64,000 bases of DNA from Ramlibacter tataouinensis (GTDB taxonomy: Bacteria; Pseudomonadota; Gammaproteobacteria; Burkholderiales; Burkholderiaceae_C): assembly GCF_027941915.1 (NCBI RefSeq), contig NZ_CP116009.1, positions 3,472,001 through 3,536,000 of the forward strand, given 5' to 3'. This document shows positions 1 through 64,000 of this stretch, piece after piece. Both the position numbers and the translations under genes were made by a program. The stretch's first letter is position 1. Each line of letters opens with the position of its first letter. The notes under the pieces are model-generated. The model saw only the letters and a list, made by a program, of their open reading frames with translations, had not been told where the DNA came from and searched no databases.

Positions 1-665
1 GCGACCACCTGGCCGGAATGGTCCCAGATCGGCGCGGCCACGCCGCCCATCTCGGGATGGTTCTCGGCCCGCGTCACCACATAGCCGTCCTGGCGCACGC
101 GCTCGAGGATGCGCCGCAACTCGCGCACGTCGGTGACGGACTGGGGAGTGCGCCGCTCCAGCTGGGCGGACAGGACGCGCTCGGCGACTTCTTCGTGATG
201 CGCCAGAATCGAGCGGCCCGTGGCGGTGCACCACGAGGGACTCAGCTGCCCGAGGCGGGTCTGCACCCCGATCGATTTCGGACTGACGACCTTGGCCACG
301 TAGACGATGTCCCCGGAGGGTTCGAGCACGGAAAGGTGCACCGTCTCCCCCGTTTCCGAGCGCAGCCGATCGAGTGTCGGCCGCGCGAGGTTCACCAGGT
401 CGAAGTCGCGCAGGGCGCTGGAGCCGATGCGCCAGGCCTTGAGGGTGAGCGCGTAGAGCCCGGTCGTGCGCGAGTAGGTCGCGAAACCGGTATTCACCAG
501 GGTGGACACCATCCGGTGCACCGTGCCCTTCGGCCGGCGGGTGGCCTGCACCAGCTCGGCCAGGCTCATCGGGCCCTCTCCGCGGCTGAGCGCCTCGAGC
601 ACCTCGAGCGTTCCGGCCGCCGCGGCAATGACCTGGTTGCGCGTGAACGCCGTCATGGTCTGCAT
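1..665 (-). CDS. IclR-family transcriptional regulator (3' end off window)
   Basis: Reading from an ATG at 665, the protein opens with MQTMTAFTRN and has an N-terminal winged helix-turn-helix (about residues 15-75, including RRPKGTVHRMV). An IclR effector domain follows, containing LDRLRSETGETVHLSVLEP and the stretch WCTATGRSILAH. AGGAG lies six bases before the ATG, supporting this start; a second in-frame ATG lies at 656. The C-terminus runs off the window after about 221 residues. It diverges from the LysR gene at 726. Two copies of the palindrome GTCTGCAwTGCAGAC lie at or near its start codon, and two more at 11377 and 11490. Autoregulation plus control of the island genes is therefore the likely role. 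The effector is unknown; an acyl-CoA or organic acid from the local pathway is inference. Confidence 0.9.
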   Translation of the reverse strand, partial: MQTMTAFTRNQVIAAAAGTLEVLEALSRGEGPMSLAELVQATRRPKGTVHRMVSTLVNTGFATYSRTTGLYALTLKAWRIGSSALRDFDLVNLARPTLDRLRSETGETVHLSVLEPSGDIVYVAKVVSPKSIGVQTRLGQLSPSWCTATGRSILAHHEEVAERVLSAQLERRTPQSVTDVRELRRILERVRQDGYVVTRAENHPEMGGVAAPIWDHSGQVV

Positions 666-672
666 TGTAGAC
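658..672. promoter_or_regulatory. Putative IclR operator, copy 1
   Basis: GTCTGCATTGTAGAC is a near-perfect 15-bp palindrome (one mismatched pair). It overlaps the iclR start codon and lies just upstream of a TATAAT at 676-681 reading towards lysR, where a repressor would block both genes. It matches the perfect copies at 11377 and 11490. Assignment to the neighbouring IclR protein is inference from position and recurrence. Confidence 0.6.
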
Positions 673-675
673 TCC

Positions 676-681
676 TATAAT
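676..681 (+). promoter_or_regulatory. Putative -10 element of the lysR promoter
   Basis: TATAAT sits 44 bases before the GTG start of the LysR gene. No good -35 hexamer is found 16-18 bases upstream, so the promoter may need an activator. The two IclR-type palindromes flank it at 658-672 and 691-705. Confidence 0.4.
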
Positions 682-690
682 CAAGGACGG

Positions 691-705
691 GTCCGCTATG
701 CAGAC
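691..705. promoter_or_regulatory. Putative IclR operator, copy 2 (degenerate)
   Basis: GTCCGCTATGCAGAC keeps most of the GTCTGCAwTGCAGAC palindrome. Its centre is 33 bp from copy 1, about three helical turns, the sort of spacing expected for two IclR dimers on one face of DNA. It would lie in the transcribed leader of lysR. Confidence 0.45.
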
Positions 706-725
706 GGCCGGATGCGGCGGCTCGC

Positions 726-1661
726 GTGTTGAAGGAATTCGCGTTGCATTTCGATCTCGCCGACCTGCGGCTCTTCCTGCACCTGGCCGAGTGCAAGAAC
801 CTCACGCGTGGCGCCAATGCCGCCGCGCTCTCGCCCGCCGCGGCCAGCAGCCGGCTGAAGGCGCTGGAGAACCAGCTGAACGCGCGCCTGTTCTATCGCG
901 ACAGCCGCGGCCTGGCGCTGACGCACGCCGGGGAGATGCTGCAGCGGCACGCCCGCGCCATCCTGCGGCAGGTCGAACACGTGCGCAACGACTTCCTTGC
1001 GCTCTCCAGCGACAGCGTCGGGCACTTCCGGATCTTCGCCAACACCACGCCGATCACGGAGACCCTGCCTTCGGTCCTGGCCGCCTTCATGAAGGATCGC
1101 CCGAACGTCACCGTCGACATCCAGGAGCGGAACACGCGTGAGGTCGTGCGCGGCGTCATCGACAGTGCGGCGGACATCGGGGTGCTGTCCGTCCCCGGCC
1201 CCTTCCATGCCGGGGACCTCCAGAGCCGGCTGTTCACCACCGACCGGCTGGTCTTGGCCGCGCCCGAAGGACACCCCCTGAGCGAGCGGGACACCGTGAG
1301 CTTCGAGGAATGCCTCAACATGCCGCACGTGGGCTTTCGCGAGAGCACGCTGCAAAGCTACGTCCTCGAGCAGGCCAGCCTCCTGAACCGCAAGCTGAGC
1401 ATGAGGGTGCTCATGAGCAGTTACGAGACCATGTGCAGCATGATCGCCGCGGGCGTGGGCGTGGGCGTGATGCCGGAGAGTTGCGCCCGCCGGTACATCC
1501 GGGCCGGGATGCCGCTGAAGGTGGTTCAGCTCTCGGACTCCTGGTCGCTGCGCGAGCGCCACATCATCTACCGCGACCTCGACGCGCTCCCGCTGTGCGC
1601 CCGGGCGTTCGTCGACGCCCTGATGGCGATGCAGGCCCCCGCGGAACGGGAGCACGCCTAG
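726..1661 (+). CDS. LysR-family transcriptional regulator
   Basis: 311 residues, the normal LTTR length. An N-terminal helix-turn-helix (about 8-66, LFLHLAECKNLTRGANAAAL) is followed by a periplasmic-binding-like effector domain (about 95-300, with SVLAAFMKDRPNVTVDIQE). The start is a GTG at 726; a TTG at 729 is possible. It diverges from the IclR gene and converges, one base apart, with the racemase gene. LysR genes accompany the act/acd genes of 3-sulfinopropionate degraders as I recall, so this is the likely pathway-specific activator, but that is inference. Its own operator is not identified; the GAATCCGGATTC palindromes at 4045 and 11255 are candidates. Confidence 0.93.
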   Translation: MLKEFALHFDLADLRLFLHLAECKNLTRGANAAALSPAAASSRLKALENQLNARLFYRDSRGLALTHAGEMLQRHARAILRQVEHVRNDFLALSSDSVGHFRIFANTTPITETLPSVLAAFMKDRPNVTVDIQERNTREVVRGVIDSAADIGVLSVPGPFHAGDLQSRLFTTDRLVLAAPEGHPLSERDTVSFEECLNMPHVGFRESTLQSYVLEQASLLNRKLSMRVLMSSYETMCSMIAAGVGVGVMPESCARRYIRAGMPLKVVQLSDSWSLRERHIIYRDLDALPLCARAFVDALMAMQAPAEREHA

Positions 1662-1662
1662 C

Positions 1663-2745
1663 TCAGGACGACCGGGCCCAGCGGGCGAGGGCCTCGTCGG
1701 CGGAGACCCTGCGCGACTCGGCGGCCACTGCCGGCCGCTCGCCGTTGAAACGCGGCGCGGAAGCCGGCACATGGCCGCCGCCCCAGCCGGCAAACGTGCC
1801 GCGGGAAGCCAGGTGGGCATCGTGGGGTGCCTCTGCGAGCGACAGCACGGGCGACACGCACGCATCGCTGCCGGCGAAGTGGCGGGCCCACTCGTCGCGG
1901 GTGCGGCTTGCGAAGACCTCTTCGAAGCGCTGGCGGATCGCCGGCCAGTTTCGTGAGTCCTTCCTGTCCGGCACGCTGCCCGCCAGGCCCAGGCGATCCA
2001 GCAGTTCTTGGTAGAACTGCGGCTCGAGGGCGCCGACGGCCATGAACTTGCCGTCGGCCGTGCGGTACGTGTCGTACCACGGGACGCCGCCGTCCAGCGG
2101 GTTGCTGGCACGCTGGTCCGTCCATTGCCCGAGCAGCAGCCGGCCGTAGATCATCGCCATCAGCGCGGCGCTGCCATCGACCATCGCGGCGTCCACCACC
2201 TGGCCGCGCCCCGAGGCCTTGACCTGCCACAGCGCCGCCAATACCCCGATGAGCAGGAACGCGCCGCCGCCCCCGAAGTCGCCGATCAGGTTGAGCGGTG
2301 GCACCGGCTTGTTTTTGCCGCCGATCGCATGCAGCGCGCCGGTGAGCGCGATGTAGTTGATGTCGTGGCCGGCCTGCTGCGCCATCGGGCCTTCCTGGCC
2401 CCAGCCGGTCATGCGGCCGTAGACCAGCTTCGGGTTCAGCTTCAGCGCGGCGTCCGGACCCAGGCCCAGCCGCTCCATGACGCCGGGGCGAAGGCCCTCG
2501 AGCAGCACATCCGCTTGCGCCACCAGTCGTTCGGCCGCCTCGCGCCCTGCGGTCGACTTCAGGTCCAGCTCCACCTGCATGCGCCCGCGACGCACCGCTC
2601 CCAGCGTGTCGCGTTCCGATGCACTGCCCGGTCGCTCGATCCGGACCACGCTCGCGCCCAGGTCGGCCAGCAGCATGCCGGTCCAGGGGACCGGACCGAT
2701 CGCGGCGAACTCCAGCACGCGCAGGCCTGACAGGACCCCGTTCAT
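1663..2745 (-). CDS. CaiB/BaiF-superfamily alpha-methylacyl-CoA racemase
   Basis: 360 residues, the length of AMACR/MCR-type racemases rather than of CoA-transferases (about 400). The racemase catalytic set is in place: His127 in AGHDINYIALTG, Asp156 in LIGDFGGGG and Glu241 in GALEPQFYQ, matching His126/Asp156/Glu241 of the mycobacterial enzyme. Such enzymes invert the 2-methyl centre of acyl-CoA thioesters. The ATG at 2745 overlaps the stop of the upstream CoA-transferase by four bases (ATGA), so the pair is translationally coupled. A racemase beside a desulfinase is unexpected, since 3-sulfinopropionyl-CoA has no chiral carbon. It hints at a 2-methyl-branched substrate (inference). Confidence 0.85.
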   Translation of the reverse strand: MNGVLSGLRVLEFAAIGPVPWTGMLLADLGASVVRIERPGSASERDTLGAVRRGRMQVELDLKSTAGREAAERLVAQADVLLEGLRPGVMERLGLGPDAALKLNPKLVYGRMTGWGQEGPMAQQAGHDINYIALTGALHAIGGKNKPVPPLNLIGDFGGGGAFLLIGVLAALWQVKASGRGQVVDAAMVDGSAALMAMIYGRLLLGQWTDQRASNPLDGGVPWYDTYRTADGKFMAVGALEPQFYQELLDRLGLAGSVPDRKDSRNWPAIRQRFEEVFASRTRDEWARHFAGSDACVSPVLSLAEAPHDAHLASRGTFAGWGGGHVPASAPRFNGERPAVAAESRRVSADEALARWARSS

Positions 2746-3989
2746 CGTGCGGCCTTCTGCGGATCGCAGGACACGACGCCTTCGGCTTCGAGGGCGTCGA
2801 TCTCGCGGTCGGTCAGCCTGGCGAGTTCACGCAGGACCCCGCGCGTGTCCTGGCCCAACCGGTGGCCCGACCAGCGGATGCGTCCCGGGGTGCCGGAGAG
2901 CTTGGGAACGATGCCCGCGAGCGTCACCTGCCCGAGGTCGTCGTCGGGTGTCCGGACCAGCATGTCGCGCGCCTTGAAGTGAGGGTCGTCGAAGATGTCG
3001 GCGATCGTGTAGATCGTCGTCGCCGGGACTTCGGCCGCTTCCAGCGTCGCTTTCAAGTCGGCCGCGTCACGGGTCATCGTCCAGTCCGTGATCAGGCGTT
3101 CGATCTCGGCTTCGTTCTGGTTGCGGGCCGCCTGCAGCGCGAACCGGGGGTCGGTGCCGAGTTCGGGACGTCCCATGGCCGATGCCAGCCGCCTGAACAC
3201 CGCATCGGCCAGTGCGGCGATGTGGATGTAGGTGCCGTCGCGCGTGGGGAACAGCGTGTTCGGTGCGCTGTTCGGGAGCCGGGGGCCTGCCCGCATCCCG
3301 ACAGTCCCCGTCTTCTCGAAGGCCGGAACGTGCGCTTCCATGAAGCTGAACGCCGACTCGAGCAGGCTGGCATCCACGCACTGGCCCTTGCCGGTCCGCT
3401 CGCGCGACAGGACCGCCATGACGGTGCCCAGCGCCGCATAGAGGCCGGTGATGTAGTCCGTCAGCGGCATGGCCACGCGCGACGGCGGCCGGTCGGGATC
3501 GCCGATGAGGTGGCGCAGGCCGCTCATCGCCTCGCCGATGACGCCGTAGCCCGGCCTCGCGCTGTACGGCCCGGTCTGCCCGTAGCCGCTGACGCGCGTG
3601 AGCACGAGGTCCGGCCTCAAGGCCTTCAGCTCCTCGTACGAAAGCCCCCACTTCTCCAGCGTTCCCGGCCGGAAGTTCTCCACGATGATGTCGAAACCCG
3701 GGATGAGCTGCTTGAGGACGTCGCGGCCCTTCGCCGTGCGCAGGTTCAGCGAAATGATCCGCTTGTTGCGCAGGATCGAGGCCGCATAGAGGGACTTGCC
3801 GTCCACGCTGTGGCCCAGCTCGCGGATCGTGTCGCCCTCCTGCGCCTCGACCTTGATGACCTCGGCGCCGAAGTCGGCGAGCAGGCGCGCACAGAACGGA
3901 CCCGACGCGGTGGAGCCCAGCTCCAGGACGCGGTAGCCCGTCAGCGGCCCGCTGGGCGCCGCCTCGGCGCAGGACGATGGATGGTTCAT
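2742..3989 (-). CDS. Class III (CaiB/BaiF) CoA-transferase, candidate succinyl-CoA:3-sulfinopropionate CoA-transferase
   Basis: 415 residues, typical of family III CoA-transferases. The N-terminal Rossmann part has GYRVLELGSTASGPFCARLLADFGAE-type sequence, and the catalytic aspartate is probably Asp178 in PLTDYITGLYAALGTV. RTGKGQCVDASLLES is the standard downstream motif. These enzymes move CoA from a donor such as succinyl-CoA to a carboxylic acid. It diverges from the desulfinase gene at 4240. In Variovorax paradoxus TBEA6 an enzyme of this family (Act) activates 3-sulfinopropionate, so the same role is proposed. The family is certain; the substrate is inference. A partial copy of the GAATCCGG motif abuts its start codon. 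Confidence 0.85.
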   Translation of the reverse strand: MNHPSSCAEAAPSGPLTGYRVLELGSTASGPFCARLLADFGAEVIKVEAQEGDTIRELGHSVDGKSLYAASILRNKRIISLNLRTAKGRDVLKQLIPGFDIIVENFRPGTLEKWGLSYEELKALRPDLVLTRVSGYGQTGPYSARPGYGVIGEAMSGLRHLIGDPDRPPSRVAMPLTDYITGLYAALGTVMAVLSRERTGKGQCVDASLLESAFSFMEAHVPAFEKTGTVGMRAGPRLPNSAPNTLFPTRDGTYIHIAALADAVFRRLASAMGRPELGTDPRFALQAARNQNEAEIERLITDWTMTRDAADLKATLEAAEVPATTIYTIADIFDDPHFKARDMLVRTPDDDLGQVTLAGIVPKLSGTPGRIRWSGHRLGQDTRGVLRELARLTDREIDALEAEGVVSCDPQKAAR

Positions 3990-4044
3990 TCCGGATTCAC
4001 TTGCTGTCGTTGCCGGGAATTCTGTCAGCGCAGGGCCTGCAGCT

Positions 4045-4056
4045 GAATCCGGATTC
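4045..4056. repeat. GAATCCGGATTC palindrome in the act/acd divergent region, copy A
   Basis: A perfect 12-bp palindrome in the 250-bp divergent region between the CoA-transferase and the desulfinase gene, 56 bases before the transferase ATG. It is followed by GCGGAACGCGGCCTTCG, closely matching the sequence after the second copy at 11255 (GGAA, GCGGC and TTCG are shared). It may be a regulator site or a dispersed repeat. Confidence 0.45.
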
Positions 4057-4239
4057 GCGGAACGCGGCCTTCGGCCCTGCCGAACGTTCGCCGCCGGGCT
4101 GGTCTTCCGCTGCGGTTAACGCTCTCTTCGGATTTGCGGAATTCCCTCGGAGAGCATGCCGCTCCTACACTGGCCTGAGGCAGCGCACGCCGACGACGGC
4201 TCACCGTCGCGCGGCCGCCGATTCCGCTCAAAGGCCTCC

Positions 4240-5457
4240 ATGTTCCAACTCTCCGCCGAACAACTCGCACTCCAGCAACGCAGCCGTGAACTCGCCCAGG
4301 CCCACTTCGCACCCAAGGCCGCGGAGATCGACCGCAGCGAGGAGTACCCCTGGGACAACGTCGCCCTTTTGCGCGACGCCGGTTTCATGACCATGACCCT
4401 GCCCAAGGACATGGGCGGCATGGGGCTCTCCTACTTCGACGCCGTGCTGGTCATCGAGGAGGTGGCCAAGGCCTGCGCGGCGATGGGCCGCATCACGGTG
4501 GACGCCACCATGGGTTGTGTCGGTGCCATCCGCAAGTACGGAACCAAGGAGCAGTTCCAGCTGGCGGCCGATCTCCTGAAGGCCGGCGACAAGCCTGCGC
4601 TGTGCATCACCGAGCCGCAGACGGGCAGTGCCGCCACCGCCATGACGACGCGGGCCGACCGCAAGGGCGATCACTACGTGCTCAACGGGGAGAAGTACTG
4701 GATCACCGGAGGCGGCGTTTCGCGGCTGCACCTCGTCTTCGCCCGCGTCTTCGACGACGGCGTGGAGCAGGGGATCGGTGGATTCATCGTGGTGCGCGAC
4801 GGCGACAAGCCCGACGGTTTCATCGTGGGTGAGCGCATCTACGCGATGGGCGTGCGCGGCATCCCGGAGACCCACCTGCACTTCAAGGACCTGCTGGTCC
4901 ACAAGTCCATGCTGCTGATGCCGCCGGAGGGCCTCCGGCGCGGCTTCGCTTCCCTGATGACGGCCTACAACGCCCAGCGCGTGGGCGCCGGCACGGTCGC
5001 CCTGGGCATCGCCCAGGGCGCTTTCGAGGAGGCAATCGCTCGGGTCAAGGCGCGCGAGCAGTTCGGTCGTCCGATCGCCGAGTTCCAGGGGCTGCAATGG
5101 ATGCTCGCGGACATGTCGGTGCAGCTCGAGGCCGCGCGCCTGCTCATCTGGCGTGCTGCGCTCAGCGGCGGCGAGTTCCCCGACATGGACAAGGCGGCGC
5201 AGGCGAAGATCTTCACCGCGGAGATGGCGTTCAAGGTGTGCAGCGATGCGCTGCAGATGTTCGGCTCCTCGGGCTACGGCCGGAACCTTCCGATGGAGCG
5301 GCATGTCCGGGACGCCCGCATGTTCACGATCGCGGGCGGCACGGCCCAGATCCTTCGCACGCAGGTGGCCAGCGCCATCCTCGGCATGAAGCTGCCGCAG
5401 ACGCGCATGGGCTACGCCGAGCGCCACCCGGAGCTGAAGTCGGAAGGGCCGCTGTGA
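4240..5457 (+). CDS. acd: 3-sulfinopropionyl-CoA desulfinase (acyl-CoA dehydrogenase fold)
   Basis: 405 residues with the full ACAD layout: N-terminal helical domain, central beta domain with CITEPQTGSA and EKYWITGGG, and C-terminal FAD/CoA domain with REQFGRP. The catalytic base is absent from both known sites: YEGT is replaced by AGGT (Gly366), and the IVD-type glutamate position is Gln246 (TAYNAQRVG). Arg84 (KACAAMGRITVD) and Gln246 fall exactly where 3-sulfinopropionyl-CoA desulfinase of Advenella mimigardefordensis DPN7 has its diagnostic Arg84 and Gln246, and the overall sequence resembles that enzyme as I recall it. The reaction would hydrolyse the C-S bond of a sulfinyl-CoA to acyl-CoA plus sulfite without net electron transfer. 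The ATG at 4240 is chosen because MFQLSAEQ is the family N-terminus. The stop overlaps the next GTG. Confidence 0.85.
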   Translation: MFQLSAEQLALQQRSRELAQAHFAPKAAEIDRSEEYPWDNVALLRDAGFMTMTLPKDMGGMGLSYFDAVLVIEEVAKACAAMGRITVDATMGCVGAIRKYGTKEQFQLAADLLKAGDKPALCITEPQTGSAATAMTTRADRKGDHYVLNGEKYWITGGGVSRLHLVFARVFDDGVEQGIGGFIVVRDGDKPDGFIVGERIYAMGVRGIPETHLHFKDLLVHKSMLLMPPEGLRRGFASLMTAYNAQRVGAGTVALGIAQGAFEEAIARVKAREQFGRPIAEFQGLQWMLADMSVQLEAARLLIWRAALSGGEFPDMDKAAQAKIFTAEMAFKVCSDALQMFGSSGYGRNLPMERHVRDARMFTIAGGTAQILRTQVASAILGMKLPQTRMGYAERHPELKSEGPL

Positions 5458-6446
5458 AAGCGATCGTTTGTCATGCTTACGGGCCGCTGGAAGCGCTGCG
5501 CTGGGAGCGCGCGGAGCTGCCGCAGGTCGGACGCGGCGAGGTGAAGATCGCCGTCCACGCGGCCGGCGTCAACTTCGCCGACACCTTGAAGGTGCAAGGC
5601 AAGCACCAGGTCAAGCCGCCGCTGCCCTGGACCCCGGGCGCCGAAGTCGCCGGCCTGGTTCTGGAGGTGGGCGAGGGCGTCGAGCAGTTGCAGGCGGGCG
5701 ACCGGGTGCTCGGGGTTCCGGACGACCAGGCCGGTGGCTACGCCGAAGCGATCGTCCTGCGGGCGGATCGCGTCCTGCGCCTGCCGGCCGGACTCTCCAT
5801 GGAGAAGGCGGCGGCGCTGCCCGCCGCCTATGGAACCGCGCTCTACGCGCTCAAGCAGCGCGGCCGGGTCGCCGCCGGCGACCGGGTCCTGGTCCTCGGC
5901 GCGGCGGGCGGGGTCGGGCTCGCGGCCGTGCAGGTGGCGGTGGCGATGGGGGCACGGGTCATTGCCGCTGCCAGCACCCCGGGCAAGCGCGACCTCGCAT
6001 CGCAGCATGGTGCTTCCGCCTGCGTCGACTACACCAAGCCGGAGTGGAGAAAGGAAGTGCTGGATGCCGCCGGGCCGGCCGGCATCCAGGCGGTATTCGA
6101 TCCGGTGGGCGGCGACCTGTTCGACGAAGCGGTCCGCACGGTCGGTTGGGACGGACGCTATCTCGTAGTCGGATTTGCCGCCGGCCGCATTCCGGAACTC
6201 AAGATGAACCATCCCCTGGTCAAGGGCTACGACGTGGTGGGAATCCGCTACGACGTCTGGCGCGACCGGTTCTGGGCCGAAGCGCGCGAGAACCTGGAGC
6301 AGGTTCTCGTCTGGTGCGCCGAAGGAAGGGTACGGCCGGTCGTCGCGCGCACCGAGCCGCTGCCAAGGGCCGTCGAAGCGCTCATGGCCATCGCGGGGCG
6401 CGAAGTCGTCGGGAAACTGGTCCTGACGGCTCCGGCCGCCGCATGA
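5454..6446 (+). CDS. NAD(P)H:quinone reductase-like MDR-family oxidoreductase
   Basis: 330 residues of the zinc-free medium-chain dehydrogenase/reductase superfamily. A GroES-like N-terminal domain (AGVNFADTLKVQGK) precedes a Rossmann domain with the nucleotide loop GAAGGVGLAAVQVA (about residues 140-155). The GTG start at 5454 overlaps the desulfinase stop by four bases (GTGA), so the two are co-translated. It precedes acuI by 10 bases. Members reduce quinones, enones or 2-enoyl thioesters with NADPH. In this operon reduction of an alpha,beta-unsaturated acyl-CoA is plausible but unproven. Confidence 0.85.
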   Translation: MKAIVCHAYGPLEALRWERAELPQVGRGEVKIAVHAAGVNFADTLKVQGKHQVKPPLPWTPGAEVAGLVLEVGEGVEQLQAGDRVLGVPDDQAGGYAEAIVLRADRVLRLPAGLSMEKAAALPAAYGTALYALKQRGRVAAGDRVLVLGAAGGVGLAAVQVAVAMGARVIAAASTPGKRDLASQHGASACVDYTKPEWRKEVLDAAGPAGIQAVFDPVGGDLFDEAVRTVGWDGRYLVVGFAAGRIPELKMNHPLVKGYDVVGIRYDVWRDRFWAEARENLEQVLVWCAEGRVRPVVARTEPLPRAVEALMAIAGREVVGKLVLTAPAAA

Positions 6447-6456
6447 GGAGAGACAC

Positions 6457-7443
6457 GTGAAGGCTTATCTGATCGACAAGGACCCGGCCGGCAAGGCGAG
6501 CGGCCGCTGGACCGCGCTGGAGCCGGGCCAGCTGGATCCCGGGGAACTGACGCTGCGGGTGCTCTATTCGAGCGTCAACTACAAGGACGCGCTGGCGGCG
6601 ACCGGTGCCGGCAAGATCATCCGCCGCTTCCCGTGCGTGGGTGGAATCGACCTGGTCGGCGAGGTCACCGAGAGCCGGGATTCGAAGTTCAGGCCGGGCG
6701 ACAGGGTCATCGCCACCAGCTTCGACCTGGGCGTCGCCCACCACGGCGGATTCGCGGAGCAGGCGCGGGTGCCGGCCTCCTGGGCCGTGCCGCTTCCGGC
6801 CGGCCTGACGCCGTTCGAATCGATGGCGCTGGGGACCGCCGGCTTCACGGCGGGACTTGCCATCGTCCGGATGGAAGAGAACGGGCTCGCGCCGGGGAAC
6901 GGGCCCGTGGTGGTGTCCGGCGCGACCGGCGGCGTGGGCAGCCTTGCGATCAGCATGCTGGCCAACCTGGGCTACGAGGTGGTGGCACTGACGCGCAAGA
7001 GCCAGGAGGAGGCCTATCTGAAGGAGCTCGGGGCCACGCGCATCCAGTCCAGCGCCGATCTGAATCTCGACCAGGTCCGGCCGATGGAAGCCGCGCAGTG
7101 GGCGGGCGCGGTCGACAACGTCGGAGGCGCCGTGCTGCACTGGATGCTGGCCACGATGAAGCAGGCAGGGACCGTCGCGAGCATCGGCAATGCCGGCAGC
7201 GTCGAGCTGCACTCCACGGTGTTTCCCTTCATCCTGCGCGGCGTCAGCCTGCTGGGCGTGGACTCCGGGTACATGGGATTCCCGACGCGCGCGAACGTGT
7301 GGCAGCGGCTGGCCACGGATCTGAAGCCCACGTGCCTGGCGCGGATCACGAGGACGGTCGACTTCGCGGATCTGGCGCCGGTCTTCGACGACTTCATCGC
7401 AGGCCGCGCCAAGGGAAGAACCGTCGTCCGGATCGGCGGCTGA
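6457..7443 (+). CDS. acuI: AcuI/YhdH-type acrylyl-CoA reductase (NADPH), copy 1
   Basis: 328 residues, the usual AcuI/YhdH length. The N-terminal part has the family stretch SSVNYKDALAATGAGKI and PCVGGIDLVGEV; the cofactor loop is VSGATGGVGSLAISMLA. AcuI reduces toxic acryloyl-CoA to propionyl-CoA in dimethylsulfoniopropionate and 3-hydroxypropionate metabolism. The GTG start has a good GAGGAGA ribosome site ten bases after the preceding gene, and the gene lies in the acd operon. A paralogue lies at 10179. Two copies in one island suggest that acrylyl- or methacrylyl-CoA is a pathway intermediate or by-product (inference). Confidence 0.88.
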   Translation: MKAYLIDKDPAGKASGRWTALEPGQLDPGELTLRVLYSSVNYKDALAATGAGKIIRRFPCVGGIDLVGEVTESRDSKFRPGDRVIATSFDLGVAHHGGFAEQARVPASWAVPLPAGLTPFESMALGTAGFTAGLAIVRMEENGLAPGNGPVVVSGATGGVGSLAISMLANLGYEVVALTRKSQEEAYLKELGATRIQSSADLNLDQVRPMEAAQWAGAVDNVGGAVLHWMLATMKQAGTVASIGNAGSVELHSTVFPFILRGVSLLGVDSGYMGFPTRANVWQRLATDLKPTCLARITRTVDFADLAPVFDDFIAGRAKGRTVVRIGG

Positions 7444-7464
7444 AGGACAAGGCCCGCAGCTCTC

Positions 7465-8250
7465 GTGACCTTCTCCATGCCGGGCATCGAAGCGGTGGTG
7501 ATGTTCCTGGCCTGCGCCGCCGTCGCATCGCTGCTGCAGAACCTGACCGCGTTCGCCTTCGGTTTGGTGCTGCTGGGAGGGGTCGAGCTGTTCGGCATCG
7601 TTCCGCTGGCGGACGCCGCCAATGCGTCGATGGTGCTGGCCCTGGTCAACTGCCTCGCGTTCTTCTGGGGCGACAAGCAGCCGCTGCCCTGGCATCAGGT
7701 CCGGCACGTGCTCTGGGCCGGTTCCATTGGCGTGGCCGCCGGCCTGGCGCTGCAGGTTTGGCTCAGTGCGAATGCGGCGCAATGGTTCCGGTTGCTGCTC
7801 GGCGTGACGGTGATCCTGAGCGCCGCCAACCTGCTGCTGGCCCGGACCGTGCGGCCCGAGCCGTCGCCGCCCCGGACCTTCGCTTTCTTCGGTGCGCTCT
7901 CGGGCCTGCTCGGCGGGCTGTTCGCCACTTCGGGACCACCGATCGTCTACCACATGCTGCGCCAGCCCTTCGATCCCCTGCAGATCCGGCGCTGCCTGGC
8001 CCTCATCTTCGCGGTCAACAACGGCTTTCGTCTCCTGCTCGTGGCCGGGACCGGACGCTTCTCGCAGCTTTCGCTGCTGCTGTGCTGCGTCGCGCTGCCG
8101 GTTGCGCTCCTTGTCACGGTGCTGTGCAGGCGCTATCCCATCAGCATCCCGCGCAGCCGGCTCGCATGGATGACCAGTGCGCTGCTGTGCGTGGCAGGTG
8201 CTTCACTCGTGCTCTCGGCGGCACGGGATGCGCTGCGTCCCCTCATCTGA
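7465..8250 (+). CDS. TauE/SafE-family sulfite/organosulfonate exporter
   Basis: 261 residues with about eight hydrophobic segments in two repeats. Each repeat carries the TauE-type glycine/proline turn, the second being GGLFATSGPPIVYHML. The GTG at 7465 is the first start; an ATG at 7477 is an alternative. TauE/SafE proteins of the inner membrane export sulfite, sulfoacetate or related anions. Its place in the acd operon, 21 bases after acuI, fits disposal of the sulfite made by the desulfinase, which strengthens the sulfinate reading of the whole cluster. The exact substrate is inference. Confidence 0.87.
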   Translation: MTFSMPGIEAVVMFLACAAVASLLQNLTAFAFGLVLLGGVELFGIVPLADAANASMVLALVNCLAFFWGDKQPLPWHQVRHVLWAGSIGVAAGLALQVWLSANAAQWFRLLLGVTVILSAANLLLARTVRPEPSPPRTFAFFGALSGLLGGLFATSGPPIVYHMLRQPFDPLQIRRCLALIFAVNNGFRLLLVAGTGRFSQLSLLLCCVALPVALLVTVLCRRYPISIPRSRLAWMTSALLCVAGASLVLSAARDALRPLI

Positions 8251-8273
8251 CGTTTCTCGACCCGAACAAGAAA

Positions 8274-9113
8274 ATGGACATCCAGCTTGGCGCCCCACCG
8301 CCCACGCCGGCAGCGACCGTCGTGGTGGTTCGAGACGGCGCGCAGGGCATCGAAGTCCTGATGCTGTGCCGGCAGCAGGCACTGGAGGTGCATGGCGGCG
8401 TCTACGTGTTCCCCGGGGGGAAGGTGGAGAGCGGCGACCGCCTCGGCGGCGGCGTGGTGGGCCGCGAGACCGCCGATGAACTGTGCCAGGCGCTGGGCGA
8501 ACCCGGGCTCGCGCCGGCCGATGCGGTGGCGCTGCATGTGGCGGCCGTGCGAGAGACGTACGAGGAGGCGGGAATCTTGCTGGGCGGCAGTTCCTGTGCT
8601 GACGTGTGCACGTGGATCGCGCGGGGCGAGTCCTTCGCGCAGATCGTGCGCCGATGTGCCGGTGGGCTGCAGCTGTCGAACCTGGCGCCCTGGTCGCGGT
8701 GGATCACGCCGGCGGGATCGTTCACGTCCAGCCGTCGCTTCGACACGCGCTTTTTCGTGTGCGCCGCACCGGATGGACAGATGGCCCGCCACGACCTGTC
8801 CGAATCGAGCGAATCCTTGTGGGTCGCCCCGCGGGAGGCCTTGGGCAGGTACGGGAGCGGCGAGATCAAGCTCATGCCCCCGCAGATCCTGACCCTGAAC
8901 CACCTCTCGACGTTCCCGGACGTGGGCTCGCTGATGGCGGCAGCGCGCGCCCGGCGCCCCTACGTCGTCCGCCCGATGCCGGTGGAGGAGGGCGGGCGCA
9001 AGCTGGTGGTCTACCCCGGCGACGAACTGCACGCGGAGCGCGAGCCGGTGATGCCCGGGCCCACGCGCCTCGTGTTCCGCGATGGCCGGTACGAACTCGC
9101 GCCGGCGGGTTGA
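8274..9113 (+). CDS. Nudix hydrolase with a split Nudix box (NUDT19/CoA-diphosphatase-like)
   Basis: 279 residues. After an N-terminal strand (ATVVVVRDGAQGIEVLML) the Nudix box opens with FPGGKVESGD, is interrupted by roughly 40 residues, and resumes as AAVRETYEEAGILL, which holds the metal-binding REXXEE core. This insertion is characteristic of the NUDT7/NUDT19-like group that hydrolyses CoA and acyl-CoA diphosphate bonds. The ATG at 8274 lies 23 bases after the exporter gene, so it is the last gene of the acd operon. Trimming of stalled acyl-CoA is a plausible role; the substrate is inferred. Confidence 0.8.
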   Translation: MDIQLGAPPPTPAATVVVVRDGAQGIEVLMLCRQQALEVHGGVYVFPGGKVESGDRLGGGVVGRETADELCQALGEPGLAPADAVALHVAAVRETYEEAGILLGGSSCADVCTWIARGESFAQIVRRCAGGLQLSNLAPWSRWITPAGSFTSSRRFDTRFFVCAAPDGQMARHDLSESSESLWVAPREALGRYGSGEIKLMPPQILTLNHLSTFPDVGSLMAAARARRPYVVRPMPVEEGGRKLVVYPGDELHAEREPVMPGPTRLVFRDGRYELAPAG

Positions 9114-9150
9114 AAGGCCTGGCCGCGGCGCGCCCAGGCCGCCGGGCGCC

Positions 9151-10128
9151 TCAATCCAGCCTGGCGCCGGAGACCTTGATGCGCTCGCGCTGGGTGCCGC
9201 GATCGGCCGCGACGTAGCTGGCCGCTTCGGCCGCCGTGGAGCCGATGGGCTCCAAGCCTTGCGGCTCCAGGTGTTTCTCCTGGAAATCCTTGTCCTGCAG
9301 GACGGACCTGGCCGTGCTCGCCAGGAGATTCACGACCTCGCGAGGCGTGCCGGCGGGCGCCGACAGCATGATGACGTACTCGGCGCCGATCTCCTGCAAG
9401 CCGAGCTCCTTGAAGGTCGGCACGTTCGGGACGCTCTTGATCCGCGAAGCGGCCCCCACGCCGATGATCCGCAGCTTGCCGCTGTTGTGATGGGGCAGGA
9501 CGTTCGAGAAGCCGGTGAAGCCCGCATCCACCCGCCCCGCCAGCATGTCCTGCAACAGTGGCGGCGAGCCCTTGTAGGGCACGTGCACCCATTCGAAGCC
9601 GGCCTTGGTGGCCAGCATGGCGGCGGGCAGGTGCGTCACGCCGCCGATGCCCGCGGAGCCGAACTTCACTTCCTGCCCCGGCTTGCGGCTCTTGATGTTC
9701 TCCAGGAAGGCCGGGAACGCGTCGGCCGGGAATTGCGGGCTGATGGCCAGTGCCACCGGAACCCGCACCAGGATGCTGACCGGCAGCAGTTCCGTGTCCG
9801 GGTTGTAGGTCAGCGACTTGTAGAGGAATTGACTCTGCGTGATCGGCGCCTCGGTGGACACCAGGATCGTGTAGCCGTCGGGCTTGGCCTTGGCGACCTG
9901 GTGCCCGGCCAGCGTCTCGCTGGCGCCCGGCTTGTTCTCCACCACGATGCCCTGCCCGAGCTTGTCGGACATCCGCTTGCCGACCAGACGCGCAAGACCA
10001 TCGACGGCGCCTCCGGCGGAGTAGCCGACCACGAATGTCACGGCCCGGGCGGGATAGGCCTGGGCGTGTGCCAGGCCCGACGCCGCCGCGCACGCGGCGG
10101 CAGCCATCAGAACGGTCCTTCTCTTCAT
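9151..10128 (-). CDS. Bug-type (TctC) tripartite tricarboxylate transporter substrate-binding protein
   Basis: 325 residues. It has a clear signal peptide (MKRRTVLMAAAACAAASGLAHAQA) followed by the Bug signature YPARAVTFVVGYSAGGAVDGLAR and NKPGASETLAGHQVAKAKPDGYT. An AAGGAG ribosome site precedes the ATG. Bug proteins bind carboxylic acids in the periplasm, usually feeding TctAB permeases; none is present here, as is common for orphan Bug genes in Burkholderiales. It is downstream of acuI copy 2 in a probable operon (50-base gap) whose control region holds two IclR-type palindromes. The ligand may be the island's sulfinate or organic acid substrate (inference). Confidence 0.92.
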   Translation of the reverse strand: MKRRTVLMAAAACAAASGLAHAQAYPARAVTFVVGYSAGGAVDGLARLVGKRMSDKLGQGIVVENKPGASETLAGHQVAKAKPDGYTILVSTEAPITQSQFLYKSLTYNPDTELLPVSILVRVPVALAISPQFPADAFPAFLENIKSRKPGQEVKFGSAGIGGVTHLPAAMLATKAGFEWVHVPYKGSPPLLQDMLAGRVDAGFTGFSNVLPHHNSGKLRIIGVGAASRIKSVPNVPTFKELGLQEIGAEYVIMLSAPAGTPREVVNLLASTARSVLQDKDFQEKHLEPQGLEPIGSTAAEAASYVAADRGTQRERIKVSGARLD

Positions 10129-10178
10129 CGCGTCTCCTTGGTTGTGAACTGCCTCGTCCGGTCACGGACAGGGTCGCA

Positions 10179-11186
10179 TCAGCCGGGCGCTTTCGACCCC
10201 ACCTCGACCACTACCCGGCCCACCGACGAGACCTTGAAGAAGCTGTCCATCGTGTTGTCGAGCTCCGTGAAGGCGATCGGGCGGCAGATCCTGTCGAAGT
10301 GCCTGGGCTTCAGGTCGGTCGCCATGCGCTCCCAGAGCCGGCGACGCTCGGGCATCTTGAGCTGACGCGACACGTTGATGCCCAGAATGTCGATGGAGCG
10401 GAGCACGAGCGGCAGGACCGTGGTCGTGAGCTCGACCCCGACCATGCCGGCGACGGCCACCTTGCCGTTCGGCATCAGGTTGGCCGCGAGTCGGTCCAGC
10501 ATCGCGCCGCCGACGTTGTCGAGCGCGCCCGCGAAGGGCGGCGCGCTCACCAGAGGCGCCTTGTCCTTCATGAAGTCGTCGCGTGCGATCACGCGGGCGG
10601 CGCCGATTGCCTTCAGGTAGTCGGTCTGTTCGGCCTTGCCGGAGATGGCGACGACCTCGTAGCCCTTGCCAGCCAGCATGTCGATCGCCAGGCTTCCCAC
10701 GCCGCCCGACGCTCCAGTGACCGCGACGGGGCCGTCGCCCGGCTTGAGCCCGGCCTTCTCGAACCGATCCACGGCGAGCGCGGCCGTCAGGCCCGAGGTG
10801 CCCAGCCCCATGGCCTCGTACAGAGACAGCCCCTTGGGCAGGGGCACCACCCATTCCGCCGGCACGCGGGCATAGTCGGCGTAGGCGCCATCGTGCAGCG
10901 TGCCCAGCTGGTAGTTGGTCACCACCACCTGCTCGCCTTCCCTGAACCGCTCGTCTGCCGATCCCACGACGACACCCGACAGGTCCACGCCGGTCACGCA
11001 GGGCCGGTCGGTGCGCACGTTCTTGCCGAAGCCGCGAGCGGCCATCGCGTCCTTGTAGGTGATCGCCGAGAACGCGGTGCGGATCACCACGGGACCCGGA
11101 TCGATGTCGTCCAGCGTCAGCTGCTCGAACTTGCAGACGGGCTTGCCGTCGATGGTGTGCACGCGGAATGCCTTGAATCTTTCCAT
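10179..11186 (-). CDS. AcuI/YhdH-type acrylyl-CoA reductase, copy 2
   Basis: 335 residues, same family as the gene at 6457 but clearly divergent. It has SAITYKDAMAARGFGK and PCVTGVDLSGVVVGS near the N-terminus and a cofactor loop VTGASGGVGSLAIDMLAG. The ATG at 11186 (MERFKAF) is chosen over upstream in-frame codons because the family begins there. It heads the acuI2-bug unit, divergent from the second acyl-CoA dehydrogenase. Its control region carries the two perfect GTCTGCAwTGCAGAC palindromes, so it is probably regulated by IclR. Reduction of a 2-enoyl-CoA with NADPH is expected; which enoyl-CoA is unknown. Confidence 0.87.
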   Translation of the reverse strand: MERFKAFRVHTIDGKPVCKFEQLTLDDIDPGPVVIRTAFSAITYKDAMAARGFGKNVRTDRPCVTGVDLSGVVVGSADERFREGEQVVVTNYQLGTLHDGAYADYARVPAEWVVPLPKGLSLYEAMGLGTSGLTAALAVDRFEKAGLKPGDGPVAVTGASGGVGSLAIDMLAGKGYEVVAISGKAEQTDYLKAIGAARVIARDDFMKDKAPLVSAPPFAGALDNVGGAMLDRLAANLMPNGKVAVAGMVGVELTTTVLPLVLRSIDILGINVSRQLKMPERRRLWERMATDLKPRHFDRICRPIAFTELDNTMDSFFKVSSVGRVVVEVGSKAPG

Positions 11187-11254
11187 GGGAGATACGGTCG
11201 TGATGGTGGAACGTGGGTGACGGCGCGATTCTTGGAGCGCCCCATCGGACCCGT

Positions 11255-11266
11255 GAATCCGGATTC
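11255..11266. repeat. GAATCCGGATTC palindrome, copy B
   Basis: A perfect 12-bp palindrome 69 bases before the acuI2 ATG. The following bases TTGGAAGGCGGCGTTCG match those after copy A at 4045 in the GGAA, GCGGC and TTCG blocks. Both copies thus sit about 55-70 bases upstream of minus-strand island genes. Confidence 0.45.
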
Positions 11267-11376
11267 TTGGAAGGCGGCGTTCGCCTGCGGTGAATGCCGC
11301 GCCGCCCCGCCACGGCCGTCCGGGTGGGTTTCCGTGTGCAGTCGCGGGTTTGCGCAGCGCCCGCCGCGGCCGTAGC

Positions 11377-11391
11377 GTCTGCATTGCAGAC
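11377..11391. promoter_or_regulatory. Putative IclR operator, copy 3 (perfect palindrome)
   Basis: GTCTGCATTGCAGAC is a perfect palindrome around a central T. It is identical in arms to the copy at 11490 and nearly identical to the copy at the iclR start codon. It lies 191 bases upstream of the acuI2 start. Confidence 0.62.
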
Positions 11392-11489
11392 CTAGGTCAT
11401 CAGTCAGTGAGCCGAAGTAGGGGAACACCCTCGCTTTATGCCCCTTGTCGCACTCTTAGCATCGGCGCCATCCCTGCGACACAGGGGTT

Positions 11490-11504
11490 GTCTGCAATGC
11501 AGAC
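11490..11504. promoter_or_regulatory. Putative IclR operator, copy 4 (perfect palindrome)
   Basis: GTCTGCAATGCAGAC is a perfect palindrome 27 bases before the TTG start of the second acyl-CoA dehydrogenase. Binding there would cover the ribosome-site or promoter-proximal region. Its centre is 113 bp from copy 3, compatible with looping or with two independent promoters. Confidence 0.62.
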
Positions 11505-11531
11505 CGCGCACTGACCTTCGAGGAGCCAGAC

Positions 11532-12686
11532 TTGGATTTCGCCCTCACCGACGACCAGCAGATGATGGTGGACGCAGCCCAGCGGGTGAACGAGAAATTC
11601 GTTCAGCCGCTGCTCGCCTCCCACGACCAGTTCAAGGGCCTGCCCAAGCAGGCCGTGCTCAGCGTGCTCCAGAAGGCCGCGGACCTAGGCTTGACCGCTG
11701 CGCGCATCCCGGAAGAGGGGGGTGGGGCCGGCCTGAAGATGCTCGATTACGGCCTGATGGTCGAGCAGCTTCCACCGAGCATCATGTTGATGGTGCAGCC
11801 CCACGAGGCGACGAGCACGCGCATCTACTTCGGCGGCACCGACGAGCAGCGCGAACGGTTCCTGCCCGACCTGATCGCCGGCCGCAAGGTGGGCGCCACC
11901 GGCAGCACGGAGCCTGACCATGGCTCGGATCCGCGCGGCATCAAGACGACGGCGACGCCGGATGCCGAGGGCAACGTCACCCTGACGGGGCGCAAGCAGT
12001 GGATCTCGAACGCGCCGGTCTGCGACCTGATCTACGTAACCTGCCGCATGCCGGATGGCGCCGGAGGGTTCAGGATGGCGCGCGTCCTGGTCGACCGGAG
12101 CGAGACGCCGTTCGAAACGCGGGAACTCGAGATGCACGGCCTGTGCCAGGCGCCGCTCGGTGAAGTCCTGTTCGATGGCAACAAGGTTCCGCTGCGCAAC
12201 GTGTGTCCCGAGAGCGCCGACACCGCGCGCCTGCTGACCATCACCTGGCTCGCCAACCGTCCGGCTGTCGGCCTGATGGCAGTCGGCCTGGCCCAGCGGG
12301 CACTGGACATGGCCCGCGAGTATGCGGGCGTGCGCAAGCAGTTCGGCAAGCCGATCGGGGCCTTCCAGGCCATCCAGAACGATCTCGCCGACATCGAGAC
12401 GCTGGTCGTGAGCGCGCGCCTGACCTGCTACCACGCGCTGGCCGCCATCGATCGGGGCCAGAGGGCCAACGGCCTGTCGGCCATGGCCAAGCGATATGCG
12501 GTCGATGCATCGGACAAGGCGATCGCCATCGCGATGCGCGTCCATGGTGCGATGGGTCTGAGCCGGGAGCTCGGCCTCGAACAGATGGCGCGAGACGTCC
12601 GGTCGCTGACCGTCCCGGACGGTACGCCGGGCATCCTGGCCTTGATCCAGGGTCGTGAGCTCACGGGCCTGGATCCATTCCGCTGA
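11532..12686 (+). CDS. Acyl-CoA dehydrogenase-like protein with Asp at the catalytic Glu position
   Basis: 384 residues with ACAD motifs: GATGSTEPDHGSDP and GRKQWISN in the middle, VRKQFGKPIGAFQ in the C-terminal domain. The usual YEGT becomes PDGT, so the base would be Asp363. The alternative IVD-type position is Asn242 (WLANRPA). The TTG start at 11532 is preceded by AGGAG at 7-8 bases and no better start is in frame. It diverges from acuI2-bug and carries an IclR-type palindrome in its leader. It probably oxidises an acyl-CoA in the island pathway and passes electrons to ETF. The Glu-to-Asp change may shift its substrate or slow it. It lacks the desulfinase signature. Confidence 0.85.
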   Translation: MDFALTDDQQMMVDAAQRVNEKFVQPLLASHDQFKGLPKQAVLSVLQKAADLGLTAARIPEEGGGAGLKMLDYGLMVEQLPPSIMLMVQPHEATSTRIYFGGTDEQRERFLPDLIAGRKVGATGSTEPDHGSDPRGIKTTATPDAEGNVTLTGRKQWISNAPVCDLIYVTCRMPDGAGGFRMARVLVDRSETPFETRELEMHGLCQAPLGEVLFDGNKVPLRNVCPESADTARLLTITWLANRPAVGLMAVGLAQRALDMAREYAGVRKQFGKPIGAFQAIQNDLADIETLVVSARLTCYHALAAIDRGQRANGLSAMAKRYAVDASDKAIAIAMRVHGAMGLSRELGLEQMARDVRSLTVPDGTPGILALIQGRELTGLDPFR

Positions 12687-12802
12687 GGAGCGCCGATGCG
12701 GTCAGTTCGATGGCCGCGGGCTGACCGGGATTGCGACCCCAGGTCGGCGCTGACCGTTCCCTTGGCGGATCCGGCGAGTGCGACGTGCATACTGCGCGCC
12801 AC

Positions 12803-13528
12803 ATGGAGTTGCAGCAGATCCTTTTCAGCCAGGGGTTCGGCACGCGGCGCGTGTGTGCCGGGCTGGTGCAGCAGGGGCTGGTCAGCGTCGCCGGCCAGCC
12901 TTGCACGGATCCTTCCGCCGAGTTCGACCCGCAAGGCCTGCGCTACACGGTGCAGGGGCAGGCCTGGACCTGGCACGAGAAGGCGTACGTGCTGCTGCAC
13001 AAGCCGGCCGGCTACGAGTGCTCGCAGCGGCCATCGGCCTGGCCCAGCGTCTACACGCTGCTGCCCGCGCCGCTGCGCCAGCGGCCCCAGCGCCAAGGCA
13101 CGCCCGGCGTCCAGGCCATCGGGCGGCTGGACCAGGACACCACCGGCTTGCTGCTCCTGAGCGACGACGGGGCCTTCATCCACCGCCTGAGCTCGCCCAG
13201 GCGGCAGGTGCCCAAGGTCTACCTCGCAACCGTCCGGCATCCGATCGAGGATGCGATGGTGCAGCGCCTGCGCGACGGCGTGGTGCTGGACGACGATCCT
13301 CGGCCGGTGCGCGCCGCTGCCTGCGAGCGGCTGGACAGCCATCGGCTGCAGCTGACGCTGACCGAGGGCAAGTACCACCAGGTCAAGCGCATGGTGGCGG
13401 CCGCCGGCAACCGGGTCGAGCAACTGCACCGGTCGCGCATCGGCGGGCTCGAGCTGCCGACGGACCTGGCGCCCGGGCAATGGCAGTGGCTGGCCGCTGC
13501 GGATTTGGAGCGCCTGCAGGCGGGGTGA
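12803..13528 (+). CDS. RsuA-type rRNA pseudouridine synthase
   Basis: 241 residues. An N-terminal S4 RNA-binding domain (about 1-45, LFSQGFGTRRVCAGLVQQG) is followed by the catalytic domain. The RsuA-family motif AIGRLDQDTTGLLLLSDDG holds the catalytic Asp, and EGKYHQVKRMVAAAG comes later. Such enzymes isomerise one uridine of 16S rRNA (or 23S for RluB/E/F). The ATG at 12803 is taken because the S4 domain starts there. It lies 116 bases after the island's last gene and begins the housekeeping part. The exact rRNA target cannot be told from sequence. Confidence 0.88.
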   Translation: MELQQILFSQGFGTRRVCAGLVQQGLVSVAGQPCTDPSAEFDPQGLRYTVQGQAWTWHEKAYVLLHKPAGYECSQRPSAWPSVYTLLPAPLRQRPQRQGTPGVQAIGRLDQDTTGLLLLSDDGAFIHRLSSPRRQVPKVYLATVRHPIEDAMVQRLRDGVVLDDDPRPVRAAACERLDSHRLQLTLTEGKYHQVKRMVAAAGNRVEQLHRSRIGGLELPTDLAPGQWQWLAAADLERLQAG

Positions 13529-13596
13529 GCGCGCGGCCGAACCGCGCTCTGCCGAGAAGGGGTGCGGCGCGAGGCCGCCATGGCGGCTTCGGGCTT

Positions 13597-13621
13597 GTCA
13601 TTCCGGCGAGCCGGAATCCAC
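13597..13621. repeat. Intergenic repeat, partial copy (GTCATTCCGG...CCGGAATCCA)
   Basis: GTCATTCCGGCGAGCCGGAATCC-type hairpin between two convergent genes. It is related to the left half of the longer elements at 30331 and 46605. It probably also works as a bidirectional terminator hairpin. Confidence 0.5.
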
Positions 13622-13633
13622 TCCCTTCGCCGA

Positions 13634-14401
13634 TCAGGGCCGCGCCGCCAGGAAATCCACGATCCGGCTCGTCACCGCCGCCGGCTGGTCCCGGTGCGGG
13701 GAGTGGCCGCAGTCCTCCAGAACGGCCTGCTCGAATGGGCCGCGGGTGGGCGCGATCTCGTCGATCTGGCGCAGGGTGCCGTAGGCATCGGCCACGCCCT
13801 GGATCGCCAGCACCGGCGCCTCGATGCGCCGGCAGTCCTCGCGGATGTCGAAGGCGCGGAAGCGCGGGTCCAGCCAGGCATCGTTCCATTGCCAGAACGC
13901 CACGTCCACGTCGGCATGGAAGCGCGCCAGCCGCTCGCGCAGGCCCGGCTGCAGATAGGCCTCGCGCGCCTGCGCGATCGACTGCACCGAGATGTCTTCC
14001 ACCATCACGTGCGGCGCCATCACCACGCAGGCCGACAGCGGATGGCGGCTGGCGTGCAGCAGCGCAATGCTGCCGCCGTCGGAGTGGCCCAGCAGCACCG
14101 GCGCCTGCAGCTCCAGCGCCTGCAGCAGCGCCGGGAGCACCTCCCAGGCTTCCCGGTGCATGTAGTCCGGCTCCAGCCGGCCGGTGCCGCGCACGTCGGG
14201 AACCGGGTCCGATTGGCCATAGCCACGGCGCGAATAGACGATGCCGGCTCGACCGCTGGCCGCGCACACCTGCGCCGGCCAGTCGCGCCACATGGCGACC
14301 GAACCCAGGCCTTCGTGCAGGAAAACGATGGGTTGCCTGCCGCGCGGGCCGGCGATGCGCAGGACCTCCAGTCCGACGCCATTGATTTCGATGCGCTCCA
14401 T
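13634..14401 (-). CDS. Alpha/beta-fold hydrolase
   Basis: 255 residues with the complete fold signature: oxyanion region FLHEGLGSVAMWRDWP, nucleophile elbow LLGHSDGGSIAL (Ser108), acid residue in GVADAYG and the histidine in EDCGHSPHRDQP near the C-terminus. No signal peptide, so cytoplasmic. It converges with the pseudouridine synthase gene and diverges from the CinA-like gene. Substrate unknown; MhpC/haloperoxidase-like esterases look similar. Confidence 0.85.
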   Translation of the reverse strand: MERIEINGVGLEVLRIAGPRGRQPIVFLHEGLGSVAMWRDWPAQVCAASGRAGIVYSRRGYGQSDPVPDVRGTGRLEPDYMHREAWEVLPALLQALELQAPVLLGHSDGGSIALLHASRHPLSACVVMAPHVMVEDISVQSIAQAREAYLQPGLRERLARFHADVDVAFWQWNDAWLDPRFRAFDIREDCRRIEAPVLAIQGVADAYGTLRQIDEIAPTRGPFEQAVLEDCGHSPHRDQPAAVTSRIVDFLAARP

Positions 14402-14488
14402 CGCGTCGATGTTACGGGAGCCGCCGGCGGCGCAGCCCGGCTGCGTCCGGCCATGCGGGTGTCACGCGGCCCCGCTAGCATTGCGCGC

Positions 14489-15295
14489 ATGAACGACATT
14501 CCCGAATTCGGCCTGGTCATCGTTGGCGACGAGATCCTTTCGGGCAAGCGGGCCGACAAGCACATGCCCAAGGTGATCGAGCTGCTCGGCGCGCGTGGCC
14601 TGCAGCTGGCCTGGGCCGAGTACGTGGGCGACGCGCCCGAGCGCATCACGGCCACGCTGCGCCGTGCCTTCGACTCCAGCGCGGTGGTTTTCAGCTGCGG
14701 CGGCATCGGCGCGACGCCGGATGACCGCACCCGCCAGTGCGCCGCCCAGGCGCTGGGCGTTCCCCTGCGGCTGCACCCCGAGGCCGAGGCCCTGATCCAC
14801 GAGCGCATGCAGGACGTCGCGCGCGAGCAGGGCACGCCCTACGAACCCGATCGCGCCGACAACGTGCACCGCCTCAACATGGGCGTGTTCCCCGAGGGCG
14901 CCCGCATCATCCCCAACCCGTACAACAAGATTCCCGGATTCAGCGTGGGCCACGTGCACTTCACGCCCGGCTTTCCGGTGATGGCCTGGCCGATGATCGA
15001 GTGGGTGCTGGACCAGCAGTACGTCCACCTGTTCCGGCCCGGCACCTGGCAGGAACGCTCGGTCATCGTCTTCGGCTCGATGGAGGCGGCGCTCACGCCG
15101 TTGATGGAGCAGGTCGAGCGCGACCACCCGGCCATCCGCGTGTTCAGCCTGCCCAGCGTGGACCATCCGCAGTACGGACGCCACATCGACCTGGGCGTCA
15201 AGGGGGCGCCACAGGCCGTTGCCCCCGCCTACGGGCAGCTGCTGGAGGGCCTGAAGGCGCTCGGCGCCCAGCTCGGCCCCGAACTGGTGCGTTAG
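14489..15295 (+). CDS. CinA/MoaB-like molybdopterin-binding-fold protein
   Basis: 268 residues. The MoCF-biosynthesis fold is evident: LVIVGDEILSGKRADKHMPKV at the start and FSCGGIGATPDDRTRQCAAQALG in the middle. It resembles the N-terminal domain of competence/damage-inducible protein CinA but lacks the C-terminal nicotinamide-nucleotide amidase domain. Proteins of this short type are common in Burkholderiales and lack a defined role. The ATG at 14489 has no clear Shine-Dalgarno sequence. It stands alone upstream of the glnA control region. Confidence 0.8.
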   Translation: MNDIPEFGLVIVGDEILSGKRADKHMPKVIELLGARGLQLAWAEYVGDAPERITATLRRAFDSSAVVFSCGGIGATPDDRTRQCAAQALGVPLRLHPEAEALIHERMQDVAREQGTPYEPDRADNVHRLNMGVFPEGARIIPNPYNKIPGFSVGHVHFTPGFPVMAWPMIEWVLDQQYVHLFRPGTWQERSVIVFGSMEAALTPLMEQVERDHPAIRVFSLPSVDHPQYGRHIDLGVKGAPQAVAPAYGQLLEGLKALGAQLGPELVR

Positions 15296-15321
15296 CATTC
15301 CCGCACCAGGATGGCACAGTC

Positions 15322-15346
15322 GTTTTGCACCATCCAGGTGCAAAAC
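15322..15346. promoter_or_regulatory. NtrC enhancer site upstream of glnA
   Basis: A perfect 25-bp palindrome: arm GTTTTGCACC, spacer ATCCA, arm GGTGCAAAAC. The core TGCACC-N5-GGTGCA is the classic NtrC box. Its centre is about 130 bases before the predicted transcription start, a normal enhancer distance. A further GTGCACC half-site lies at 15391-15397. Confidence 0.85.
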
Positions 15347-15438
15347 TCATCCGGATAGCCCCGCGACTGCACCGGCCAAGCGGCGGGGCCGTGCACCAAG
15401 CTCGCTGCCATGGCGGCGCCGGCGCCATGCACCAGCTT

Positions 15439-15454
15439 TGGCACAGAACGTGCA
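15439..15454 (+). promoter_or_regulatory. Sigma-54 promoter of glnA
   Basis: TGGCACAGAACGTGCA has the -24 GG (15440-15441) and -12 GC (15452-15453) exactly ten bases apart. Predicted start of transcription is near 15465, 38 bases before the glnA ATG. The NtrC palindrome upstream completes a standard nitrogen-regulated promoter. Confidence 0.82.
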
Positions 15455-15502
15455 TTCCCTGGCCCGTCCATTCGCAACGAACCATCCAACCGGAGAACCC
15501 TG

Positions 15503-16921
15503 ATGGCAGCCAAGACCGTCGCAGACGTGATGAAGATGGTGAAGGAGAACGAGGTCAAGTTCGTCGACTTCCGCTTCACCGACACCCGCGGCAAGGAGCA
15601 GCACGTCACCGTGCCGATCTCCCATTTCGACGACGACAAGTTCAGCTCGGGCCATGCCTTCGACGGTTCCTCCGTCGCCGGCTGGAAGGGCATCGAGGCA
15701 TCCGACATGCTGCTGATGCCCGATCCCGATACCGCCAACATCGATCCGTTCTTCGAAGAGACCACGCTGATCCTGTCGTGCGACGTGCTGGAGCCCGGCG
15801 ACGGCAAGGCCTACGACCGCGACCCGCGCTCCATCGCCAAGCGCGCCGAGGCCTACCTCAAGGCCAGCGGCCTGGGCGACACCGCCTTCTTCGGCCCGGA
15901 ACCCGAGTTCTTCATCTTCGACGACGTGCGCTGGAGCGCCGGGCCGAACGGCTGCTTCGTCGAGATCGACGAGTACGAGGCGCCCTGGAACACCGGCAAG
16001 AAGATCGAGGGCGGCAACAAGGGCCACCGGCCGACCACCAAGGGTGGCTACTTCCCGGTGCCGCCGATCGACAGCACCCAGGACATGCGCGCCGAGATGT
16101 CGCTGATCCTCGAGCAGATGGGCATCCCGGTCGAGGTGTTCCACCACGAGGTGGCCGGCGCCGGCCAGAACGAGATCGGCACCCGGTTCAGCACCCTGGT
16201 CAAGCGCGCCGACTGGAGCCAGCTGCAGAAGTACGTGATCCACAACGTCGCCAACGCCTACGGCAAGACCGCGACCTTCATGCCCAAGCCCATCGTTGGC
16301 GACAACGGCTCGGGCATGCACGTGCACCAGTCGGTGTGGAAGGACGGCAAGAACCTGTTCGCCGGCGACGGCTATGCCGGCCTGTCGGACTTCGCCCTGT
16401 ACTACATCGGCGGCATCATCAAGCACGCCCGCGCGCTCAACGCCATCACCAACCCCGGCACCAACAGCTACAAGCGCCTGGTGCCCGGCTTCGAGGCGCC
16501 GGTCAAGCTGGCCTACAGCTCGCGCAACCGCTCGGCCTCGATCCGCATCCCGTACGTGGCCAACCCCAAGGGGCGCCGCATCGAGTGCCGCTTCCCGGAC
16601 CCGCTGATGAACCCCTACCTGGGCTTCGCGGCCATGCTGATGGCCGGCCTGGACGGGGTGGAGAACAAGATCCACCCGGGCGAGGCTGCCACCAAGGACC
16701 TGTACCACCTGCCGCCGGAAGAGGACGCCAAGATCCCGACCGTCTGCCACAGCCTGGACCAGGCGCTGGAGTACCTGGAGAACGACCGCGCCTTCCTGAC
16801 CAAGGGCGGGGTGTTCAGCGACGCCATGATCGACGCCTACATCGAGCTGAAGATGGGCGAGGTACAGCGCTTGCGCATGACCACCCATCCGATCGAGTTC
16901 GACATGTACTACAGCCTCTGA
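15503..16921 (+). CDS. glnA: Glutamine synthetase type I
   Basis: 472 residues, the usual GSI-beta length (about 469). It makes glutamine from glutamate, ammonia and ATP in the cytoplasm as a dodecamer. Visible motifs: FDGSSVAGW near residues 53-61, the metal-binding [12 protein letters not shown] (129-140), the ATP-binding region with [10 protein letters not shown] (268-277), and the adenylylation loop [10 protein letters not shown] with Tyr401, so it is expected to be controlled by GlnE. A sigma-54 promoter with an NtrC enhancer lies upstream and a strong terminator downstream. ntrBC follow one gene later. Confidence 0.98.
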
Positions 16922-16962
16922 CGGGACCATCCCGGGGCTGTGATTCCGCACAGTCCCGCGGC

Positions 16963-17000
16963 CGACAAGGCACCGCCGGCGCGGTGCCTTGTCGTTTTTT
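16963..17000 (+). terminator. Rho-independent terminator of glnA
   Basis: A perfect 14-bp stem (CGACAAGGCACCGC at 16963-16976 pairing with 16981-16994), four-base loop CGGC, then six T. It lies 42 bases after the glnA stop and should largely separate glnA from the downstream genes. Confidence 0.9.
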
Positions 17001-17023
17001 GCCTTGCAAATCATGGGCTTGCC

Positions 17024-17051
17024 TTGCAATCCTCATCGGTTGCGCCATACT
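17024..17051 (+). promoter_or_regulatory. Possible sigma-70 promoter upstream of the small secreted-protein gene
   Basis: TTGCAA (17024-17029), 16-base spacer, CATACT (17046-17051), 43 bases before the ATG at 17095. It would supply ntrBC transcription independently of glnA. Confidence 0.35.
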
Positions 17052-17094
17052 GGCAGGCCGTCCTGGGCCCGCCCGGCCCAAGGAGCCCTTCTCC

Positions 17095-17613
17095 ATGAAG
17101 TCCGTCCTCACTGTCTCGCTTGCCGCCCTGCTCGCCGCCACCGCGGCGCAGGCCCAGAGCACGCGCATCTACCGCTGCGGCAACACCTACACCAACGACG
17201 CCGCCCAGGCGCAGGCCCAGGGCTGCAAGCTGGTCGAGGGCGGCAACGTCACTGTGGTGGAGGGCACCCGGGTCAACAGCCAGTCGACGGTGCGCGTGGC
17301 CGCGGCGCCTTCCTCCTCGTCCGCCGCCGGGCAGCCCGGCCAGAAGGTGGATTCGGCCGAGCAGAAGGCGCGCGATGCCGATGCCCGCCTGATCCTCGAG
17401 GCCGAGCTGAAGAAGGCCGAGGCGCGCCAGGGCGAACTGGCGCGGGAATGGAACAACGGCGAGCCCGAGAAGATGGGCCCCGAGCACCGCAACCACCAGA
17501 AGTACCTCGACCGGGTGGCCGAGCTCAAGGCCGCCATCGCCCGCAACGAGAGCGACATCGCCGGCATCCGGCGCGAGCTCGTCCGCGTGACGCCGGCGAC
17601 CGCGTCCAAGTGA
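17095..17613 (+). CDS. Small secreted protein with coiled-coil C-terminus, between glnA and ntrB
   Basis: 172 residues. A signal peptide (MKSVLTVSLAALLAATAAQA) is followed by a short domain with two cysteines (IYRCGNTYTND and AQGCKLVEGGN), a Ser/Ala-rich linker and a charged helical tail (from about 85, AEQKARDADARLILEAELKK) predicted to form a coiled coil. The beginning resembles DUF4124-type periplasmic proteins. It lies between the glnA terminator and ntrB, whose start is four bases beyond its stop. No function is known to me; its position in a nitrogen-control locus is suggestive only. Confidence 0.8.
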   Translation: MKSVLTVSLAALLAATAAQAQSTRIYRCGNTYTNDAAQAQAQGCKLVEGGNVTVVEGTRVNSQSTVRVAAAPSSSSAAGQPGQKVDSAEQKARDADARLILEAELKKAEARQGELAREWNNGEPEKMGPEHRNHQKYLDRVAELKAAIARNESDIAGIRRELVRVTPATASK

Positions 17614-17617
17614 CGCC

Positions 17618-18706
17618 TTGACGGCGCCCCGCTCCCCCAAGACCCCCGCCTCGCGCCAGGCCCGCTTCCAGGCCTTCGACCTGCTCGCCACCCTGGTGGC
17701 GGTGGTGGCGACCGACGGCCGCGTGCTGTTCGCCAATGCGGCGCTGGAAGACGCGCTGGGCATGTCCCGCCGCAGCATCCGGGGCTCGCCCTTTCCGGAT
17801 TGCTTTGCCGAGCCGCAGCTGCTGCGCACCGCGCTGGCCGGCGTCGGCAGCAACGAGTTCGCGACCCTGCGCTACGAGGCCGGGCTGCTGCGACATCGCA
17901 GCGACCCGCTGCCGGTGCACGTGGTGGTGGCGCAGACCGACCGTCCCGGCGAGGCGGTGGTCGAACTGCTGCCGCTGGAGCAGCAGGCGCGGCAGGAACG
18001 CGAGCAGCGCCTGCTCGACCAGTCGCAGGCCAACAAGGAGCTGGTACGCAACCTGGCGCACGAGATCCGCAACCCGCTGGGTGGCATCCGGGGCGCCGCC
18101 CAGTTGCTGGAAATGGAGGTCCAGGGCAAGGACCTGAGGGAGTACACCCGCGTCATCGTGCACGAGGCCGACCGGCTGCAGGCACTGGTGGACCGGCTGC
18201 TGGATCCGCACCGGCGCGCCCCTGTGGTGGGCGACGTCAACATCCACGAGGTCTGCGAGCGGGTGCGCGCGCTGGTCCTGGCCGAATTCCCCCGCGGGCT
18301 CGACGTGGTGCGCGATTACGATGCCTCCTTGCCGGAGTTCCGCGGCGACCGCGAGCAACTGATCCAGGCCGTGCTGAACATCGCCCACAACGCCTGCCAG
18401 GCGCTGGCCGAGCGCATCGCGGCCGGCGACGCGCAGATCGTGCTGCGCACCCGGGTCGCGCGCCAGGTGACGTTTGGCCGCCAGCGCTACCGATTGGCAC
18501 TGGAATTGCATGTGATCGACAACGGGCCGGGCGTGCCCCCGTTGCTGAAGGACCGCATCTTCTATCCGCTGGTGTCGGGGCGGGAGGGCGGTTCGGGGCT
18601 GGGGCTGACACTGGCGCAGACGATCGTGCAGCAGCACCATGGGCTGATCGAATGCGACAGCGTCCCGGGCAGGACCGATTTCAAGATCCTGATCCCGCTG
18701 CCCTGA
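17618..18706 (+). CDS. ntrB: Nitrogen regulation sensor histidine kinase NtrB (GlnL)
   Basis: 362 residues. A PAS-like sensor domain (about 20-120) without membrane segments is followed by the dimerisation/phosphoacceptor box [20 protein letters not shown] with His148. The ATPase domain has [20 protein letters not shown] and [13 protein letters not shown]. It phosphorylates or dephosphorylates NtrC according to PII status. The TTG at 17618, four bases after the preceding stop, is the best start in frame. It is co-transcribed with ntrC 24 bases downstream. Confidence 0.96.
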
Positions 18707-18730
18707 CCACTGCCGGAGCGACCGCCACCC

Positions 18731-20230
18731 ATGAAGCCGATCTGGATCGTTGACGATGACCCCTCCATCCGGTTCGTGCTGGAGAAGGCGCTGCTGCGCG
18801 AGGAACTGCCCACGCGCAGCTTCAGCCACGCCGGCGAGGTGCTGCAGGCGCTGGAGGCCGCGGGCGAGGCGGGCCCGCAGATCCTGATCAGCGACATCCG
18901 CATGCCGGGCGGCAGCGGGCTGGAACTGCTGAACAAGGTCAAGCAGAAGCGTCCGGGGCTGCCGGTGATCGTGATGACGGCGTTCTCCGACCTCGACAGC
19001 GCCGTGGCCGCCTTCCAGGGCGGTGCCTTCGAGTACCTGCCCAAGCCGTTCGACGTGCCGCATGCGGTCGAGCTGATCCGGCGCGCGGTGCAGGAAAGCC
19101 AGCGCGAGCAGGTCGCCGAGGTGCGCATGCAGGAGGCGCCCGAGATGCTCGGCCAGGCGCCGGCCATGCAGGACGTGTTCCGCGCCATCGGCCGGCTGTC
19201 GCAGAGCAATGTCACCGTGCTGGTCACCGGCGAGTCCGGCTCCGGCAAGGAGCTGGTGGCGCGGGCGCTGCACCGGCATTCGCCGCGCGCCGACGGCCCG
19301 TTCGTCGCGATCAACACCGCCGCCATCCCCAAAGACCTGCTGGAGAGCGAGCTGTTCGGGCACGAGCGCGGCGCCTTCACCGGCGCGCAAGCCCTGCGCC
19401 GCGGCCGCTTCGAGCAGGCTGACGGCGGCACGCTGTTCCTGGACGAGATCGGCGACATGCCGTTCGACCTGCAGACGCGGCTGCTGCGCGTGCTGTCCGA
19501 TGGCCACTTCTACCGGGTCGGCGGGCACAGCCCGGTCAAGGCCAACGTGCGGGTGATCGCCGCCACCCACCAGGACCTGGAGCAGCGGGTCAGGGAGGGC
19601 GCCTTCCGCGAGGACCTGTTCCATCGCCTGAACGTGATCCGGCTGCGCCTGCCGGCGCTGCGCGAGCGGCGCGAGGACATCCCGATGCTGGCGCGCCACT
19701 TCCTGCAGCAGTCGGCCCGGCAGCTCGGGGTCGAGCCCAAGCGCATCGCCGACGCCGCGCTGGCGCGGCTGTCGTGCTTCGCCTTTCCCGGCAACGTGCG
19801 GCAACTGGAGAACATCTGCCACTGGCTGACGGTGATGGCGCCGGCCCAGGTGGTGGAACCCAAGGACCTCCCGCCCGAGGTGCTGGCCGAGCCGCCGGGT
19901 GCCGGCCAGGCCGAGGCAGGCGCGCCGCAGGCGTCGCCGCCCGGTTCGAACGAGGCGGCCCCGCCGGCAGCGGCCCTGGAGCCGGCCGCTCCGCTGCCGG
20001 CGGTCGTGCCGAGCCAGCCCTGGGAAGCGGCACTGGAAGCGCAGGCGCGCGAACTGCTGGCTTCCGGCCAGCCCGGCGTGTGGGACGCATTGACCCGGCG
20101 TTTCGAGTCCCGGCTCATCCTCACCGCGCTGTCGCTGACCCGTGGCCGCCGCATCGAAGCCGCCCAGAGGCTGGGCATCGGCCGCAACACCATCACCCGC
20201 AAGATCCAGGAACTGGACCTCGACGAGTGA
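18731..20230 (+). CDS. ntrC: Nitrogen regulation response regulator NtrC (GlnG)
   Basis: 499 residues. Receiver domain (1-120) with DDD at 8-10 and phospho-acceptor Asp55 in [16 protein letters not shown]+ sigma-54 activator domain (about 140-380) with Walker [15 protein letters not shown], the sigma-54 contact loop [14 protein letters not shown] and Walker [14 protein letters not shown] Pro/Ala-rich linker (about 390-430) leads to a Fis-type helix-turn-helix ending [23 protein letters not shown]. It activates glnA through the palindrome at 15322. Confidence 0.97.
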
Positions 20231-20281
20231 GGCGGCGCTTCACGCCGAAGCCAGTGGTGGGGCCGACCGGATGCACGCACT

Positions 20282-20313
20282 GTGCCATCACGGGCGTGTG
20301 GCATCACGGGCGC
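20282..20313 (+). repeat. Two tandem copies of a 16-bp unit
   Basis: GTGCCATCACGGGCGT is followed directly by GTGGCATCACGGGCGC (14 of 16 identical). It lies in the 185-bp gap between ntrC and sufB. No function can be read from it; slippage is the simplest explanation. Confidence 0.5.
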
Positions 20314-20392
20314 CGCTCCCGCGCGGTCGCAGCGGCCGTGCGAGTGCAAGCATCCCCCCATCCACAATAGGGCCGCCGCCTGCAGCGGCAAT

Positions 20393-20415
20393 AAGATGCA
20401 CCGATAATGCATGTT
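20393..20415. promoter_or_regulatory. NsrR-type operator at the sufB start
   Basis: A 23-bp site with left arm AAGATGCA and right arm AATGCATGTT, fitting the NsrR pattern AAGATGCAttt-n-aaaTGCATCTT and matching the sites at 28689 and 29411. It covers a GATAAT (-10-like, 20403-20408) and ends directly before the ATG at 20416. No Shine-Dalgarno sequence fits in between, so the transcript may be leaderless. Regulation by NsrR is inferred. Confidence 0.6.
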
Positions 20416-21876
<1,461 letters not shown>

Positions 21877-21878
21877 TT

Positions 21879-21895
21879 GGGGTCAGATACGAATT
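21879..21895 (+). repeat. GGGGTCAGA-type short repeat in the sufB-sufC gap
   Basis: GGGGTCAGATACGAATT, 15 of 17 bases shared with the sequence at 50600 in the gcvT-gcvH gap. Both lie inside operons just after a stop codon. Probably a dispersed short repeat. Confidence 0.4.
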
Positions 21896-21914
21896 TCCGG
21901 AAAGCCACACGAAC

Positions 21915-22685
21915 ATGAACACATCCCAACCCGTGCTGCAGGTCGAGGAGCTGCGTGTCGCGATCGGTGACCGCGAGGTGCTGCGTGGCGCCTCCTTGTC
22001 GATCCAGCCCGGCTCGGTGGCGGTCCTGATGGGCGCCAACGGCAGCGGCAAGAGCACGCTGGGCCTGGCGCTGGCCGGCCATCCGCGCTACCAGGTCAAG
22101 GGCGGCAGCGCGAGCTTCGCCGGATCGGACCTGCTGGCCATGAGCGTGGAGCAGCGCGCCCGCGCCGGCCTGTTCCTGTCGTTCCAGGCGCCGCCCGACA
22201 TCCCCGGCGTGAAGAACAACCTGTTCATCCGCACCGCGCTGAATGCGGTGCGCGAGTCGCGCGGCGAGGCGCCACTCGACGCCTTCGATTTCCTGGGCGA
22301 GGCACGGGCCTCGGCCAAGCGGGTGGGGCTGCCCGAGGCCATGCTGGGCCGCCCGGTGAACGACGGCTTCTCCGGTGGCGAGCGCAAGCGCAACGAGCTG
22401 CTGCAGCTGGCGCTGCTCAAGCCCAGGCTGGCGATCCTGGACGAGATCGACTCGGGCATGGACGTCGACGGCGTGCGCGGCATCGTCGACCTGATCACGG
22501 CCTTGCGCCGGCAGGGCACGGCCTTCCTGATCATCTCGCACTACCTGCAGATGATCGAATCGCTGCAGCCCGATGCGGTGCTGCGGCTGGCCGAGGGCCG
22601 CATCGCCCAGAGCGGCGGGATGGAACTGGCGCGCGAGATCGCCCGCACCGGCTACGTGCGCACGCCCGCCACCGCGGAGGCCTGA
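21915..22685 (+). CDS. sufC: Fe-S assembly ATPase SufC
   Basis: 256 residues, ABC ATPase. Walker A is GANGSGKST (40-48), the signature is FSGGERKRNEL and Walker B is LAILDEIDSGMD. The sequence PPDIPGVKNNLFIRTALN in the Q-loop region is typical of SufC. It energises the SufBCD scaffold for cluster assembly. The ATG at 21915 lies 38 bases after sufB. sufD follows three bases after the stop. Confidence 0.97.
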   Translation: MNTSQPVLQVEELRVAIGDREVLRGASLSIQPGSVAVLMGANGSGKSTLGLALAGHPRYQVKGGSASFAGSDLLAMSVEQRARAGLFLSFQAPPDIPGVKNNLFIRTALNAVRESRGEAPLDAFDFLGEARASAKRVGLPEAMLGRPVNDGFSGGERKRNELLQLALLKPRLAILDEIDSGMDVDGVRGIVDLITALRRQGTAFLIISHYLQMIESLQPDAVLRLAEGRIAQSGGMELAREIARTGYVRTPATAEA

Positions 22686-22688
22686 GCG

Positions 22689-23888
22689 ATGGCACACGGG
22701 GCATCCAACGACGCAGTCGCCGCGCGCAACCACCTGGCTGCGCACGGCTGGATTGCGAAGAAGGCCGAGGCCTTCCGCCACCTGCCGCCACCGCCCGCCG
22801 AGCTGTGGCTGGGTGAAGTGACGGCGCCCATCGAAGCGCCCGAAGACGGCTGGACCCTGCAGATCCTGGACGGCACGACCGCAGGGGTGGTCGAGGCGCG
22901 CTGGTTCGACGCCGCCGATGCCGCCCAGCGCAGGGAGCTGTTCGCATCGCTGCCGCTGCCGGCCGACGACGATGCCGCGCCGTTCGCCTGGGCGCACCGG
23001 GCGCTGGTGCGCCGCGGCCTGCGACTGCGCCTGGGCGCCGGCGAGAGCTTGCTGCGGCTCGACCGCGCGCCGGTTGCCGCCGTCGAGGCGCCCCTGCTGC
23101 TGATCGAACTCGCCCCCGGTGCTTCCTGCGTGCTGCTCGAGGCACATGCCGCGCCGCTTGCAGCACCTGTCGTGCAGAACCTGCAGGTGCACGTGCAGCT
23201 GGCGCAGGGCGCCCGCCTGAAGCACCTGCGCCACGTGCCCGCGGGCCGCGCCGACCGCATCGCGCATCACCTGCACGCGCGGCTGGATGAGGATGCGCAG
23301 TACGCGCAGGCGCTGCTGGCCACCGGCAGCGACTACCACCTGCAGCGCAACGTGGTGGCGCTGCAGGGCGCGCGCGCAGCCGCCCGCATCGATGGCGTGC
23401 TGCTGGCCGACGGCAGCACGCTGGAGCAGCAGATCGTCTCGCGCCATGGCGCGCCGCACACGCGCAGCAGCGCCGAAGTGCTGGCACTGGCCAGCGGTGC
23501 CGCGCGCGTGGTCGGCAATGTACTGACGCACATGGCGCCGGGCTGCGACGAAGCCGAGGCGCGGCAGAAGCTCGCCGGCATTCCCACGTCGGGCCAGCCG
23601 CGCATCGTGCTGCGCCCGCACCTGGAGATCCACCACGACCAGGTGCAGGCCTCGCACGGTGCCACCTGGGGCGCGCTGCCGGAAGAGGCCCTGTTCTTCG
23701 CCCGCCAGCGCGGCCTGGATGAGTCGGCCGCCAAGGCACTGATCCTGGAAGGCCTGGCGCGCGCGGCGCTGGCGCGCGGCGTCGACGACGACACGCTGCC
23801 CGAGGCGCTGCGCCTGGACCCCTACCTGGGCGAGGCCATCGCGCGCCACCTGGCCGGCACGCCGGCGAAGGAGGCCGCCCATGGGTGA
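22689..23888 (+). CDS. sufD: Fe-S assembly protein SufD
   Basis: 399 residues. As usual for SufD, the N-terminus is variable and the C-terminal beta-helix is conserved: LDEDAQYAQALLATG, GAPHTRSSAEVLAL and HHDQVQASHGATWGALPEEALFFARQRGL split along the C-terminal third. It partners SufB in SufBC2D. Its end overlaps the sufS start by eight bases, indicating coupled translation. Confidence 0.95.
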   Translation: MAHGASNDAVAARNHLAAHGWIAKKAEAFRHLPPPPAELWLGEVTAPIEAPEDGWTLQILDGTTAGVVEARWFDAADAAQRRELFASLPLPADDDAAPFAWAHRALVRRGLRLRLGAGESLLRLDRAPVAAVEAPLLLIELAPGASCVLLEAHAAPLAAPVVQNLQVHVQLAQGARLKHLRHVPAGRADRIAHHLHARLDEDAQYAQALLATGSDYHLQRNVVALQGARAAARIDGVLLADGSTLEQQIVSRHGAPHTRSSAEVLALASGAARVVGNVLTHMAPGCDEAEARQKLAGIPTSGQPRIVLRPHLEIHHDQVQASHGATWGALPEEALFFARQRGLDESAAKALILEGLARAALARGVDDDTLPEALRLDPYLGEAIARHLAGTPAKEAAHG

Positions 23889-25122
23889 CAGGCTGCTGGA
23901 TGGCACGCACGCCGGGCAATTCCCCGGCCTGGCCCAGCGCATCAACGATGCGCCGCTGGCCTACCTGGACAACGCCGCGACCACCCACATGCCGCAGGCG
24001 GTGATCGATGCGCTGCAGGCCTTCGAGGCCGGCAGCCGGGCCAACATCCACCGCGGCGTCCACACGCTCAGCCAGCGCTCGACCGAGGCCTTCGACCAGG
24101 CGCGTGCCACGCTCAAGCGCTTCGTCGGCGCGGGCGACGCGCACGAACTCGTGTTCACCTCCGGCACCACCGAGGCCCTGAACCTGGTCGCGCACGGCCT
24201 GTCGGACGCCGGCCTGGGCGCTGCCGTGCTGCAACCCGGCGACGAGATCGTGGTCAGCGCGTTGGAGCACCACGCCAACCTGGTGCCCTGGCAAGTCGCG
24301 GCGCGCCGCAGCGGCGCCAGGCTGCACGTCCTGCGGCCCGATGCGCAGGGCTGCCTGCACCCCGATGACCTCGCGCGCCTGCTGGGCCCCCGCACGCGGG
24401 TGTTCGCCGTCACTGCCTGCGCCAATGCCACCGGCGAGCGGCCGCCCTACGAGGCGCTGCTGGCGCTGGCCGCCGAGGCCGGCGCGCTGACCGTGCTGGA
24501 TGCCGCCCAGGCGGTGGCGCACGAGGTGCCGCGTTTGGCGGACCTCGATTGCGATTTCATGGCCTTCTCCGGCCACAAGATGTACGGCCCGATGGGCATC
24601 GGCGCGCTGGTCGGCCGCCGCGCCGCGCTGGAGCGGCTGGCGCCGCTGCGGCTGGGGGGTGACATGGTCGAGTGGGTCACCGAGCAGACCGCCAGCTTCG
24701 CCGAACTGCCGGCGCGGCTGGAGGGCGGCACGCCCAACGTCGGCGGCGCCGTCGGCATGGCCGCCGCCGCCGACTGGATCGATGCGATCGGGCGCGAGGC
24801 GATCGATGCCCATGTGCGCGCGCTGCGCAGCCACGCGGTGACCCGGCTGTCGGCGTTGGACCGCCTGCGTGTGCTGTCGCCCGGGGCCGAGCGCTCGGCC
24901 ATCGTGTCGTTCGTGGCCGAGGACGCGCACCCGCACGACCTGGGCACGCTGCTGGACCGGCGCGGCATCGCCGTGCGCACCGGCCACCACTGCGCCCAGC
25001 CGCTGCTCGAGTGCCTGGGCACCGGCCCGACCACCCGCGCGTCCTTTGCCATCTACAACACGCACGAGGAAGTGGACCGCCTGGCCGATGCCGTCGCCCA
25101 CGCCCTGGAGGTGCTGCGATGA
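23881..25122 (+). CDS. sufS: Cysteine desulfurase SufS
   Basis: 413 residues, class II (SufS-type) PLP enzyme that takes sulfur from cysteine. The PLP lysine is Lys233 in AFSGHKMYGPMGIGAL. The persulfide cysteine is Cys371 in RTGHHCAQPLLECLG. LDNAATTHMPQAVIDAL near the start and SGTTEALNLVAHG (about 94-107) bind cofactor. It pairs with SufU, the next gene, whose start overlaps its stop by four bases. Confidence 0.96.
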   Translation: MGDRLLDGTHAGQFPGLAQRINDAPLAYLDNAATTHMPQAVIDALQAFEAGSRANIHRGVHTLSQRSTEAFDQARATLKRFVGAGDAHELVFTSGTTEALNLVAHGLSDAGLGAAVLQPGDEIVVSALEHHANLVPWQVAARRSGARLHVLRPDAQGCLHPDDLARLLGPRTRVFAVTACANATGERPPYEALLALAAEAGALTVLDAAQAVAHEVPRLADLDCDFMAFSGHKMYGPMGIGALVGRRAALERLAPLRLGGDMVEWVTEQTASFAELPARLEGGTPNVGGAVGMAAAADWIDAIGREAIDAHVRALRSHAVTRLSALDRLRVLSPGAERSAIVSFVAEDAHPHDLGTLLDRRGIAVRTGHHCAQPLLECLGTGPTTRASFAIYNTHEEVDRLADAVAHALEVLR

Positions 25123-25589
25123 GCGATCCCATCGACGATCTCTACCAGGAGCTGGTGCTGGAGCACAAGCGCGCCCCGCGCCATTTCGGCAAGCTGCCCG
25201 AGGCCACGCACGAGGCGCGCGGACGCAACCCGAGCTGCGGCGACGACATCCACGTGCAGTTGCAGCTGCAGGGCGATGCCCTCAAGGACATCCGCTTCAC
25301 CGGCCAGGGCTGCGCGATCTGCATCGCCTCGACGTCGATGATGACCGAGGCCCTGCATGGCCGCGACAAGCAGGCGGCCGAGGACCTGCAGCGGCGCTTC
25401 CGCGCGGTGATGACCGGCGAGGCCGACCCGGAGGAAGCGTCGCTCGGCAAGCTGGTCAGCCTGGCGGGCGTGCGCAACTACCCCAGCCGCATCAAGTGCG
25501 CGCTGCTCGGCTGGCATGCCCTGATGCACGCACTGCAGCAGCCCGCCGGCAAAACGACGGTGGCCACCCTGGAGGAACCCGCGCCATGA
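25119..25589 (+). CDS. sufU: SufU-type sulfur-transfer/scaffold protein
   Basis: 156 residues of the NifU-N/SufU family. The zinc or cluster ligands are visible as Cys40 and Asp42 (NPSCGDDI), Cys65 (GQGCAICIAS) and Cys127 (RIKCALLGW). It has the insertion between the second and third cysteines that marks SufU rather than IscU. It accepts sulfur from SufS. Overlap ATGA with sufS and with sufT (25586) shows a tightly packed operon. Confidence 0.94.
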   Translation: MSDPIDDLYQELVLEHKRAPRHFGKLPEATHEARGRNPSCGDDIHVQLQLQGDALKDIRFTGQGCAICIASTSMMTEALHGRDKQAAEDLQRRFRAVMTGEADPEEASLGKLVSLAGVRNYPSRIKCALLGWHALMHALQQPAGKTTVATLEEPAP

Positions 25590-26128
25590 GAGCCCCGCGC
25601 GAGACCGTGATCTTCCGACGGCCGGTGATGGTGGAGCTGGTCCCCTACGGCACGCAGATCGAGCTGGACCCCGGCATGATGGGCCAGGTCACCCAGTCGC
25701 TGGGCGACAACTTCACGCTGGTGGTCGATGGCCAGATGGTGCGCCTGAAGGGCAGCGATGCCGATGCGATCGGCAAGGAGCCGCCAACGGCGCAGCAGGA
25801 GGAGGGCGACGACGGCAGTGACCTCGAGACTCGCATCTGGCGCACCCTCGCCACCTGCTACGACCCCGAGATCCCGGTCGATATCGTGGAGCTGGGCCTG
25901 ATCTACGCCTGCGAGCTCACGCCGATGGCGGACGGCCGCAGCCAGGTCGACATCCAGATGACGCTCACCGCACCCGGCTGCGGCATGGGCGAGGTGCTGG
26001 CCAACGAAGTGGCCGACAAGGTGCTGGCGCTCAAGGGCGTGGGCGAGGTCAAGGTGGACATGGTGTTCGACCCGCCCTGGGATCGCTCCCGGATGTCCGA
26101 GGCCGCCCAGCTCGCGCTCGGCATCTGA
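25586..26128 (+). CDS. sufT: SufT-like Fe-S maturation factor (DUF59)
   Basis: 180 residues. The N-terminal part (RETVIFRRPVMVELVPYGTQIEL) is the SufT-specific extension. The C-terminal MIP18/DUF59 domain has CYDPEIPVDIVELGLIYACEL and MTLTAPGCGMGEVLANEV with its conserved cysteine. SufT supports Fe-S protein maturation under high demand. It closes the suf genes proper; serA follows after 46 bases. Confidence 0.93.
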   Translation: MRAPRETVIFRRPVMVELVPYGTQIELDPGMMGQVTQSLGDNFTLVVDGQMVRLKGSDADAIGKEPPTAQQEEGDDGSDLETRIWRTLATCYDPEIPVDIVELGLIYACELTPMADGRSQVDIQMTLTAPGCGMGEVLANEVADKVLALKGVGEVKVDMVFDPPWDRSRMSEAAQLALGI

Positions 26129-26174
26129 GCGCGCCCGCAACGTTTTCTTTCTTATCAACTCGCCACTCGATCCG

Positions 26175-27392
26175 ATGACCCTGAACATCCTGCTGCTCGA
26201 AGAAGTCCACGCCAGCGCCAACCCGGTGCTGGAGATGCTGCCCGGCGCGGAGATCCGCCGGTTCAAGCACGCGCCCGACGCAGCGGAACTCAAGGACTTG
26301 CTGTCCGACGTCGACCTGCTGGGCCTGCGCTCGCGCACCCAGCTCGATGCCCGGGCCCTGGAGGCTGCGCCGCGGCTGCGCGCGGTCGGCGCCTACTGCA
26401 CCGGCACCAACAACATCGACCTGAAGACGGCGGCCGAGCGCGGGGTGGCGGTCTTCAACGGCCCGTTCTCCAACACCCGCTCGGTCGCCGAGCTGGTGAT
26501 CGGCCACGCCATCCACCTGCTGCGCCGCATTCCCGAGCGGCAGGCCGCCGCGCGCCGCGGGCAGTGGCTCAAGGACGCCAAGCGCTCCAACGAGATCCGC
26601 GGCAAGACGCTGGGCATCGTGGGCTACGGCAAGATCGGCACGCAGACCGGCCTGCTGGCCGAGGCCATCGGCATGCGCGTGATCTTCCACGACGTCGAGG
26701 CCAAGCTGCCGCTGGGCAATGCCCAGCCGGCCGCCACCCTGGATGCGCTGCTGCAGGAAGCCGACGTGGTGACGCTGCACGTGCCGCAGACGCCGCAGAC
26801 CAAGCACCTGATCGATGGGCCGCGCCTGGCGCGGATGAAGGAAGACGCGGTGCTGATCAACCTGGCGCGCGGCCAGGCGGTGGACATCGATGCGCTGCAT
26901 GCCGCGCTGTCGCAAGGCCGCCTGCGCGGCGCCGCCATCGACGTGTTCCCGGTCGAGCCGGCGTCGGCCGCGCACACCTTCGAATCGCCGCTGCGCGAGC
27001 TGGACAACGTGATCCTGACGCCGCACGTGGGCGGCTCCACGGTGGAAGCGCAGCGCAACCTGGGCGTGGAAGTGTCGGAGAAGCTGCGCGACTACCTGAT
27101 GCTGGGCGCGGTGCGCGGCAGCGTCAACCTGCCCGAGCTGGGCGCCGGCCCGGTGCGCGGCGCGGCGCGCCTGGTGCACCTGCACCGCGACCAGCCGGGC
27201 GTGATGTCGCAGATCAACGGCGTGCTGGCCGGCGCCGGCCTGAACGTCACGCAGCTGCACCTGGAAACCGACCGCGGGCTGGGCATCGCCGTCATCGACC
27301 TGAGCCAGCAGCCGGACAGCGGCACGATGGGCGCGGTGCGCCAGATCGGCGCCACGCTGGCGAGCTTCCTCGCGTTCTCGCGCGGGACTTGA
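26175..27392 (+). CDS. serA: D-3-phosphoglycerate dehydrogenase
   Basis: 405 residues, the ACT-domain form as in E. coli. Substrate-binding domain with LGLRSRTQLDARAL and GAYCTGTNNIDLKTA. NAD loop GKTLGIVGYGKIGTQTG (about 140-156), catalytic NLARGQAVDIDAL and the His motif LTPHVGGSTVEAQ. A C-terminal ACT domain (about 325-405) binds serine for feedback control. It starts the serine pathway. Co-transcription with suf is suggested by the short gap; serine feeds cysteine, the SufS substrate. Confidence 0.95.
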   Translation: MTLNILLLEEVHASANPVLEMLPGAEIRRFKHAPDAAELKDLLSDVDLLGLRSRTQLDARALEAAPRLRAVGAYCTGTNNIDLKTAAERGVAVFNGPFSNTRSVAELVIGHAIHLLRRIPERQAAARRGQWLKDAKRSNEIRGKTLGIVGYGKIGTQTGLLAEAIGMRVIFHDVEAKLPLGNAQPAATLDALLQEADVVTLHVPQTPQTKHLIDGPRLARMKEDAVLINLARGQAVDIDALHAALSQGRLRGAAIDVFPVEPASAAHTFESPLRELDNVILTPHVGGSTVEAQRNLGVEVSEKLRDYLMLGAVRGSVNLPELGAGPVRGAARLVHLHRDQPGVMSQINGVLAGAGLNVTQLHLETDRGLGIAVIDLSQQPDSGTMGAVRQIGATLASFLAFSRGT

Positions 27393-27395
27393 GCG

Positions 27396-27421
27396 CTCGG
27401 CCCCCCGCCTCGGGGGCCGAG
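27396..27421. terminator. Bidirectional hairpin between convergent serA and nnrS
   Basis: A perfect 10-bp stem (CTCGGCCCCC / GGGGGCCGAG) with a six-base loop directly after the serA stop, followed by a second GC-rich inverted repeat at about 27429-27442. No T run, so termination strength is uncertain. Confidence 0.5.
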
Positions 27422-27447
27422 ACCGCATGGCCCCGGGGGCCGAATCC

Positions 27448-28653
27448 TCACCCGTCCTTGCCGTCCAGCCGGGTGCGGGCCAGCCAGGGCGTGTAGATCC
27501 ACAGGTAGATCAGGAACGCGGCGCTCCACGCCACAGAGGCAGCGCCCACGGCCAGCGTGTACGTGGCCGGGGCGGCGAGCGGCAGCAGCACGCGCAGCAC
27601 CGCGGCGCCCATCACCAGCGCATAGGCCAGCACTTCGGCGCGGCCCACCTGCAGCGGCCGGCCGGTGTGCCCGCGGGCGGTGCGGGTGATCATGCCGATG
27701 ATCAGGCCGCCGACCAGGCCGACGGCCAGTGCATGCAACCCGAGCGAGGCGGCGACCCAGCCGAACTGGGCCAGCGCCAGCAGCGCCAGACCGAGCGGCA
27801 GCCAGGCATAGGACAGGTGCAGCACCCACAGGATGGGCCGCTTCATCGTGACGCCCGGCGCCCAGTGCGACTGGCGCACGGCCTGCAGTACGGCGGCTGC
27901 CGCGAAAGCAATGCCGGTGACGGCATGGGGGGGCGCGAACACCCACAGCGCCAGCGCGAGCGCCGTGGTGCCGAAGGCGGCCCAGCCCAGCCCCGGCCTG
28001 GCCGTGATCTTCAAGCCGGGCGTCGCGTTGGCGGTGAACGCCGGAACCACCCGGCCGGCCATCACGTGGATGATCAGCACGATCAGGCCCAGCGCGGCAT
28101 GCAGCGGCGCCAGCGGCGAAACCGGCACCACGCCCAGCGCGGCCAGGTGAAAGCACAGGTTGGCCAGCGCCAGCAGCAGCAGGATGCCGGCCAGCGGCAG
28201 GTTGCGCTTGTTCTTCGCCTTCAGCAGCACGCGGCCGAAAACCGTCGCGACCACCGGCAGCAGCGCGACGTCCAGCGCGGCATAGATGGCGTAGGGCGCC
28301 GCCACGGCCGCCAGCCGCGCCGCCAGCCACAGCCCGGCCAGCGCGCCGAGGGCGGCGCCGCGCGGCGTGTCGAGGCCGGTCCAGGCCTTGCCCGCGGTCA
28401 GCAGGAAGCCCACGATCACCGCCATGGCGAAGCCGAACAGCATCTCGTGGGCGTGCCACAGCATGGGCGGGACCGCCATCGGCAAGGCGACGTGGCCGAG
28501 CCACAGACCGATCCACAGCGGCAGCGAAATCGCCGCGAAGGCCGCGGCGCCGATGTAGAAGGGCCGGAATCCCAGCCGCAGCAGCGGCAGGCCGGCGGGC
28601 GCGGCAGGCGGGGACGGTTGGCTCGGCGCAATCGCGATCGGGGGCTGTTTCAC
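27448..28653 (-). CDS. nnrS: NnrS-family membrane protein (nitric-oxide response)
   Basis: 401 residues with about twelve hydrophobic segments. NnrS hallmarks: LRLGFRPFYIGAAAFAAIS at the N-terminus, PMLWHAHEMLFGFAMAVIVGFLLTA split over helices 2-3, IIHVMAGRVVPAFTAN and GLIIGMITRTARGHTGRPL. NnrS is a haem- and copper-containing protein that eases nitrosative stress. The GTG at 28653 is chosen because it is the nearest start downstream of the NsrR operator (28689-28711). It diverges from nsrR. Confidence 0.92.
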   Translation of the reverse strand: MKQPPIAIAPSQPSPPAAPAGLPLLRLGFRPFYIGAAAFAAISLPLWIGLWLGHVALPMAVPPMLWHAHEMLFGFAMAVIVGFLLTAGKAWTGLDTPRGAALGALAGLWLAARLAAVAAPYAIYAALDVALLPVVATVFGRVLLKAKNKRNLPLAGILLLLALANLCFHLAALGVVPVSPLAPLHAALGLIVLIIHVMAGRVVPAFTANATPGLKITARPGLGWAAFGTTALALALWVFAPPHAVTGIAFAAAAVLQAVRQSHWAPGVTMKRPILWVLHLSYAWLPLGLALLALAQFGWVAASLGLHALAVGLVGGLIIGMITRTARGHTGRPLQVGRAEVLAYALVMGAAVLRVLLPLAAPATYTLAVGAASVAWSAAFLIYLWIYTPWLARTRLDGKDG

Positions 28654-28688
28654 GGTTCGTGCAGGTCGGGATTGATGGCCCGGCCAAA

Positions 28689-28711
28689 AAGATGCAGAAT
28701 GGGTGCATCTT
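28689..28711. promoter_or_regulatory. NsrR operator between nnrS and nsrR
   Basis: Perfect arms AAGATGCA and TGCATCTT around a seven-base centre GAATGGG, 23 bp in all, as in the NsrR consensus. It lies in the divergent region, 35 bases before nnrS and 68 bases before nsrR, so both repression of nnrS and autoregulation are likely. Confidence 0.85.
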
Positions 28712-28779
28712 AAAACGCCGTGCACCGCGAAGCAAGGGGCGGCGCGCATATTCAAGCCTGACTGGGAAAGCCTTCTGCC

Positions 28780-29334
28780 GTGCGCCTGGCCGAATACACC
28801 GACTACACGCTGCGCGTGCTGATGTACTGCGCGTCCAACCCGGGCCGGCTCGTCACCATCGCCGAGATGGCCGAGCGGCACGGCGTCTCGCGCAACCACC
28901 TGATGAAGATCGTCAGCGACCTGGGCCGCCAGGGCCTGCTGGCCACCACCCGCGGGCGCGGCGGCGGCGTGCAGTTGCTCAAGAAGCCGCAGGACATCGG
29001 CATCGGCGACGTGGTGCGTTCGGCCGAAACCGACTTCCGGCTGGTCGAGTGCTTCGACGACGCCACCAACACCTGCGCGATCTCGCCCACCTGCCGCATG
29101 AAGCGCCTACTCGATGGCGCGCTGGCGGCGTACTTCCGCGAACTGGACGGCGCCACCCTGGCCGACCTGGTCTTGCCGCCGATGGCGGCCGGCAAGGCCG
29201 GCGCCGGGGTGGTGATCAGCGTGCGGGCGAAGGCGCCGCCGACGCGTGATGAAGCGGTGCCGGCTGCGGCCCGCCCGCGCCCGCGTGCCTCACGCGCGGC
29301 TCCTGCGCCGCGCGCACGCACGGCGCGCGCCTGA
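28780..29334 (+). CDS. nsrR: Rrf2-family NO-sensing repressor NsrR
   Basis: 184 residues. Winged helix domain (1-80): RLAEYTDYTLRVLMYCA, HGVSRNHLMKIVSDLG, GRGGGVQLLKKP. The cluster cysteines are Cys91, Cys99 and Cys105 (VECFDD, NTCAISPTCRMK), with the NsrR rather than IscR arrangement. The [Fe-S] cluster reacts with NO and releases DNA. The C-terminus has an unusual Arg/Pro/Ala-rich tail of about 45 residues beyond the usual end. GTG start at 28780. It should act at 28689, 29411 and probably 20393. Confidence 0.93.
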   Translation: MRLAEYTDYTLRVLMYCASNPGRLVTIAEMAERHGVSRNHLMKIVSDLGRQGLLATTRGRGGGVQLLKKPQDIGIGDVVRSAETDFRLVECFDDATNTCAISPTCRMKRLLDGALAAYFRELDGATLADLVLPPMAAGKAGAGVVISVRAKAPPTRDEAVPAAARPRPRASRAAPAPRARTARA

Positions 29335-29410
29335 CGCCTCGATCATCCTCGGGCGATGCCCGCGACGGTCCCGCGGGAATGCACCCGCCCGTTCCGGCGT
29401 GCCCAGATAA

Positions 29411-29433
29411 TTGATGCGCCAACAATGCATCTT
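29411..29433. promoter_or_regulatory. NsrR operator upstream of the DUF2249 gene
   Basis: Left half TTGATGCG, right half AATGCATCTT, 23 bp. A GATAAT at 29406-29411 serves as -10, so the site covers the start of transcription. GAGGA at 29434 and the ATG at 29444 follow. Same architecture as the site at sufB except that here a ribosome site is present. Confidence 0.75.
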
Positions 29434-29443
29434 TGAGGACGCC

Positions 29444-29701
29444 ATGTCGCAACCCCACCTGCACCTCTCGCCCGACGCCCTGTATCCGTTCGACGCCCGC
29501 GGCATCGCCAAGCGTTTCCGTCACGCGGCCATCTTCGGCGCACTGGACGCGCTGCAGCCGGGCGAGACCATGCGCTTCTGCAACGATCACGACCCGCTGC
29601 CGCTGCTGGCGCAACTGCAGGCGCGCTACGGCGAGCGCGTCGCCATCGAGTACCGGCGGCGCGAGCCCGGCGAAATCGTCATCGACTTCATGGTCAACTG
29701 A
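29444..29701 (+). CDS. DUF2249 (TusA-like fold) protein, NsrR regulon
   Basis: 85 residues. A short soluble protein with DALYPFDARGIAKRFRHAAIF and the DUF2249 pattern GETMRFCNDHDPLPLLAQL. DUF2249 has a TusA-like fold and is often found with NO-detoxification genes. A good GAGGA ribosome site and an NsrR operator precede it. It is likely co-transcribed with the next gene (eight-base gap). Biochemical role unknown. Confidence 0.85.
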   Translation: MSQPHLHLSPDALYPFDARGIAKRFRHAAIFGALDALQPGETMRFCNDHDPLPLLAQLQARYGERVAIEYRRREPGEIVIDFMVN

Positions 29702-29709
29702 GGCGGGCG

Positions 29710-30327
29710 ATGGACGCGCCTGCCGAGTCCTTCCCGGACTTCTTCGACGCGGCGCCGGTGATCCGCCTGCGCGATCCGCTGGCGCAGCTGCTCGGCGCTG
29801 CCGAAGGCGGCGTGCTGGTGTACCGCTATGCCGACGCGGTGCGACTGGCCGGCCATTCGTGTCCGACGGTCGCTTCGGCCTTCCTGATGGCGCGCGCGGC
29901 CTTGCGGGCCCTCTACGGGGACGCGCTGCCCGAGCGGGGCGGCGTGCGGGTGGAGCTGCGCGAGCCGGCGACGGAGGGCGTCACCGGCGTGATCGCCAAC
30001 GTGGTGTCGCTGATCACCGGCAGCACCGTGGACACCGGCTTCAAGGGCCTGGGCGGCCGCTTCGACCGCCGCAGGCTGCTGGCCTACGAGGCGCCGATCG
30101 AATCACCATTGCGTTTCACGCGGGTGGACGACGGCGCCAGCGTGTCGGTGTCCTCGCGGGCCGAGCGCGTCGCCGGCGACCCGCGCATCCGCGAGCTGCT
30201 GCCCTTGTGCGTGGGCGGGCGTGCCAGCGAGGAGCAGGCTCGGTTGTTCGGCTCGCTGTGGCAGGACCGGGTGCGCCGGCTGCTGCTGGCGCATGCCGAC
30301 GATCCGGAAGTGATCCTCGTGCAGTGA
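29710..30327 (+). CDS. FmdE-domain-like protein, NsrR regulon
   Basis: 205 residues. AGHSCPTVASAFLMARAALRAL in the first third resembles the metal-binding GHxCP motif of formylmethanofuran dehydrogenase subunit E-type domains. RASEEQARLFGSLWQDRVRRLLL near the end is helical. Companion of the DUF2249 gene behind the NsrR operator, so probably expressed on NO exposure. No reaction can be assigned. Confidence 0.75.
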   Translation: MDAPAESFPDFFDAAPVIRLRDPLAQLLGAAEGGVLVYRYADAVRLAGHSCPTVASAFLMARAALRALYGDALPERGGVRVELREPATEGVTGVIANVVSLITGSTVDTGFKGLGGRFDRRRLLAYEAPIESPLRFTRVDDGASVSVSSRAERVAGDPRIRELLPLCVGGRASEEQARLFGSLWQDRVRRLLLAHADDPEVILVQ

Positions 30328-30330
30328 TTC

Positions 30331-30425
30331 CCGTCATTCCCGCGCAGGCGGGAATCCACGCGCAAGCGGAGCGCGAGCGTCGAAGGCGCGTTGCGCTGAT
30401 CCTCCGCCGGCGCGGAGGATGACAG
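30331..30425. repeat. Intergenic repeat element R1 with GTCATTCC / GGATGAC ends
   Basis: Starts GTCATTCCCGCGCAGGCGGG, has an internal GCGCGTTGCGCTGATCCTCCG block and ends CGCGGAGGATGAC. The ends are inverted repeats (GTCATyCC/GGATGAC), and two strong hairpins can form. It lies between convergent genes directly after a stop codon. A second full copy is at 46605. Likely a dispersed palindromic repeat working as a bidirectional terminator. Confidence 0.7.
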
Positions 30426-30431
30426 GATCTT

Positions 30432-31208
30432 TCAAATCTCCAGCGTCACCGGCGCATGGTCGCTCGGCTGCTTCCATTTGCGCGGCACGCGGTCGATGCT
30501 GCAGCCCTTCACCTGCGGCCGCAGGGGCTCGCTGACCAGGATGTGGTCGATGCGCAGGCCTCGGTTCTTCTGGTAGCCCAGCATGCGGTAGTCCCACCAG
30601 CTGAAGCTCTTCTCGGGCTGCTCGAACAGGCGGAAGCTGTCGCACAGGCCCAGCCCGAGCAGCCGCTGGAAGTGGTCGCGCTCCTCGCGGGTGTGGTGGA
30701 TGGTGTCGCGCAGGCCGTCGGGGTCCCAGCTGTCGCGGTCTTCCGGCGCGATGTTGAAGTCGCCCAGCAGCACCAGCCGGGGGTGCTGCTTCAACTCCTC
30801 GCCGACATAGGCGTTCAGGCCGCCCAGCCACCCCATCTTGTAGGCGAACTTCTCCGTACCCGGCGCCTGGCCGTTGACGAAGTAGCCGTTGACCAGGCGC
30901 AGCTCGCCGACGGGGCTGTCCACCGTCGCGGCGATCACGCGCGAGTGCTCGTCCTCGAAGCCCGCGATGTTCTTCGCGATGTCGCGCACCGGCGTGCGGC
31001 TGAGGATGGCCACGCCGTTGTAGGTCTTCTGCCCGAACACGGCGCAGTGCGGATAGCCGGCCTCGCGGATTGCCTCCAGCGGGAACTTGTCGTCGGTGAG
31101 CTTGAGCTCCTGCAGGCACAGCACGTCGACCGGGTTGGCGGCCACCCAGTCCAGCACGTGCTGCAGGCGGGCGGTGAGCGAATTGACGTTCCAGGTGGTG
31201 ATCTTCAT
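30432..31208 (-). CDS. xthA: Exodeoxyribonuclease III
   Basis: 258 residues of the exonuclease III/AP endonuclease family. Motifs: TTWNVNSLTARLQHVLDW, CLQELKLTDDKFP (catalytic Glu), LLGDFNIAPEDRDSWDP (Asp/Asn), FSWWDYR and the C-terminal SDHAPVTLEI with the catalytic Asp-His. Repairs abasic sites and 3' blocks. Single gene, converging with the FmdE-like gene across repeat R1. Confidence 0.95.
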   Translation of the reverse strand: MKITTWNVNSLTARLQHVLDWVAANPVDVLCLQELKLTDDKFPLEAIREAGYPHCAVFGQKTYNGVAILSRTPVRDIAKNIAGFEDEHSRVIAATVDSPVGELRLVNGYFVNGQAPGTEKFAYKMGWLGGLNAYVGEELKQHPRLVLLGDFNIAPEDRDSWDPDGLRDTIHHTREERDHFQRLLGLGLCDSFRLFEQPEKSFSWWDYRMLGYQKNRGLRIDHILVSEPLRPQVKGCSIDRVPRKWKQPSDHAPVTLEI

Positions 31209-31255
31209 GCGGGCCGGTTGGGGGGAGGGGAGCGCCGGATTCTAGGCAGCGGGCG

Positions 31256-32730
31256 CTACAGCAGCCACTCGATCGGCAACCAGGACAGCACCCGCACCAG
31301 CGACCGCAACCCGATGCCGGTTCCGGGCTCCTGCTCGTGCGCGCGTTCGCCGTCGCCGCTGCTCTCGACCCAGCGCAGCGAGCCGTCGGCTGCGAGCCGC
31401 ACCTGGTAGACGCGCTGCGCCAGCTCGGCCTGCAGCGACTGCGCCATGCCCTGCGCCAGCGCAGGGCTGTCGATCAGGAACCCCAGTTCGGTGTTCAGGC
31501 GGGCCGATCGCGGGTCGAAATTGAACGATCCGACGAAGACCTGCCGGCCGTCGATCGAGAACGTCTTGGCATGCAGGCTGGCGTCGGAGCTGCCCGAGGC
31601 GGAAGCCTGGTCGTGCGTCGGCGGCAGTGAGCTCGAGCGCTTGAACTCGAACAGCTGGACGCCGCCCGCCAGCAGTGCCGGGCGGCGGCGCACGTAGCCC
31701 GCATGGACGACGGGTACGTCGGTCGAGGCCAGGCCGTTGGTCAGCACCTGCACCCGCACCCCCCGCCCGGCCAGGCCGGTGAGGAAAGCCGTGCCCCGTT
31801 CGGTCGGCACGAAGTAGGGCGAGACCAGGCCCACCTGCTCGCGGGCCTGCTCCAGCGCAGTCGCGAGCTGCACCCACAGGAGGTCGTCCCCGGCCGCCCG
31901 GCCCAGCGCCTTGGCTGGGTCGTCGCTGAGCATGCGCACCGGCACCCATTCCAGCGACAGCCTGCGCGCCAGCAGGTCCTGCATGAAGTGCGAGCGGGCG
32001 ACCGCTTCCATGTAGGTGCGCCCCTGCGGCTGCCGACGCACGGCCGCTGCGCGATCCAGTAGCGGTCGAAGTCGGATGCGACCTGGCCGGCCACCGGCCC
32101 GACGGCCAGCACGTCCAGGTCGACATAGAGCACGTCTCCGCCGCGCGCGTCGAAGTACGAGTCGCCGACGTTGCGGCCGCCGACCACGGTGGCGTGCCGG
32201 TCGGCCGTGAACGACTTGTTGTGCATGCGCCGGTTCAGCCGCGAAAAGTCGACCAGGTAGCCCAGCCAGCGCCAGCTGCGCATGGCGAACGGGTTGAACA
32301 GCCGCACCTCGATGCGCGGGTGGGCCGCCAGCGCGGCCAGCATGGGATCGAGGCCGACGGTGTTGTTGTCGTCCAGCAGCAGGCGCACCTGCACGCCGCG
32401 GTCGGCGGCCTGCCGCAGGGCGTCCATCAGCAGCGTGCCGGACAGGTCGGCCTGCCAGATGTAGTACTGCACGTCCAGCGTGCGCTCGGCGGCTGCGGCC
32501 AGCTCGATGCGCGCGGCGAAGGCGTCGTGGCCGCGCGCCAGCGCCAGCACGCCGGAACGGCCGGGGTGCGCGGCGGCGGCCGCGCCGATGCCGCGGCCGA
32601 GCACCGTGGCGGCGGTGTCCGGCACCGGCGGCGATGGCGGCCGGTCGGCCAGCGGCGGCAACGGCACGCAACCCGCCAGCAGGGCGGCCAGCGCCAGCAC
32701 GATCGCGAGCACGGGCCGGAGTGGCTGCAT
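31256..32730 (-). pseudogene. Phospholipase D-like (ClsC-type) lipoprotein gene, frameshifted
   Basis: Two reading frames together make one protein of about 491 residues. The first runs from ATG 32730 with a lipoprotein signal ending LAALLAGC, includes LDVQYYIWQADLSGTLL and HKD motif 1 (HNKSFTADRHATVVGGRN), and remains homologous to about DFDRYWIAQRP. From about 32040 the homology continues in another frame (QPQGRTYMEAVARSHFMQDL) to HKD motif 2 (HAKTFSIDGRQVFVGSFN) and the stop at 31256. Adding one base near 32035-32048 restores the frame. Either a real inactivating frameshift or a sequencing error. The intact family acts as cardiolipin synthase or phospholipase in the envelope. Confidence 0.8.
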
Positions 32731-32800
32731 TCGCGGGGCGGCCGCGCCCGCTGCCGGCGCGCGGGTCCCGCCGGGTCCCGCGCCCCCTGCCTTGCGCGTC

Positions 32801-33298
32801 CTACTCGGACACCACCCCGCGTCCATACGTCACGAACGCGAAGCGCAGGCCGGCGGCCGACACCTGTTCGGCGCGGGCCAGCGGGATCCAGTCGCCCTCC
32901 AGCGGCGGCGCGTGCACGTCGCCTTCGAAGTCGGCATCGATCTCGGTCACCTCCGCCAGCTGGGCCAGCGGCATGGCCTCGCGCAGCATCTCGGCGCCGC
33001 CGATGACCCAGGCGTGCACCGCCGGCTCGCACCGCGCCACCGCCTCGGCCAGCGAGCCGGCGCGCTCGGCGCCGGCGGCCGACCAGCCCGGCTGCCGGGT
33101 GACGACGACGTTCACCCGGCCGGGCAGCGGCCTGAAGCGATCGGGCAGCGAGTCCCAGGTCCTGCGTCCCATGATCACCGGCGAGCCCATGGTGACCTTG
33201 CGGAAGTGCGCCAGGTCCTCCGGCAGGTGCCAGGGCAGGACGCCATCCTTGCCGATGACGCCGTTGCGGGCGCGGGCGTAGACCAGCCCCAGCTTCAT
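32801..33298 (-). CDS. folA: Dihydrofolate reductase
   Basis: 165 residues. [19 protein letters not shown], then [18 protein letters not shown] with the acidic active-site position, [21 protein letters not shown] and [16 protein letters not shown] are the DHFR landmarks. It reduces dihydrofolate with NADPH. The ATG at 33298 overlaps the thyA stop by four bases (ATGA), so the two are translationally coupled, which matches function since ThyA makes dihydrofolate. Confidence 0.96.
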
Positions 33299-34107
33299 AC
33301 CGCCACCGGTGCCTTGATCGGGCCGTGGCAGCGGTAGTCGAGCACCTCGAAGTCCTCGTAGGCGTACTCGAAGATCGAGGCCGGCTTGCGCTTGATGGCG
33401 AGCACCGGGTAGGGATAGGGCTCGCGCGCGAGCTGCAGCTCCACCTGCTCGTGGTGGTTGCTGTAGATGTGGCAGTCGCCGCCGGTCCAGATGAAGTCGC
33501 CCACCTCCAGGTCGCACTGCTGCGCGACCATGTGCGTCAGCAGCGCGTAGCTGGCGATGTTGAAGGGCACGCCCAGGAAGATGTCGGCGCTGCGCTGGTA
33601 GAGCTGGCAGGACAGGCGTCCATCGGCCACGTAGAACTGGAAGAAGGCATGGCACGGCGCCAGCGCCATCTTCGGGATGTCGGCCACGTTCCAGGCGCTG
33701 ACGATGATGCGGCGCGAGTCGGGGTTGGCCTTGATGGTCGTGATGGCTTCGGCAATCTGGTCGATATGGCCGCCATCGGGCGTGGGCCAGCTGCGCCACT
33801 GCACGCCATAGACCGGCCCGAGGTCGCCGTCCTCGCGCGCCCACTCGTCCCAGATCGTCACGCCGCGTTCGCGCAGCCAGTTGTTGTCGCTCGATCCCTG
33901 CAGGAACCAGAGCAGTTCGTGGATGATGGACTTCAGGTGCACCTTCTTGGTGGTCACCAGCGGAAATCCCTCGTTCAGGTCGAACCGCATCTGGTAGCCG
34001 AACACGCTGCGCGTGCCGGTGCCGGTGCGGTCGGTCTTGGCCGTGCCATGCGTGTACACATGGCGCATGAAGTCTTCGTACTGGGAGCGGACGGGGCGCG
34101 TCGTCAT
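33295..34107 (-). CDS. thyA: Thymidylate synthase
   Basis: 270 residues, close to the 264 of E. coli. The catalytic Cys152 is in [30 protein letters not shown] near the N-terminus, [16 protein letters not shown] and the C-terminal substrate loop [15 protein letters not shown] are all conserved. It methylates dUMP with methylene-tetrahydrofolate. Followed by folA with a four-base overlap; preceded by the FAD-oxidase gene on the same strand (nine-base gap). Confidence 0.97.
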
Positions 34108-34116
34108 GGCGGGCGA

Positions 34117-35529
34117 TTATCCGGCCAGCACCCGGCCGGGGTTGAAGAGGTTTCCGGGGTCCAGCGCCTGCTTGACGGCCCGCATCATCGACAAGGCGAC
34201 CGGCGACTTGTAACCGGGCAGGGTGCCGGCCTTGAGCGCGCCGATGCCGTGCTCGGCCGAGATCGATCCGCCGAAGCGGTGCACCTGGTCATAGACGAGC
34301 TGGTTCACGCGGTCTTCCTGCTCGCGCAGGAAGGCGGGGCCATCGGCATCCGCGGGCGCCTGCACGTTGTAGTGCAGGTTGCCGTCGCCCAGGTGGCCGA
34401 AGTTCACCAGCCGCGCGCCGGGGACCTCGCGCGCCAGCAGGTCGTCGGTCTCCCTGCAGAAGGCCGGGATGCGCGAGATCGGCAGCGAGACGTCGTGCTT
34501 GATGTTCAGGCCTTCCTGGGCCTGCGCCATCGAGATGCTCTCGCGCGCGTGCCAGAGCTGGGCCGCCTGCGCCAGGTTCTCGGCGACCACGGCGTCGGTG
34601 GCCAGGCCCTGTTCCAGGGCCGCTTCCAGCAGGCCTTCGAACTGCGCGCGCGCGTGGGCCTCGGATTCGTGGTCCGAGTTCTCCAGCAGCACGCCCCAGG
34701 GGCTTTCGCTCGCGAACGGCACCCGCTGCTGCGGGAAATGCTTCACCACCAGCGACAGCGCGAATTGGCCCATCACCTCGAAGCCGGTCAGGCCGGGGCC
34801 GAGCCGCGCGTGCGCCAGCTCCAGCAGCCGCACGGCCTGCTCCAGCGACGGCACGGCGGCCCAGGCGGTCAGGCTGGCGGCCGGCCGCGGGAAGAGCTTG
34901 AGCGTGGCAGCCGTGATGACGCCCAGCGTGCCTTCGCTGCCGATGAACAGCTGCCGCAGGTCGTAGCCGGTGTTGTCCTTGCGCAGGCCCGAGAGGCCGT
35001 CCCACACCTCGCCGCCGGCGGTGACCACCTCCAGCCCCAGGCACAGCTCGCGGGTGTTGCCGTAGCGCACGACCTGGGTGCCGCCGGCGTTGGTGGCCAG
35101 GTTGCCGCCGATGGTGCAGCTGCCTTCGGCCGCCAGGCTGAGCGGGAACAGCAGCCCGGCCTGCTCGGCCGCCTGCTGCACCGACTGCAGGATGCAGCCG
35201 GCTTCCACCGTCAGGGTCAGGTTCTCGCGGTCCAGGCCGCGCACGGCGTTCATGCGTTGCAGGCTCAGCACCACCTGGGTGCCGCTGGCGTCCGGCACGC
35301 CGCCGCACACCAGCCCGGTGTTGCCGCCCTGCGGCACCAGCGCCACCCCGGCGGCGGCGCAGGCGCGCACCACGGCCGCCACTTCGGCGGTGCTGCCTGG
35401 GCGCACCACGGCCAGCGCCTTGCCCCGCATCCGCTTGCGCCAGTCTTCTTCCCAGGCGCCGAGGTCGCCTTCGGTCAGGACGTGGGCCGCACCGACGGCG
35501 GCGCGCAGTTGCTCGATCACGGGATTCAC
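34117..35529 (-). CDS. FAD-linked 2-hydroxyacid oxidase (GlcD/D2HGDH-like)
   Basis: 470 residues. PCMH-type FAD-binding domain (about 40-215): VVRPGSTAEVAAVVRACAAAG, VPQGGNTGLVCGGVPD, GCTIGGNLATNAGG-like sequence and RKDNTGYDLRQLFIGSEGTLG. C-terminal FAD-oxidase domain ends with NFGHLGDGNLHYNV and ISAEHGIGALK, the metal/substrate motifs of D-lactate, glycolate and D-2-hydroxyglutarate dehydrogenases. The GTG at 35529 overlaps the stop of the DUF2069 gene (GTGA). Exact 2-hydroxyacid not decidable. Confidence 0.88.
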   Translation of the reverse strand: MNPVIEQLRAAVGAAHVLTEGDLGAWEEDWRKRMRGKALAVVRPGSTAEVAAVVRACAAAGVALVPQGGNTGLVCGGVPDASGTQVVLSLQRMNAVRGLDRENLTLTVEAGCILQSVQQAAEQAGLLFPLSLAAEGSCTIGGNLATNAGGTQVVRYGNTRELCLGLEVVTAGGEVWDGLSGLRKDNTGYDLRQLFIGSEGTLGVITAATLKLFPRPAASLTAWAAVPSLEQAVRLLELAHARLGPGLTGFEVMGQFALSLVVKHFPQQRVPFASESPWGVLLENSDHESEAHARAQFEGLLEAALEQGLATDAVVAENLAQAAQLWHARESISMAQAQEGLNIKHDVSLPISRIPAFCRETDDLLAREVPGARLVNFGHLGDGNLHYNVQAPADADGPAFLREQEDRVNQLVYDQVHRFGGSISAEHGIGALKAGTLPGYKSPVALSMMRAVKQALDPGNLFNPGRVLAG

Positions 35530-35921
35530 GATGGTTTCCTCTTGCGTGGGCCCAGCCGCAGGCGCACGTGCAGTGCGCAGGCCGTGAACAGGGCCAGGCA
35601 CAGGACGATCTGGAGCAGGGGCAGCCAGCGCGGCGCGACCGGATCGTTCCAGGCGCGCATCACGCCCTCGGCGAAATACAGCCAGACCAGCAGGCTGACC
35701 CAGCGGAAGGTGTACAGGCGGTGGCGCAGGAACCCGGCCAGCGGGAACAGCAGCGGCACCACCTTCAGGGCCCAGACCGAGCCGCCGGGCCGCAACGGCG
35801 CCAGCCACAGCTCCCAGGCCAGCCCCAGGGCGATGAGCGCCAGCAGGCTGCCGACGGCCAGCGCCCGGATGATCTGCAGCCGCAAGGGGGCCGGCTGAGC
35901 GGCAGGAGTCATCGTCGTCAT
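35526..35921 (-). CDS. DUF2069 membrane protein
   Basis: About 131 residues from the ATG at 35921; ATGs at 35936, 35933 and 35912 are also in frame. Four hydrophobic segments, with GFLRHRLYTFRWVSLLVWLYFAEGVMRAWND split over the middle, which is the DUF2069 signature. Inner-membrane protein of unknown function, common in beta- and gammaproteobacteria. Its stop overlaps the GTG of the FAD oxidase. Divergent from yihY. Confidence 0.82.
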   Translation of the reverse strand: MTTMTPAAQPAPLRLQIIRALAVGSLLALIALGLAWELWLAPLRPGGSVWALKVVPLLFPLAGFLRHRLYTFRWVSLLVWLYFAEGVMRAWNDPVAPRWLPLLQIVLCLALFTACALHVRLRLGPRKRKPS

Positions 35922-35944
35922 GGCCGATGGCATCATAGCGGCCG

Positions 35945-37147
35945 ATGAACGTGGCCCCCCTGCTCGCCGAGCTCTCGCGCTTCCCGTGGCTCTCGACGGC
36001 GCGCACGCTGGGCGAGCGGTTCCGGGAAGACCGGCTGGGCGTCAGCGCCAGCAGCCTGACCTTCACCACCACCATCGCGCTGGTGCCGCTGGTCACCGTC
36101 ACGCTGGCGGTGTTCACCGCCTTCCCGATGTTCAACAAGCTGCAGGGCACGCTGCAGCAATGGCTGGTGCAAAGCCTGGTGCCGGACGCGATCGCCCGGC
36201 AGGTGCTGGGCTACCTGACCCAGTTCGCCGGCAAGGCCAGCCGGCTCGGCGCGGCCGGCCTGGCCTTGCTGTTCGCCTCGGCGATCGCACTGGTGCTGAC
36301 CATGGACCGCACGCTGAACGGCATCTGGCGGGTCCGGCGCCCGCGGCCGCTGGCGCAGCGGGTGATGATCTACTGGGCCGTGATGACGCTGGGGCCGCTG
36401 CTGCTGGGCGCCAGCCTGAGCGTGACGTCGTATGCGGTGTACGCGTCGCGCGGGCTGGTGCGCGGCGCCCCGGGTGGGCTGCAGTTCCTGCTGGACGTGC
36501 TGGAGTTCGTGCTGCTCGCCGGCGGCCTGGCCGCCCTGTACCGGTTCGTTCCGAACACGCCGGTGCGCATTGCGCACGCCGTCGCGGGCGGCGTGTTCGC
36601 CGCGCTGGGCATCGAGGTCGCCAAGCGCCTGCTGGCCTGGTACCTGGGACTGGTCCCCAGCTATTCGGCGGTCTACGGCGCCTTCGCCACCGTGCCCATC
36701 CTGCTGGTGTGGATCTACGTGGCCTGGCTGGTGGTGCTGCTGGGAGCGGTGGTGGCGGCCTACCTGCCGGCCCTGCGCGGCGCCACGCGGCGGGTCACCG
36801 GCGGGCCCGGGTGGTCGTTCCAGCTCGCGCTGGAAGTGCTGCAGCAGCTGCACGGCGCGCGCGTCACCGCGCGGCGCGGCATGGACATCGAGGAGCTGGT
36901 CGCCGCCCTGCGCGTCGGGCCGCTGCAACTGGAGCCGGTGCTGGAGACGCTGGTGCAGCTGGACTGGATCGGCCGGCTGAACGAAGTGGACGACGATCTC
37001 GCCACCCGCTACGTGCTGCTGGCCGACGTGCAGTCCACGGCGCTGGAGCCGCTGCTGCGGCACCTGCTGCTGGCGAACACCGAGGCGACGCGCGGGGTGT
37101 GGGAGAAGGGCGGCTTCTCGCGGCTGTACCTGAAGGACGTGGTGTAG
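35945..37147 (+). CDS. yihY: YihY/BrkB-family inner-membrane protein with C-terminal extension
   Basis: 400 residues. Residues 1-290 form the YihY/virulence factor BrkB domain with six membrane helices: ASSLTFTTTIALVPLVTVTLAVF, DRTLNGIWRVRRPRPLAQRV and YSAVYGAFATVPILLVWIYVAWLVVLLGA are spread over it. The last 110 residues are soluble and look like a winged-helix fold (LALEVLQQLHGARVTARRG, DIEELVAALRVGPLQLEPVLE). This longer form is common in betaproteobacteria. Once called RNase BN, which is not supported. Function unknown. Confidence 0.87.
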   Translation: MNVAPLLAELSRFPWLSTARTLGERFREDRLGVSASSLTFTTTIALVPLVTVTLAVFTAFPMFNKLQGTLQQWLVQSLVPDAIARQVLGYLTQFAGKASRLGAAGLALLFASAIALVLTMDRTLNGIWRVRRPRPLAQRVMIYWAVMTLGPLLLGASLSVTSYAVYASRGLVRGAPGGLQFLLDVLEFVLLAGGLAALYRFVPNTPVRIAHAVAGGVFAALGIEVAKRLLAWYLGLVPSYSAVYGAFATVPILLVWIYVAWLVVLLGAVVAAYLPALRGATRRVTGGPGWSFQLALEVLQQLHGARVTARRGMDIEELVAALRVGPLQLEPVLETLVQLDWIGRLNEVDDDLATRYVLLADVQSTALEPLLRHLLLANTEATRGVWEKGGFSRLYLKDVV

Positions 37148-37170
37148 AGGCGCTGCCGGGAGCGCGCGCC

Positions 37171-37491
37171 CTAGAACGGAATCCGCCCCATCCAGATGTC
37201 CCGGTACATCACGTAGTCGCCCATGAAGCTCCAGACCGGGTGCTTGAATGTGGCCGGCCGGTTCTTCTCGAAGAAGAAGTGCCCGATCCAGGCGAAGGCA
37301 TAGCCGGCGACCAGGCCGGCCAGCAGGTACCACGGGTTGAGGGTCACAACCGCCGCGATCAGCAGCGCGGTGCCGATGCTGGTGCCGACGAAGTGCAGGC
37401 GGCGACAGGTGCGGTTGGCGTGCTCGCCCAGGTAGAACGGATAGAACTCGGCGAAGCTGCGAAAGCCCGTTTGAGCGGCGGTGTCGGCCAT
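37171..37491 (-). CDS. Mpo1/DUF962-like membrane protein
   Basis: 106 residues. RSFAEFYPFYLGEHANRTCRRLHFVGT carries the His-containing N-terminal motif, followed by two or three membrane helices and AWIGHFFFEKNRPATFKHP, the DUF962 signature. Yeast Mpo1 of this family is an Fe(II) dioxygenase in 2-hydroxy fatty acid oxidation; activity here is untested. AGGAGA precedes the ATG at 37491. Converges with yihY. Confidence 0.85.
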   Translation of the reverse strand: MADTAAQTGFRSFAEFYPFYLGEHANRTCRRLHFVGTSIGTALLIAAVVTLNPWYLLAGLVAGYAFAWIGHFFFEKNRPATFKHPVWSFMGDYVMYRDIWMGRIPF

Positions 37492-37524
37492 GCTCGTCTC
37501 CTGTCGTTGCGGACGCAACGCAGT

Positions 37525-38805
37525 TTAGGCCAGCGCGAAGGGGGCGTGCAGGAAACCGCGGAAGCGCGCCCGCCCGCCGCGCACTGGCGCCGCACTGAGG
37601 CGATAGCCGGGAAAGCGCGCCAGGAAGCGGCCGATCGCCACCCGCCCCTCCAGCCGGGCCAGGCTGAGCCCGGCGCACTGGTGGATGCCGAAGCCGAACG
37701 CCAGGTGCCGGTTGTTCTCGCGCGCGAGGTCCAGCTCATCGGGGCGCTCGAACTGGGCCGGGTCGCGGTTGGCCGCCCCGATGCACAGCGTCACCAGCGC
37801 CCCCTCCGGCAGCGCGACCCCGCCCACCTCGCAGGCGCGCAGGGCGCGCCGGTTGCCAAGCTGGTTGGACGACTCGAAACGCAGGAACTCGTCCACCGCC
37901 AGGGCGAGCGCCGGCTCCAGGGCTTGCCAATTGGGCCGGGGACCGAGGGTGCGCAGCAGCGCCTCCTTCTGCTGCGGCCACTCCTGCAGCGCCACCAGCG
38001 CATTGCCGATCAGGTTGGTGGTGGTCTCGTGTCCCGCGTTGAGGATGAAGATGCAGTTCTGCAGCAGCTCGTGCTCGCCGAGCTGTTCGCCGCCCTCGCC
38101 CTGGATCAGCCGGGTCAGCACGTCGTGCTCGGGGTCGCCGGGGTTGCGCCGGCGCTCGGCGACCAGGCCCTGGAGGTAGTCGAGCATCTCGACCACGCTG
38201 CGGTTGCCCCGGGCTTCCTGCTCGGCGGTGAGCTTCGGCTCCAGCGCACCCAGGATGGCCAGCGACCAGTCGCGCAGCGGTCCGCGCTCGTCGTGCGGCA
38301 CGCCCAGCAGGTTGCCGATGATCTCCACCGGGATCGCTGCGGCGAAATCCTCGATCAGGTCGCCGCCGCCCTGCGCCTCGATGCGGTCCAGCAGCCGGTC
38401 GACCAGCGCAACCAGGCCGGGCTCCATGCCGGCGATGGCGCGGCGGGTGAGGGCGCCCATGATCAGCTTGCGCACGCGGGTGTGCAGCGGCGGGTCGTTG
38501 AACACCAGGCTGGTGGTGTGGTGCGCCAGCAGCGGCGAGCCCGCGCCGTACTTGGGCGTGAACTCCACCTGCTTGTCGGAGCTGAAGGTGTGGGCATCGC
38601 GGTACACCGCCACCAGGTCGGCGTAGCGCGTGAGGAACCAGGAGCCGTCGGGCATGCGCCGCACCGGCTCGCGCTCGCGCAGGGCCGCATACACCGGGAA
38701 CGGGTTCGCGTAGAAGTCGGGCGGGAGCGCGCGCAGGTCGAACGCATCGGCGATGGCCTGCGCCCGCTGCGCGGACATGACCGGGGTGATGGCGGCGGCG
38801 TCCAC
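37525..38805 (-). CDS. Cytochrome P450
   Basis: 426 residues, soluble bacterial class. I-helix oxygen-binding motif LNAGHETTTNLIG (255-267), ExxR motif in VDEFLRF (Glu306, Arg309) and the haem-ligand loop AFGFGIHQCAGLSLAR with Cys377. The C-terminus is the normal RFPGYRLSAAPV. It follows an alpha/beta hydrolase by nine bases and metY two genes up, forming a minus-strand operon. No ferredoxin or reductase gene is adjacent, so it must use distant partners. Substrate unknown. Confidence 0.93.
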   Translation of the reverse strand: MDAAAITPVMSAQRAQAIADAFDLRALPPDFYANPFPVYAALREREPVRRMPDGSWFLTRYADLVAVYRDAHTFSSDKQVEFTPKYGAGSPLLAHHTTSLVFNDPPLHTRVRKLIMGALTRRAIAGMEPGLVALVDRLLDRIEAQGGGDLIEDFAAAIPVEIIGNLLGVPHDERGPLRDWSLAILGALEPKLTAEQEARGNRSVVEMLDYLQGLVAERRRNPGDPEHDVLTRLIQGEGGEQLGEHELLQNCIFILNAGHETTTNLIGNALVALQEWPQQKEALLRTLGPRPNWQALEPALALAVDEFLRFESSNQLGNRRALRACEVGGVALPEGALVTLCIGAANRDPAQFERPDELDLARENNRHLAFGFGIHQCAGLSLARLEGRVAIGRFLARFPGYRLSAAPVRGGRARFRGFLHAPFALA

Positions 38806-38814
38806 GGCGGCGGG

Positions 38815-39621
38815 TCAGGGCTGGAGGAAGGACTTGAGCGCCGCCAGCACCTCGTCGGGCGCCTCGGCCATCATGTCGTGGCCGCCGTCCACCAGCACCG
38901 TGCGGCCGTCCTTCGCCCGGGCCTGCAGCGACTGCGCCGCACGCGGCGGCGTCATCGCATCGTGGCGACCCAGCACGAACAGCACCGGGCATTGCACCTT
39001 CTCCATCGCCGCGTCGCCGCCCTGGTAGCCGTCGCAGGCGCTGAAGCCGCGGTGGAACACGTTCACCTGCGGGTTGCTGGCCAGCACCCGCCGCATCAGC
39101 GCCCGGGCGCCGCCGTACACCCAGGTGCCGGCGCCCAGCGTGGAGGGCGGCGGCGCCAGCATCGAATGCGAGAAGACGTTGACCATGTGGATGGCCTTTT
39201 CCGGTGCGTGCAGCGAGTTCTCCAGCAGCGCCGGCGACACCTTCATCGGGAAGGCGGTGCCCACCAGCGCGATGCGGGTGATCCGGTCCGGCGCCTGCGC
39301 GGCGGCTTCCAGCGCGATCAGCGAGCCGAAGCTGTGGCCCACCAGCGCCGCCTGCCGCACGCCGGCGGCATCCAGCAGGTCCAGCACGAACCGGGCGCCG
39401 TCCTCGACCGACGCCGGCGCCTCGCCGCCGCTGCGGCAATGTCCCGGCAGGTCCACCGCCAGCACGTTCCAGCCGTGATGGGCGAACCAGCGCGTCTGCA
39501 GGATCCACACGCTGTGGTCGTTGAGCACGCCGTGGATGAAGACGACGGTGGGCTTGGCGGCGTCGAACGGCTTGCCGCCCGTGTAGCAATAGGCCTGGTG
39601 GCCGCGGACGGTCAGTTCCAT
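38815..39621 (-). CDS. Alpha/beta-fold hydrolase (metY-P450 operon)
   Basis: 268 residues. VVFIHGVLNDHSVWILQTRWFAHHG, oxyanion and cap regions, nucleophile elbow LVGHSFGSLIALEAA (Ser117), and late residues LGRHDAMTPPRAA (acid) and LVDGGHDMMAEAPDEV (His). Cytoplasmic. Two bases after metY and nine before the P450, so certainly in the same operon. A hydrolase/P450 pair suggests a small-molecule modification step, but the substrate is unknown. Confidence 0.87.
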   Translation of the reverse strand: MELTVRGHQAYCYTGGKPFDAAKPTVVFIHGVLNDHSVWILQTRWFAHHGWNVLAVDLPGHCRSGGEAPASVEDGARFVLDLLDAAGVRQAALVGHSFGSLIALEAAAQAPDRITRIALVGTAFPMKVSPALLENSLHAPEKAIHMVNVFSHSMLAPPPSTLGAGTWVYGGARALMRRVLASNPQVNVFHRGFSACDGYQGGDAAMEKVQCPVLFVLGRHDAMTPPRAAQSLQARAKDGRTVLVDGGHDMMAEAPDEVLAALKSFLQP

Positions 39622-39623
39622 GG

Positions 39624-40922
39624 TCAGGCCGCCTTTTCTGCGGCCTTGAGGGCCCGCTTCAGGTCGTCGATCAGGTCGTCCGGATCCTCCAGCCCGATCG
39701 ACAGCCGGATCGTCCCCAGCCCGATGCCGGCGCCGGCCAGCGCCTCGTCGGTCATTCGGAAGTGGGTGGTGCTGGCCGGGTGGATCACCAGCGAGCGGCA
39801 GTCGCCGACGTTGGCCAGGTGGCTGAACACCTTGAGGGTCTCGATGAAGGTGCGCCCCTGGGCGCGGTTGCCGCGCAGGTCGAAGCTGAACACCGAGCCG
39901 GCGCCCTTGGGCAGCAGCTTCGCAGCCAGCGCATGGCTGGGATGCGACTCCAGCATCGGATGGCCGACCCGCTCCACGAACGGGTGCGACGCCAGGAACT
40001 GCACCACCTTTTCGGTGTTGCGCATGTGGCGGTCCATGCGCAGCGGCAGCGTCTCGATGCCCTGCAGGATCAGCCAGGCCGTGTGCGGGCTCATGCAGGC
40101 GCCGAAGTCGCGCAGGCCCTCGCGCCGGGCCCGCAGCAGGAAGGCGCCGACGGTGGATTCCTCGCTGAACACCATGCCGTGGAAGCCGTCGTAAGGCTGG
40201 GTCAGGCCCTCGTACTTGCCCGAGCGGTCCCAGTCGAAGCTGCCGCCATCGACCACGATGCCGCCGATCACGGTGCCGTGGCCGGAGAGGAACTTGGTGG
40301 CCGAGTGGTAGACCAGGTCGGCGCCCAGTTCCAGGGGCTTCTGCAAGTAAGGGGTGGTGAAGGTCGAATCCACCAGCAGCGGCACGCCGGCCTCGTGCGC
40401 GATGGCCGACACCGTGGGAATGTCCAGCACGTCCAGCCCGGGGTTGCCGACCGTCTCGCCGAACAGCAGCCGGGTGTTGGGGCGGATGGCGGCGCGCCAG
40501 CCGTCGATGTCGCCCGGCTTGACGAAGGTCGTCTCGATGCCGAAGCGCGGCAGGGTGTAGTGCAGCAGGTTCTGGGTGCCGCCGTACACCGCCGTGCTGG
40601 CCACGATGTGCGACCCCGAACCCATCAGCGTCGCGATCGACAGGTGCAGCGCCGCCTGGCCGCTGGCGGTGGCGATCGCGCCGATGCCGCCTTCCAGCGC
40701 CGACACGCGCTGCTCCAGCACCGCGTTGGTGGGGTTGCTGATGCGGGAATAGACGTAGCCCGAGCGTTCCAGGTTGAACAGGGCCGCCGCGTCGTCGCTG
40801 GAGGGAAAGACGAACGAAGTGGTCAGGTGGATCGGGACGGCGCGCGCGCCGGTCACGGGGTCGGGCGCGGCCCCCGCGTGCAGCGCGAGGGTGTCGAAGC
40901 CGGGGTCGGAATAGCCGGGCAT
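39624..40922 (-). CDS. metY: O-acetylhomoserine/O-succinylhomoserine sulfhydrylase
   Basis: 432 residues, Cys/Met-metabolism PLP family. FDTLALHAGAAPDPVTGARAVP at the start and the long form length favour MetY over the shorter MetZ/MetB. The PLP lysine is Lys210 in VYHSATKFLSGHGTVIGG. TASGQAALHLSIATLM and CMSPHTAWLILQGIETLPLRM split along the chain are also conserved. It adds sulfide to the acylated homoserine to make homocysteine. Divergent from the CBS-domain gene; first gene of the operon with the hydrolase and P450. Confidence 0.92.
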   Translation of the reverse strand: MPGYSDPGFDTLALHAGAAPDPVTGARAVPIHLTTSFVFPSSDDAAALFNLERSGYVYSRISNPTNAVLEQRVSALEGGIGAIATASGQAALHLSIATLMGSGSHIVASTAVYGGTQNLLHYTLPRFGIETTFVKPGDIDGWRAAIRPNTRLLFGETVGNPGLDVLDIPTVSAIAHEAGVPLLVDSTFTTPYLQKPLELGADLVYHSATKFLSGHGTVIGGIVVDGGSFDWDRSGKYEGLTQPYDGFHGMVFSEESTVGAFLLRARREGLRDFGACMSPHTAWLILQGIETLPLRMDRHMRNTEKVVQFLASHPFVERVGHPMLESHPSHALAAKLLPKGAGSVFSFDLRGNRAQGRTFIETLKVFSHLANVGDCRSLVIHPASTTHFRMTDEALAGAGIGLGTIRLSIGLEDPDDLIDDLKRALKAAEKAA

Positions 40923-40951
40923 GGGAGTCTCCTGCAGGTGCCTGGGCGTCG

Positions 40952-40981
40952 TTGTGCGTGGCCGGAATTGTGGGCTATATT
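40952..40981 (+). promoter_or_regulatory. Putative sigma-70 promoter of the CBS-domain gene
   Basis: TTGTGC (40952-40957), 18-base spacer, TATATT (40976-40981), 41 bases before the ATG at 41022. An AGGAG ribosome site follows. The region is also the divergent leader of metY. Confidence 0.5.
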
Positions 40982-41021
40982 CATCCGCACCCGCCCTCGG
41001 GCGCGGCACGAGGAGAAAGCC

Positions 41022-41486
41022 ATGAAGGTCAGCGACATCCTGCGCGTCAAGGGCAACACGCTGTACACCGTCAACCCCGACGAACCGCTCGCCACCGCCA
41101 TCGCCGTGATGGCCGACAAGGACATCGGCTCGCTGGTGGTCATCGAGCATGGCGACCTGGTGGGCATGCTCACCTTCCGCGAGGTGATCCAGTGCATCGT
41201 GAAGAACGGCGGCAGCGTGGGCCAGCGCCTGGTGCGCAGCGCGATGGACGACGCCCCGCTGACCTGCACCTCCGAGACCGAGCTCGACGAGGTGCGCCGC
41301 ATGATGCTGGACCGCCACGCCCGCTACATGCCGGTGATGGACAAGCGCATGCTGATGGGGGTAATCAGCTTCTACGACGTCGCCAAGGCGGTGGTGGACA
41401 GCCAGAACTTCGAGAACCGCATGCTCAAGGCCTACATCCGCGACTGGCCGAGCGGCGAGGATTCGCAGCCCACGGCGCAGCTCTGA
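41022..41486 (+). CDS. CBS-domain protein
   Basis: 154 residues consisting of two CBS motifs: KVSDILRVKGNTLYTVNPDEPLATAIAVM-type first half with DKDIGSLVVIEHGDLVGMLTFREV, and second half with CTSETELDEVRRMMLDRHARYMPV. Such stand-alone pairs bind adenosine nucleotides or SAM and act as energy sensors. Strong AGGAG ribosome site. 27 bases before aroC, probably in the same transcript. Confidence 0.9.
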   Translation: MKVSDILRVKGNTLYTVNPDEPLATAIAVMADKDIGSLVVIEHGDLVGMLTFREVIQCIVKNGGSVGQRLVRSAMDDAPLTCTSETELDEVRRMMLDRHARYMPVMDKRMLMGVISFYDVAKAVVDSQNFENRMLKAYIRDWPSGEDSQPTAQL

Positions 41487-41513
41487 CGCGGGCCTCTGGA
41501 ATAATCGCCGCCC

Positions 41514-42611
41514 ATGAGCGGCAACACCTTCGGCACCCTGTTCGCGGTCACGAATTTCGGTGAATCGCACGGGCCGGCCATCGGCTGCGTGATCGATGGC
41601 TGCCCGCCCGGCCTGGAGCTGTCGGAGGCCGACATCCAGCCCGACCTGGACCGGCGCCGTCCCGGCACCAGCCGCCACGTCACCCAGCGCCAGGAGGCCG
41701 ACCAGGTCGCCATCCTGTCCGGCGTCTACGAGGGCAGGACCACCGGCACCCCGATCGGCCTGCTGATCCGCAACACCGACCAGCGCAGCAAGGACTACAG
41801 CGAGGTCGCCCAGGCCTTTCGCCCGGGCCATGCCGACTACACCTACCTGCAGAAGTACGGCCTGCGCGATCCGCGCGGCGGCGGCCGCTCCTCGGCGCGG
41901 CTGACGGCGCCGATGGTCGCCGCCGGCGCCGTGGCCAAGAAGTGGCTGGCGCGCCAGCACGGCATGGTGTTCCGCGGCTGCATGCAGCAGCTCGGCGAGA
42001 TCGAGGTCGGCTTCGAGTCCTGGGACCACGTCCCGGACAATCCCTTCTTCGCGCCGGTTGCCGACGTCTCGAAGCTGGAGGCCTACATGGACGCCCTGCG
42101 CAAGTCGGGCGACTCCTGCGGCGCGCGCATCCGCGTCACCGCCGCCAACGTGCCGCCCGGCCTGGGCGAGCCGCTGTTCGACAAGCTCGATGCCGACATC
42201 GCCTGGGCGATGATGGGCATCAATGCGGTCAAGGGCGTGGAGATCGGCGCCGGCTTCGCCAGCGTCGCGCAGCGCGGCAGCACGCACGGCGACTCGCTGA
42301 CGCCGCAGGGCTTCGCCAGCAACAACGCCGGCGGCGTGCTGGGCGGCATCAGCACCGGCCAGGACCTGGAAGTCTCCATCGCCATCAAGCCCACCAGTTC
42401 CATCATCACCCCGCGCGACAGCATCGACGTGCAGGGCCGGCCGACCCAGGTCGTGACCAAGGGCCGCCACGATCCCTGCGTCGGCATTCGCGCCACGCCG
42501 ATCGCCGAAGCCATGCTGGCCCTGGTGGTGATGGACCACGTGCTGCGGCACCGCGCGCAGAACGCCGACGTGCAGGCGGCCCTGCCGCCCATCGCCGCTT
42601 CGTTCCTCTGA
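41514..42611 (+). CDS. aroC: Chorismate synthase
   Basis: 365 residues. Family signatures [22 protein letters not shown] at the start (split by the FMN-binding turn), [27 protein letters not shown]-type central motif and the C-terminal [21 protein letters not shown]. It converts EPSP to chorismate with reduced FMN, the last common step of aromatic amino acid synthesis. Likely co-transcribed with the CBS-domain gene. No T-rich terminator follows. Confidence 0.97.
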
Positions 42612-42846
42612 TCGGCGCCGAACACCGCCGCGCCGATGAGGCGGGCGGGCGGCCGCCCTGCGGCTGGATGCACTTGTTACGGCAGCGAACCCCGACGGGT
42701 TGCTACTGATTAGCTAGCGCCCTGCGCAGGCGCAGCAGAGCCCATCTTCGGTTTTGACCGCCGCTGATGGGTTGGCGCAGGTGGCCCGGTGGCGCGTCAC
42801 CTGCCTGGGCGATTGCGCATACGCTCTGGAAATTAGTGCGAACGAC

Positions 42847-44970
42847 ATGCCCACGCCCGAGCCGCAACGATCCCAGGCCACCTCCGCGCCGGCACGGATG
42901 GGAAAACTTCCCACCCAGCAGCAGGAGGTGGCGCTGCTGGCGGCCAACCTGCAGGCGAGCGAGGAGCGGCTGCAGCTGGCGGTGGATGCCGGCGGCCTGG
43001 GCGTGTGGCAGGTGGACCTGGAAAGCGGCCTGCACACCTGGTGGCCCGGCATGGAGCGGCTGCACGGGCTGCCGGCCGGCTCGCAGCCGCTGCACGGCGA
43101 AGCCTATTTCGAAGCCATTGATGCCCGCGACCGCGACCGCGTCCGGGCCGCCATCCGCGAAGCCATCGTTCGCACCGGCTGGAGCCGGGTGGAGTACCGG
43201 GTGCGCTGGCCCGACGGCCGGGTGCGCTGGATCGAGGCCCGCGGACGGGTGCGCCGCGGCGACAACGGCCGGGCGCTGTCCATGTCCGGCGTGTGCGTCG
43301 ACATCACGCGGCGTAAGCACGTCGAGCACGACCTGAAATTCCTGGCCGAAGCCAGCGCCGAACTGGCCGGCGTCAACGACTACGCCGCCACGCTGGACCG
43401 CATCGCGCGGCTGGCGGTGCCCCGCTTCGCCGACTGGTGCGCGGTCGACATGCTGCAGCCCGACGGCTCGCTGCGGCGGGTGGCCACCGCCCACCTGGAC
43501 CCGGCCCGCGAGCGCGTGCTGCACGAGATGCACGAGCATCACCCGCCCGATCCCCAGGTGCGGGTCGGCACCTGGCACGTGCTGCGCACCGGGCGCGGCG
43601 ACCTGGTGCCCGAGATCAGCGAGGAGATGCTGGAGGCCGGCGCGGGCGACGACCAGCTGCGCGAGATGCTGCGCCAGCTCGGCATGCGCTCGTACATCGG
43701 GGCACCGCTGAACACGCGCGGGCGCACGCTGGGCGTGCTGACCTTCGTCACCACGCGCTCGGGGCGGCGCTACGGCCCGGAGGACCTGGCGCTGGCCGAG
43801 GACCTGGCGCGCCGTGCCGCCGTGGCCATCGACAACGCCCAGTTGCTGGCCGCCATGCGCGAATCGGATCGCGCCAAGGACGTGTTCCTGGCGACGCTGG
43901 CGCACGAACTTCGCAACCCGCTGGCGCCGATCTGGAACGGCCTGTCGCTGATCAAGCGCGCCCGGGGCGACCCGCACCGCATCGAGCACGTGGGCGGCAT
44001 CATCGAGCGCCAGGTCGGCCAGCTCTCGCGCCTGGTCGACGACCTGCTGGACGTCTCGCGCATCAGCGCCGGCAAGATCGAGTTGAAGAAGGAGACGACC
44101 AACCTGGTGCACGTGATCAATGCGGCGGTGGAGGTCAGCCGGCCGCACATCGAGGCCGCCCACCACCAGCTGTCGATCGCCTTTCCCAACGCACCGACCG
44201 ACCTGCAGGCCGACCCGGCCCGGCTGACCCAGGTGTTCTCCAACCTGTTGAACAACGCCGCCAAGTACACCCGGCGCGGCGGCCGCATCGACGTCACGGT
44301 GGAAGCGTTGCCCGAGCAGCTGGTGGTCCGCGTGCGCGACAGCGGCATCGGCATCGCCTCCGAGATGCTGGACAAGGTGTTCGGCCTGTTCACCCAGGCC
44401 GGCCATCCCACCGAGCGCCACCAGGGGGGCCTGGGCATCGGGCTGTCGCTGGTCGAGGGGCTGGTGCGGCTGCACGGCGGACAGGTCGAGGCCCACAGCG
44501 GCGGGCTCGGCAAGGGCAGCGAGTTCGTGGTGGTGCTGCCGCGCCACGGCCGCGAGCCGGCGCCGGCCGATCCGGCCGGCGGGGCGGCGGATGCGCCGGT
44601 GGCGGCCCAGCCGGTGGCGCGCCGCATGCTGGTGGTTGATGACAACGAGGATGCGGCCAGTACCGTGGCCGAGCTGTTGCGGATGTCGGGCAGCGAGGTG
44701 GCCGTCGCCCACGACGGCCTGTCCGCCGTGGACCGCACGGCCGAATTCCGGCCGGACGTGGTGCTGCTGGACATCGGCCTGCCGGACATCAGCGGCTACG
44801 AAGTGGCCCGCCGCATCCGCAAGCTGGAGGGCGTGCGCCAGCCGATGCTGATCGCCCTGACCGGCTGGGGCCAGCAGCAGGACAAGGAAGCGGCGGCCCA
44901 GGCCGGCTTCGACCAGCACTGGACCAAGCCGGTGGACCCGCTGCGGCTGCAGGAACTTTCGGGCCGCTGA
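42847..44970 (+). CDS. Hybrid sensor histidine kinase (PAS-GAF-HisKA-HATPase-REC)
   Basis: 707 residues from the ATG at 42847; a TTG at 42754 is possible but has no better support. Order of domains: PAS with PAC (about 30-155, LQLAVDAGGLGVWQVDLE, RRKHVEHDLKFLAEA), GAF (about 170-330), phosphoacceptor box LATLAHELRNPLAPIWNGL, ATPase (VFSNLLNNAAKYTRRGG, VRDSGIGIASEML, GLGIGLSLVEGL) and a receiver at about 595-707 (LVVDDNEDAAST, VVLLDIGLPDISGYE). No transmembrane segments, so a cytoplasmic sensor. The signal and the output partner are unknown; no response regulator is adjacent. Confidence 0.92.
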   Translation: MPTPEPQRSQATSAPARMGKLPTQQQEVALLAANLQASEERLQLAVDAGGLGVWQVDLESGLHTWWPGMERLHGLPAGSQPLHGEAYFEAIDARDRDRVRAAIREAIVRTGWSRVEYRVRWPDGRVRWIEARGRVRRGDNGRALSMSGVCVDITRRKHVEHDLKFLAEASAELAGVNDYAATLDRIARLAVPRFADWCAVDMLQPDGSLRRVATAHLDPARERVLHEMHEHHPPDPQVRVGTWHVLRTGRGDLVPEISEEMLEAGAGDDQLREMLRQLGMRSYIGAPLNTRGRTLGVLTFVTTRSGRRYGPEDLALAEDLARRAAVAIDNAQLLAAMRESDRAKDVFLATLAHELRNPLAPIWNGLSLIKRARGDPHRIEHVGGIIERQVGQLSRLVDDLLDVSRISAGKIELKKETTNLVHVINAAVEVSRPHIEAAHHQLSIAFPNAPTDLQADPARLTQVFSNLLNNAAKYTRRGGRIDVTVEALPEQLVVRVRDSGIGIASEMLDKVFGLFTQAGHPTERHQGGLGIGLSLVEGLVRLHGGQVEAHSGGLGKGSEFVVVLPRHGREPAPADPAGGAADAPVAAQPVARRMLVVDDNEDAASTVAELLRMSGSEVAVAHDGLSAVDRTAEFRPDVVLLDIGLPDISGYEVARRIRKLEGVRQPMLIALTGWGQQQDKEAAAQAGFDQHWTKPVDPLRLQELSGR

Positions 44971-45032
44971 GCCATCGTTCCCTGGGCGTGGGACACTGGC
45001 CCGCGATCGATCATCCCGGCTGCGCGCGCCCC

Positions 45033-45488
45033 ATGTTCAAGACCCTCCGCGACCTGCTTGCACCCCTCGCCGCGCCCGCCGCCGGCACGCCCGACCCGAA
45101 AGCCCTGGAACTGGCCTGCGCCGTGCTGCTGGTCGAAGTGATGAAGGCCGATCCGCAAACCGCGCCGGCCGAGCGCGAGGCCGTGCTGCGCGCGCTGCGG
45201 CAGCGCTTTGCGCTGGGCGAGGAGGCGTTGCAGGACCTGCTGGCCATGGCCGAGGCCGCCTCGCGCAGCGCCTCCAGCTTCCACCAGTTCACCGCCGAAC
45301 TGAACGAGCGCCTGCCGCAGTCGGAGAAGGTGCACATCGTCGAGACGCTGTGGCAGGTGGCCTATGCCGACGGCCACCTGGACGCGCACGAGAATCACGT
45401 CATCTCGCGCATCGCCGGCCTGCTGCACGTGACCCACGGCGAGTACATCGCCGCCAAGCTGCACGCCAAGCAGGCGGCCGGCCTGTAG
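45033..45488 (+). CDS. TerB-like protein
   Basis: 151 residues, all helical. ACAVLLVEVMKADPQTAPAERE and YADGHLDAHENHVISRIAGLLHV are the two paired acidic motifs of the TerB family (tellurite resistance protein B-like metal-binding fold). No other ter genes are present, so a resistance role is not implied. It follows the hybrid kinase on the same strand by 62 bases. Confidence 0.85.
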   Translation: MFKTLRDLLAPLAAPAAGTPDPKALELACAVLLVEVMKADPQTAPAEREAVLRALRQRFALGEEALQDLLAMAEAASRSASSFHQFTAELNERLPQSEKVHIVETLWQVAYADGHLDAHENHVISRIAGLLHVTHGEYIAAKLHAKQAAGL

Positions 45489-45579
45489 GCCCGCTCCCAC
45501 GCCGGTGGACCGCCCCGTTCTACAGCCGGCGCGCGGGGCGCTGGCCATAGTGGGGCGATCCCAGCCAAGGAGCCCCCGA

Positions 45580-46590
45580 ATGGAGCAAAAGCCCGGCGCG
45601 CGCGGTGCCGCCGAGACCGCCGACAAGCAGCGCGACATCCAGCGCCAGCAGGACCGCAAGGACGAAGCCAGGGCCAGGGCCCGCGAAGCCGGCCAGGGCC
45701 CGCAGCCGCAGAAGGACAAGGCGGTGCAGACCGGCCGTACGCAGCCGCAGGACATGCCGGCCCAGCACCTGGAAAAGCCCGGCCTCGAGGCCGAGATGGC
45801 GCTCGCGCCGCGCTTCATGGCGCCCGATTACAGGGGCAGCGGCAAGCTCGAAGGCATGGCGGCGCTGGTCACCGGCGGCGACTCGGGCATCGGCCGCGCC
45901 GTCGCCGTGCTGTATGCGCGCGAGGGCGCCGATGTCGCCATCGTTTACCTGGACGCGCAGCAGGACGCGCAGGAGACCCGGCGTTGCGTGGAGAACGAGG
46001 GCCGGCGCTGCCTGCTGATCCGCGGCGACGTGAAGGACTCGGCGTTTTGCCGGCAGGCGGTGGAACAGGCGGTGTCCGAGTTCGGCCACCTGGACATCCT
46101 GGTGAACAACGCCGCCTTCCAGGAGCATGCCAACTCCCTGGCCGACATCACCGACGAGCGCCTGGAAGAGACCATGAAGACCAACATCTTCGGCTACTTC
46201 TACATGGCGCGGGCGGCGCTGCCGCACCTGAAGCAGGGCGCGTCCATCATCAACACCGGCTCGGTGGTGGGGTTGCGCGGCAGCAGCCACCTGCTGGACT
46301 ACTCGGCCACCAAGGGTGCGATCCACGCGTTCACGATGTCGCTGGCTTCCAGCCTGATCGACAAGGGCATCCGGGTGAACGCCATCGCGCCGGGGCCGGT
46401 GTGGACGCCACTGAACCCGGCCGACCAGACGGCGGAGAAGGTGGCGGAGTTCGGCAAGGCGACCGACTTCAAGCGGCCGGCGCAGCCGGAGGAGCTGTCG
46501 CCCGCCTACGTCTTCCTGGCCGCGCCGTCCTGCTCGAGCTACATCACCGGCATCGTGCTGCCGGTGACGGGCAGCGTGGGGGCGACCTGA
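45580..46590 (+). CDS. SDR-family oxidoreductase with charged N-terminal extension (YghA-like)
   Basis: 336 residues. The first 75 are charged and disordered (TADKQRDIQRQQDRKDEAR). The Rossmann domain follows with ALVTGGDSGIGRAVAVLYA (cofactor loop), LVNNAAFQEHANSL, the catalytic Ser and YxxxK in LLDYSATKGAIHAFTMSLA and VNAIAPGPVWTPL. This extended type (YghA/glucose-1-dehydrogenase-like) is often stress-induced. AAGGAG precedes the ATG. Substrate not known. Confidence 0.9.
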   Translation: MEQKPGARGAAETADKQRDIQRQQDRKDEARARAREAGQGPQPQKDKAVQTGRTQPQDMPAQHLEKPGLEAEMALAPRFMAPDYRGSGKLEGMAALVTGGDSGIGRAVAVLYAREGADVAIVYLDAQQDAQETRRCVENEGRRCLLIRGDVKDSAFCRQAVEQAVSEFGHLDILVNNAAFQEHANSLADITDERLEETMKTNIFGYFYMARAALPHLKQGASIINTGSVVGLRGSSHLLDYSATKGAIHAFTMSLASSLIDKGIRVNAIAPGPVWTPLNPADQTAEKVAEFGKATDFKRPAQPEELSPAYVFLAAPSCSSYITGIVLPVTGSVGAT

Positions 46591-46604
46591 CGCATCGTGG
46601 TTTG

Positions 46605-46713
46605 CGTCATTCCCGCGACGGCGGCAATCCACGCAGCGCGGCGCTGGACGCCGCAGGCGCGTTGTGCTGGATCCTCCGCCTTCGCGGAGGAGGACGGAAG
46701 GCGCGGAGGATGA
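46605..46713. repeat. Intergenic repeat element R2, second full copy
   Basis: Begins GTCATTCCCGCGACGGCGGC, contains GCGCGTTGTGCTGGATCCTCC and ends GCGCGGAGGATGAC. The same layout and GTCATTCC/GGATGAC ends as R1 at 30331, with an extra internal GGAGGA duplication near the right end. Lies between two convergent genes. Confidence 0.7.
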
Positions 46714-46719
46714 CGAAAG

Positions 46720-47148
46720 TCACCCCTCGTTCACCAGCACCCAGAACTCGTACACGTGCCGGATCTTGCGGCACAGCTCCTCGAAATCGGTGGCCTTGCC
46801 GATGTAGCTGTTGGCGCCGGCGGCGTAACAGGCCGTGATGTCGCATTTTTCGGTGGACGAGGAATGGATCACCACCGGCACGCGGGCGGTGCGGGGATTG
46901 GCGCGGATCCTGCGCAGCACCTCCAGCCCCGGCATGGGCACCAGCTTCATGTCCAGGATGACCAGCCGCGGCAACCGGCGCCCGGCACGGTCGGCATGGC
47001 GGCCGCGGGCGAGCAGGAAGTCGAGGGCCTCCGCGCCGTCGGCCGCCGTGGCCACACGGTCCGGATCGCAGCACTGCGAGAGCGCCAGCACGGTCAGTTC
47101 GAGATGGTCCCGGTTGTCATCGACAACGAGGACGGCGGGATCCTTCAT
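46720..47148 (-). CDS. Single-domain response regulator (Rcp1-like receiver)
   Basis: 142 residues, a lone receiver. LVVDDNRDHLELTVLAL supplies the acidic pair, LPRLVILDMKLVPMPGLEVLRRI the phospho-acceptor Asp, VVIHSSSTEKCDI the switch Ser/Thr and SYIGKATDFEEL the conserved Lys. No output domain, so it probably signals by protein contact, as Rcp1-type regulators do with phytochrome-like kinases. No kinase is adjacent; the hybrid kinase at 42847 is the nearest. Confidence 0.9.
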   Translation of the reverse strand: MKDPAVLVVDDNRDHLELTVLALSQCCDPDRVATAADGAEALDFLLARGRHADRAGRRLPRLVILDMKLVPMPGLEVLRRIRANPRTARVPVVIHSSSTEKCDITACYAAGANSYIGKATDFEELCRKIRHVYEFWVLVNEG

Positions 47149-47270
47149 GTCGCACCAGATGGTTCGTCTTCGGCCGAGGGGGATGGCCCCCGGGCTCACC
47201 CTTGCGCTGCCGCCGGCAGGCGGGGTGCAGGATTCTAGGGCGATCGGCCGAGGCGGCGACGGACGAAGGG

Positions 47271-47292
47271 GGTGCCGGCCGCAGCCGGCACC
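47271..47292. terminator. Hairpin downstream of gcvP
   Basis: GGTGCCGGC and GCCGGCACC pair perfectly around a four-base loop, four bases past the gcvP stop. No T run follows on the minus strand, so it is a terminator-like or mRNA-stabilising hairpin. Confidence 0.4.
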
Positions 47293-47295
47293 GGC

Positions 47296-50196
<2,901 letters not shown>

Positions 50197-50200
50197 GGTC

Positions 50201-50575
50201 TCAGGCGTTCCTGGCGAAGGTGTCGTAGGCGGTCTCGTCCATCAGGCCATCGAGCTCGGACTTGTCGGCCAGCCGGACCTTGAAGAACCAGCCCTGGCCG
50301 AGCGGGTCGCTGTTGGCCAGCGACGGGTCGGCGCGCAGCGACTCGTTGACCTCGATCACCTCGCCGGTGATCGGCATGAACACGTCGGCCGCGGCCTTGA
50401 CCGACTCGACCACGCCGGCGACATCGCCCCGGGCGTAGCGCCGGCCGACCTCCGGCAGGTCGACGAACACCACGTCGCCCAGCGCATCCTGCGCGTGCAC
50501 CGTGATGCCCACCGTGACGGCGTCGCCGTCCTCCAGCTTGATCCATTCATGTTCCTGCGAGTACTTCACGGTCAT
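50201..50575 (-). CDS. gcvH: Glycine cleavage system H protein
   Basis: 124 residues. Lipoyl domain with the modified Lys60 in [36 protein letters not shown] at the start and [13 protein letters not shown] near the end are standard. It carries the aminomethyl group between GcvP and GcvT. The ATG at 50575 is preceded by AAGGAGAAG. Confidence 0.97.
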
Positions 50576-50599
50576 GGCGCTTCTCCTTTGGGGAAAATG

Positions 50600-50616
50600 G
50601 GGGTCAGATTCCAATT
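50600..50616 (+). repeat. GGGGTCAGA-type short repeat in the gcvT-gcvH gap
   Basis: GGGGTCAGATTCCAATT differs at two of 17 positions from the sequence at 21879 in the sufB-sufC gap. The gcvT-gcvH gap is 90 bp, long for this operon, and seems to have been enlarged by the repeat. Confidence 0.4.
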
Positions 50617-50665
50617 CTTTTCGTTCGCCGGGCAGCGGGGGTATTGCAATGTCCCGGCTCCGGCT

Positions 50666-51799
50666 TCAGCCGCGGTAGTACCGCTGGGGCACGAACGGCA
50701 ACGGGCTCACGTCCATGGGCACCGGCTTGCCGCGCACCATGGCATTCAGGCGCGTGCCCAGCGCCGCGTGCTCCGGCTTCACGTAGCCCAGCGCGATCGG
50801 CTGGTTGATGCTGGGCCCGAGCAGGCCGCTGGTGACTTCGCCGACCGTGCGGCCTTCGCTGTCCTGCAGTTCGGCGTGCTCGCGCACCGGCACCCGCTCG
50901 GCCGCGACCAGGCCCACCCGCTTGCGCTCGACCGGCACCGTGCCGTCCAGCTGGCCCAATACGCGGTCCGCGCCCGGAAAGCCGCCGGCGCGCGCGCCGC
51001 CGGTGCGGCGCACCTTCTGGATCGCCCAGTTCAGGCCGGCTTCGATCGGGGTGGTGGTGGTGTCGATGTCGTTGCCGTACAGGCACAGCCCGGCCTCCAG
51101 CCGCAGCGAGTTGCGCGCGCCCAGCCCGATCGGCTTCACCTCGGGCTGCGCCAGCAGGGCGCGGGTGAAGGCCTCGGCCTGCGCGCCGGGCACGGAGATC
51201 TCGAAGCCGTCCTCGCCGGTGTAGCCGCTGCGGGTGATGAAGAGGTCATGGCCCTGCCAGGCGAAGGGCTCGCCGGTCATGAACACCAGCTGGCCGACGC
51301 CGGGCAGCAGGCGCTCCAGGGCCTGCGCTGCCTTCGGGCCCTGCAGCGCCAGCAGCCCGCGCTCGGGCAGGGGCACGATGCGGCAGCGCGAACCGATGTG
51401 CTGCTGCAGGTGGGCGATGTCCGCTTCCTTGCAGGCGCCGTTGACGATGACGAACAGGTCGTCGCCGCGGTTGACGAACATCAGGTCGTCCAGGATGGTG
51501 CCCTGCTCGCTGAGCAGCAGGCCGTAGCGCTGCTTGCCGGGCGCCAGGCCGATCACGTCGACCGGCATCAGCGTTTCCAGCGCGGCCGCGGCGTCGGGGC
51601 CCTCCAGCCGCAGCTGACCCATGTGCGAGACATCGAACAGGCCGGCGGCCTGGCGCGTGTGCTGGTGCTCGGCCATCAGGCCGGCGGGGTACTGCACCGG
51701 CATCGAGTAGCCGGCGAAGGGCACCATGCGGGCCCCCAGTTCCAGGTGCAGCGCGTGCAGCGGGGTGGTGCGTAGCTCTGGCGAGGCGGTGGCGGACAA
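50666..51799 (-). CDS. gcvT: Aminomethyltransferase (glycine cleavage T protein)
   Basis: 377 residues. TTPLHALHLELGARMVPFAGYSMPVQYP and GLFDVSHMGQLRLEGPDA-type sequence near the start; SGYTGEDGFEISVP in the centre and GEVTSGLLGPSINQPIALGYV towards the end. It uses tetrahydrofolate to release ammonia from GcvH. The start is a TTG at 51799 with GGAGAA upstream. First gene after the riboswitch. Confidence 0.96.
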   Translation of the reverse strand: MSATASPELRTTPLHALHLELGARMVPFAGYSMPVQYPAGLMAEHQHTRQAAGLFDVSHMGQLRLEGPDAAAALETLMPVDVIGLAPGKQRYGLLLSEQGTILDDLMFVNRGDDLFVIVNGACKEADIAHLQQHIGSRCRIVPLPERGLLALQGPKAAQALERLLPGVGQLVFMTGEPFAWQGHDLFITRSGYTGEDGFEISVPGAQAEAFTRALLAQPEVKPIGLGARNSLRLEAGLCLYGNDIDTTTTPIEAGLNWAIQKVRRTGGARAGGFPGADRVLGQLDGTVPVERKRVGLVAAERVPVREHAELQDSEGRTVGEVTSGLLGPSINQPIALGYVKPEHAALGTRLNAMVRGKPVPMDVSPLPFVPQRYYRG

Positions 51800-51859
51800 G
51801 CGGTTCTCCGGTCGAGAAATGGGGCATCCAGAACCATGGTATCGGCCATGGCACGCCCC

Positions 51860-52048
51860 TGCTGTCCGCTTTACCTGAGAGATTCACCGCCCGGGAACGG
51901 GCGGCTTGCTCCTTCGGTGGACGCCGCGCGCGGCGCCTCTCTCCAGCCAGGCATCGCCCCGTTGCCGGGGCGGCCGCCAGTCCCTTGTACCTGAGCGTTC
52001 GGCTGTTCGCCTGCGCCTTCGGCGGCCCCGAAGGGCGCTCTCCTGACG
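51860..52048 (-). ncRNA. Tandem glycine riboswitch upstream of gcvT
   Basis: Read on the minus strand there are two aptamers in series. The first begins near 52048 with GGAGAGCGCC, has GCCGAAGGCGCAGGC and ends CGCTCAGGTACAAGGGACTG. The second has GGAGAGAGGCG, CACCGAAGGAGCAAGC and ends CTCTCAGGTAAAGCGGACAG near 51861. These are the glycine-aptamer core sequences. It should turn on gcvTHP when glycine is high. Confidence 0.93.
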
Positions 52049-52079
52049 ACCGCCGGATTCTAGACGCTCGGGGGCCGCC

Positions 52080-53309
52080 TCACGACAGCCAGACGACGAC
52101 CAGGGTGACGGTGGCGGCGGTGACCACGGCCGTGGTGGCCCAGCCCAGCACGTTCAGGCCGCGCTTGTTGACCTGGTCGCCCATGATGCGCCGGTCGTTG
52201 GTCATGAGCATGATCAGCAACAGCAGCGGCGGCACCGAAAAGCCCTGCACGATCCCGGACCAGACCAGCGCCTTCATCGGGTTGAAGCCCAGCGTGTTCA
52301 GCCCGATGGCGATGGCCGTGACCAGCGCGACCAGCCCGTAGAAGGCTTTCGCCTGCCGCGGGCGGGCGTGCAGGCTGTGCTTCCAGCCGAAGGTCTGCGC
52401 GATGTCGTAGGCGGCGCCGGCCGTCATCACCGGCACCGCCAGCAGGCCCACGCCCACCACCCCGGTGGCGAACAGCAGCCCGGCGGCATCGCCGGCCAGC
52501 GGGCGCAGCGCCTGCGCAGCCTGCGCGGCCGACTCGATCTGCGTCCGCCCGCTGGCGTGCAGCGTGGTCCCGGTGGCCACCATGATGGAGAACATGATGA
52601 GGTTGGAGACCACCATGCCGGCCAGCACGTCCCTGCGGGTCGAGCGCAGCTCGGAGCGGCTCGCGCCCTGGCGCTGCCGCACCGTGGTGCGGCCCTGGAC
52701 GATCTCTTCCTCGACCTCCTGGTTCGACTGCCAGGTGTAGAGGTAGGCCGACAGCGTGGTGCCGATCATCGCCACCACCAGCGACAGGTACTCGCTGTCC
52801 AGGCTCATCCGGGGCGCCACCACGCCGCGCAGGACCTGCCGCAAGTCGGGCCTGGCGAGGATGGCCGCGCCCACATAGGCCAGCAAGGCCAGCGCCAGCC
52901 AGCGGAACACGTTGCGGATGACCTCGTACGGCGCGAAGCACTGCAGGGCCAGGACCCCGACGCCGAGCGCCGCGACCAGCCAGGGGATGGGCGCCGGCAC
53001 GAACAGGTTCAGCGCGGCCGCCATCCCGCCGAGGTCGGCGGCGGCTTCGACCACGTTGCCGAAGATCACGCCCGCGAGCAGCGGGTAGAGCACCCAGCGC
53101 GGATAGAAGTCGCGGATGGCATGGAACAGCCCCCGCCCTGACACCATCGCCAGCTTGGCCGACAGGTACACCACCGTGAACATCATCGGCAGCGTGAACG
53201 GCGCCATCCACAGCAGGCCGTAGCCGAAGCGGGCACCGGCGGCCGCGTAGGTGCCGACGGCCGAGGGGTCGTCGTCCGCGGCACCGGTGATCAGCCCCAG
53301 GCCGAGCAC
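52080..53309 (-). CDS. NRAMP-related metal transporter lacking the canonical motifs
   Basis: 409 residues with about eleven hydrophobic segments. The first helix has GLITGAADDDPSAVGTYAA where classical NRAMP has DPGN. Helix six has AMIGTTLSAYLYTWQSNQEVEEE where classical NRAMP has MPH. This DDDPS clade of Nramp-like proteins is widespread but its ion is unsettled. GTG at 53309 is the first start, although coding homology seems to extend a little upstream. Stands alone between the glycine riboswitch and the TRAP genes. Confidence 0.8.
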   Translation of the reverse strand: MLGLGLITGAADDDPSAVGTYAAAGARFGYGLLWMAPFTLPMMFTVVYLSAKLAMVSGRGLFHAIRDFYPRWVLYPLLAGVIFGNVVEAAADLGGMAAALNLFVPAPIPWLVAALGVGVLALQCFAPYEVIRNVFRWLALALLAYVGAAILARPDLRQVLRGVVAPRMSLDSEYLSLVVAMIGTTLSAYLYTWQSNQEVEEEIVQGRTTVRQRQGASRSELRSTRRDVLAGMVVSNLIMFSIMVATGTTLHASGRTQIESAAQAAQALRPLAGDAAGLLFATGVVGVGLLAVPVMTAGAAYDIAQTFGWKHSLHARPRQAKAFYGLVALVTAIAIGLNTLGFNPMKALVWSGIVQGFSVPPLLLLIMLMTNDRRIMGDQVNKRGLNVLGWATTAVVTAATVTLVVVWLS

Positions 53310-53447
53310 ACGGGCGGTGGTGCCGCGCTGCCCGGCCGGCGCGGGCTGCGACGCGTCGTCCGTCGGCCCGACGCTAAGGGCCGGTCGCCGGGGCGGGCGT
53401 CGGCGCAGCGCGCGCCCTTCGTAGGACGCGCGCCAGCGGCGCGCGGC

Positions 53448-54725
53448 TCAGCGTCCGTAGACCAGGTCGCGCAGGCCCAGCGACAGCCCGGGCACGTAGG
53501 TGATCACCATCAGGCAGGCCAGCACCACCAGCACGAACGGGACCAGCTGCCCGGCGATGCGGTCCAGCGAGACGCGCGCCACCGTGCAGGCCGCGAACAG
53601 GTTGACGCCGAAGGGCGGCGTGATCATGCCCAGTGCCAGGTTCACCACCATGATCAGGCCGAAGTGCACCGGGTCGATGCCGAAGTGCTGCGCCACCGGC
53701 GCCAGGATGGGCGCCAGCACGATGATGGCGGCGCTGGTCTCGATGAACATGCCGATCACGAACAGCGCCGCGTTCACCCCCAGCAGGAACATCGCCGGGC
53801 TCTGGAGCACCGCTTCCAGCCAGCGGCCGATCGCGTCCGGCACGCCCGCGCGCGTGATCAGGAAGGCGAACAGGCCGGCGTTGGCGATGATGAACATGAT
53901 CACCGCCGAGGAGATCACCGACTTGCGCAGCACGGCGTAGAGGTCGCGCAGGCCGGTTTCGCGGTAGATCCCCATGCCCACCACCAGCGCGTAGAACACC
54001 GCCACCGCCGACGCCTCGGTCGGCGTGAAGATGCCGCCGTAGATGCCGCCCAGGATGATCACCGGCATCAGCAGCGCCCAGCCGGCCTGCAGGGTGGCGC
54101 GGCCGACCGGCAGCCGGCCGGCGCCGTCGTTCTTGCCCAGCCCTTTCCACTTGCACCAGAGCCACACGAACAGCATCAGCGCCGCGCCGATCAGGATGCC
54201 CGGGCCGAAACCGGCGATGAACAGCTCGCCGATCGAGACCTCGGCGCTCACGCCGTACAGGATCATCGGGATCGACGGCGGGATGATCACGCCCAGCTCG
54301 GCGCTGGTGGCCTGCAGCGCGGCGGCCCAGGTGGTGGGGTAGCCGTGCTTGATCAGCGCCGGGATCAGGATGGCGCCGATGGCGAAGGTGGTGGCCACCG
54401 AGGAGCCCGACACCGCCGCGAAGATCATGCAGGTCAGCACGCAGGTCATGGGCAGGCCGCCCTGGATGCCGCCGACCAGGCTCTTGGCGAACTCCACCAG
54501 CCGGCGCGAGATGCCGCCGGTTTCCATCAGGTTGCCGGCCAGGATGAAGAAGGGAATGGCCGCCAGCGGAAACTTGTTGATGGCGCCGAACATCTCCTTG
54601 ACGGAGATGAGCATGTGGGCGTTCGCCACCTGGATGCCCAGGATGGCCGCCAGGCCGATCGAGACGGCCACGGAGATGCTGAGCGCGAAGCACAGCACCA
54701 TGGTGCCGATCATCACGCTGGTCAT
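53448..54725 (-). CDS. dctM: TRAP transporter large permease DctM
   Basis: 425 residues, twelve hydrophobic segments. FPLAAIPFFILAGNLMETGGISRRLVEFA, SGSSVATTFAIGAILIPALIKHGYP and GMITPPFGVNLFAAC, distributed along the chain, are DctM markers. It is the Na+-coupled channel subunit of the C4-dicarboxylate-type TRAP transporter. ATG at 54725 (MTSVMIGT). 78 bases after dctQ; last gene of dctPQM. Confidence 0.95.
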   Translation of the reverse strand: MTSVMIGTMVLCFALSISVAVSIGLAAILGIQVANAHMLISVKEMFGAINKFPLAAIPFFILAGNLMETGGISRRLVEFAKSLVGGIQGGLPMTCVLTCMIFAAVSGSSVATTFAIGAILIPALIKHGYPTTWAAALQATSAELGVIIPPSIPMILYGVSAEVSIGELFIAGFGPGILIGAALMLFVWLWCKWKGLGKNDGAGRLPVGRATLQAGWALLMPVIILGGIYGGIFTPTEASAVAVFYALVVGMGIYRETGLRDLYAVLRKSVISSAVIMFIIANAGLFAFLITRAGVPDAIGRWLEAVLQSPAMFLLGVNAALFVIGMFIETSAAIIVLAPILAPVAQHFGIDPVHFGLIMVVNLALGMITPPFGVNLFAACTVARVSLDRIAGQLVPFVLVVLACLMVITYVPGLSLGLRDLVYGR

Positions 54726-54803
54726 GGGAGCCCCCACGCTTGGCACTGCGTGCCTGCGCTGCCCCCGAGGGGGCCTTCGCGCCTTGGAGCGGTCCGGCGG
54801 CGC

Positions 54804-55298
54804 TCATTGCGCGGTCTCCAGTTCGTTGCGCTGCGGGTCGAGCAGGTTGCCGATGATCCCCAGGACGCAGAACAGGGCGCCCACCGGCACGGCCAGGTAG
54901 CCCCAGAACATGGAGATCGACTCCAGGCCGGCCATGCTCTGCACCTTGCCGCGCACCGCGTAGTCCCAGCCCCACCAGAGCAGCACCGCGATCAGCGTCA
55001 GCGAGGCGAGGGCCACCGCCCAGTCGAGCAGGCGGCGCAGCCTGGGCGGGCTCCAGCGATAGAGCACGTCCACGCTGACCATCGCGCCCTGGCGGAAGGC
55101 CAGCGGGATGCCCAGGAACACCATCCAGATCAGCGACAGCCGGATCAGGATCTCGCTCCACTCGGCCGGCTGCTCCAGCACGAAGCGCGTGACGATCTGG
55201 AACATGCCCAGCGTGCTGGCCACCACCAGCATGGCGCAGGCCCCGGCCATCGCCAGCCCGCTGGTGAAGCGCTCCAGGCGCAGGAAGGTTTGTTTCAC
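54804..55298 (-). CDS. dctQ: TRAP transporter small permease DctQ
   Basis: 164 residues with four membrane helices. RFVLEQPAEWSEILIRLSLIWMVFLGIPLAFRQG, read in two parts, is the DctQ core. GTG start at 55298. Partner of DctM in the membrane. Separated from dctP by a hairpin that probably lowers permease expression relative to the binding protein. Confidence 0.93.
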   Translation of the reverse strand: MKQTFLRLERFTSGLAMAGACAMLVVASTLGMFQIVTRFVLEQPAEWSEILIRLSLIWMVFLGIPLAFRQGAMVSVDVLYRWSPPRLRRLLDWAVALASLTLIAVLLWWGWDYAVRGKVQSMAGLESISMFWGYLAVPVGALFCVLGIIGNLLDPQRNELETAQ

Positions 55299-55322
55299 GA
55301 GCCCCTCTTCATGTCATTCGCG

Positions 55323-55348
55323 AAAAGGCCCGCAGGTGCGGGCCTTTT
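55323..55348 (-). terminator. Intra-operon terminator/attenuator between dctP and dctQ
   Basis: AAAGGCCCGC and GCGGGCCTTT pair around a short loop; on the minus strand a run of T follows the right arm. Being inside a dctPQM operon it should attenuate rather than end transcription. A degenerate GTCATTCC-type repeat (TAATTCCCGCGGAGGCGGG) adjoins at 55356. Confidence 0.6.
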
Positions 55349-55381
55349 TGTTCCGTAATTCCCGCGGAGGCGGGCCTTCAC

Positions 55382-56353
55382 TCACTTGTAATTGCGGATC
55401 TTGTCGAGGTTGGCCTTGCCGAACTGCTTCTCGAATTCGGCACTCACCGGCGCCAGCGCCGCCACGAACTTGGCCTTGTCGAGGTTGTCGATCACGGTCA
55501 TGCCCTTGGCGCGCAGGTCGGCCACGCCCTTGGCGTCGTCCTCGTCGACACGGGCGCGGTTGGCCTTGGTGCCTTCCTTGGCGGCGTCGATGAAGGCCTG
55601 CTTGTCGGCGGCCGACAGCTTGTCGAACGCGCCCTTGTTCATCACGAAGATGGCCGGCGAGTAGACGTGGCCGGTGAGCGACAGGTGCTTTTGCACCTGG
55701 TCGAACTTGGCCGAGATGATCACCGACAGCGGGTTCTCCTGGCCGTCGACCGTGCCCTGCTGCAGCGCGGTGAACACCTCCGGGAAGGCCATCGGCGTGG
55801 TGATGATGCCGAAGGCCTTGTAGGCGGTGATGTGCACCGGGTTCTCCATGGTGCGCATCTTCAGGCCTTTGAGGTCCTCGGGCGCCTTCACGTCGCGCTT
55901 GCTGTTGGTCATGTGGCGAAAGCCGTTCTCCGCCCAGGCCAGCGCCTTGAAGCCCTTGCTGTCGAACTTGCCCAGCAGCTCCTGGCCGATCGGGCCGTCC
56001 AGCACCGCGCGGGCATGGGCCTTGTCGCGGAACAGGAAGGGCACGTCCAGGATCTTGGTCTCCGGCACGAAGTTGGGCACCGGGCCGGTGGAGGAGAACG
56101 CCAGCTCCTGCGTGCCCAGCTGCACCGCCTCGATCGACTCGCGCTCGCCGCCCAGGGCGCCGTTGTAGAAGGTCTGGACCTTGTAGCGGCCGCCGGTGCG
56201 CTTCTCGACCTCCTTGGCGAAGGTGTCGATCGCGATGCCCTGGTGGGAGTTCTGCGCGGTCGAGATGCTGATCTTCATGGTGGTCTGCGCCAGCGCCGAC
56301 CCGCCCATCACCAGCCCCGCCGCCAGCGCCACGAACAGTTTGCTCAATTTCAC
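55382..56353 (-). CDS. dctP: TRAP transporter substrate-binding protein DctP
   Basis: 323 residues. Signal peptide (KLSKLFVALAAGLVMGGSALAQ) and the DctP fold: STAQNSHQGIAIDTFAKEVE, LGTQELAFSSTGPVPNFVPE, GLKMRTMENPVHITAYKAFG (contains the ligand-salt-bridge Arg) and TVDGQENPLSVI. It delivers an organic acid to DctQM. GTG start at 56353 with GAGAAG upstream. Specificity unknown; C4-dicarboxylates or related acids. Confidence 0.93.
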   Translation of the reverse strand: MKLSKLFVALAAGLVMGGSALAQTTMKISISTAQNSHQGIAIDTFAKEVEKRTGGRYKVQTFYNGALGGERESIEAVQLGTQELAFSSTGPVPNFVPETKILDVPFLFRDKAHARAVLDGPIGQELLGKFDSKGFKALAWAENGFRHMTNSKRDVKAPEDLKGLKMRTMENPVHITAYKAFGIITTPMAFPEVFTALQQGTVDGQENPLSVIISAKFDQVQKHLSLTGHVYSPAIFVMNKGAFDKLSAADKQAFIDAAKEGTKANRARVDEDDAKGVADLRAKGMTVIDNLDKAKFVAALAPVSAEFEKQFGKANLDKIRNYK

Positions 56354-56529
56354 GAGAAGTCTCCTTCGGTCCTTGCCGATTCGAAAGCGGCAAGGATGCG
56401 CCGGGGCAAGGGGCGGCGCAACAGGAGTTCCACCAAGAACAACGCTCTCGTCAGACCGGCGAAAGGTGGATACATCAGCCCGCAGGGCTAACCGTCCGCG
56501 CGGAATAACATGCAGCGCGGACGCCCTTT

Positions 56530-56561
56530 GGTCGAGGAGCCGGCTTTGCCGGGCCTCGACC
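56530..56561. repeat. Inverted repeat 3' of the ETF-QO gene, hairpin 1
   Basis: GGTCGAGG and CCTCGACC form the base, GCCGGC/GCCGG the upper stem, loop TTT. No T run. Next to hairpin 2 at 56576 in the 258-bp space between ETF-QO and dctP. Confidence 0.5.
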
Positions 56562-56575
56562 AACTGACCAGAACC

Positions 56576-56604
56576 ACTTCAGGAACGCGCAGCGTTCCTG
56601 AAGT
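56576..56604. repeat. Inverted repeat 3' of the ETF-QO gene, hairpin 2
   Basis: A perfect 13-bp inverted repeat (arm ACTTCAGGAACGC) with a three-base loop GCA, beginning eight bases past the ETF-QO stop. It could stabilise or terminate the transcript. No T run follows on the minus strand. Confidence 0.55.
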
Positions 56605-56611
56605 GAATGTC

Positions 56612-58297
56612 CTACATGTTCGTGTAGTTGGGCCCGCCGCCGCCCTCGGGCACCACCCACACGATGTTCTGCGTCGGGTCCTTGATGTCGCAGGTCTTGC
56701 AGTGCACGCAGTTCTGGGCGTTGATCTGCAGCCGCTCGGCGCCGCTGCCTTCGTCCTTCACGAACTCGTACACGCCGGCCGGGCAGTAGCGCTGCTCGGG
56801 GCCGGCGAACTTGTGCAGGTTCACGCCGACCGGCACCGACGCATCCTTGAGCGTCAGGTGCGCCGGCTGGTTCTCCTCGTGGTTGGTGTTGGAGATGAAC
56901 ACCGAGGAGAGCCGGTCGAAGGTGAGCTTGCCGTCCGGCTTCGGGTAGGCGATCGGCTGGCACTCGCTGGCCGGCTTCAGGGACACGTGGTCGGGCTTGT
57001 CGCGGTGCAGGGTCCAGGGGATGTGGCCGCGCAGCACGAACTGCTCGATGCCGGTCATCAGCGTGGCGACGGTGCGCCCCTTCTTGAACCACTGCTTGAA
57101 GTTGCGCGACTGGTTCAGCTCCTCGTGCAGCCAGGAACGCTCGAAGGCTTCCGGGTAGGCGGCCAGCTCGTCGTGCTGGCGCCCCTGCGCGATCGCGGCG
57201 AACGCCGCTTCGGCGGCCATCATGCCGGTCTTGATCGCGGCGTGGCTGCCCTTGATGCGCGAGGAGTTCAGGAAGCCGGCGTCGTCGCCCACCAGCGCGC
57301 CGCCCGGGAACACGGTCTTGGGCAGCGACAGCAGGCCGCCCACGGTCAGCGCGCGGGCGCCGTAGCCCAGCCGCTTGGCGCCCTGGGGCCCCTCGAAGTA
57401 CCAGCGGATGTTGGGGTGCGTCTTGAAGCGCTGGAACTCCTCGAACGGCGACAGGTACGGGTTGCGGTAGTCCAGGCCGACGACGAAGCCGATCGAGACC
57501 TGGTTGTCCTCCATGTGGTACATGAAGGAGCCGCCGTAGGTCATCTCGTCCAGCGGCCAGCCGGCGCTGTGCAGCGCCAGGCCCGGCGTGTGGCGCGACG
57601 GATCGATCTCCCAGACTTCCTTGATGCCGATGCTGTAGCTCTGCGGATCGCGGCCGTCGTCGAGCTTGAAGCGCTCGATCAGCTGCCGGCCCAGGTGGCC
57701 GCGGCAGCCCTCGGCGAAGACCGTGTACCTGGCATGCAGCTCCATGCCGAGCTGGAAGTTCTCGGTCGGCGCGCCGTCCTTGCCGACGCCCATGTTGGCC
57801 GTGGCCACACCCTTGACCGAGCCGTCCTCGTTGTACAGCACCTCGGCGGCCGGGAAGCCCGGGAAGATCTCCACGCCGAGCGCCTCGGCCTGCTGCGCCA
57901 GCCAGCGCACCACGTTGGCCAGGCTGACGATGTAGTTGCCGTGGTTGGCGAAGTTCTTCGGCAGCAGGAAGTTGGGCGTGCGACGGGCCCCGGTCTCGTT
58001 GAGGAACAGGAAGATGTCCTCGGTCACCTGCTGGTGCAGCGGCGCGCCCAGGGCCTTCCAGTCGGGGATCAGCTCGCTCAGGGCGCGCGGATCGACGATC
58101 GCGCCCGAGAGGATGTGCGCGCCGGGCTCCGAGCCCTTCTCCAGCACCACCACCGACACCTCGCGGCCGTGCTCCGCCGCCAGTTGCTTGAGCCGGATCG
58201 CGGTGGCCAGGCCGGCCGGGCCGGCGCCGATGACGACCACGTCGTACTCCATCGCTTCGCGCGGACCGTACTGGGCCAGGATTTCTTCTTGGGTCAT
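56612..58297 (-). CDS. Electron transfer flavoprotein-ubiquinone oxidoreductase
   Basis: 561 residues, the full ETF-QO length. FAD loop YDVVVIGAGPAGLATAIRL at residues 19-37; the ubiquinone-binding region; and at the C-terminus the [4Fe-4S] ligands in YCPAGVYEF, AQNCVHCKTCDIKDPTQNI. It sits on the membrane and passes electrons from ETF, reduced by acyl-CoA dehydrogenases, to the quinone pool. It would serve the acyl-CoA dehydrogenase at 11532. No etfAB nearby. Divergent from an SDR gene. Confidence 0.96.
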   Translation of the reverse strand: MTQEEILAQYGPREAMEYDVVVIGAGPAGLATAIRLKQLAAEHGREVSVVVLEKGSEPGAHILSGAIVDPRALSELIPDWKALGAPLHQQVTEDIFLFLNETGARRTPNFLLPKNFANHGNYIVSLANVVRWLAQQAEALGVEIFPGFPAAEVLYNEDGSVKGVATANMGVGKDGAPTENFQLGMELHARYTVFAEGCRGHLGRQLIERFKLDDGRDPQSYSIGIKEVWEIDPSRHTPGLALHSAGWPLDEMTYGGSFMYHMEDNQVSIGFVVGLDYRNPYLSPFEEFQRFKTHPNIRWYFEGPQGAKRLGYGARALTVGGLLSLPKTVFPGGALVGDDAGFLNSSRIKGSHAAIKTGMMAAEAAFAAIAQGRQHDELAAYPEAFERSWLHEELNQSRNFKQWFKKGRTVATLMTGIEQFVLRGHIPWTLHRDKPDHVSLKPASECQPIAYPKPDGKLTFDRLSSVFISNTNHEENQPAHLTLKDASVPVGVNLHKFAGPEQRYCPAGVYEFVKDEGSGAERLQINAQNCVHCKTCDIKDPTQNIVWVVPEGGGGPNYTNM

Positions 58298-58434
58298 GTC
58301 AGTGCTCGATAATCGTGAGGCGGCTCGCGCGTGCGCCCAGCGCGCGCAGGCGAACAGGGCATTCTATGCGGCGAGCCCTGCGGCACTCAGCGCCGGCCGA
58401 CCGCGGCAATCCCGACGTCCAGCAGGAGACACCC

Positions 58435-59217
58435 GTGAGCTACAGCATCGATCTTTCCGGCCGTGTCGCCCTCGTGACCGGCGCCTCCAGCGGACTGGGC
58501 GCGCAGTTCGCGCGCACGCTGGCCGGCGCCGGCGCCGCCGTGGTGCTGGCGGCGCGCCGGGTGGAGAAACTCGAGGAGCTGCGCGCGCAGATCGAGGGCG
58601 AAGGCGGCGATGCCCACGTGGTGCCGCTGGACGTGACCGACCTGGACAGCATCCGCGCCGCGGTGGCGCACGCCGAGACCGAGGTCGGCTCCATCGACAT
58701 CCTGGTCAACAACTCCGGCGTCAGCACCACCCAGCGCATCCAGGAGGTGGCCGAGGAAGACTACGATTGGGTGTTCGACACCAACGTCAAGGGCTCGTTC
58801 TTCGTGGCCCAGGAAGTGGGCAAGCGCATGCTGGCGCGCGCCCGCGGCGCCGCGCCGGGCACGTTCACCGGCGGGCGCATCATCAACATCGCCTCGATGG
58901 CCGGGCTGCGGCCGCTGCCGCAGATCGGCATCTATGCCATGAGCAAGGCGGCGGTGGTGCAGATGACCAAGGCGATGGCGCTGGAGTGGGGCCGCTTCGA
59001 GATCAACGTCAATGCCATCTGCCCCGGCTACATCGACACCGAGATCAACCACCACCACTGGGCCACCGAGCAGGGCCAGAAGCTGGTGAACATGCTGCCG
59101 CGCAAGCGCATCGGCAGCCCGGAAGACCTGGATGCGCTGCTGGTGCTGCTGGCCAGCAGCGAGAGCCACTTCATCAACGGCGCCGTGATCGCGGCCGACG
59201 ACGGCTTCGGCATTTGA
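58435..59217 (+). CDS. SDR-family NAD(P)-dependent oxidoreductase
   Basis: 260 residues. VALVTGASSGLGAQFARTLA (cofactor), DILVNNSGVSTTQRI, IINIASMAGLRP with the catalytic Ser and YAMSKAAVVQMTKAMALEW (YxxxK), then NAICPGYIDTEI. Start is the GTG at 58435 with AGGAG eight bases upstream. It overlaps the next gene by four bases (TTGA). 3-hydroxyacyl-CoA or similar alcohol dehydrogenase is likely because a thioesterase follows in the operon. Confidence 0.92.
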   Translation: MSYSIDLSGRVALVTGASSGLGAQFARTLAGAGAAVVLAARRVEKLEELRAQIEGEGGDAHVVPLDVTDLDSIRAAVAHAETEVGSIDILVNNSGVSTTQRIQEVAEEDYDWVFDTNVKGSFFVAQEVGKRMLARARGAAPGTFTGGRIINIASMAGLRPLPQIGIYAMSKAAVVQMTKAMALEWGRFEINVNAICPGYIDTEINHHHWATEQGQKLVNMLPRKRIGSPEDLDALLVLLASSESHFINGAVIAADDGFGI

Positions 59218-60125
59218 TCGCCGAGCGCACGCTCGCCGGCGTGCTGGCCGGGCTGGCGGCCGGCGCCCTGTGGGGCCTGGTGTTCGTCGCGCCGCGCATG
59301 CTGGGCGGCGGCTACTCCTCGGTGGACCTGACGGCCGGCCGCTTCGTGGCCTACGGCGCGGTGGCCGCCGTGCTGCTGGCGTGGTCCACGCGCAAGCGGC
59401 CGCTGCCCACGGGCGGGCAGGCGCTGGCCGCCATCGGCCTGAGCATCCTGGGCTTCACCGGCTACTACCTGCTGCTGGTGCTGGCCATCCGCGACGCCGG
59501 CACCGAAGTGCCGACGCTGGTGATCGGCACCATCCCGGTCTGGGTGATGCTGCTGGGCAAGCCGGGCCACCTGCGCTGGTCGGCCCTGCTGCCCGGGCTG
59601 GGGCTCACCGCCGCGGGGCTGGCGCTGATGATGGGCGCGGCCCGGGATCTGGCCGGTCCGGCGCAGGCGCCGCACTTCTGGCGCGGCGTGCTGTTCGCGC
59701 TCGTGTCGCTGGCCGCGTGGACCGCGTTCGCGATCCTCAACGGGCGCTGGCTCAAGCGCCATCCGCAGGTGCAGGTGACCGAGTGGGCCAACTGGCTGGG
59801 CGTGGCCACCGGCCTGGGCGCGCTGCTGCTGTGGGCGGTGGCCGGCTCGCCGCTGCAGCAGCTCGCGTCGCAGCCGCAGCGGGGCATGTTCCTGGCGCTG
59901 GCGCTGGCCACCGGCTTCGGCTCGGCCTGGCTCGCCACCATCCTGTGGAACGTGGCCAGCCGGCGGCTGTCGGCCAGCCTGTGCGGACAGCTGATCGTCA
60001 GCGAGACGCTGTTCGCGCTGTTCTATTCTTTCGCGTGGGACGGGCAGTGGCCGAGCCCGTCCCAGCTTGCCGCCTGCGTGCTGTTCACGCTGGGCATCCT
60101 GGCCTCGATCAAGGCGCACCAATGA
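59214..60125 (+). CDS. DMT-superfamily (EamA) transporter
   Basis: 303 residues, about ten hydrophobic segments in two EamA repeats (GALWGLVFVAPRMLGGG; LFALVSLAAWTAFAILNGRWL; ILWNVASRRLSASLCGQLIVSETLFALFY in the second half). Start TTG at 59214 overlaps the SDR stop; GTG at 59241 is the alternative. Inner-membrane metabolite exporter. Overlaps the thioesterase gene by four bases (ATGA). Substrate unknown. Confidence 0.88.
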   Translation: MIAERTLAGVLAGLAAGALWGLVFVAPRMLGGGYSSVDLTAGRFVAYGAVAAVLLAWSTRKRPLPTGGQALAAIGLSILGFTGYYLLLVLAIRDAGTEVPTLVIGTIPVWVMLLGKPGHLRWSALLPGLGLTAAGLALMMGAARDLAGPAQAPHFWRGVLFALVSLAAWTAFAILNGRWLKRHPQVQVTEWANWLGVATGLGALLLWAVAGSPLQQLASQPQRGMFLALALATGFGSAWLATILWNVASRRLSASLCGQLIVSETLFALFYSFAWDGQWPSPSQLAACVLFTLGILASIKAHQ

Positions 60126-60541
60126 AGCTCGAATTGCCCCAGGACAAGAAGCTTGTCCACCAGATGACCATGCCCATCCGCTGGGGCGACATGGACGCCA
60201 TGGGCCATGTCAACAACACGCTGTACTTCCGCTACCTGGAGACGCTGCGCATCGACTGGTTCCGCTCGGTCGACTGCGCGCCCGACCCGCGCGGCACCGG
60301 GCCGCTGATCGTCAATGCGTTCTGCAACTTCCACAAGCAGCTGGAATACCCGGGCGACATCCACATGAGCATGTACGTCAGCAGCCCGGGTCGCAGCTCG
60401 TTCGAGACCTGGGCCACCATCGAGCGCACCGACGACCGCAGCGTGGTCTACGCCTCCGGCGGCGCGACCACGGTGTGGGTGGACTTCCCGGCGCAGAAGT
60501 CGGTGCCGATCCCGGACTGGTTCAGGAAGCACCTGGAGTGA
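60122..60541 (+). CDS. Acyl-CoA thioesterase (4HBT hotdog fold)
   Basis: 139 residues. MPIRWGDMDAMGHVNNTLYFRYLE has the active-site Asp of 4-hydroxybenzoyl-CoA thioesterase-type hotdog enzymes, and FHKQLEYPGDIHMSMYV the central strand. It hydrolyses an acyl-CoA in the cytoplasm. Third gene of the SDR-EamA-thioesterase operon, with a four-base overlap. Confidence 0.9.
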   Translation: MKLELPQDKKLVHQMTMPIRWGDMDAMGHVNNTLYFRYLETLRIDWFRSVDCAPDPRGTGPLIVNAFCNFHKQLEYPGDIHMSMYVSSPGRSSFETWATIERTDDRSVVYASGGATTVWVDFPAQKSVPIPDWFRKHLE

Positions 60542-60572
60542 TCGTCCGCAGGGCGGCCTGCGCGCCGGCGGG

Positions 60573-61607
60573 TCAATCCACCGCCGGCGGCAACGGCATG
60601 CCGCGGCGCTGCATCTCGTCGCGCACGCGGTCGGGGTAGTCGGAGATGATGCCGTCCACGCCCAGGTCCAGCACGCGGGCGATCTCGGCCGGCGCATTGA
60701 CCGTCCAGGGCACCACCTTCAGCCCCAGCGCCTGCGCCTGGCGCACCGCATCGGCGGTCAGCGCCTGGAAGTTGGGCGACCAGACGTGGCCGCCGGCGGC
60801 CTTCACCATGGCGGGCACGCTGCCGTGCTCGGCCAGCGTGAAGCCGGCCGTCCACACCGGCGAATCCAGGTTGGTGAAGCGCGGCGACTGCGTCGTCAGG
60901 TACACCGTGCGGATGCGCGGCGCGGCCGTGCGCACGACCTGCAGCGTGCGCCAGTCGAAGCTCTGGATCATCACCCGGTCTTCCACACCGGCCTCGCGGA
61001 TCTCCTTCAGCAGCGCCTGCACGAAGGGCTCCGGCGGCAGCGTGTGGTCGGGGTTGCGCAGGTCCATCTTGGTCTCGATGTCGAACTGCACCAGGTCGGC
61101 GCCGAGGCGCTTGGCCAGCTCGAACACCGAGGCCAGCGTCGGCATGCGCGTGCCGTCCACCGGCTGCTGGCTGGCGAAGGTCCGCGCATAGGCGCTGCCC
61201 GGGCGCAGCCGGCCCACGTCATAGGCCTGCAGCTGCGCGTGGCTGAGCTTGCGGATCACCAGCGGCTCGGCGATCCAGTTGCCGTCCGGCCCGCGCACCA
61301 GGTCGGGGTTCAGCACCGGGTCGTGCGAGACCACCACCACGCCGTCGGCGGTGATGGCCGCATCCATCTCCAGCGTGGTCACGCCCAGCCGCAACGCCCG
61401 CTCGAAGGCCACCAGCGTGTTCTCCGGCGCCAGCCCGCGGGCGCCGCGATGCCCCTGCAAGTCGAAGGCGACGGCCGATCCTGCGGCGCCCAGCCAGGCC
61501 AGGCCCAGCAGCAGCGTCGCCAGCGGCGTGCAGCGCGTCCGCCGCAGCAGGGAGGACCGCGTGAGAAGCAGGAGGGCCAGGGGCAGGCGAAGGGCAGGGT
61601 GGGGCAT
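60573..61607 (-). CDS. Glycerophosphodiester phosphodiesterase
   Basis: 344 residues including a hydrophobic N-terminal export signal ending near GAAGSAVAFDLQGHRG. Catalytic features: QGHRGARGLAPENTLVAFERAL, LEMDAAITADGVVVVSHDP (metal-binding Glu/Asp and His) and the late TVNAPAEIARVLDLGVDGIISDYP. Periplasmic, GlpQ/UgpQ type. It releases glycerol-3-phosphate from deacylated phospholipids. The true start may be downstream of the ATG at 61607. Confidence 0.92.
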   Translation of the reverse strand: MPHPALRLPLALLLLTRSSLLRRTRCTPLATLLLGLAWLGAAGSAVAFDLQGHRGARGLAPENTLVAFERALRLGVTTLEMDAAITADGVVVVSHDPVLNPDLVRGPDGNWIAEPLVIRKLSHAQLQAYDVGRLRPGSAYARTFASQQPVDGTRMPTLASVFELAKRLGADLVQFDIETKMDLRNPDHTLPPEPFVQALLKEIREAGVEDRVMIQSFDWRTLQVVRTAAPRIRTVYLTTQSPRFTNLDSPVWTAGFTLAEHGSVPAMVKAAGGHVWSPNFQALTADAVRQAQALGLKVVPWTVNAPAEIARVLDLGVDGIISDYPDRVRDEMQRRGMPLPPAVD

Positions 61608-61724
61608 AGCTTCCGGCGGGATGAAGGGGCCGGCGCATCATAGGCGGGGCCGGCCGTCGCGCAGGCGACGGCCCTCGGTGCTTCCCCGGTGCCGCGCCAC
61701 GGAGGCCGTGGCTACCCTGCCTGC

Positions 61725-63437
61725 ATGTCTTCCGCCGAGCCGACCGCACGCCCCCACCACCGCTTCTGGCCCGCGCGCCTGCCGCACGCGATGACACCGC
61801 CCCGGACCTCGCTGTGGGACAACCTGGCGACCAGCGCGCGCCGCTACCCGGACAAGCCGGCGCTGGCCTTCTTCGACCGCGTGTTCCGCTATCCGGAGCT
61901 GCTGGGCATGGCCGAGCGGTTGGCCGCGCGCCTGCACGCGCTGGGCGTGCGCAAGGGCGACCGGGTGCTGCTGGACATGCAGAACTGCCCGCAACTGGTG
62001 ATCGCGCACTTCGCCATCCTGCGCGCCAATGCGGTGGTGGTGCCGGTCAACCCGATGAACCGGGCGGAGGAGCTCAAGCACTACATCGTCGATCCGGATG
62101 CGAAGGTGGCCATCGCCACCGGCGACGTCGCGGCCGAGATCGCCAAGGCCAGCGAGCAGCTGCCGGCCGGCCAGCGGCTGGCCCACCTGATCGTCACGCA
62201 GTACACCGATGCCTTCGATCCCGCCGCGGCCGGCGCCTGTGCGCCGCCCGCGGCCTGGCACGACTGGCTGCTCACGCGCCATCCGCTGCCGGCGCTGGCC
62301 GGCGGCAGCGTGCTCGACTGGCAGGTCGCGCTGGCCAACGAACTGCCGCTGCCGCCGCTGGAGGTGGGCAGCGACGACCTCGCCGTGCTGCCCTACACCA
62401 GCGGCACCACCGGGCTGCCCAAGGGCTGCATGCACCCGCACCGCAGCCTGATGCACAACGCGGTGGCCAGCGCCGCCTGGGGCAATGGCACGGCCGAGAG
62501 CGTCAGCCTGCTGGTGGTGCCGATGTTCCACATCACCGGCATGGTCAGCGTGATGCACTCGGCGGTGTTCCTGGGCGCCACCCTGGTGGTGATGCCGCGC
62601 TGGGACCGCGACCTGGCCGGCCGCCTGATCTCGAGCTGGAAGGTGACCACCTGGACCAACATCCCGACCATGGTGATCGACCTGCTGGGCAGCCCGAACT
62701 TCGGGCAGTACGACCTGTCCAGCCTGGCCCACATCGGCGGCGGCGGCGCGGCCATGCCGCAAGCGGTGGCGCAGCGCCTGCTGGAGCAGTTCGGCCTGCG
62801 CTACGTCGAGGGCTACGGCCTGACCGAGACCGCCGCGCCTTCGCACAGCAACCCGCCCGATGCGCCCAAGCAGCAGTGCCTGGGCATTCCCTTCATGAGC
62901 TGCGACGCACGGGTGGTCGACCCCGAGACGCTGCGCGAGGTGGCGCCCGGCGAGCAGGGCGAGATCGTGGTCCACGGCCCGATGGTGTTCGACGGCTACT
63001 GGAAGCGGCCCGAGGCCACGCAGGCCGCCTTCTTCGAACTGGACGGCCAGCGCTTCTTCCGCACTGGCGACCTCGGCCGCGTCGACGGGGACGGCTACTT
63101 CTTCATCACCGACCGGCTCAAGCGCATGATCAACGCCAGCGGCTTCAAGGTCTGGCCGGCCGAGGTGGAGGCGCTGATGTTCCGCCACCCCGCGATTCAG
63201 GAAGCCTGCGTGATCGCGGCCCGCGATGCCTACCGCGGCGAAACGGTCAAGGCCGTGGTGGTGCTGCGCGCCGCGCACCGGGGCCAGGTCAGCGAGCAGG
63301 AGATCATCGACTGGTGCCGCGCCAACATGGCGACCTACAAGGTGCCGCGCATCGTGCAGTTCGCCGAGGCCCTGCCCAAGAGCGGCAGCGGCAAGGTGAT
63401 GTGGCGCACGCTGCAGGAGGCCGAGCCGCGAGATTGA
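61725..63437 (+). CDS. Long-chain fatty acid--CoA ligase-like acyl-CoA synthetase
   Basis: 570 residues from ATG 61725; an ATG at 61689 is in frame upstream and ATG at 61791 downstream. AMP-forming family motifs: P-loop LPYTSGTTGLPKGCMHPH, VEGYGLTETAAPSHSN, FRTGDLGRVDGDGYFFITDRLKRMI split by the hinge, and the catalytic Lys in LPKSGSGKVMWRTLQE. It activates a carboxylic acid to the CoA ester with ATP. Chain length unknown. A catalase-like gene follows after 31 bases. Confidence 0.93.
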   Translation: MSSAEPTARPHHRFWPARLPHAMTPPRTSLWDNLATSARRYPDKPALAFFDRVFRYPELLGMAERLAARLHALGVRKGDRVLLDMQNCPQLVIAHFAILRANAVVVPVNPMNRAEELKHYIVDPDAKVAIATGDVAAEIAKASEQLPAGQRLAHLIVTQYTDAFDPAAAGACAPPAAWHDWLLTRHPLPALAGGSVLDWQVALANELPLPPLEVGSDDLAVLPYTSGTTGLPKGCMHPHRSLMHNAVASAAWGNGTAESVSLLVVPMFHITGMVSVMHSAVFLGATLVVMPRWDRDLAGRLISSWKVTTWTNIPTMVIDLLGSPNFGQYDLSSLAHIGGGGAAMPQAVAQRLLEQFGLRYVEGYGLTETAAPSHSNPPDAPKQQCLGIPFMSCDARVVDPETLREVAPGEQGEIVVHGPMVFDGYWKRPEATQAAFFELDGQRFFRTGDLGRVDGDGYFFITDRLKRMINASGFKVWPAEVEALMFRHPAIQEACVIAARDAYRGETVKAVVVLRAAHRGQVSEQEIIDWCRANMATYKVPRIVQFAEALPKSGSGKVMWRTLQEAEPRD

Positions 63438-63468
63438 GCGCCGGGAGGCGCAGGAGGAGAAGACAGAG

Positions 63469-64000
63469 ATGACGGACGTACCGTCGCCGAGCACCGGCTG
63501 GCAGGAGCAGGTCGACCCGGCCGAGGCGCAGCGCTTCGCCGGGTACGCCGAGGTGTTCCGCCGCATCCAGGCCGAGCGATCGAAGCGCTGGGGCGCCGGA
63601 CGCGGCCTGCACCGCAAGCAGTTGGTGGCGGCGCAGGGCACCCTCGAAGTGCGTGACGGCCTGCCGGCGTTCGCGCGCCACGGGCTGTTCGCGCGGCCCG
63701 GCCGCTACCCGGCGCAGGTGCGCCTGTCCAACGGCGGCCTCGACCGCGCGCCGGACAAGGCCCCCGACATCCGCGGCTTCGCCATCCGCGTGGGGGGCGT
63801 GCAGGGCGATTCGGCGCTGGGCGGCCCGGCCAGCGCCCAGCACTTCACGCTGATCAACCAGGAGGCCTTCGCCTTCGCCCGCAGCGAGGAGTTCGTCGCC
63901 TTCGTCGAGGCTTCGTCCCGCGGCAACGCGGCGCTGCTCGCGCACGTCGTGCGCCGCTACGGGTTGCTGGGCGTGCCGCGGCGGCTGGGCGCCTTGGCGC
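63469..64000 (+). CDS. Catalase-family haem protein (3' end off window)
   Basis: The first 177 residues are present. GLHRKQLVAAQGTLEVRDG supplies the distal His position of catalases; GLFARPGRYPAQVRLSNGG and KAPDIRGFAIRVGGVQGDS and HFTLINQEAF match the catalase core. The N-terminus is longer and divergent, as in small catalase-related (SrpA-like) proteins of proteobacteria. GGAGGAGA precedes the ATG at 63469. The reaction is either catalase or organic-peroxide dependent; not decidable from this part. Confidence 0.85.
   Translation, partial: MTDVPSPSTGWQEQVDPAEAQRFAGYAEVFRRIQAERSKRWGAGRGLHRKQLVAAQGTLEVRDGLPAFARHGLFARPGRYPAQVRLSNGGLDRAPDKAPDIRGFAIRVGGVQGDSALGGPASAQHFTLINQEAFAFARSEEFVAFVEASSRGNAALLAHVVRRYGLLGVPRRLGALA

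Follow-up and report, generated by a model that had tools for sequence, protein, structure and literature searches.

The gene acd in the window (the whole 64,000-nucleotide stretch of Ramlibacter tataouinensis DNA analysed here) very probably encodes a member of the 3-sulfinopropionyl-CoA desulfinase family, with a desulfinase function predicted from its sequence, and it falls in a separate clade of that family whose genes are accompanied by an alpha-methylacyl-CoA-racemase-type gene and a family III CoA-transferase gene, CoAT_B (Table 1). This racemase-linked context is what is new. The initial annotation had named the protein a 3-sulfinopropionyl-CoA desulfinase; the family part of that name stands, on PDB matches, the family model NF042439 and a tree, whereas the substrate may not be 3-sulfinopropionyl-CoA, as the neighbours differ from those of the known Mdo-Act-Acd clusters for 3-mercaptopropionate, in which Mdo is a thiol dioxygenase and Act a CoA-transferase.

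Table 1 Features of the acd region, in window positions unless a locus is given
Feature	Position	Strand	Basis or remark
IclR-family regulator, truncated at window start	1..665	-	PF01614 111.8 bits; whole gene L123:7844-8665; 374-bit counterpart in L029
LysR regulator	726..1661	+	Pfam; 454-529 bits to counterparts in three sister clusters
alpha-methylacyl-CoA-racemase-type protein	1663..2745	-	408 bits to M. tuberculosis MCR 1x74
CoAT_B, family III CoA-transferase	2742..3989	-	PF02515 405.7 bits, over cut-off; D178 fills catalytic-Asp position
Divergent intergenic region CoAT_B/acd, 250 bp	3990..4239	.	Coordinates, sequence
acd, 3-sulfinopropionyl-CoA-desulfinase-type protein (Acd)	4240..5457	+	405 aa, acyl-CoA-dehydrogenase fold
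Arg84 codon	4489..4491	+	Residue check; position counted from ATG at 4240
Gln246 codon	4975..4977	+	Residue check
Gly366 codon	5335..5337	+	Residue check; AGGT vs YEGT in most acyl-CoA dehydrogenases
Quinone-oxidoreductase-type medium-chain reductase	5454..6446	+	TIGR02824 229 bits, under cut-off 296.8
Acrylyl-CoA-reductase-family protein (YhdH/AcuI type)	6457..7443	+	TIGR02823 425.8 > 297.25; AcuI equivalog NF051456 340.6 < 440
TauE/SafE-family membrane protein, candidate sulfite exporter	7465..8250	+	PF01925 59.2 > 32.6; no NCBIfam match at 1e-10
Molybdopterin oxidoreductase, ferredoxin-like ORF and DmsC-type anchor	L123:2354-7806, upstream of window		Pfam for first and third; ferredoxin cysteine motifs by eye

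The Acd of Advenella mimigardefordensis DPN7 (5af7, 5ahs) aligns with the window Acd without gaps over 394 residues, residue 1 on residue 1, with 285 of the 394 positions identical (69-72% identity across the two structures), and this favours the ATG at 4240 as the start over a longer open reading frame from 4156. Arg84, Gln246 and Gly366 lie in the contexts AMG-R-ITV, YNA-Q-RVG and TIA-G-GTA, and the DPN7 sequence has identical residues at all three positions, in agreement with the DPN7 numbering originally claimed for Arg84 and Gln246. The accompanying claim that both catalytic-base sites are devoid of Glu also holds, with Gln at 246, which we take to be the site of the catalytic Glu in isovaleryl-CoA-dehydrogenase-type enzymes, and Gly at 366. 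An AGG motif of the desulfinase is named in an excerpt of PMC8360864. In a PDB sequence search with the window Acd, 5af7 scored 637 bits and the next-best other entry 239, and a structure prediction of the protein from 21 sequences had a pLDDT of 86.7.

R, Q and G occupy positions 84, 246 and 366 in 89 of 89 desulfinase-family rows among the matches listed (the window, 8 loci and a further 80 loci, the latter 80 of 589 relatives, with a few genomes present twice). Eighteen further rows of the acyl-CoA-dehydrogenase fold, seven of them paralogues of Acd from its own genome (7 of 28 other matches) and eleven remoter family relatives, lack both Arg84 and Gln246. The eleven relatives all have Leu at 84, with Glu (7) or Thr (4) at 246, and Gly366 is present in every one, so that Gly366 by itself is not diagnostic and the combination of Arg84 and Gln246 is. 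In the tree, 90 desulfinase rows, DPN7 among them, split from the Glu246, Thr246 and paralogue rows with support 100; the window Acd thus groups with DPN7 and apart from the Glu-containing dehydrogenases, the outcome that the initial annotation had anticipated. An ordinary acyl-CoA dehydrogenase with its catalytic Glu elsewhere is scarcely conceivable and was rejected: Glu is missing at both positions, and the best PDB structures, NF042439 and the tree all favour a desulfinase.

Automatic annotation had been expected to call this protein an ordinary acyl-CoA dehydrogenase, and here the expectation proved wrong. The window Acd passes the NCBIfam model NF042439 ('3-sulfinopropanoyl-CoA desulfinase') at 637.9 bits, where the cut-off is 600, and of seven plasmid records matching Acd, none above 76%, five are already named as desulfinase. 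The enzyme is already recognisable by automatic annotation and the family is not overlooked. A second acyl-CoA-dehydrogenase-fold gene of the window, at 11532-12686, matches the desulfinase model weakly (165.5 vs 600 bits). Four acyl-CoA-dehydrogenase-fold proteins from other genomes, L025-L028 (G056, G135, G292, G222), have Thr246 with Gly366 and neither usual Glu; each of the same genomes also holds a Glu246 relative (L018-L020, L022), which in G056 lies about 2 kb off.

Four desulfinases form the separate clade, with support 100/100 in a mixture-model tree of 41 chosen rows: the window Acd, L029 (Burkholderiales MAG REEB41), L041 (Piscinibacter sakaiensis) and a second copy in G136, which also carries a canonical desulfinase. 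Loci from the named genomes of Acidovorax sp. MR-S7 and P. sakaiensis share contig places and identical proteins with G136 and G053 respectively, which thus appear to be these two organisms. Membership extends to at least four genomes, as 80 of 589 relatives were listed and the 85% copy of G136 lies outside those 80. In the 41-row tree the clade and a 25-row group holding DPN7 have joint support of 98/95, and the 25-row group alone, at 92/85, falls short of the program's star threshold. The DPN7 enzyme sits in a different clade from the window Acd, and the four clade members share T51, T90, L113, T128 and R268 in place of the G, N, V/I, A and Y/F of 84 other rows. These replacements (G51T, N90T, V113L, A128T and Y268R), at otherwise fixed or nearly fixed sites, could alter substrate or activity. 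Elsewhere in the family, desulfinases of Streptomyces coffeae (L047) and of two planctomycete MAGs (L052, L054) are nested among betaproteobacterial ones, through transfer or, for the MAGs, contamination.

The clade enzymes keep constant company. A LysR regulator (bit scores in Table 1), the racemase-type protein (518-586 bits to that of the window) and CoAT_B (688-732 bits) accompany Acd in 4/4 clade clusters, and Act and Mdo do not stand beside the desulfinase in any of the four. The 250-bp region between the divergent CoAT_B and acd is likely a control region. CoAT_B probably activates the sulfinate. Family III CoA-transferases use a catalytic Asp, and Asp fills that column in 9/9 aligned CoA-transferase rows. 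Within the clade, CoAT_B proteins share 74-78% identity, compared with 33-37% to the remaining transferases in the alignment, three Act proteins (33-35%) among them; the window CoAT_B reaches no named NCBIfam equivalog (best 264.5 bits against a cut-off of 750), and the first 14 kb of the window contain no match of at least 400 bits to the Act protein of L032. About 20 kb upstream, at L148:5634-6830 and G000:C1:3453953-3455155, lie two CoAT_B paralogues (64% and 58%), close to genes for an aldehyde dehydrogenase, an aminotransferase and a carboxylase; one open frame there is reported to contain a TGA.

Over 335 residues the racemase-type protein shares 57% identity with M. tuberculosis MCR (1x74), and the columns of His126, Asp156 and Glu241, presumably the catalytic residues of alpha-methylacyl-CoA racemase, are kept in 4/4 clade clusters. 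A racemase in the clade would imply a stereocentre at carbon 2 and so suggests an alpha-branched 3-sulfinoacyl-CoA. The same chemistry could then act on (R/S)-2-methyl-3-sulfinopropionyl-CoA (3-sulfinoisobutyryl-CoA), giving isobutyryl-CoA and sulfite, with the acid supplied either as mixed enantiomers or in the unsuitable configuration, a reading that we hold tentatively. Besides the conserved catalytic residues, it draws on the relatedness of the clade racemases, which are 67-72% identical to one another and 56% to the next racemase-type protein of the window genome, and on a report of 3-mercaptoisobutyric acid from asparagus metabolism in a section of PMC9502545. Against it, racemase-type family III proteins are common, at least one further protein above 300 bits being present in each of the four clade genomes.

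For the plain substrate 3SP, with the racemase a bystander from another acyl-CoA pathway, the chances seem roughly even; this and the alpha-branched proposal are two forms of one highly probable desulfinase reading. The close similarity to DPN7 Acd, with all three signature residues shared, favours the plain substrate. It is harder to reconcile with the inheritance of the racemase together with transferase and desulfinase in 4/4 clade clusters, with the overlap of the CoAT_B stop and the racemase start in the window (ATGA), and with the retention of a canonical desulfinase copy in G136.

A survey of partner genes bears on both. In DNA stretches of 3.6-17 kb around 80 listed loci (of 589 relatives), at bit thresholds of 400 for Act, 150 for Mdo, 300 for the racemase and 400 for CoAT_B, Act was found at 29, Mdo at 11, racemase with CoAT_B at 2 and none of these at 47. 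Both racemase and CoAT_B loci belong to the window clade and have neither Act nor Mdo, and the pair occurs at 0/78 other listed loci, which argues for the alpha-branched substrate. The 47 partnerless loci, which include L058, L062 and L063, indicate that partners vary widely; this is compatible with plain 3SP and calls for caution in reading any one arrangement.

The window genome lacks the usual source of 3SP, a point against the desulfinase reading, as no Mdo is detectable in it: searches of this single-contig genome (completeness 100) with the canonical Mdo protein, a second Mdo-like protein and PF05995 gave no match. The metagenome assembly G299 likewise has no Mdo relative by PF05995 or either protein query, and in G136 and G053 Mdo relatives occur at other places in the genome. 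PF05995 matched 34/44 genomes, and Acd-adjacent Mdo genes score about 24-31 bits against its cut-off of 23, making it a weak test of absence, so protein queries were used for Mdo; the canonical protein matched 8/13 genomes searched and the second 2/4. PF07847 (PCO_ADO) matched none of four genomes, and the controls were likewise without a match. The lack of a thiol dioxygenase relative in the window genome and G299 counts against the alpha-branched substrate, as the cell would need either to receive the compound already in sulfinate form or to oxidise it with an unrelated enzyme.

G136, the holder of both desulfinase kinds, offers a further point in favour of alpha-branching. A run on one strand of contig C109 (L151:6598-13683) comprises genes for a TctC receptor, a CoA-transferase, a racemase-type protein, an Act-like transferase, an Mdo-like dioxygenase and an enoyl-CoA-hydratase-like protein (crotonase), the last identified from its open reading frame alone. 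The run links thiol oxidation with a racemase-type gene within one genome; it lies about 22 kb from the canonical desulfinase of G136, and the 16-kb stretch that contains it has no desulfinase. Alternatively, the 3-hydroxyisobutyrate-dehydrogenase-like and enoyl-CoA-hydratase genes near it could serve thiodipropionate breakdown, as in Variovorax paradoxus TBEA6 (described in part of PMC6370202).

Downstream, the acd stop overlaps the start of the quinone-oxidoreductase-type reductase by 4 bases (GTGA), and the later gaps are 10 and 21 bases, the latter before tauE. This tight spacing of acd, the two reductases and tauE, along with the passing score of the YhdH/AcuI-type protein to TIGR02823, would suit an elimination of sulfite from a sulfonate (3-sulfopropionyl-CoA), yielding acryloyl-CoA for reduction by the acrylyl-CoA-reductase-family enzyme. 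Such an elimination is nevertheless very improbable, since Acd has no base to abstract the carbon-2 proton, the YhdH/AcuI-type protein falls below the AcuI equivalog cut-off, and neither the reductases nor the TauE gene were found near the desulfinase in the DNA around the sister loci. The reductases and TauE are therefore not part of the conserved module.

The oxidoreductase genes upstream are SoeABC-like, by layout only, and end 195 bp before the window; no NCBIfam cut-off was reached by them. The LysR gene adjoining them is close to YeiE, at 324 bits, under the YeiE cut-off of 480. The SoeA-like oxidoreductase was matched at 1e-100 in G299 and G053 and had no match at that threshold in 5/5 congeners or in G136. 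An order-wide search with Acd at 1e-150 matched 3/399 genomes (the window's own and two at 69% and 62% identity), and a family-wide search with CoAT_B at 1e-120 matched 19/399, with at least 76% identity only in G136 and G053 besides the window's own. Among congeners, Acd was matched in 0/3 drawn genomes at 1e-100 and CoAT_B in 0/5 at 1e-120. The lack of matches to Acd, CoAT_B and the SoeA-like protein in these congeners would fit their gain as a block.

From the membership, residues and gene arrangement observed here, a pathway can be proposed whose reaction is taken from the literature on relatives and in which we infer the substrate and the roles of the neighbours. A short carboxylic acid with a sulfinate on carbon 3 would be taken up or made, and CoAT_B would transfer CoA to its carboxylate. 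The acyl-CoA would enter Acd, where Arg84 would hold the sulfinate and, with no catalytic Glu to begin ordinary dehydrogenation, cleavage of the C-S bond, with no net transfer of electrons, would yield the desulfurised acyl-CoA along with sulfite. The sulfite could be exported via the TauE-type protein or oxidised by the SoeABC-like enzyme, and in the racemase-linked clade the racemase would adjust the carbon-2 configuration, either ahead of the desulfination step or following it.

To our knowledge there is no known case of an MCR-type racemase beside a desulfinase, and a literature search on racemase with 'sulfin' found only unrelated work, judged by title and abstract start. The DPN7 Acd frees sulfite from 3SP-CoA, and its gene adjoins LysR and family III CoA-transferase genes (according to an extract of PMC5373536); the window acd differs in having a racemase and a different type of transferase nearby, without Mdo. 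The TBEA6 system (AcdA/Act/Mdo), known here from the paper, resembles the window in pairing a desulfinase with a CoA-transferase gene (portions of PMC6370202) and differs in making 3SP with Mdo; the main text of that paper does not contain the word 'racemase'.

It is possible, though doubtful, that this desulfinase branch was recruited, along with a racemase and a CoA-transferase of its own, into a pathway for alpha-branched 3-sulfinoacids (for instance 2-methyl-3-sulfinopropionate derived from 3-mercaptoisobutyrate), giving isobutyryl-CoA and sulfite, and that the window species, in which no Mdo-type thiol dioxygenase was found, starts from the sulfinate. With a paralogous desulfinase clade that travels with a racemase, gene context points to a new substrate in a way that can be tested. 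If true, desulfination would be extended beyond 3-mercaptopropionate, which might matter for what becomes of plant thiol acids and of alpha-methylated polythioester monomers (a subject of PMC9137767).
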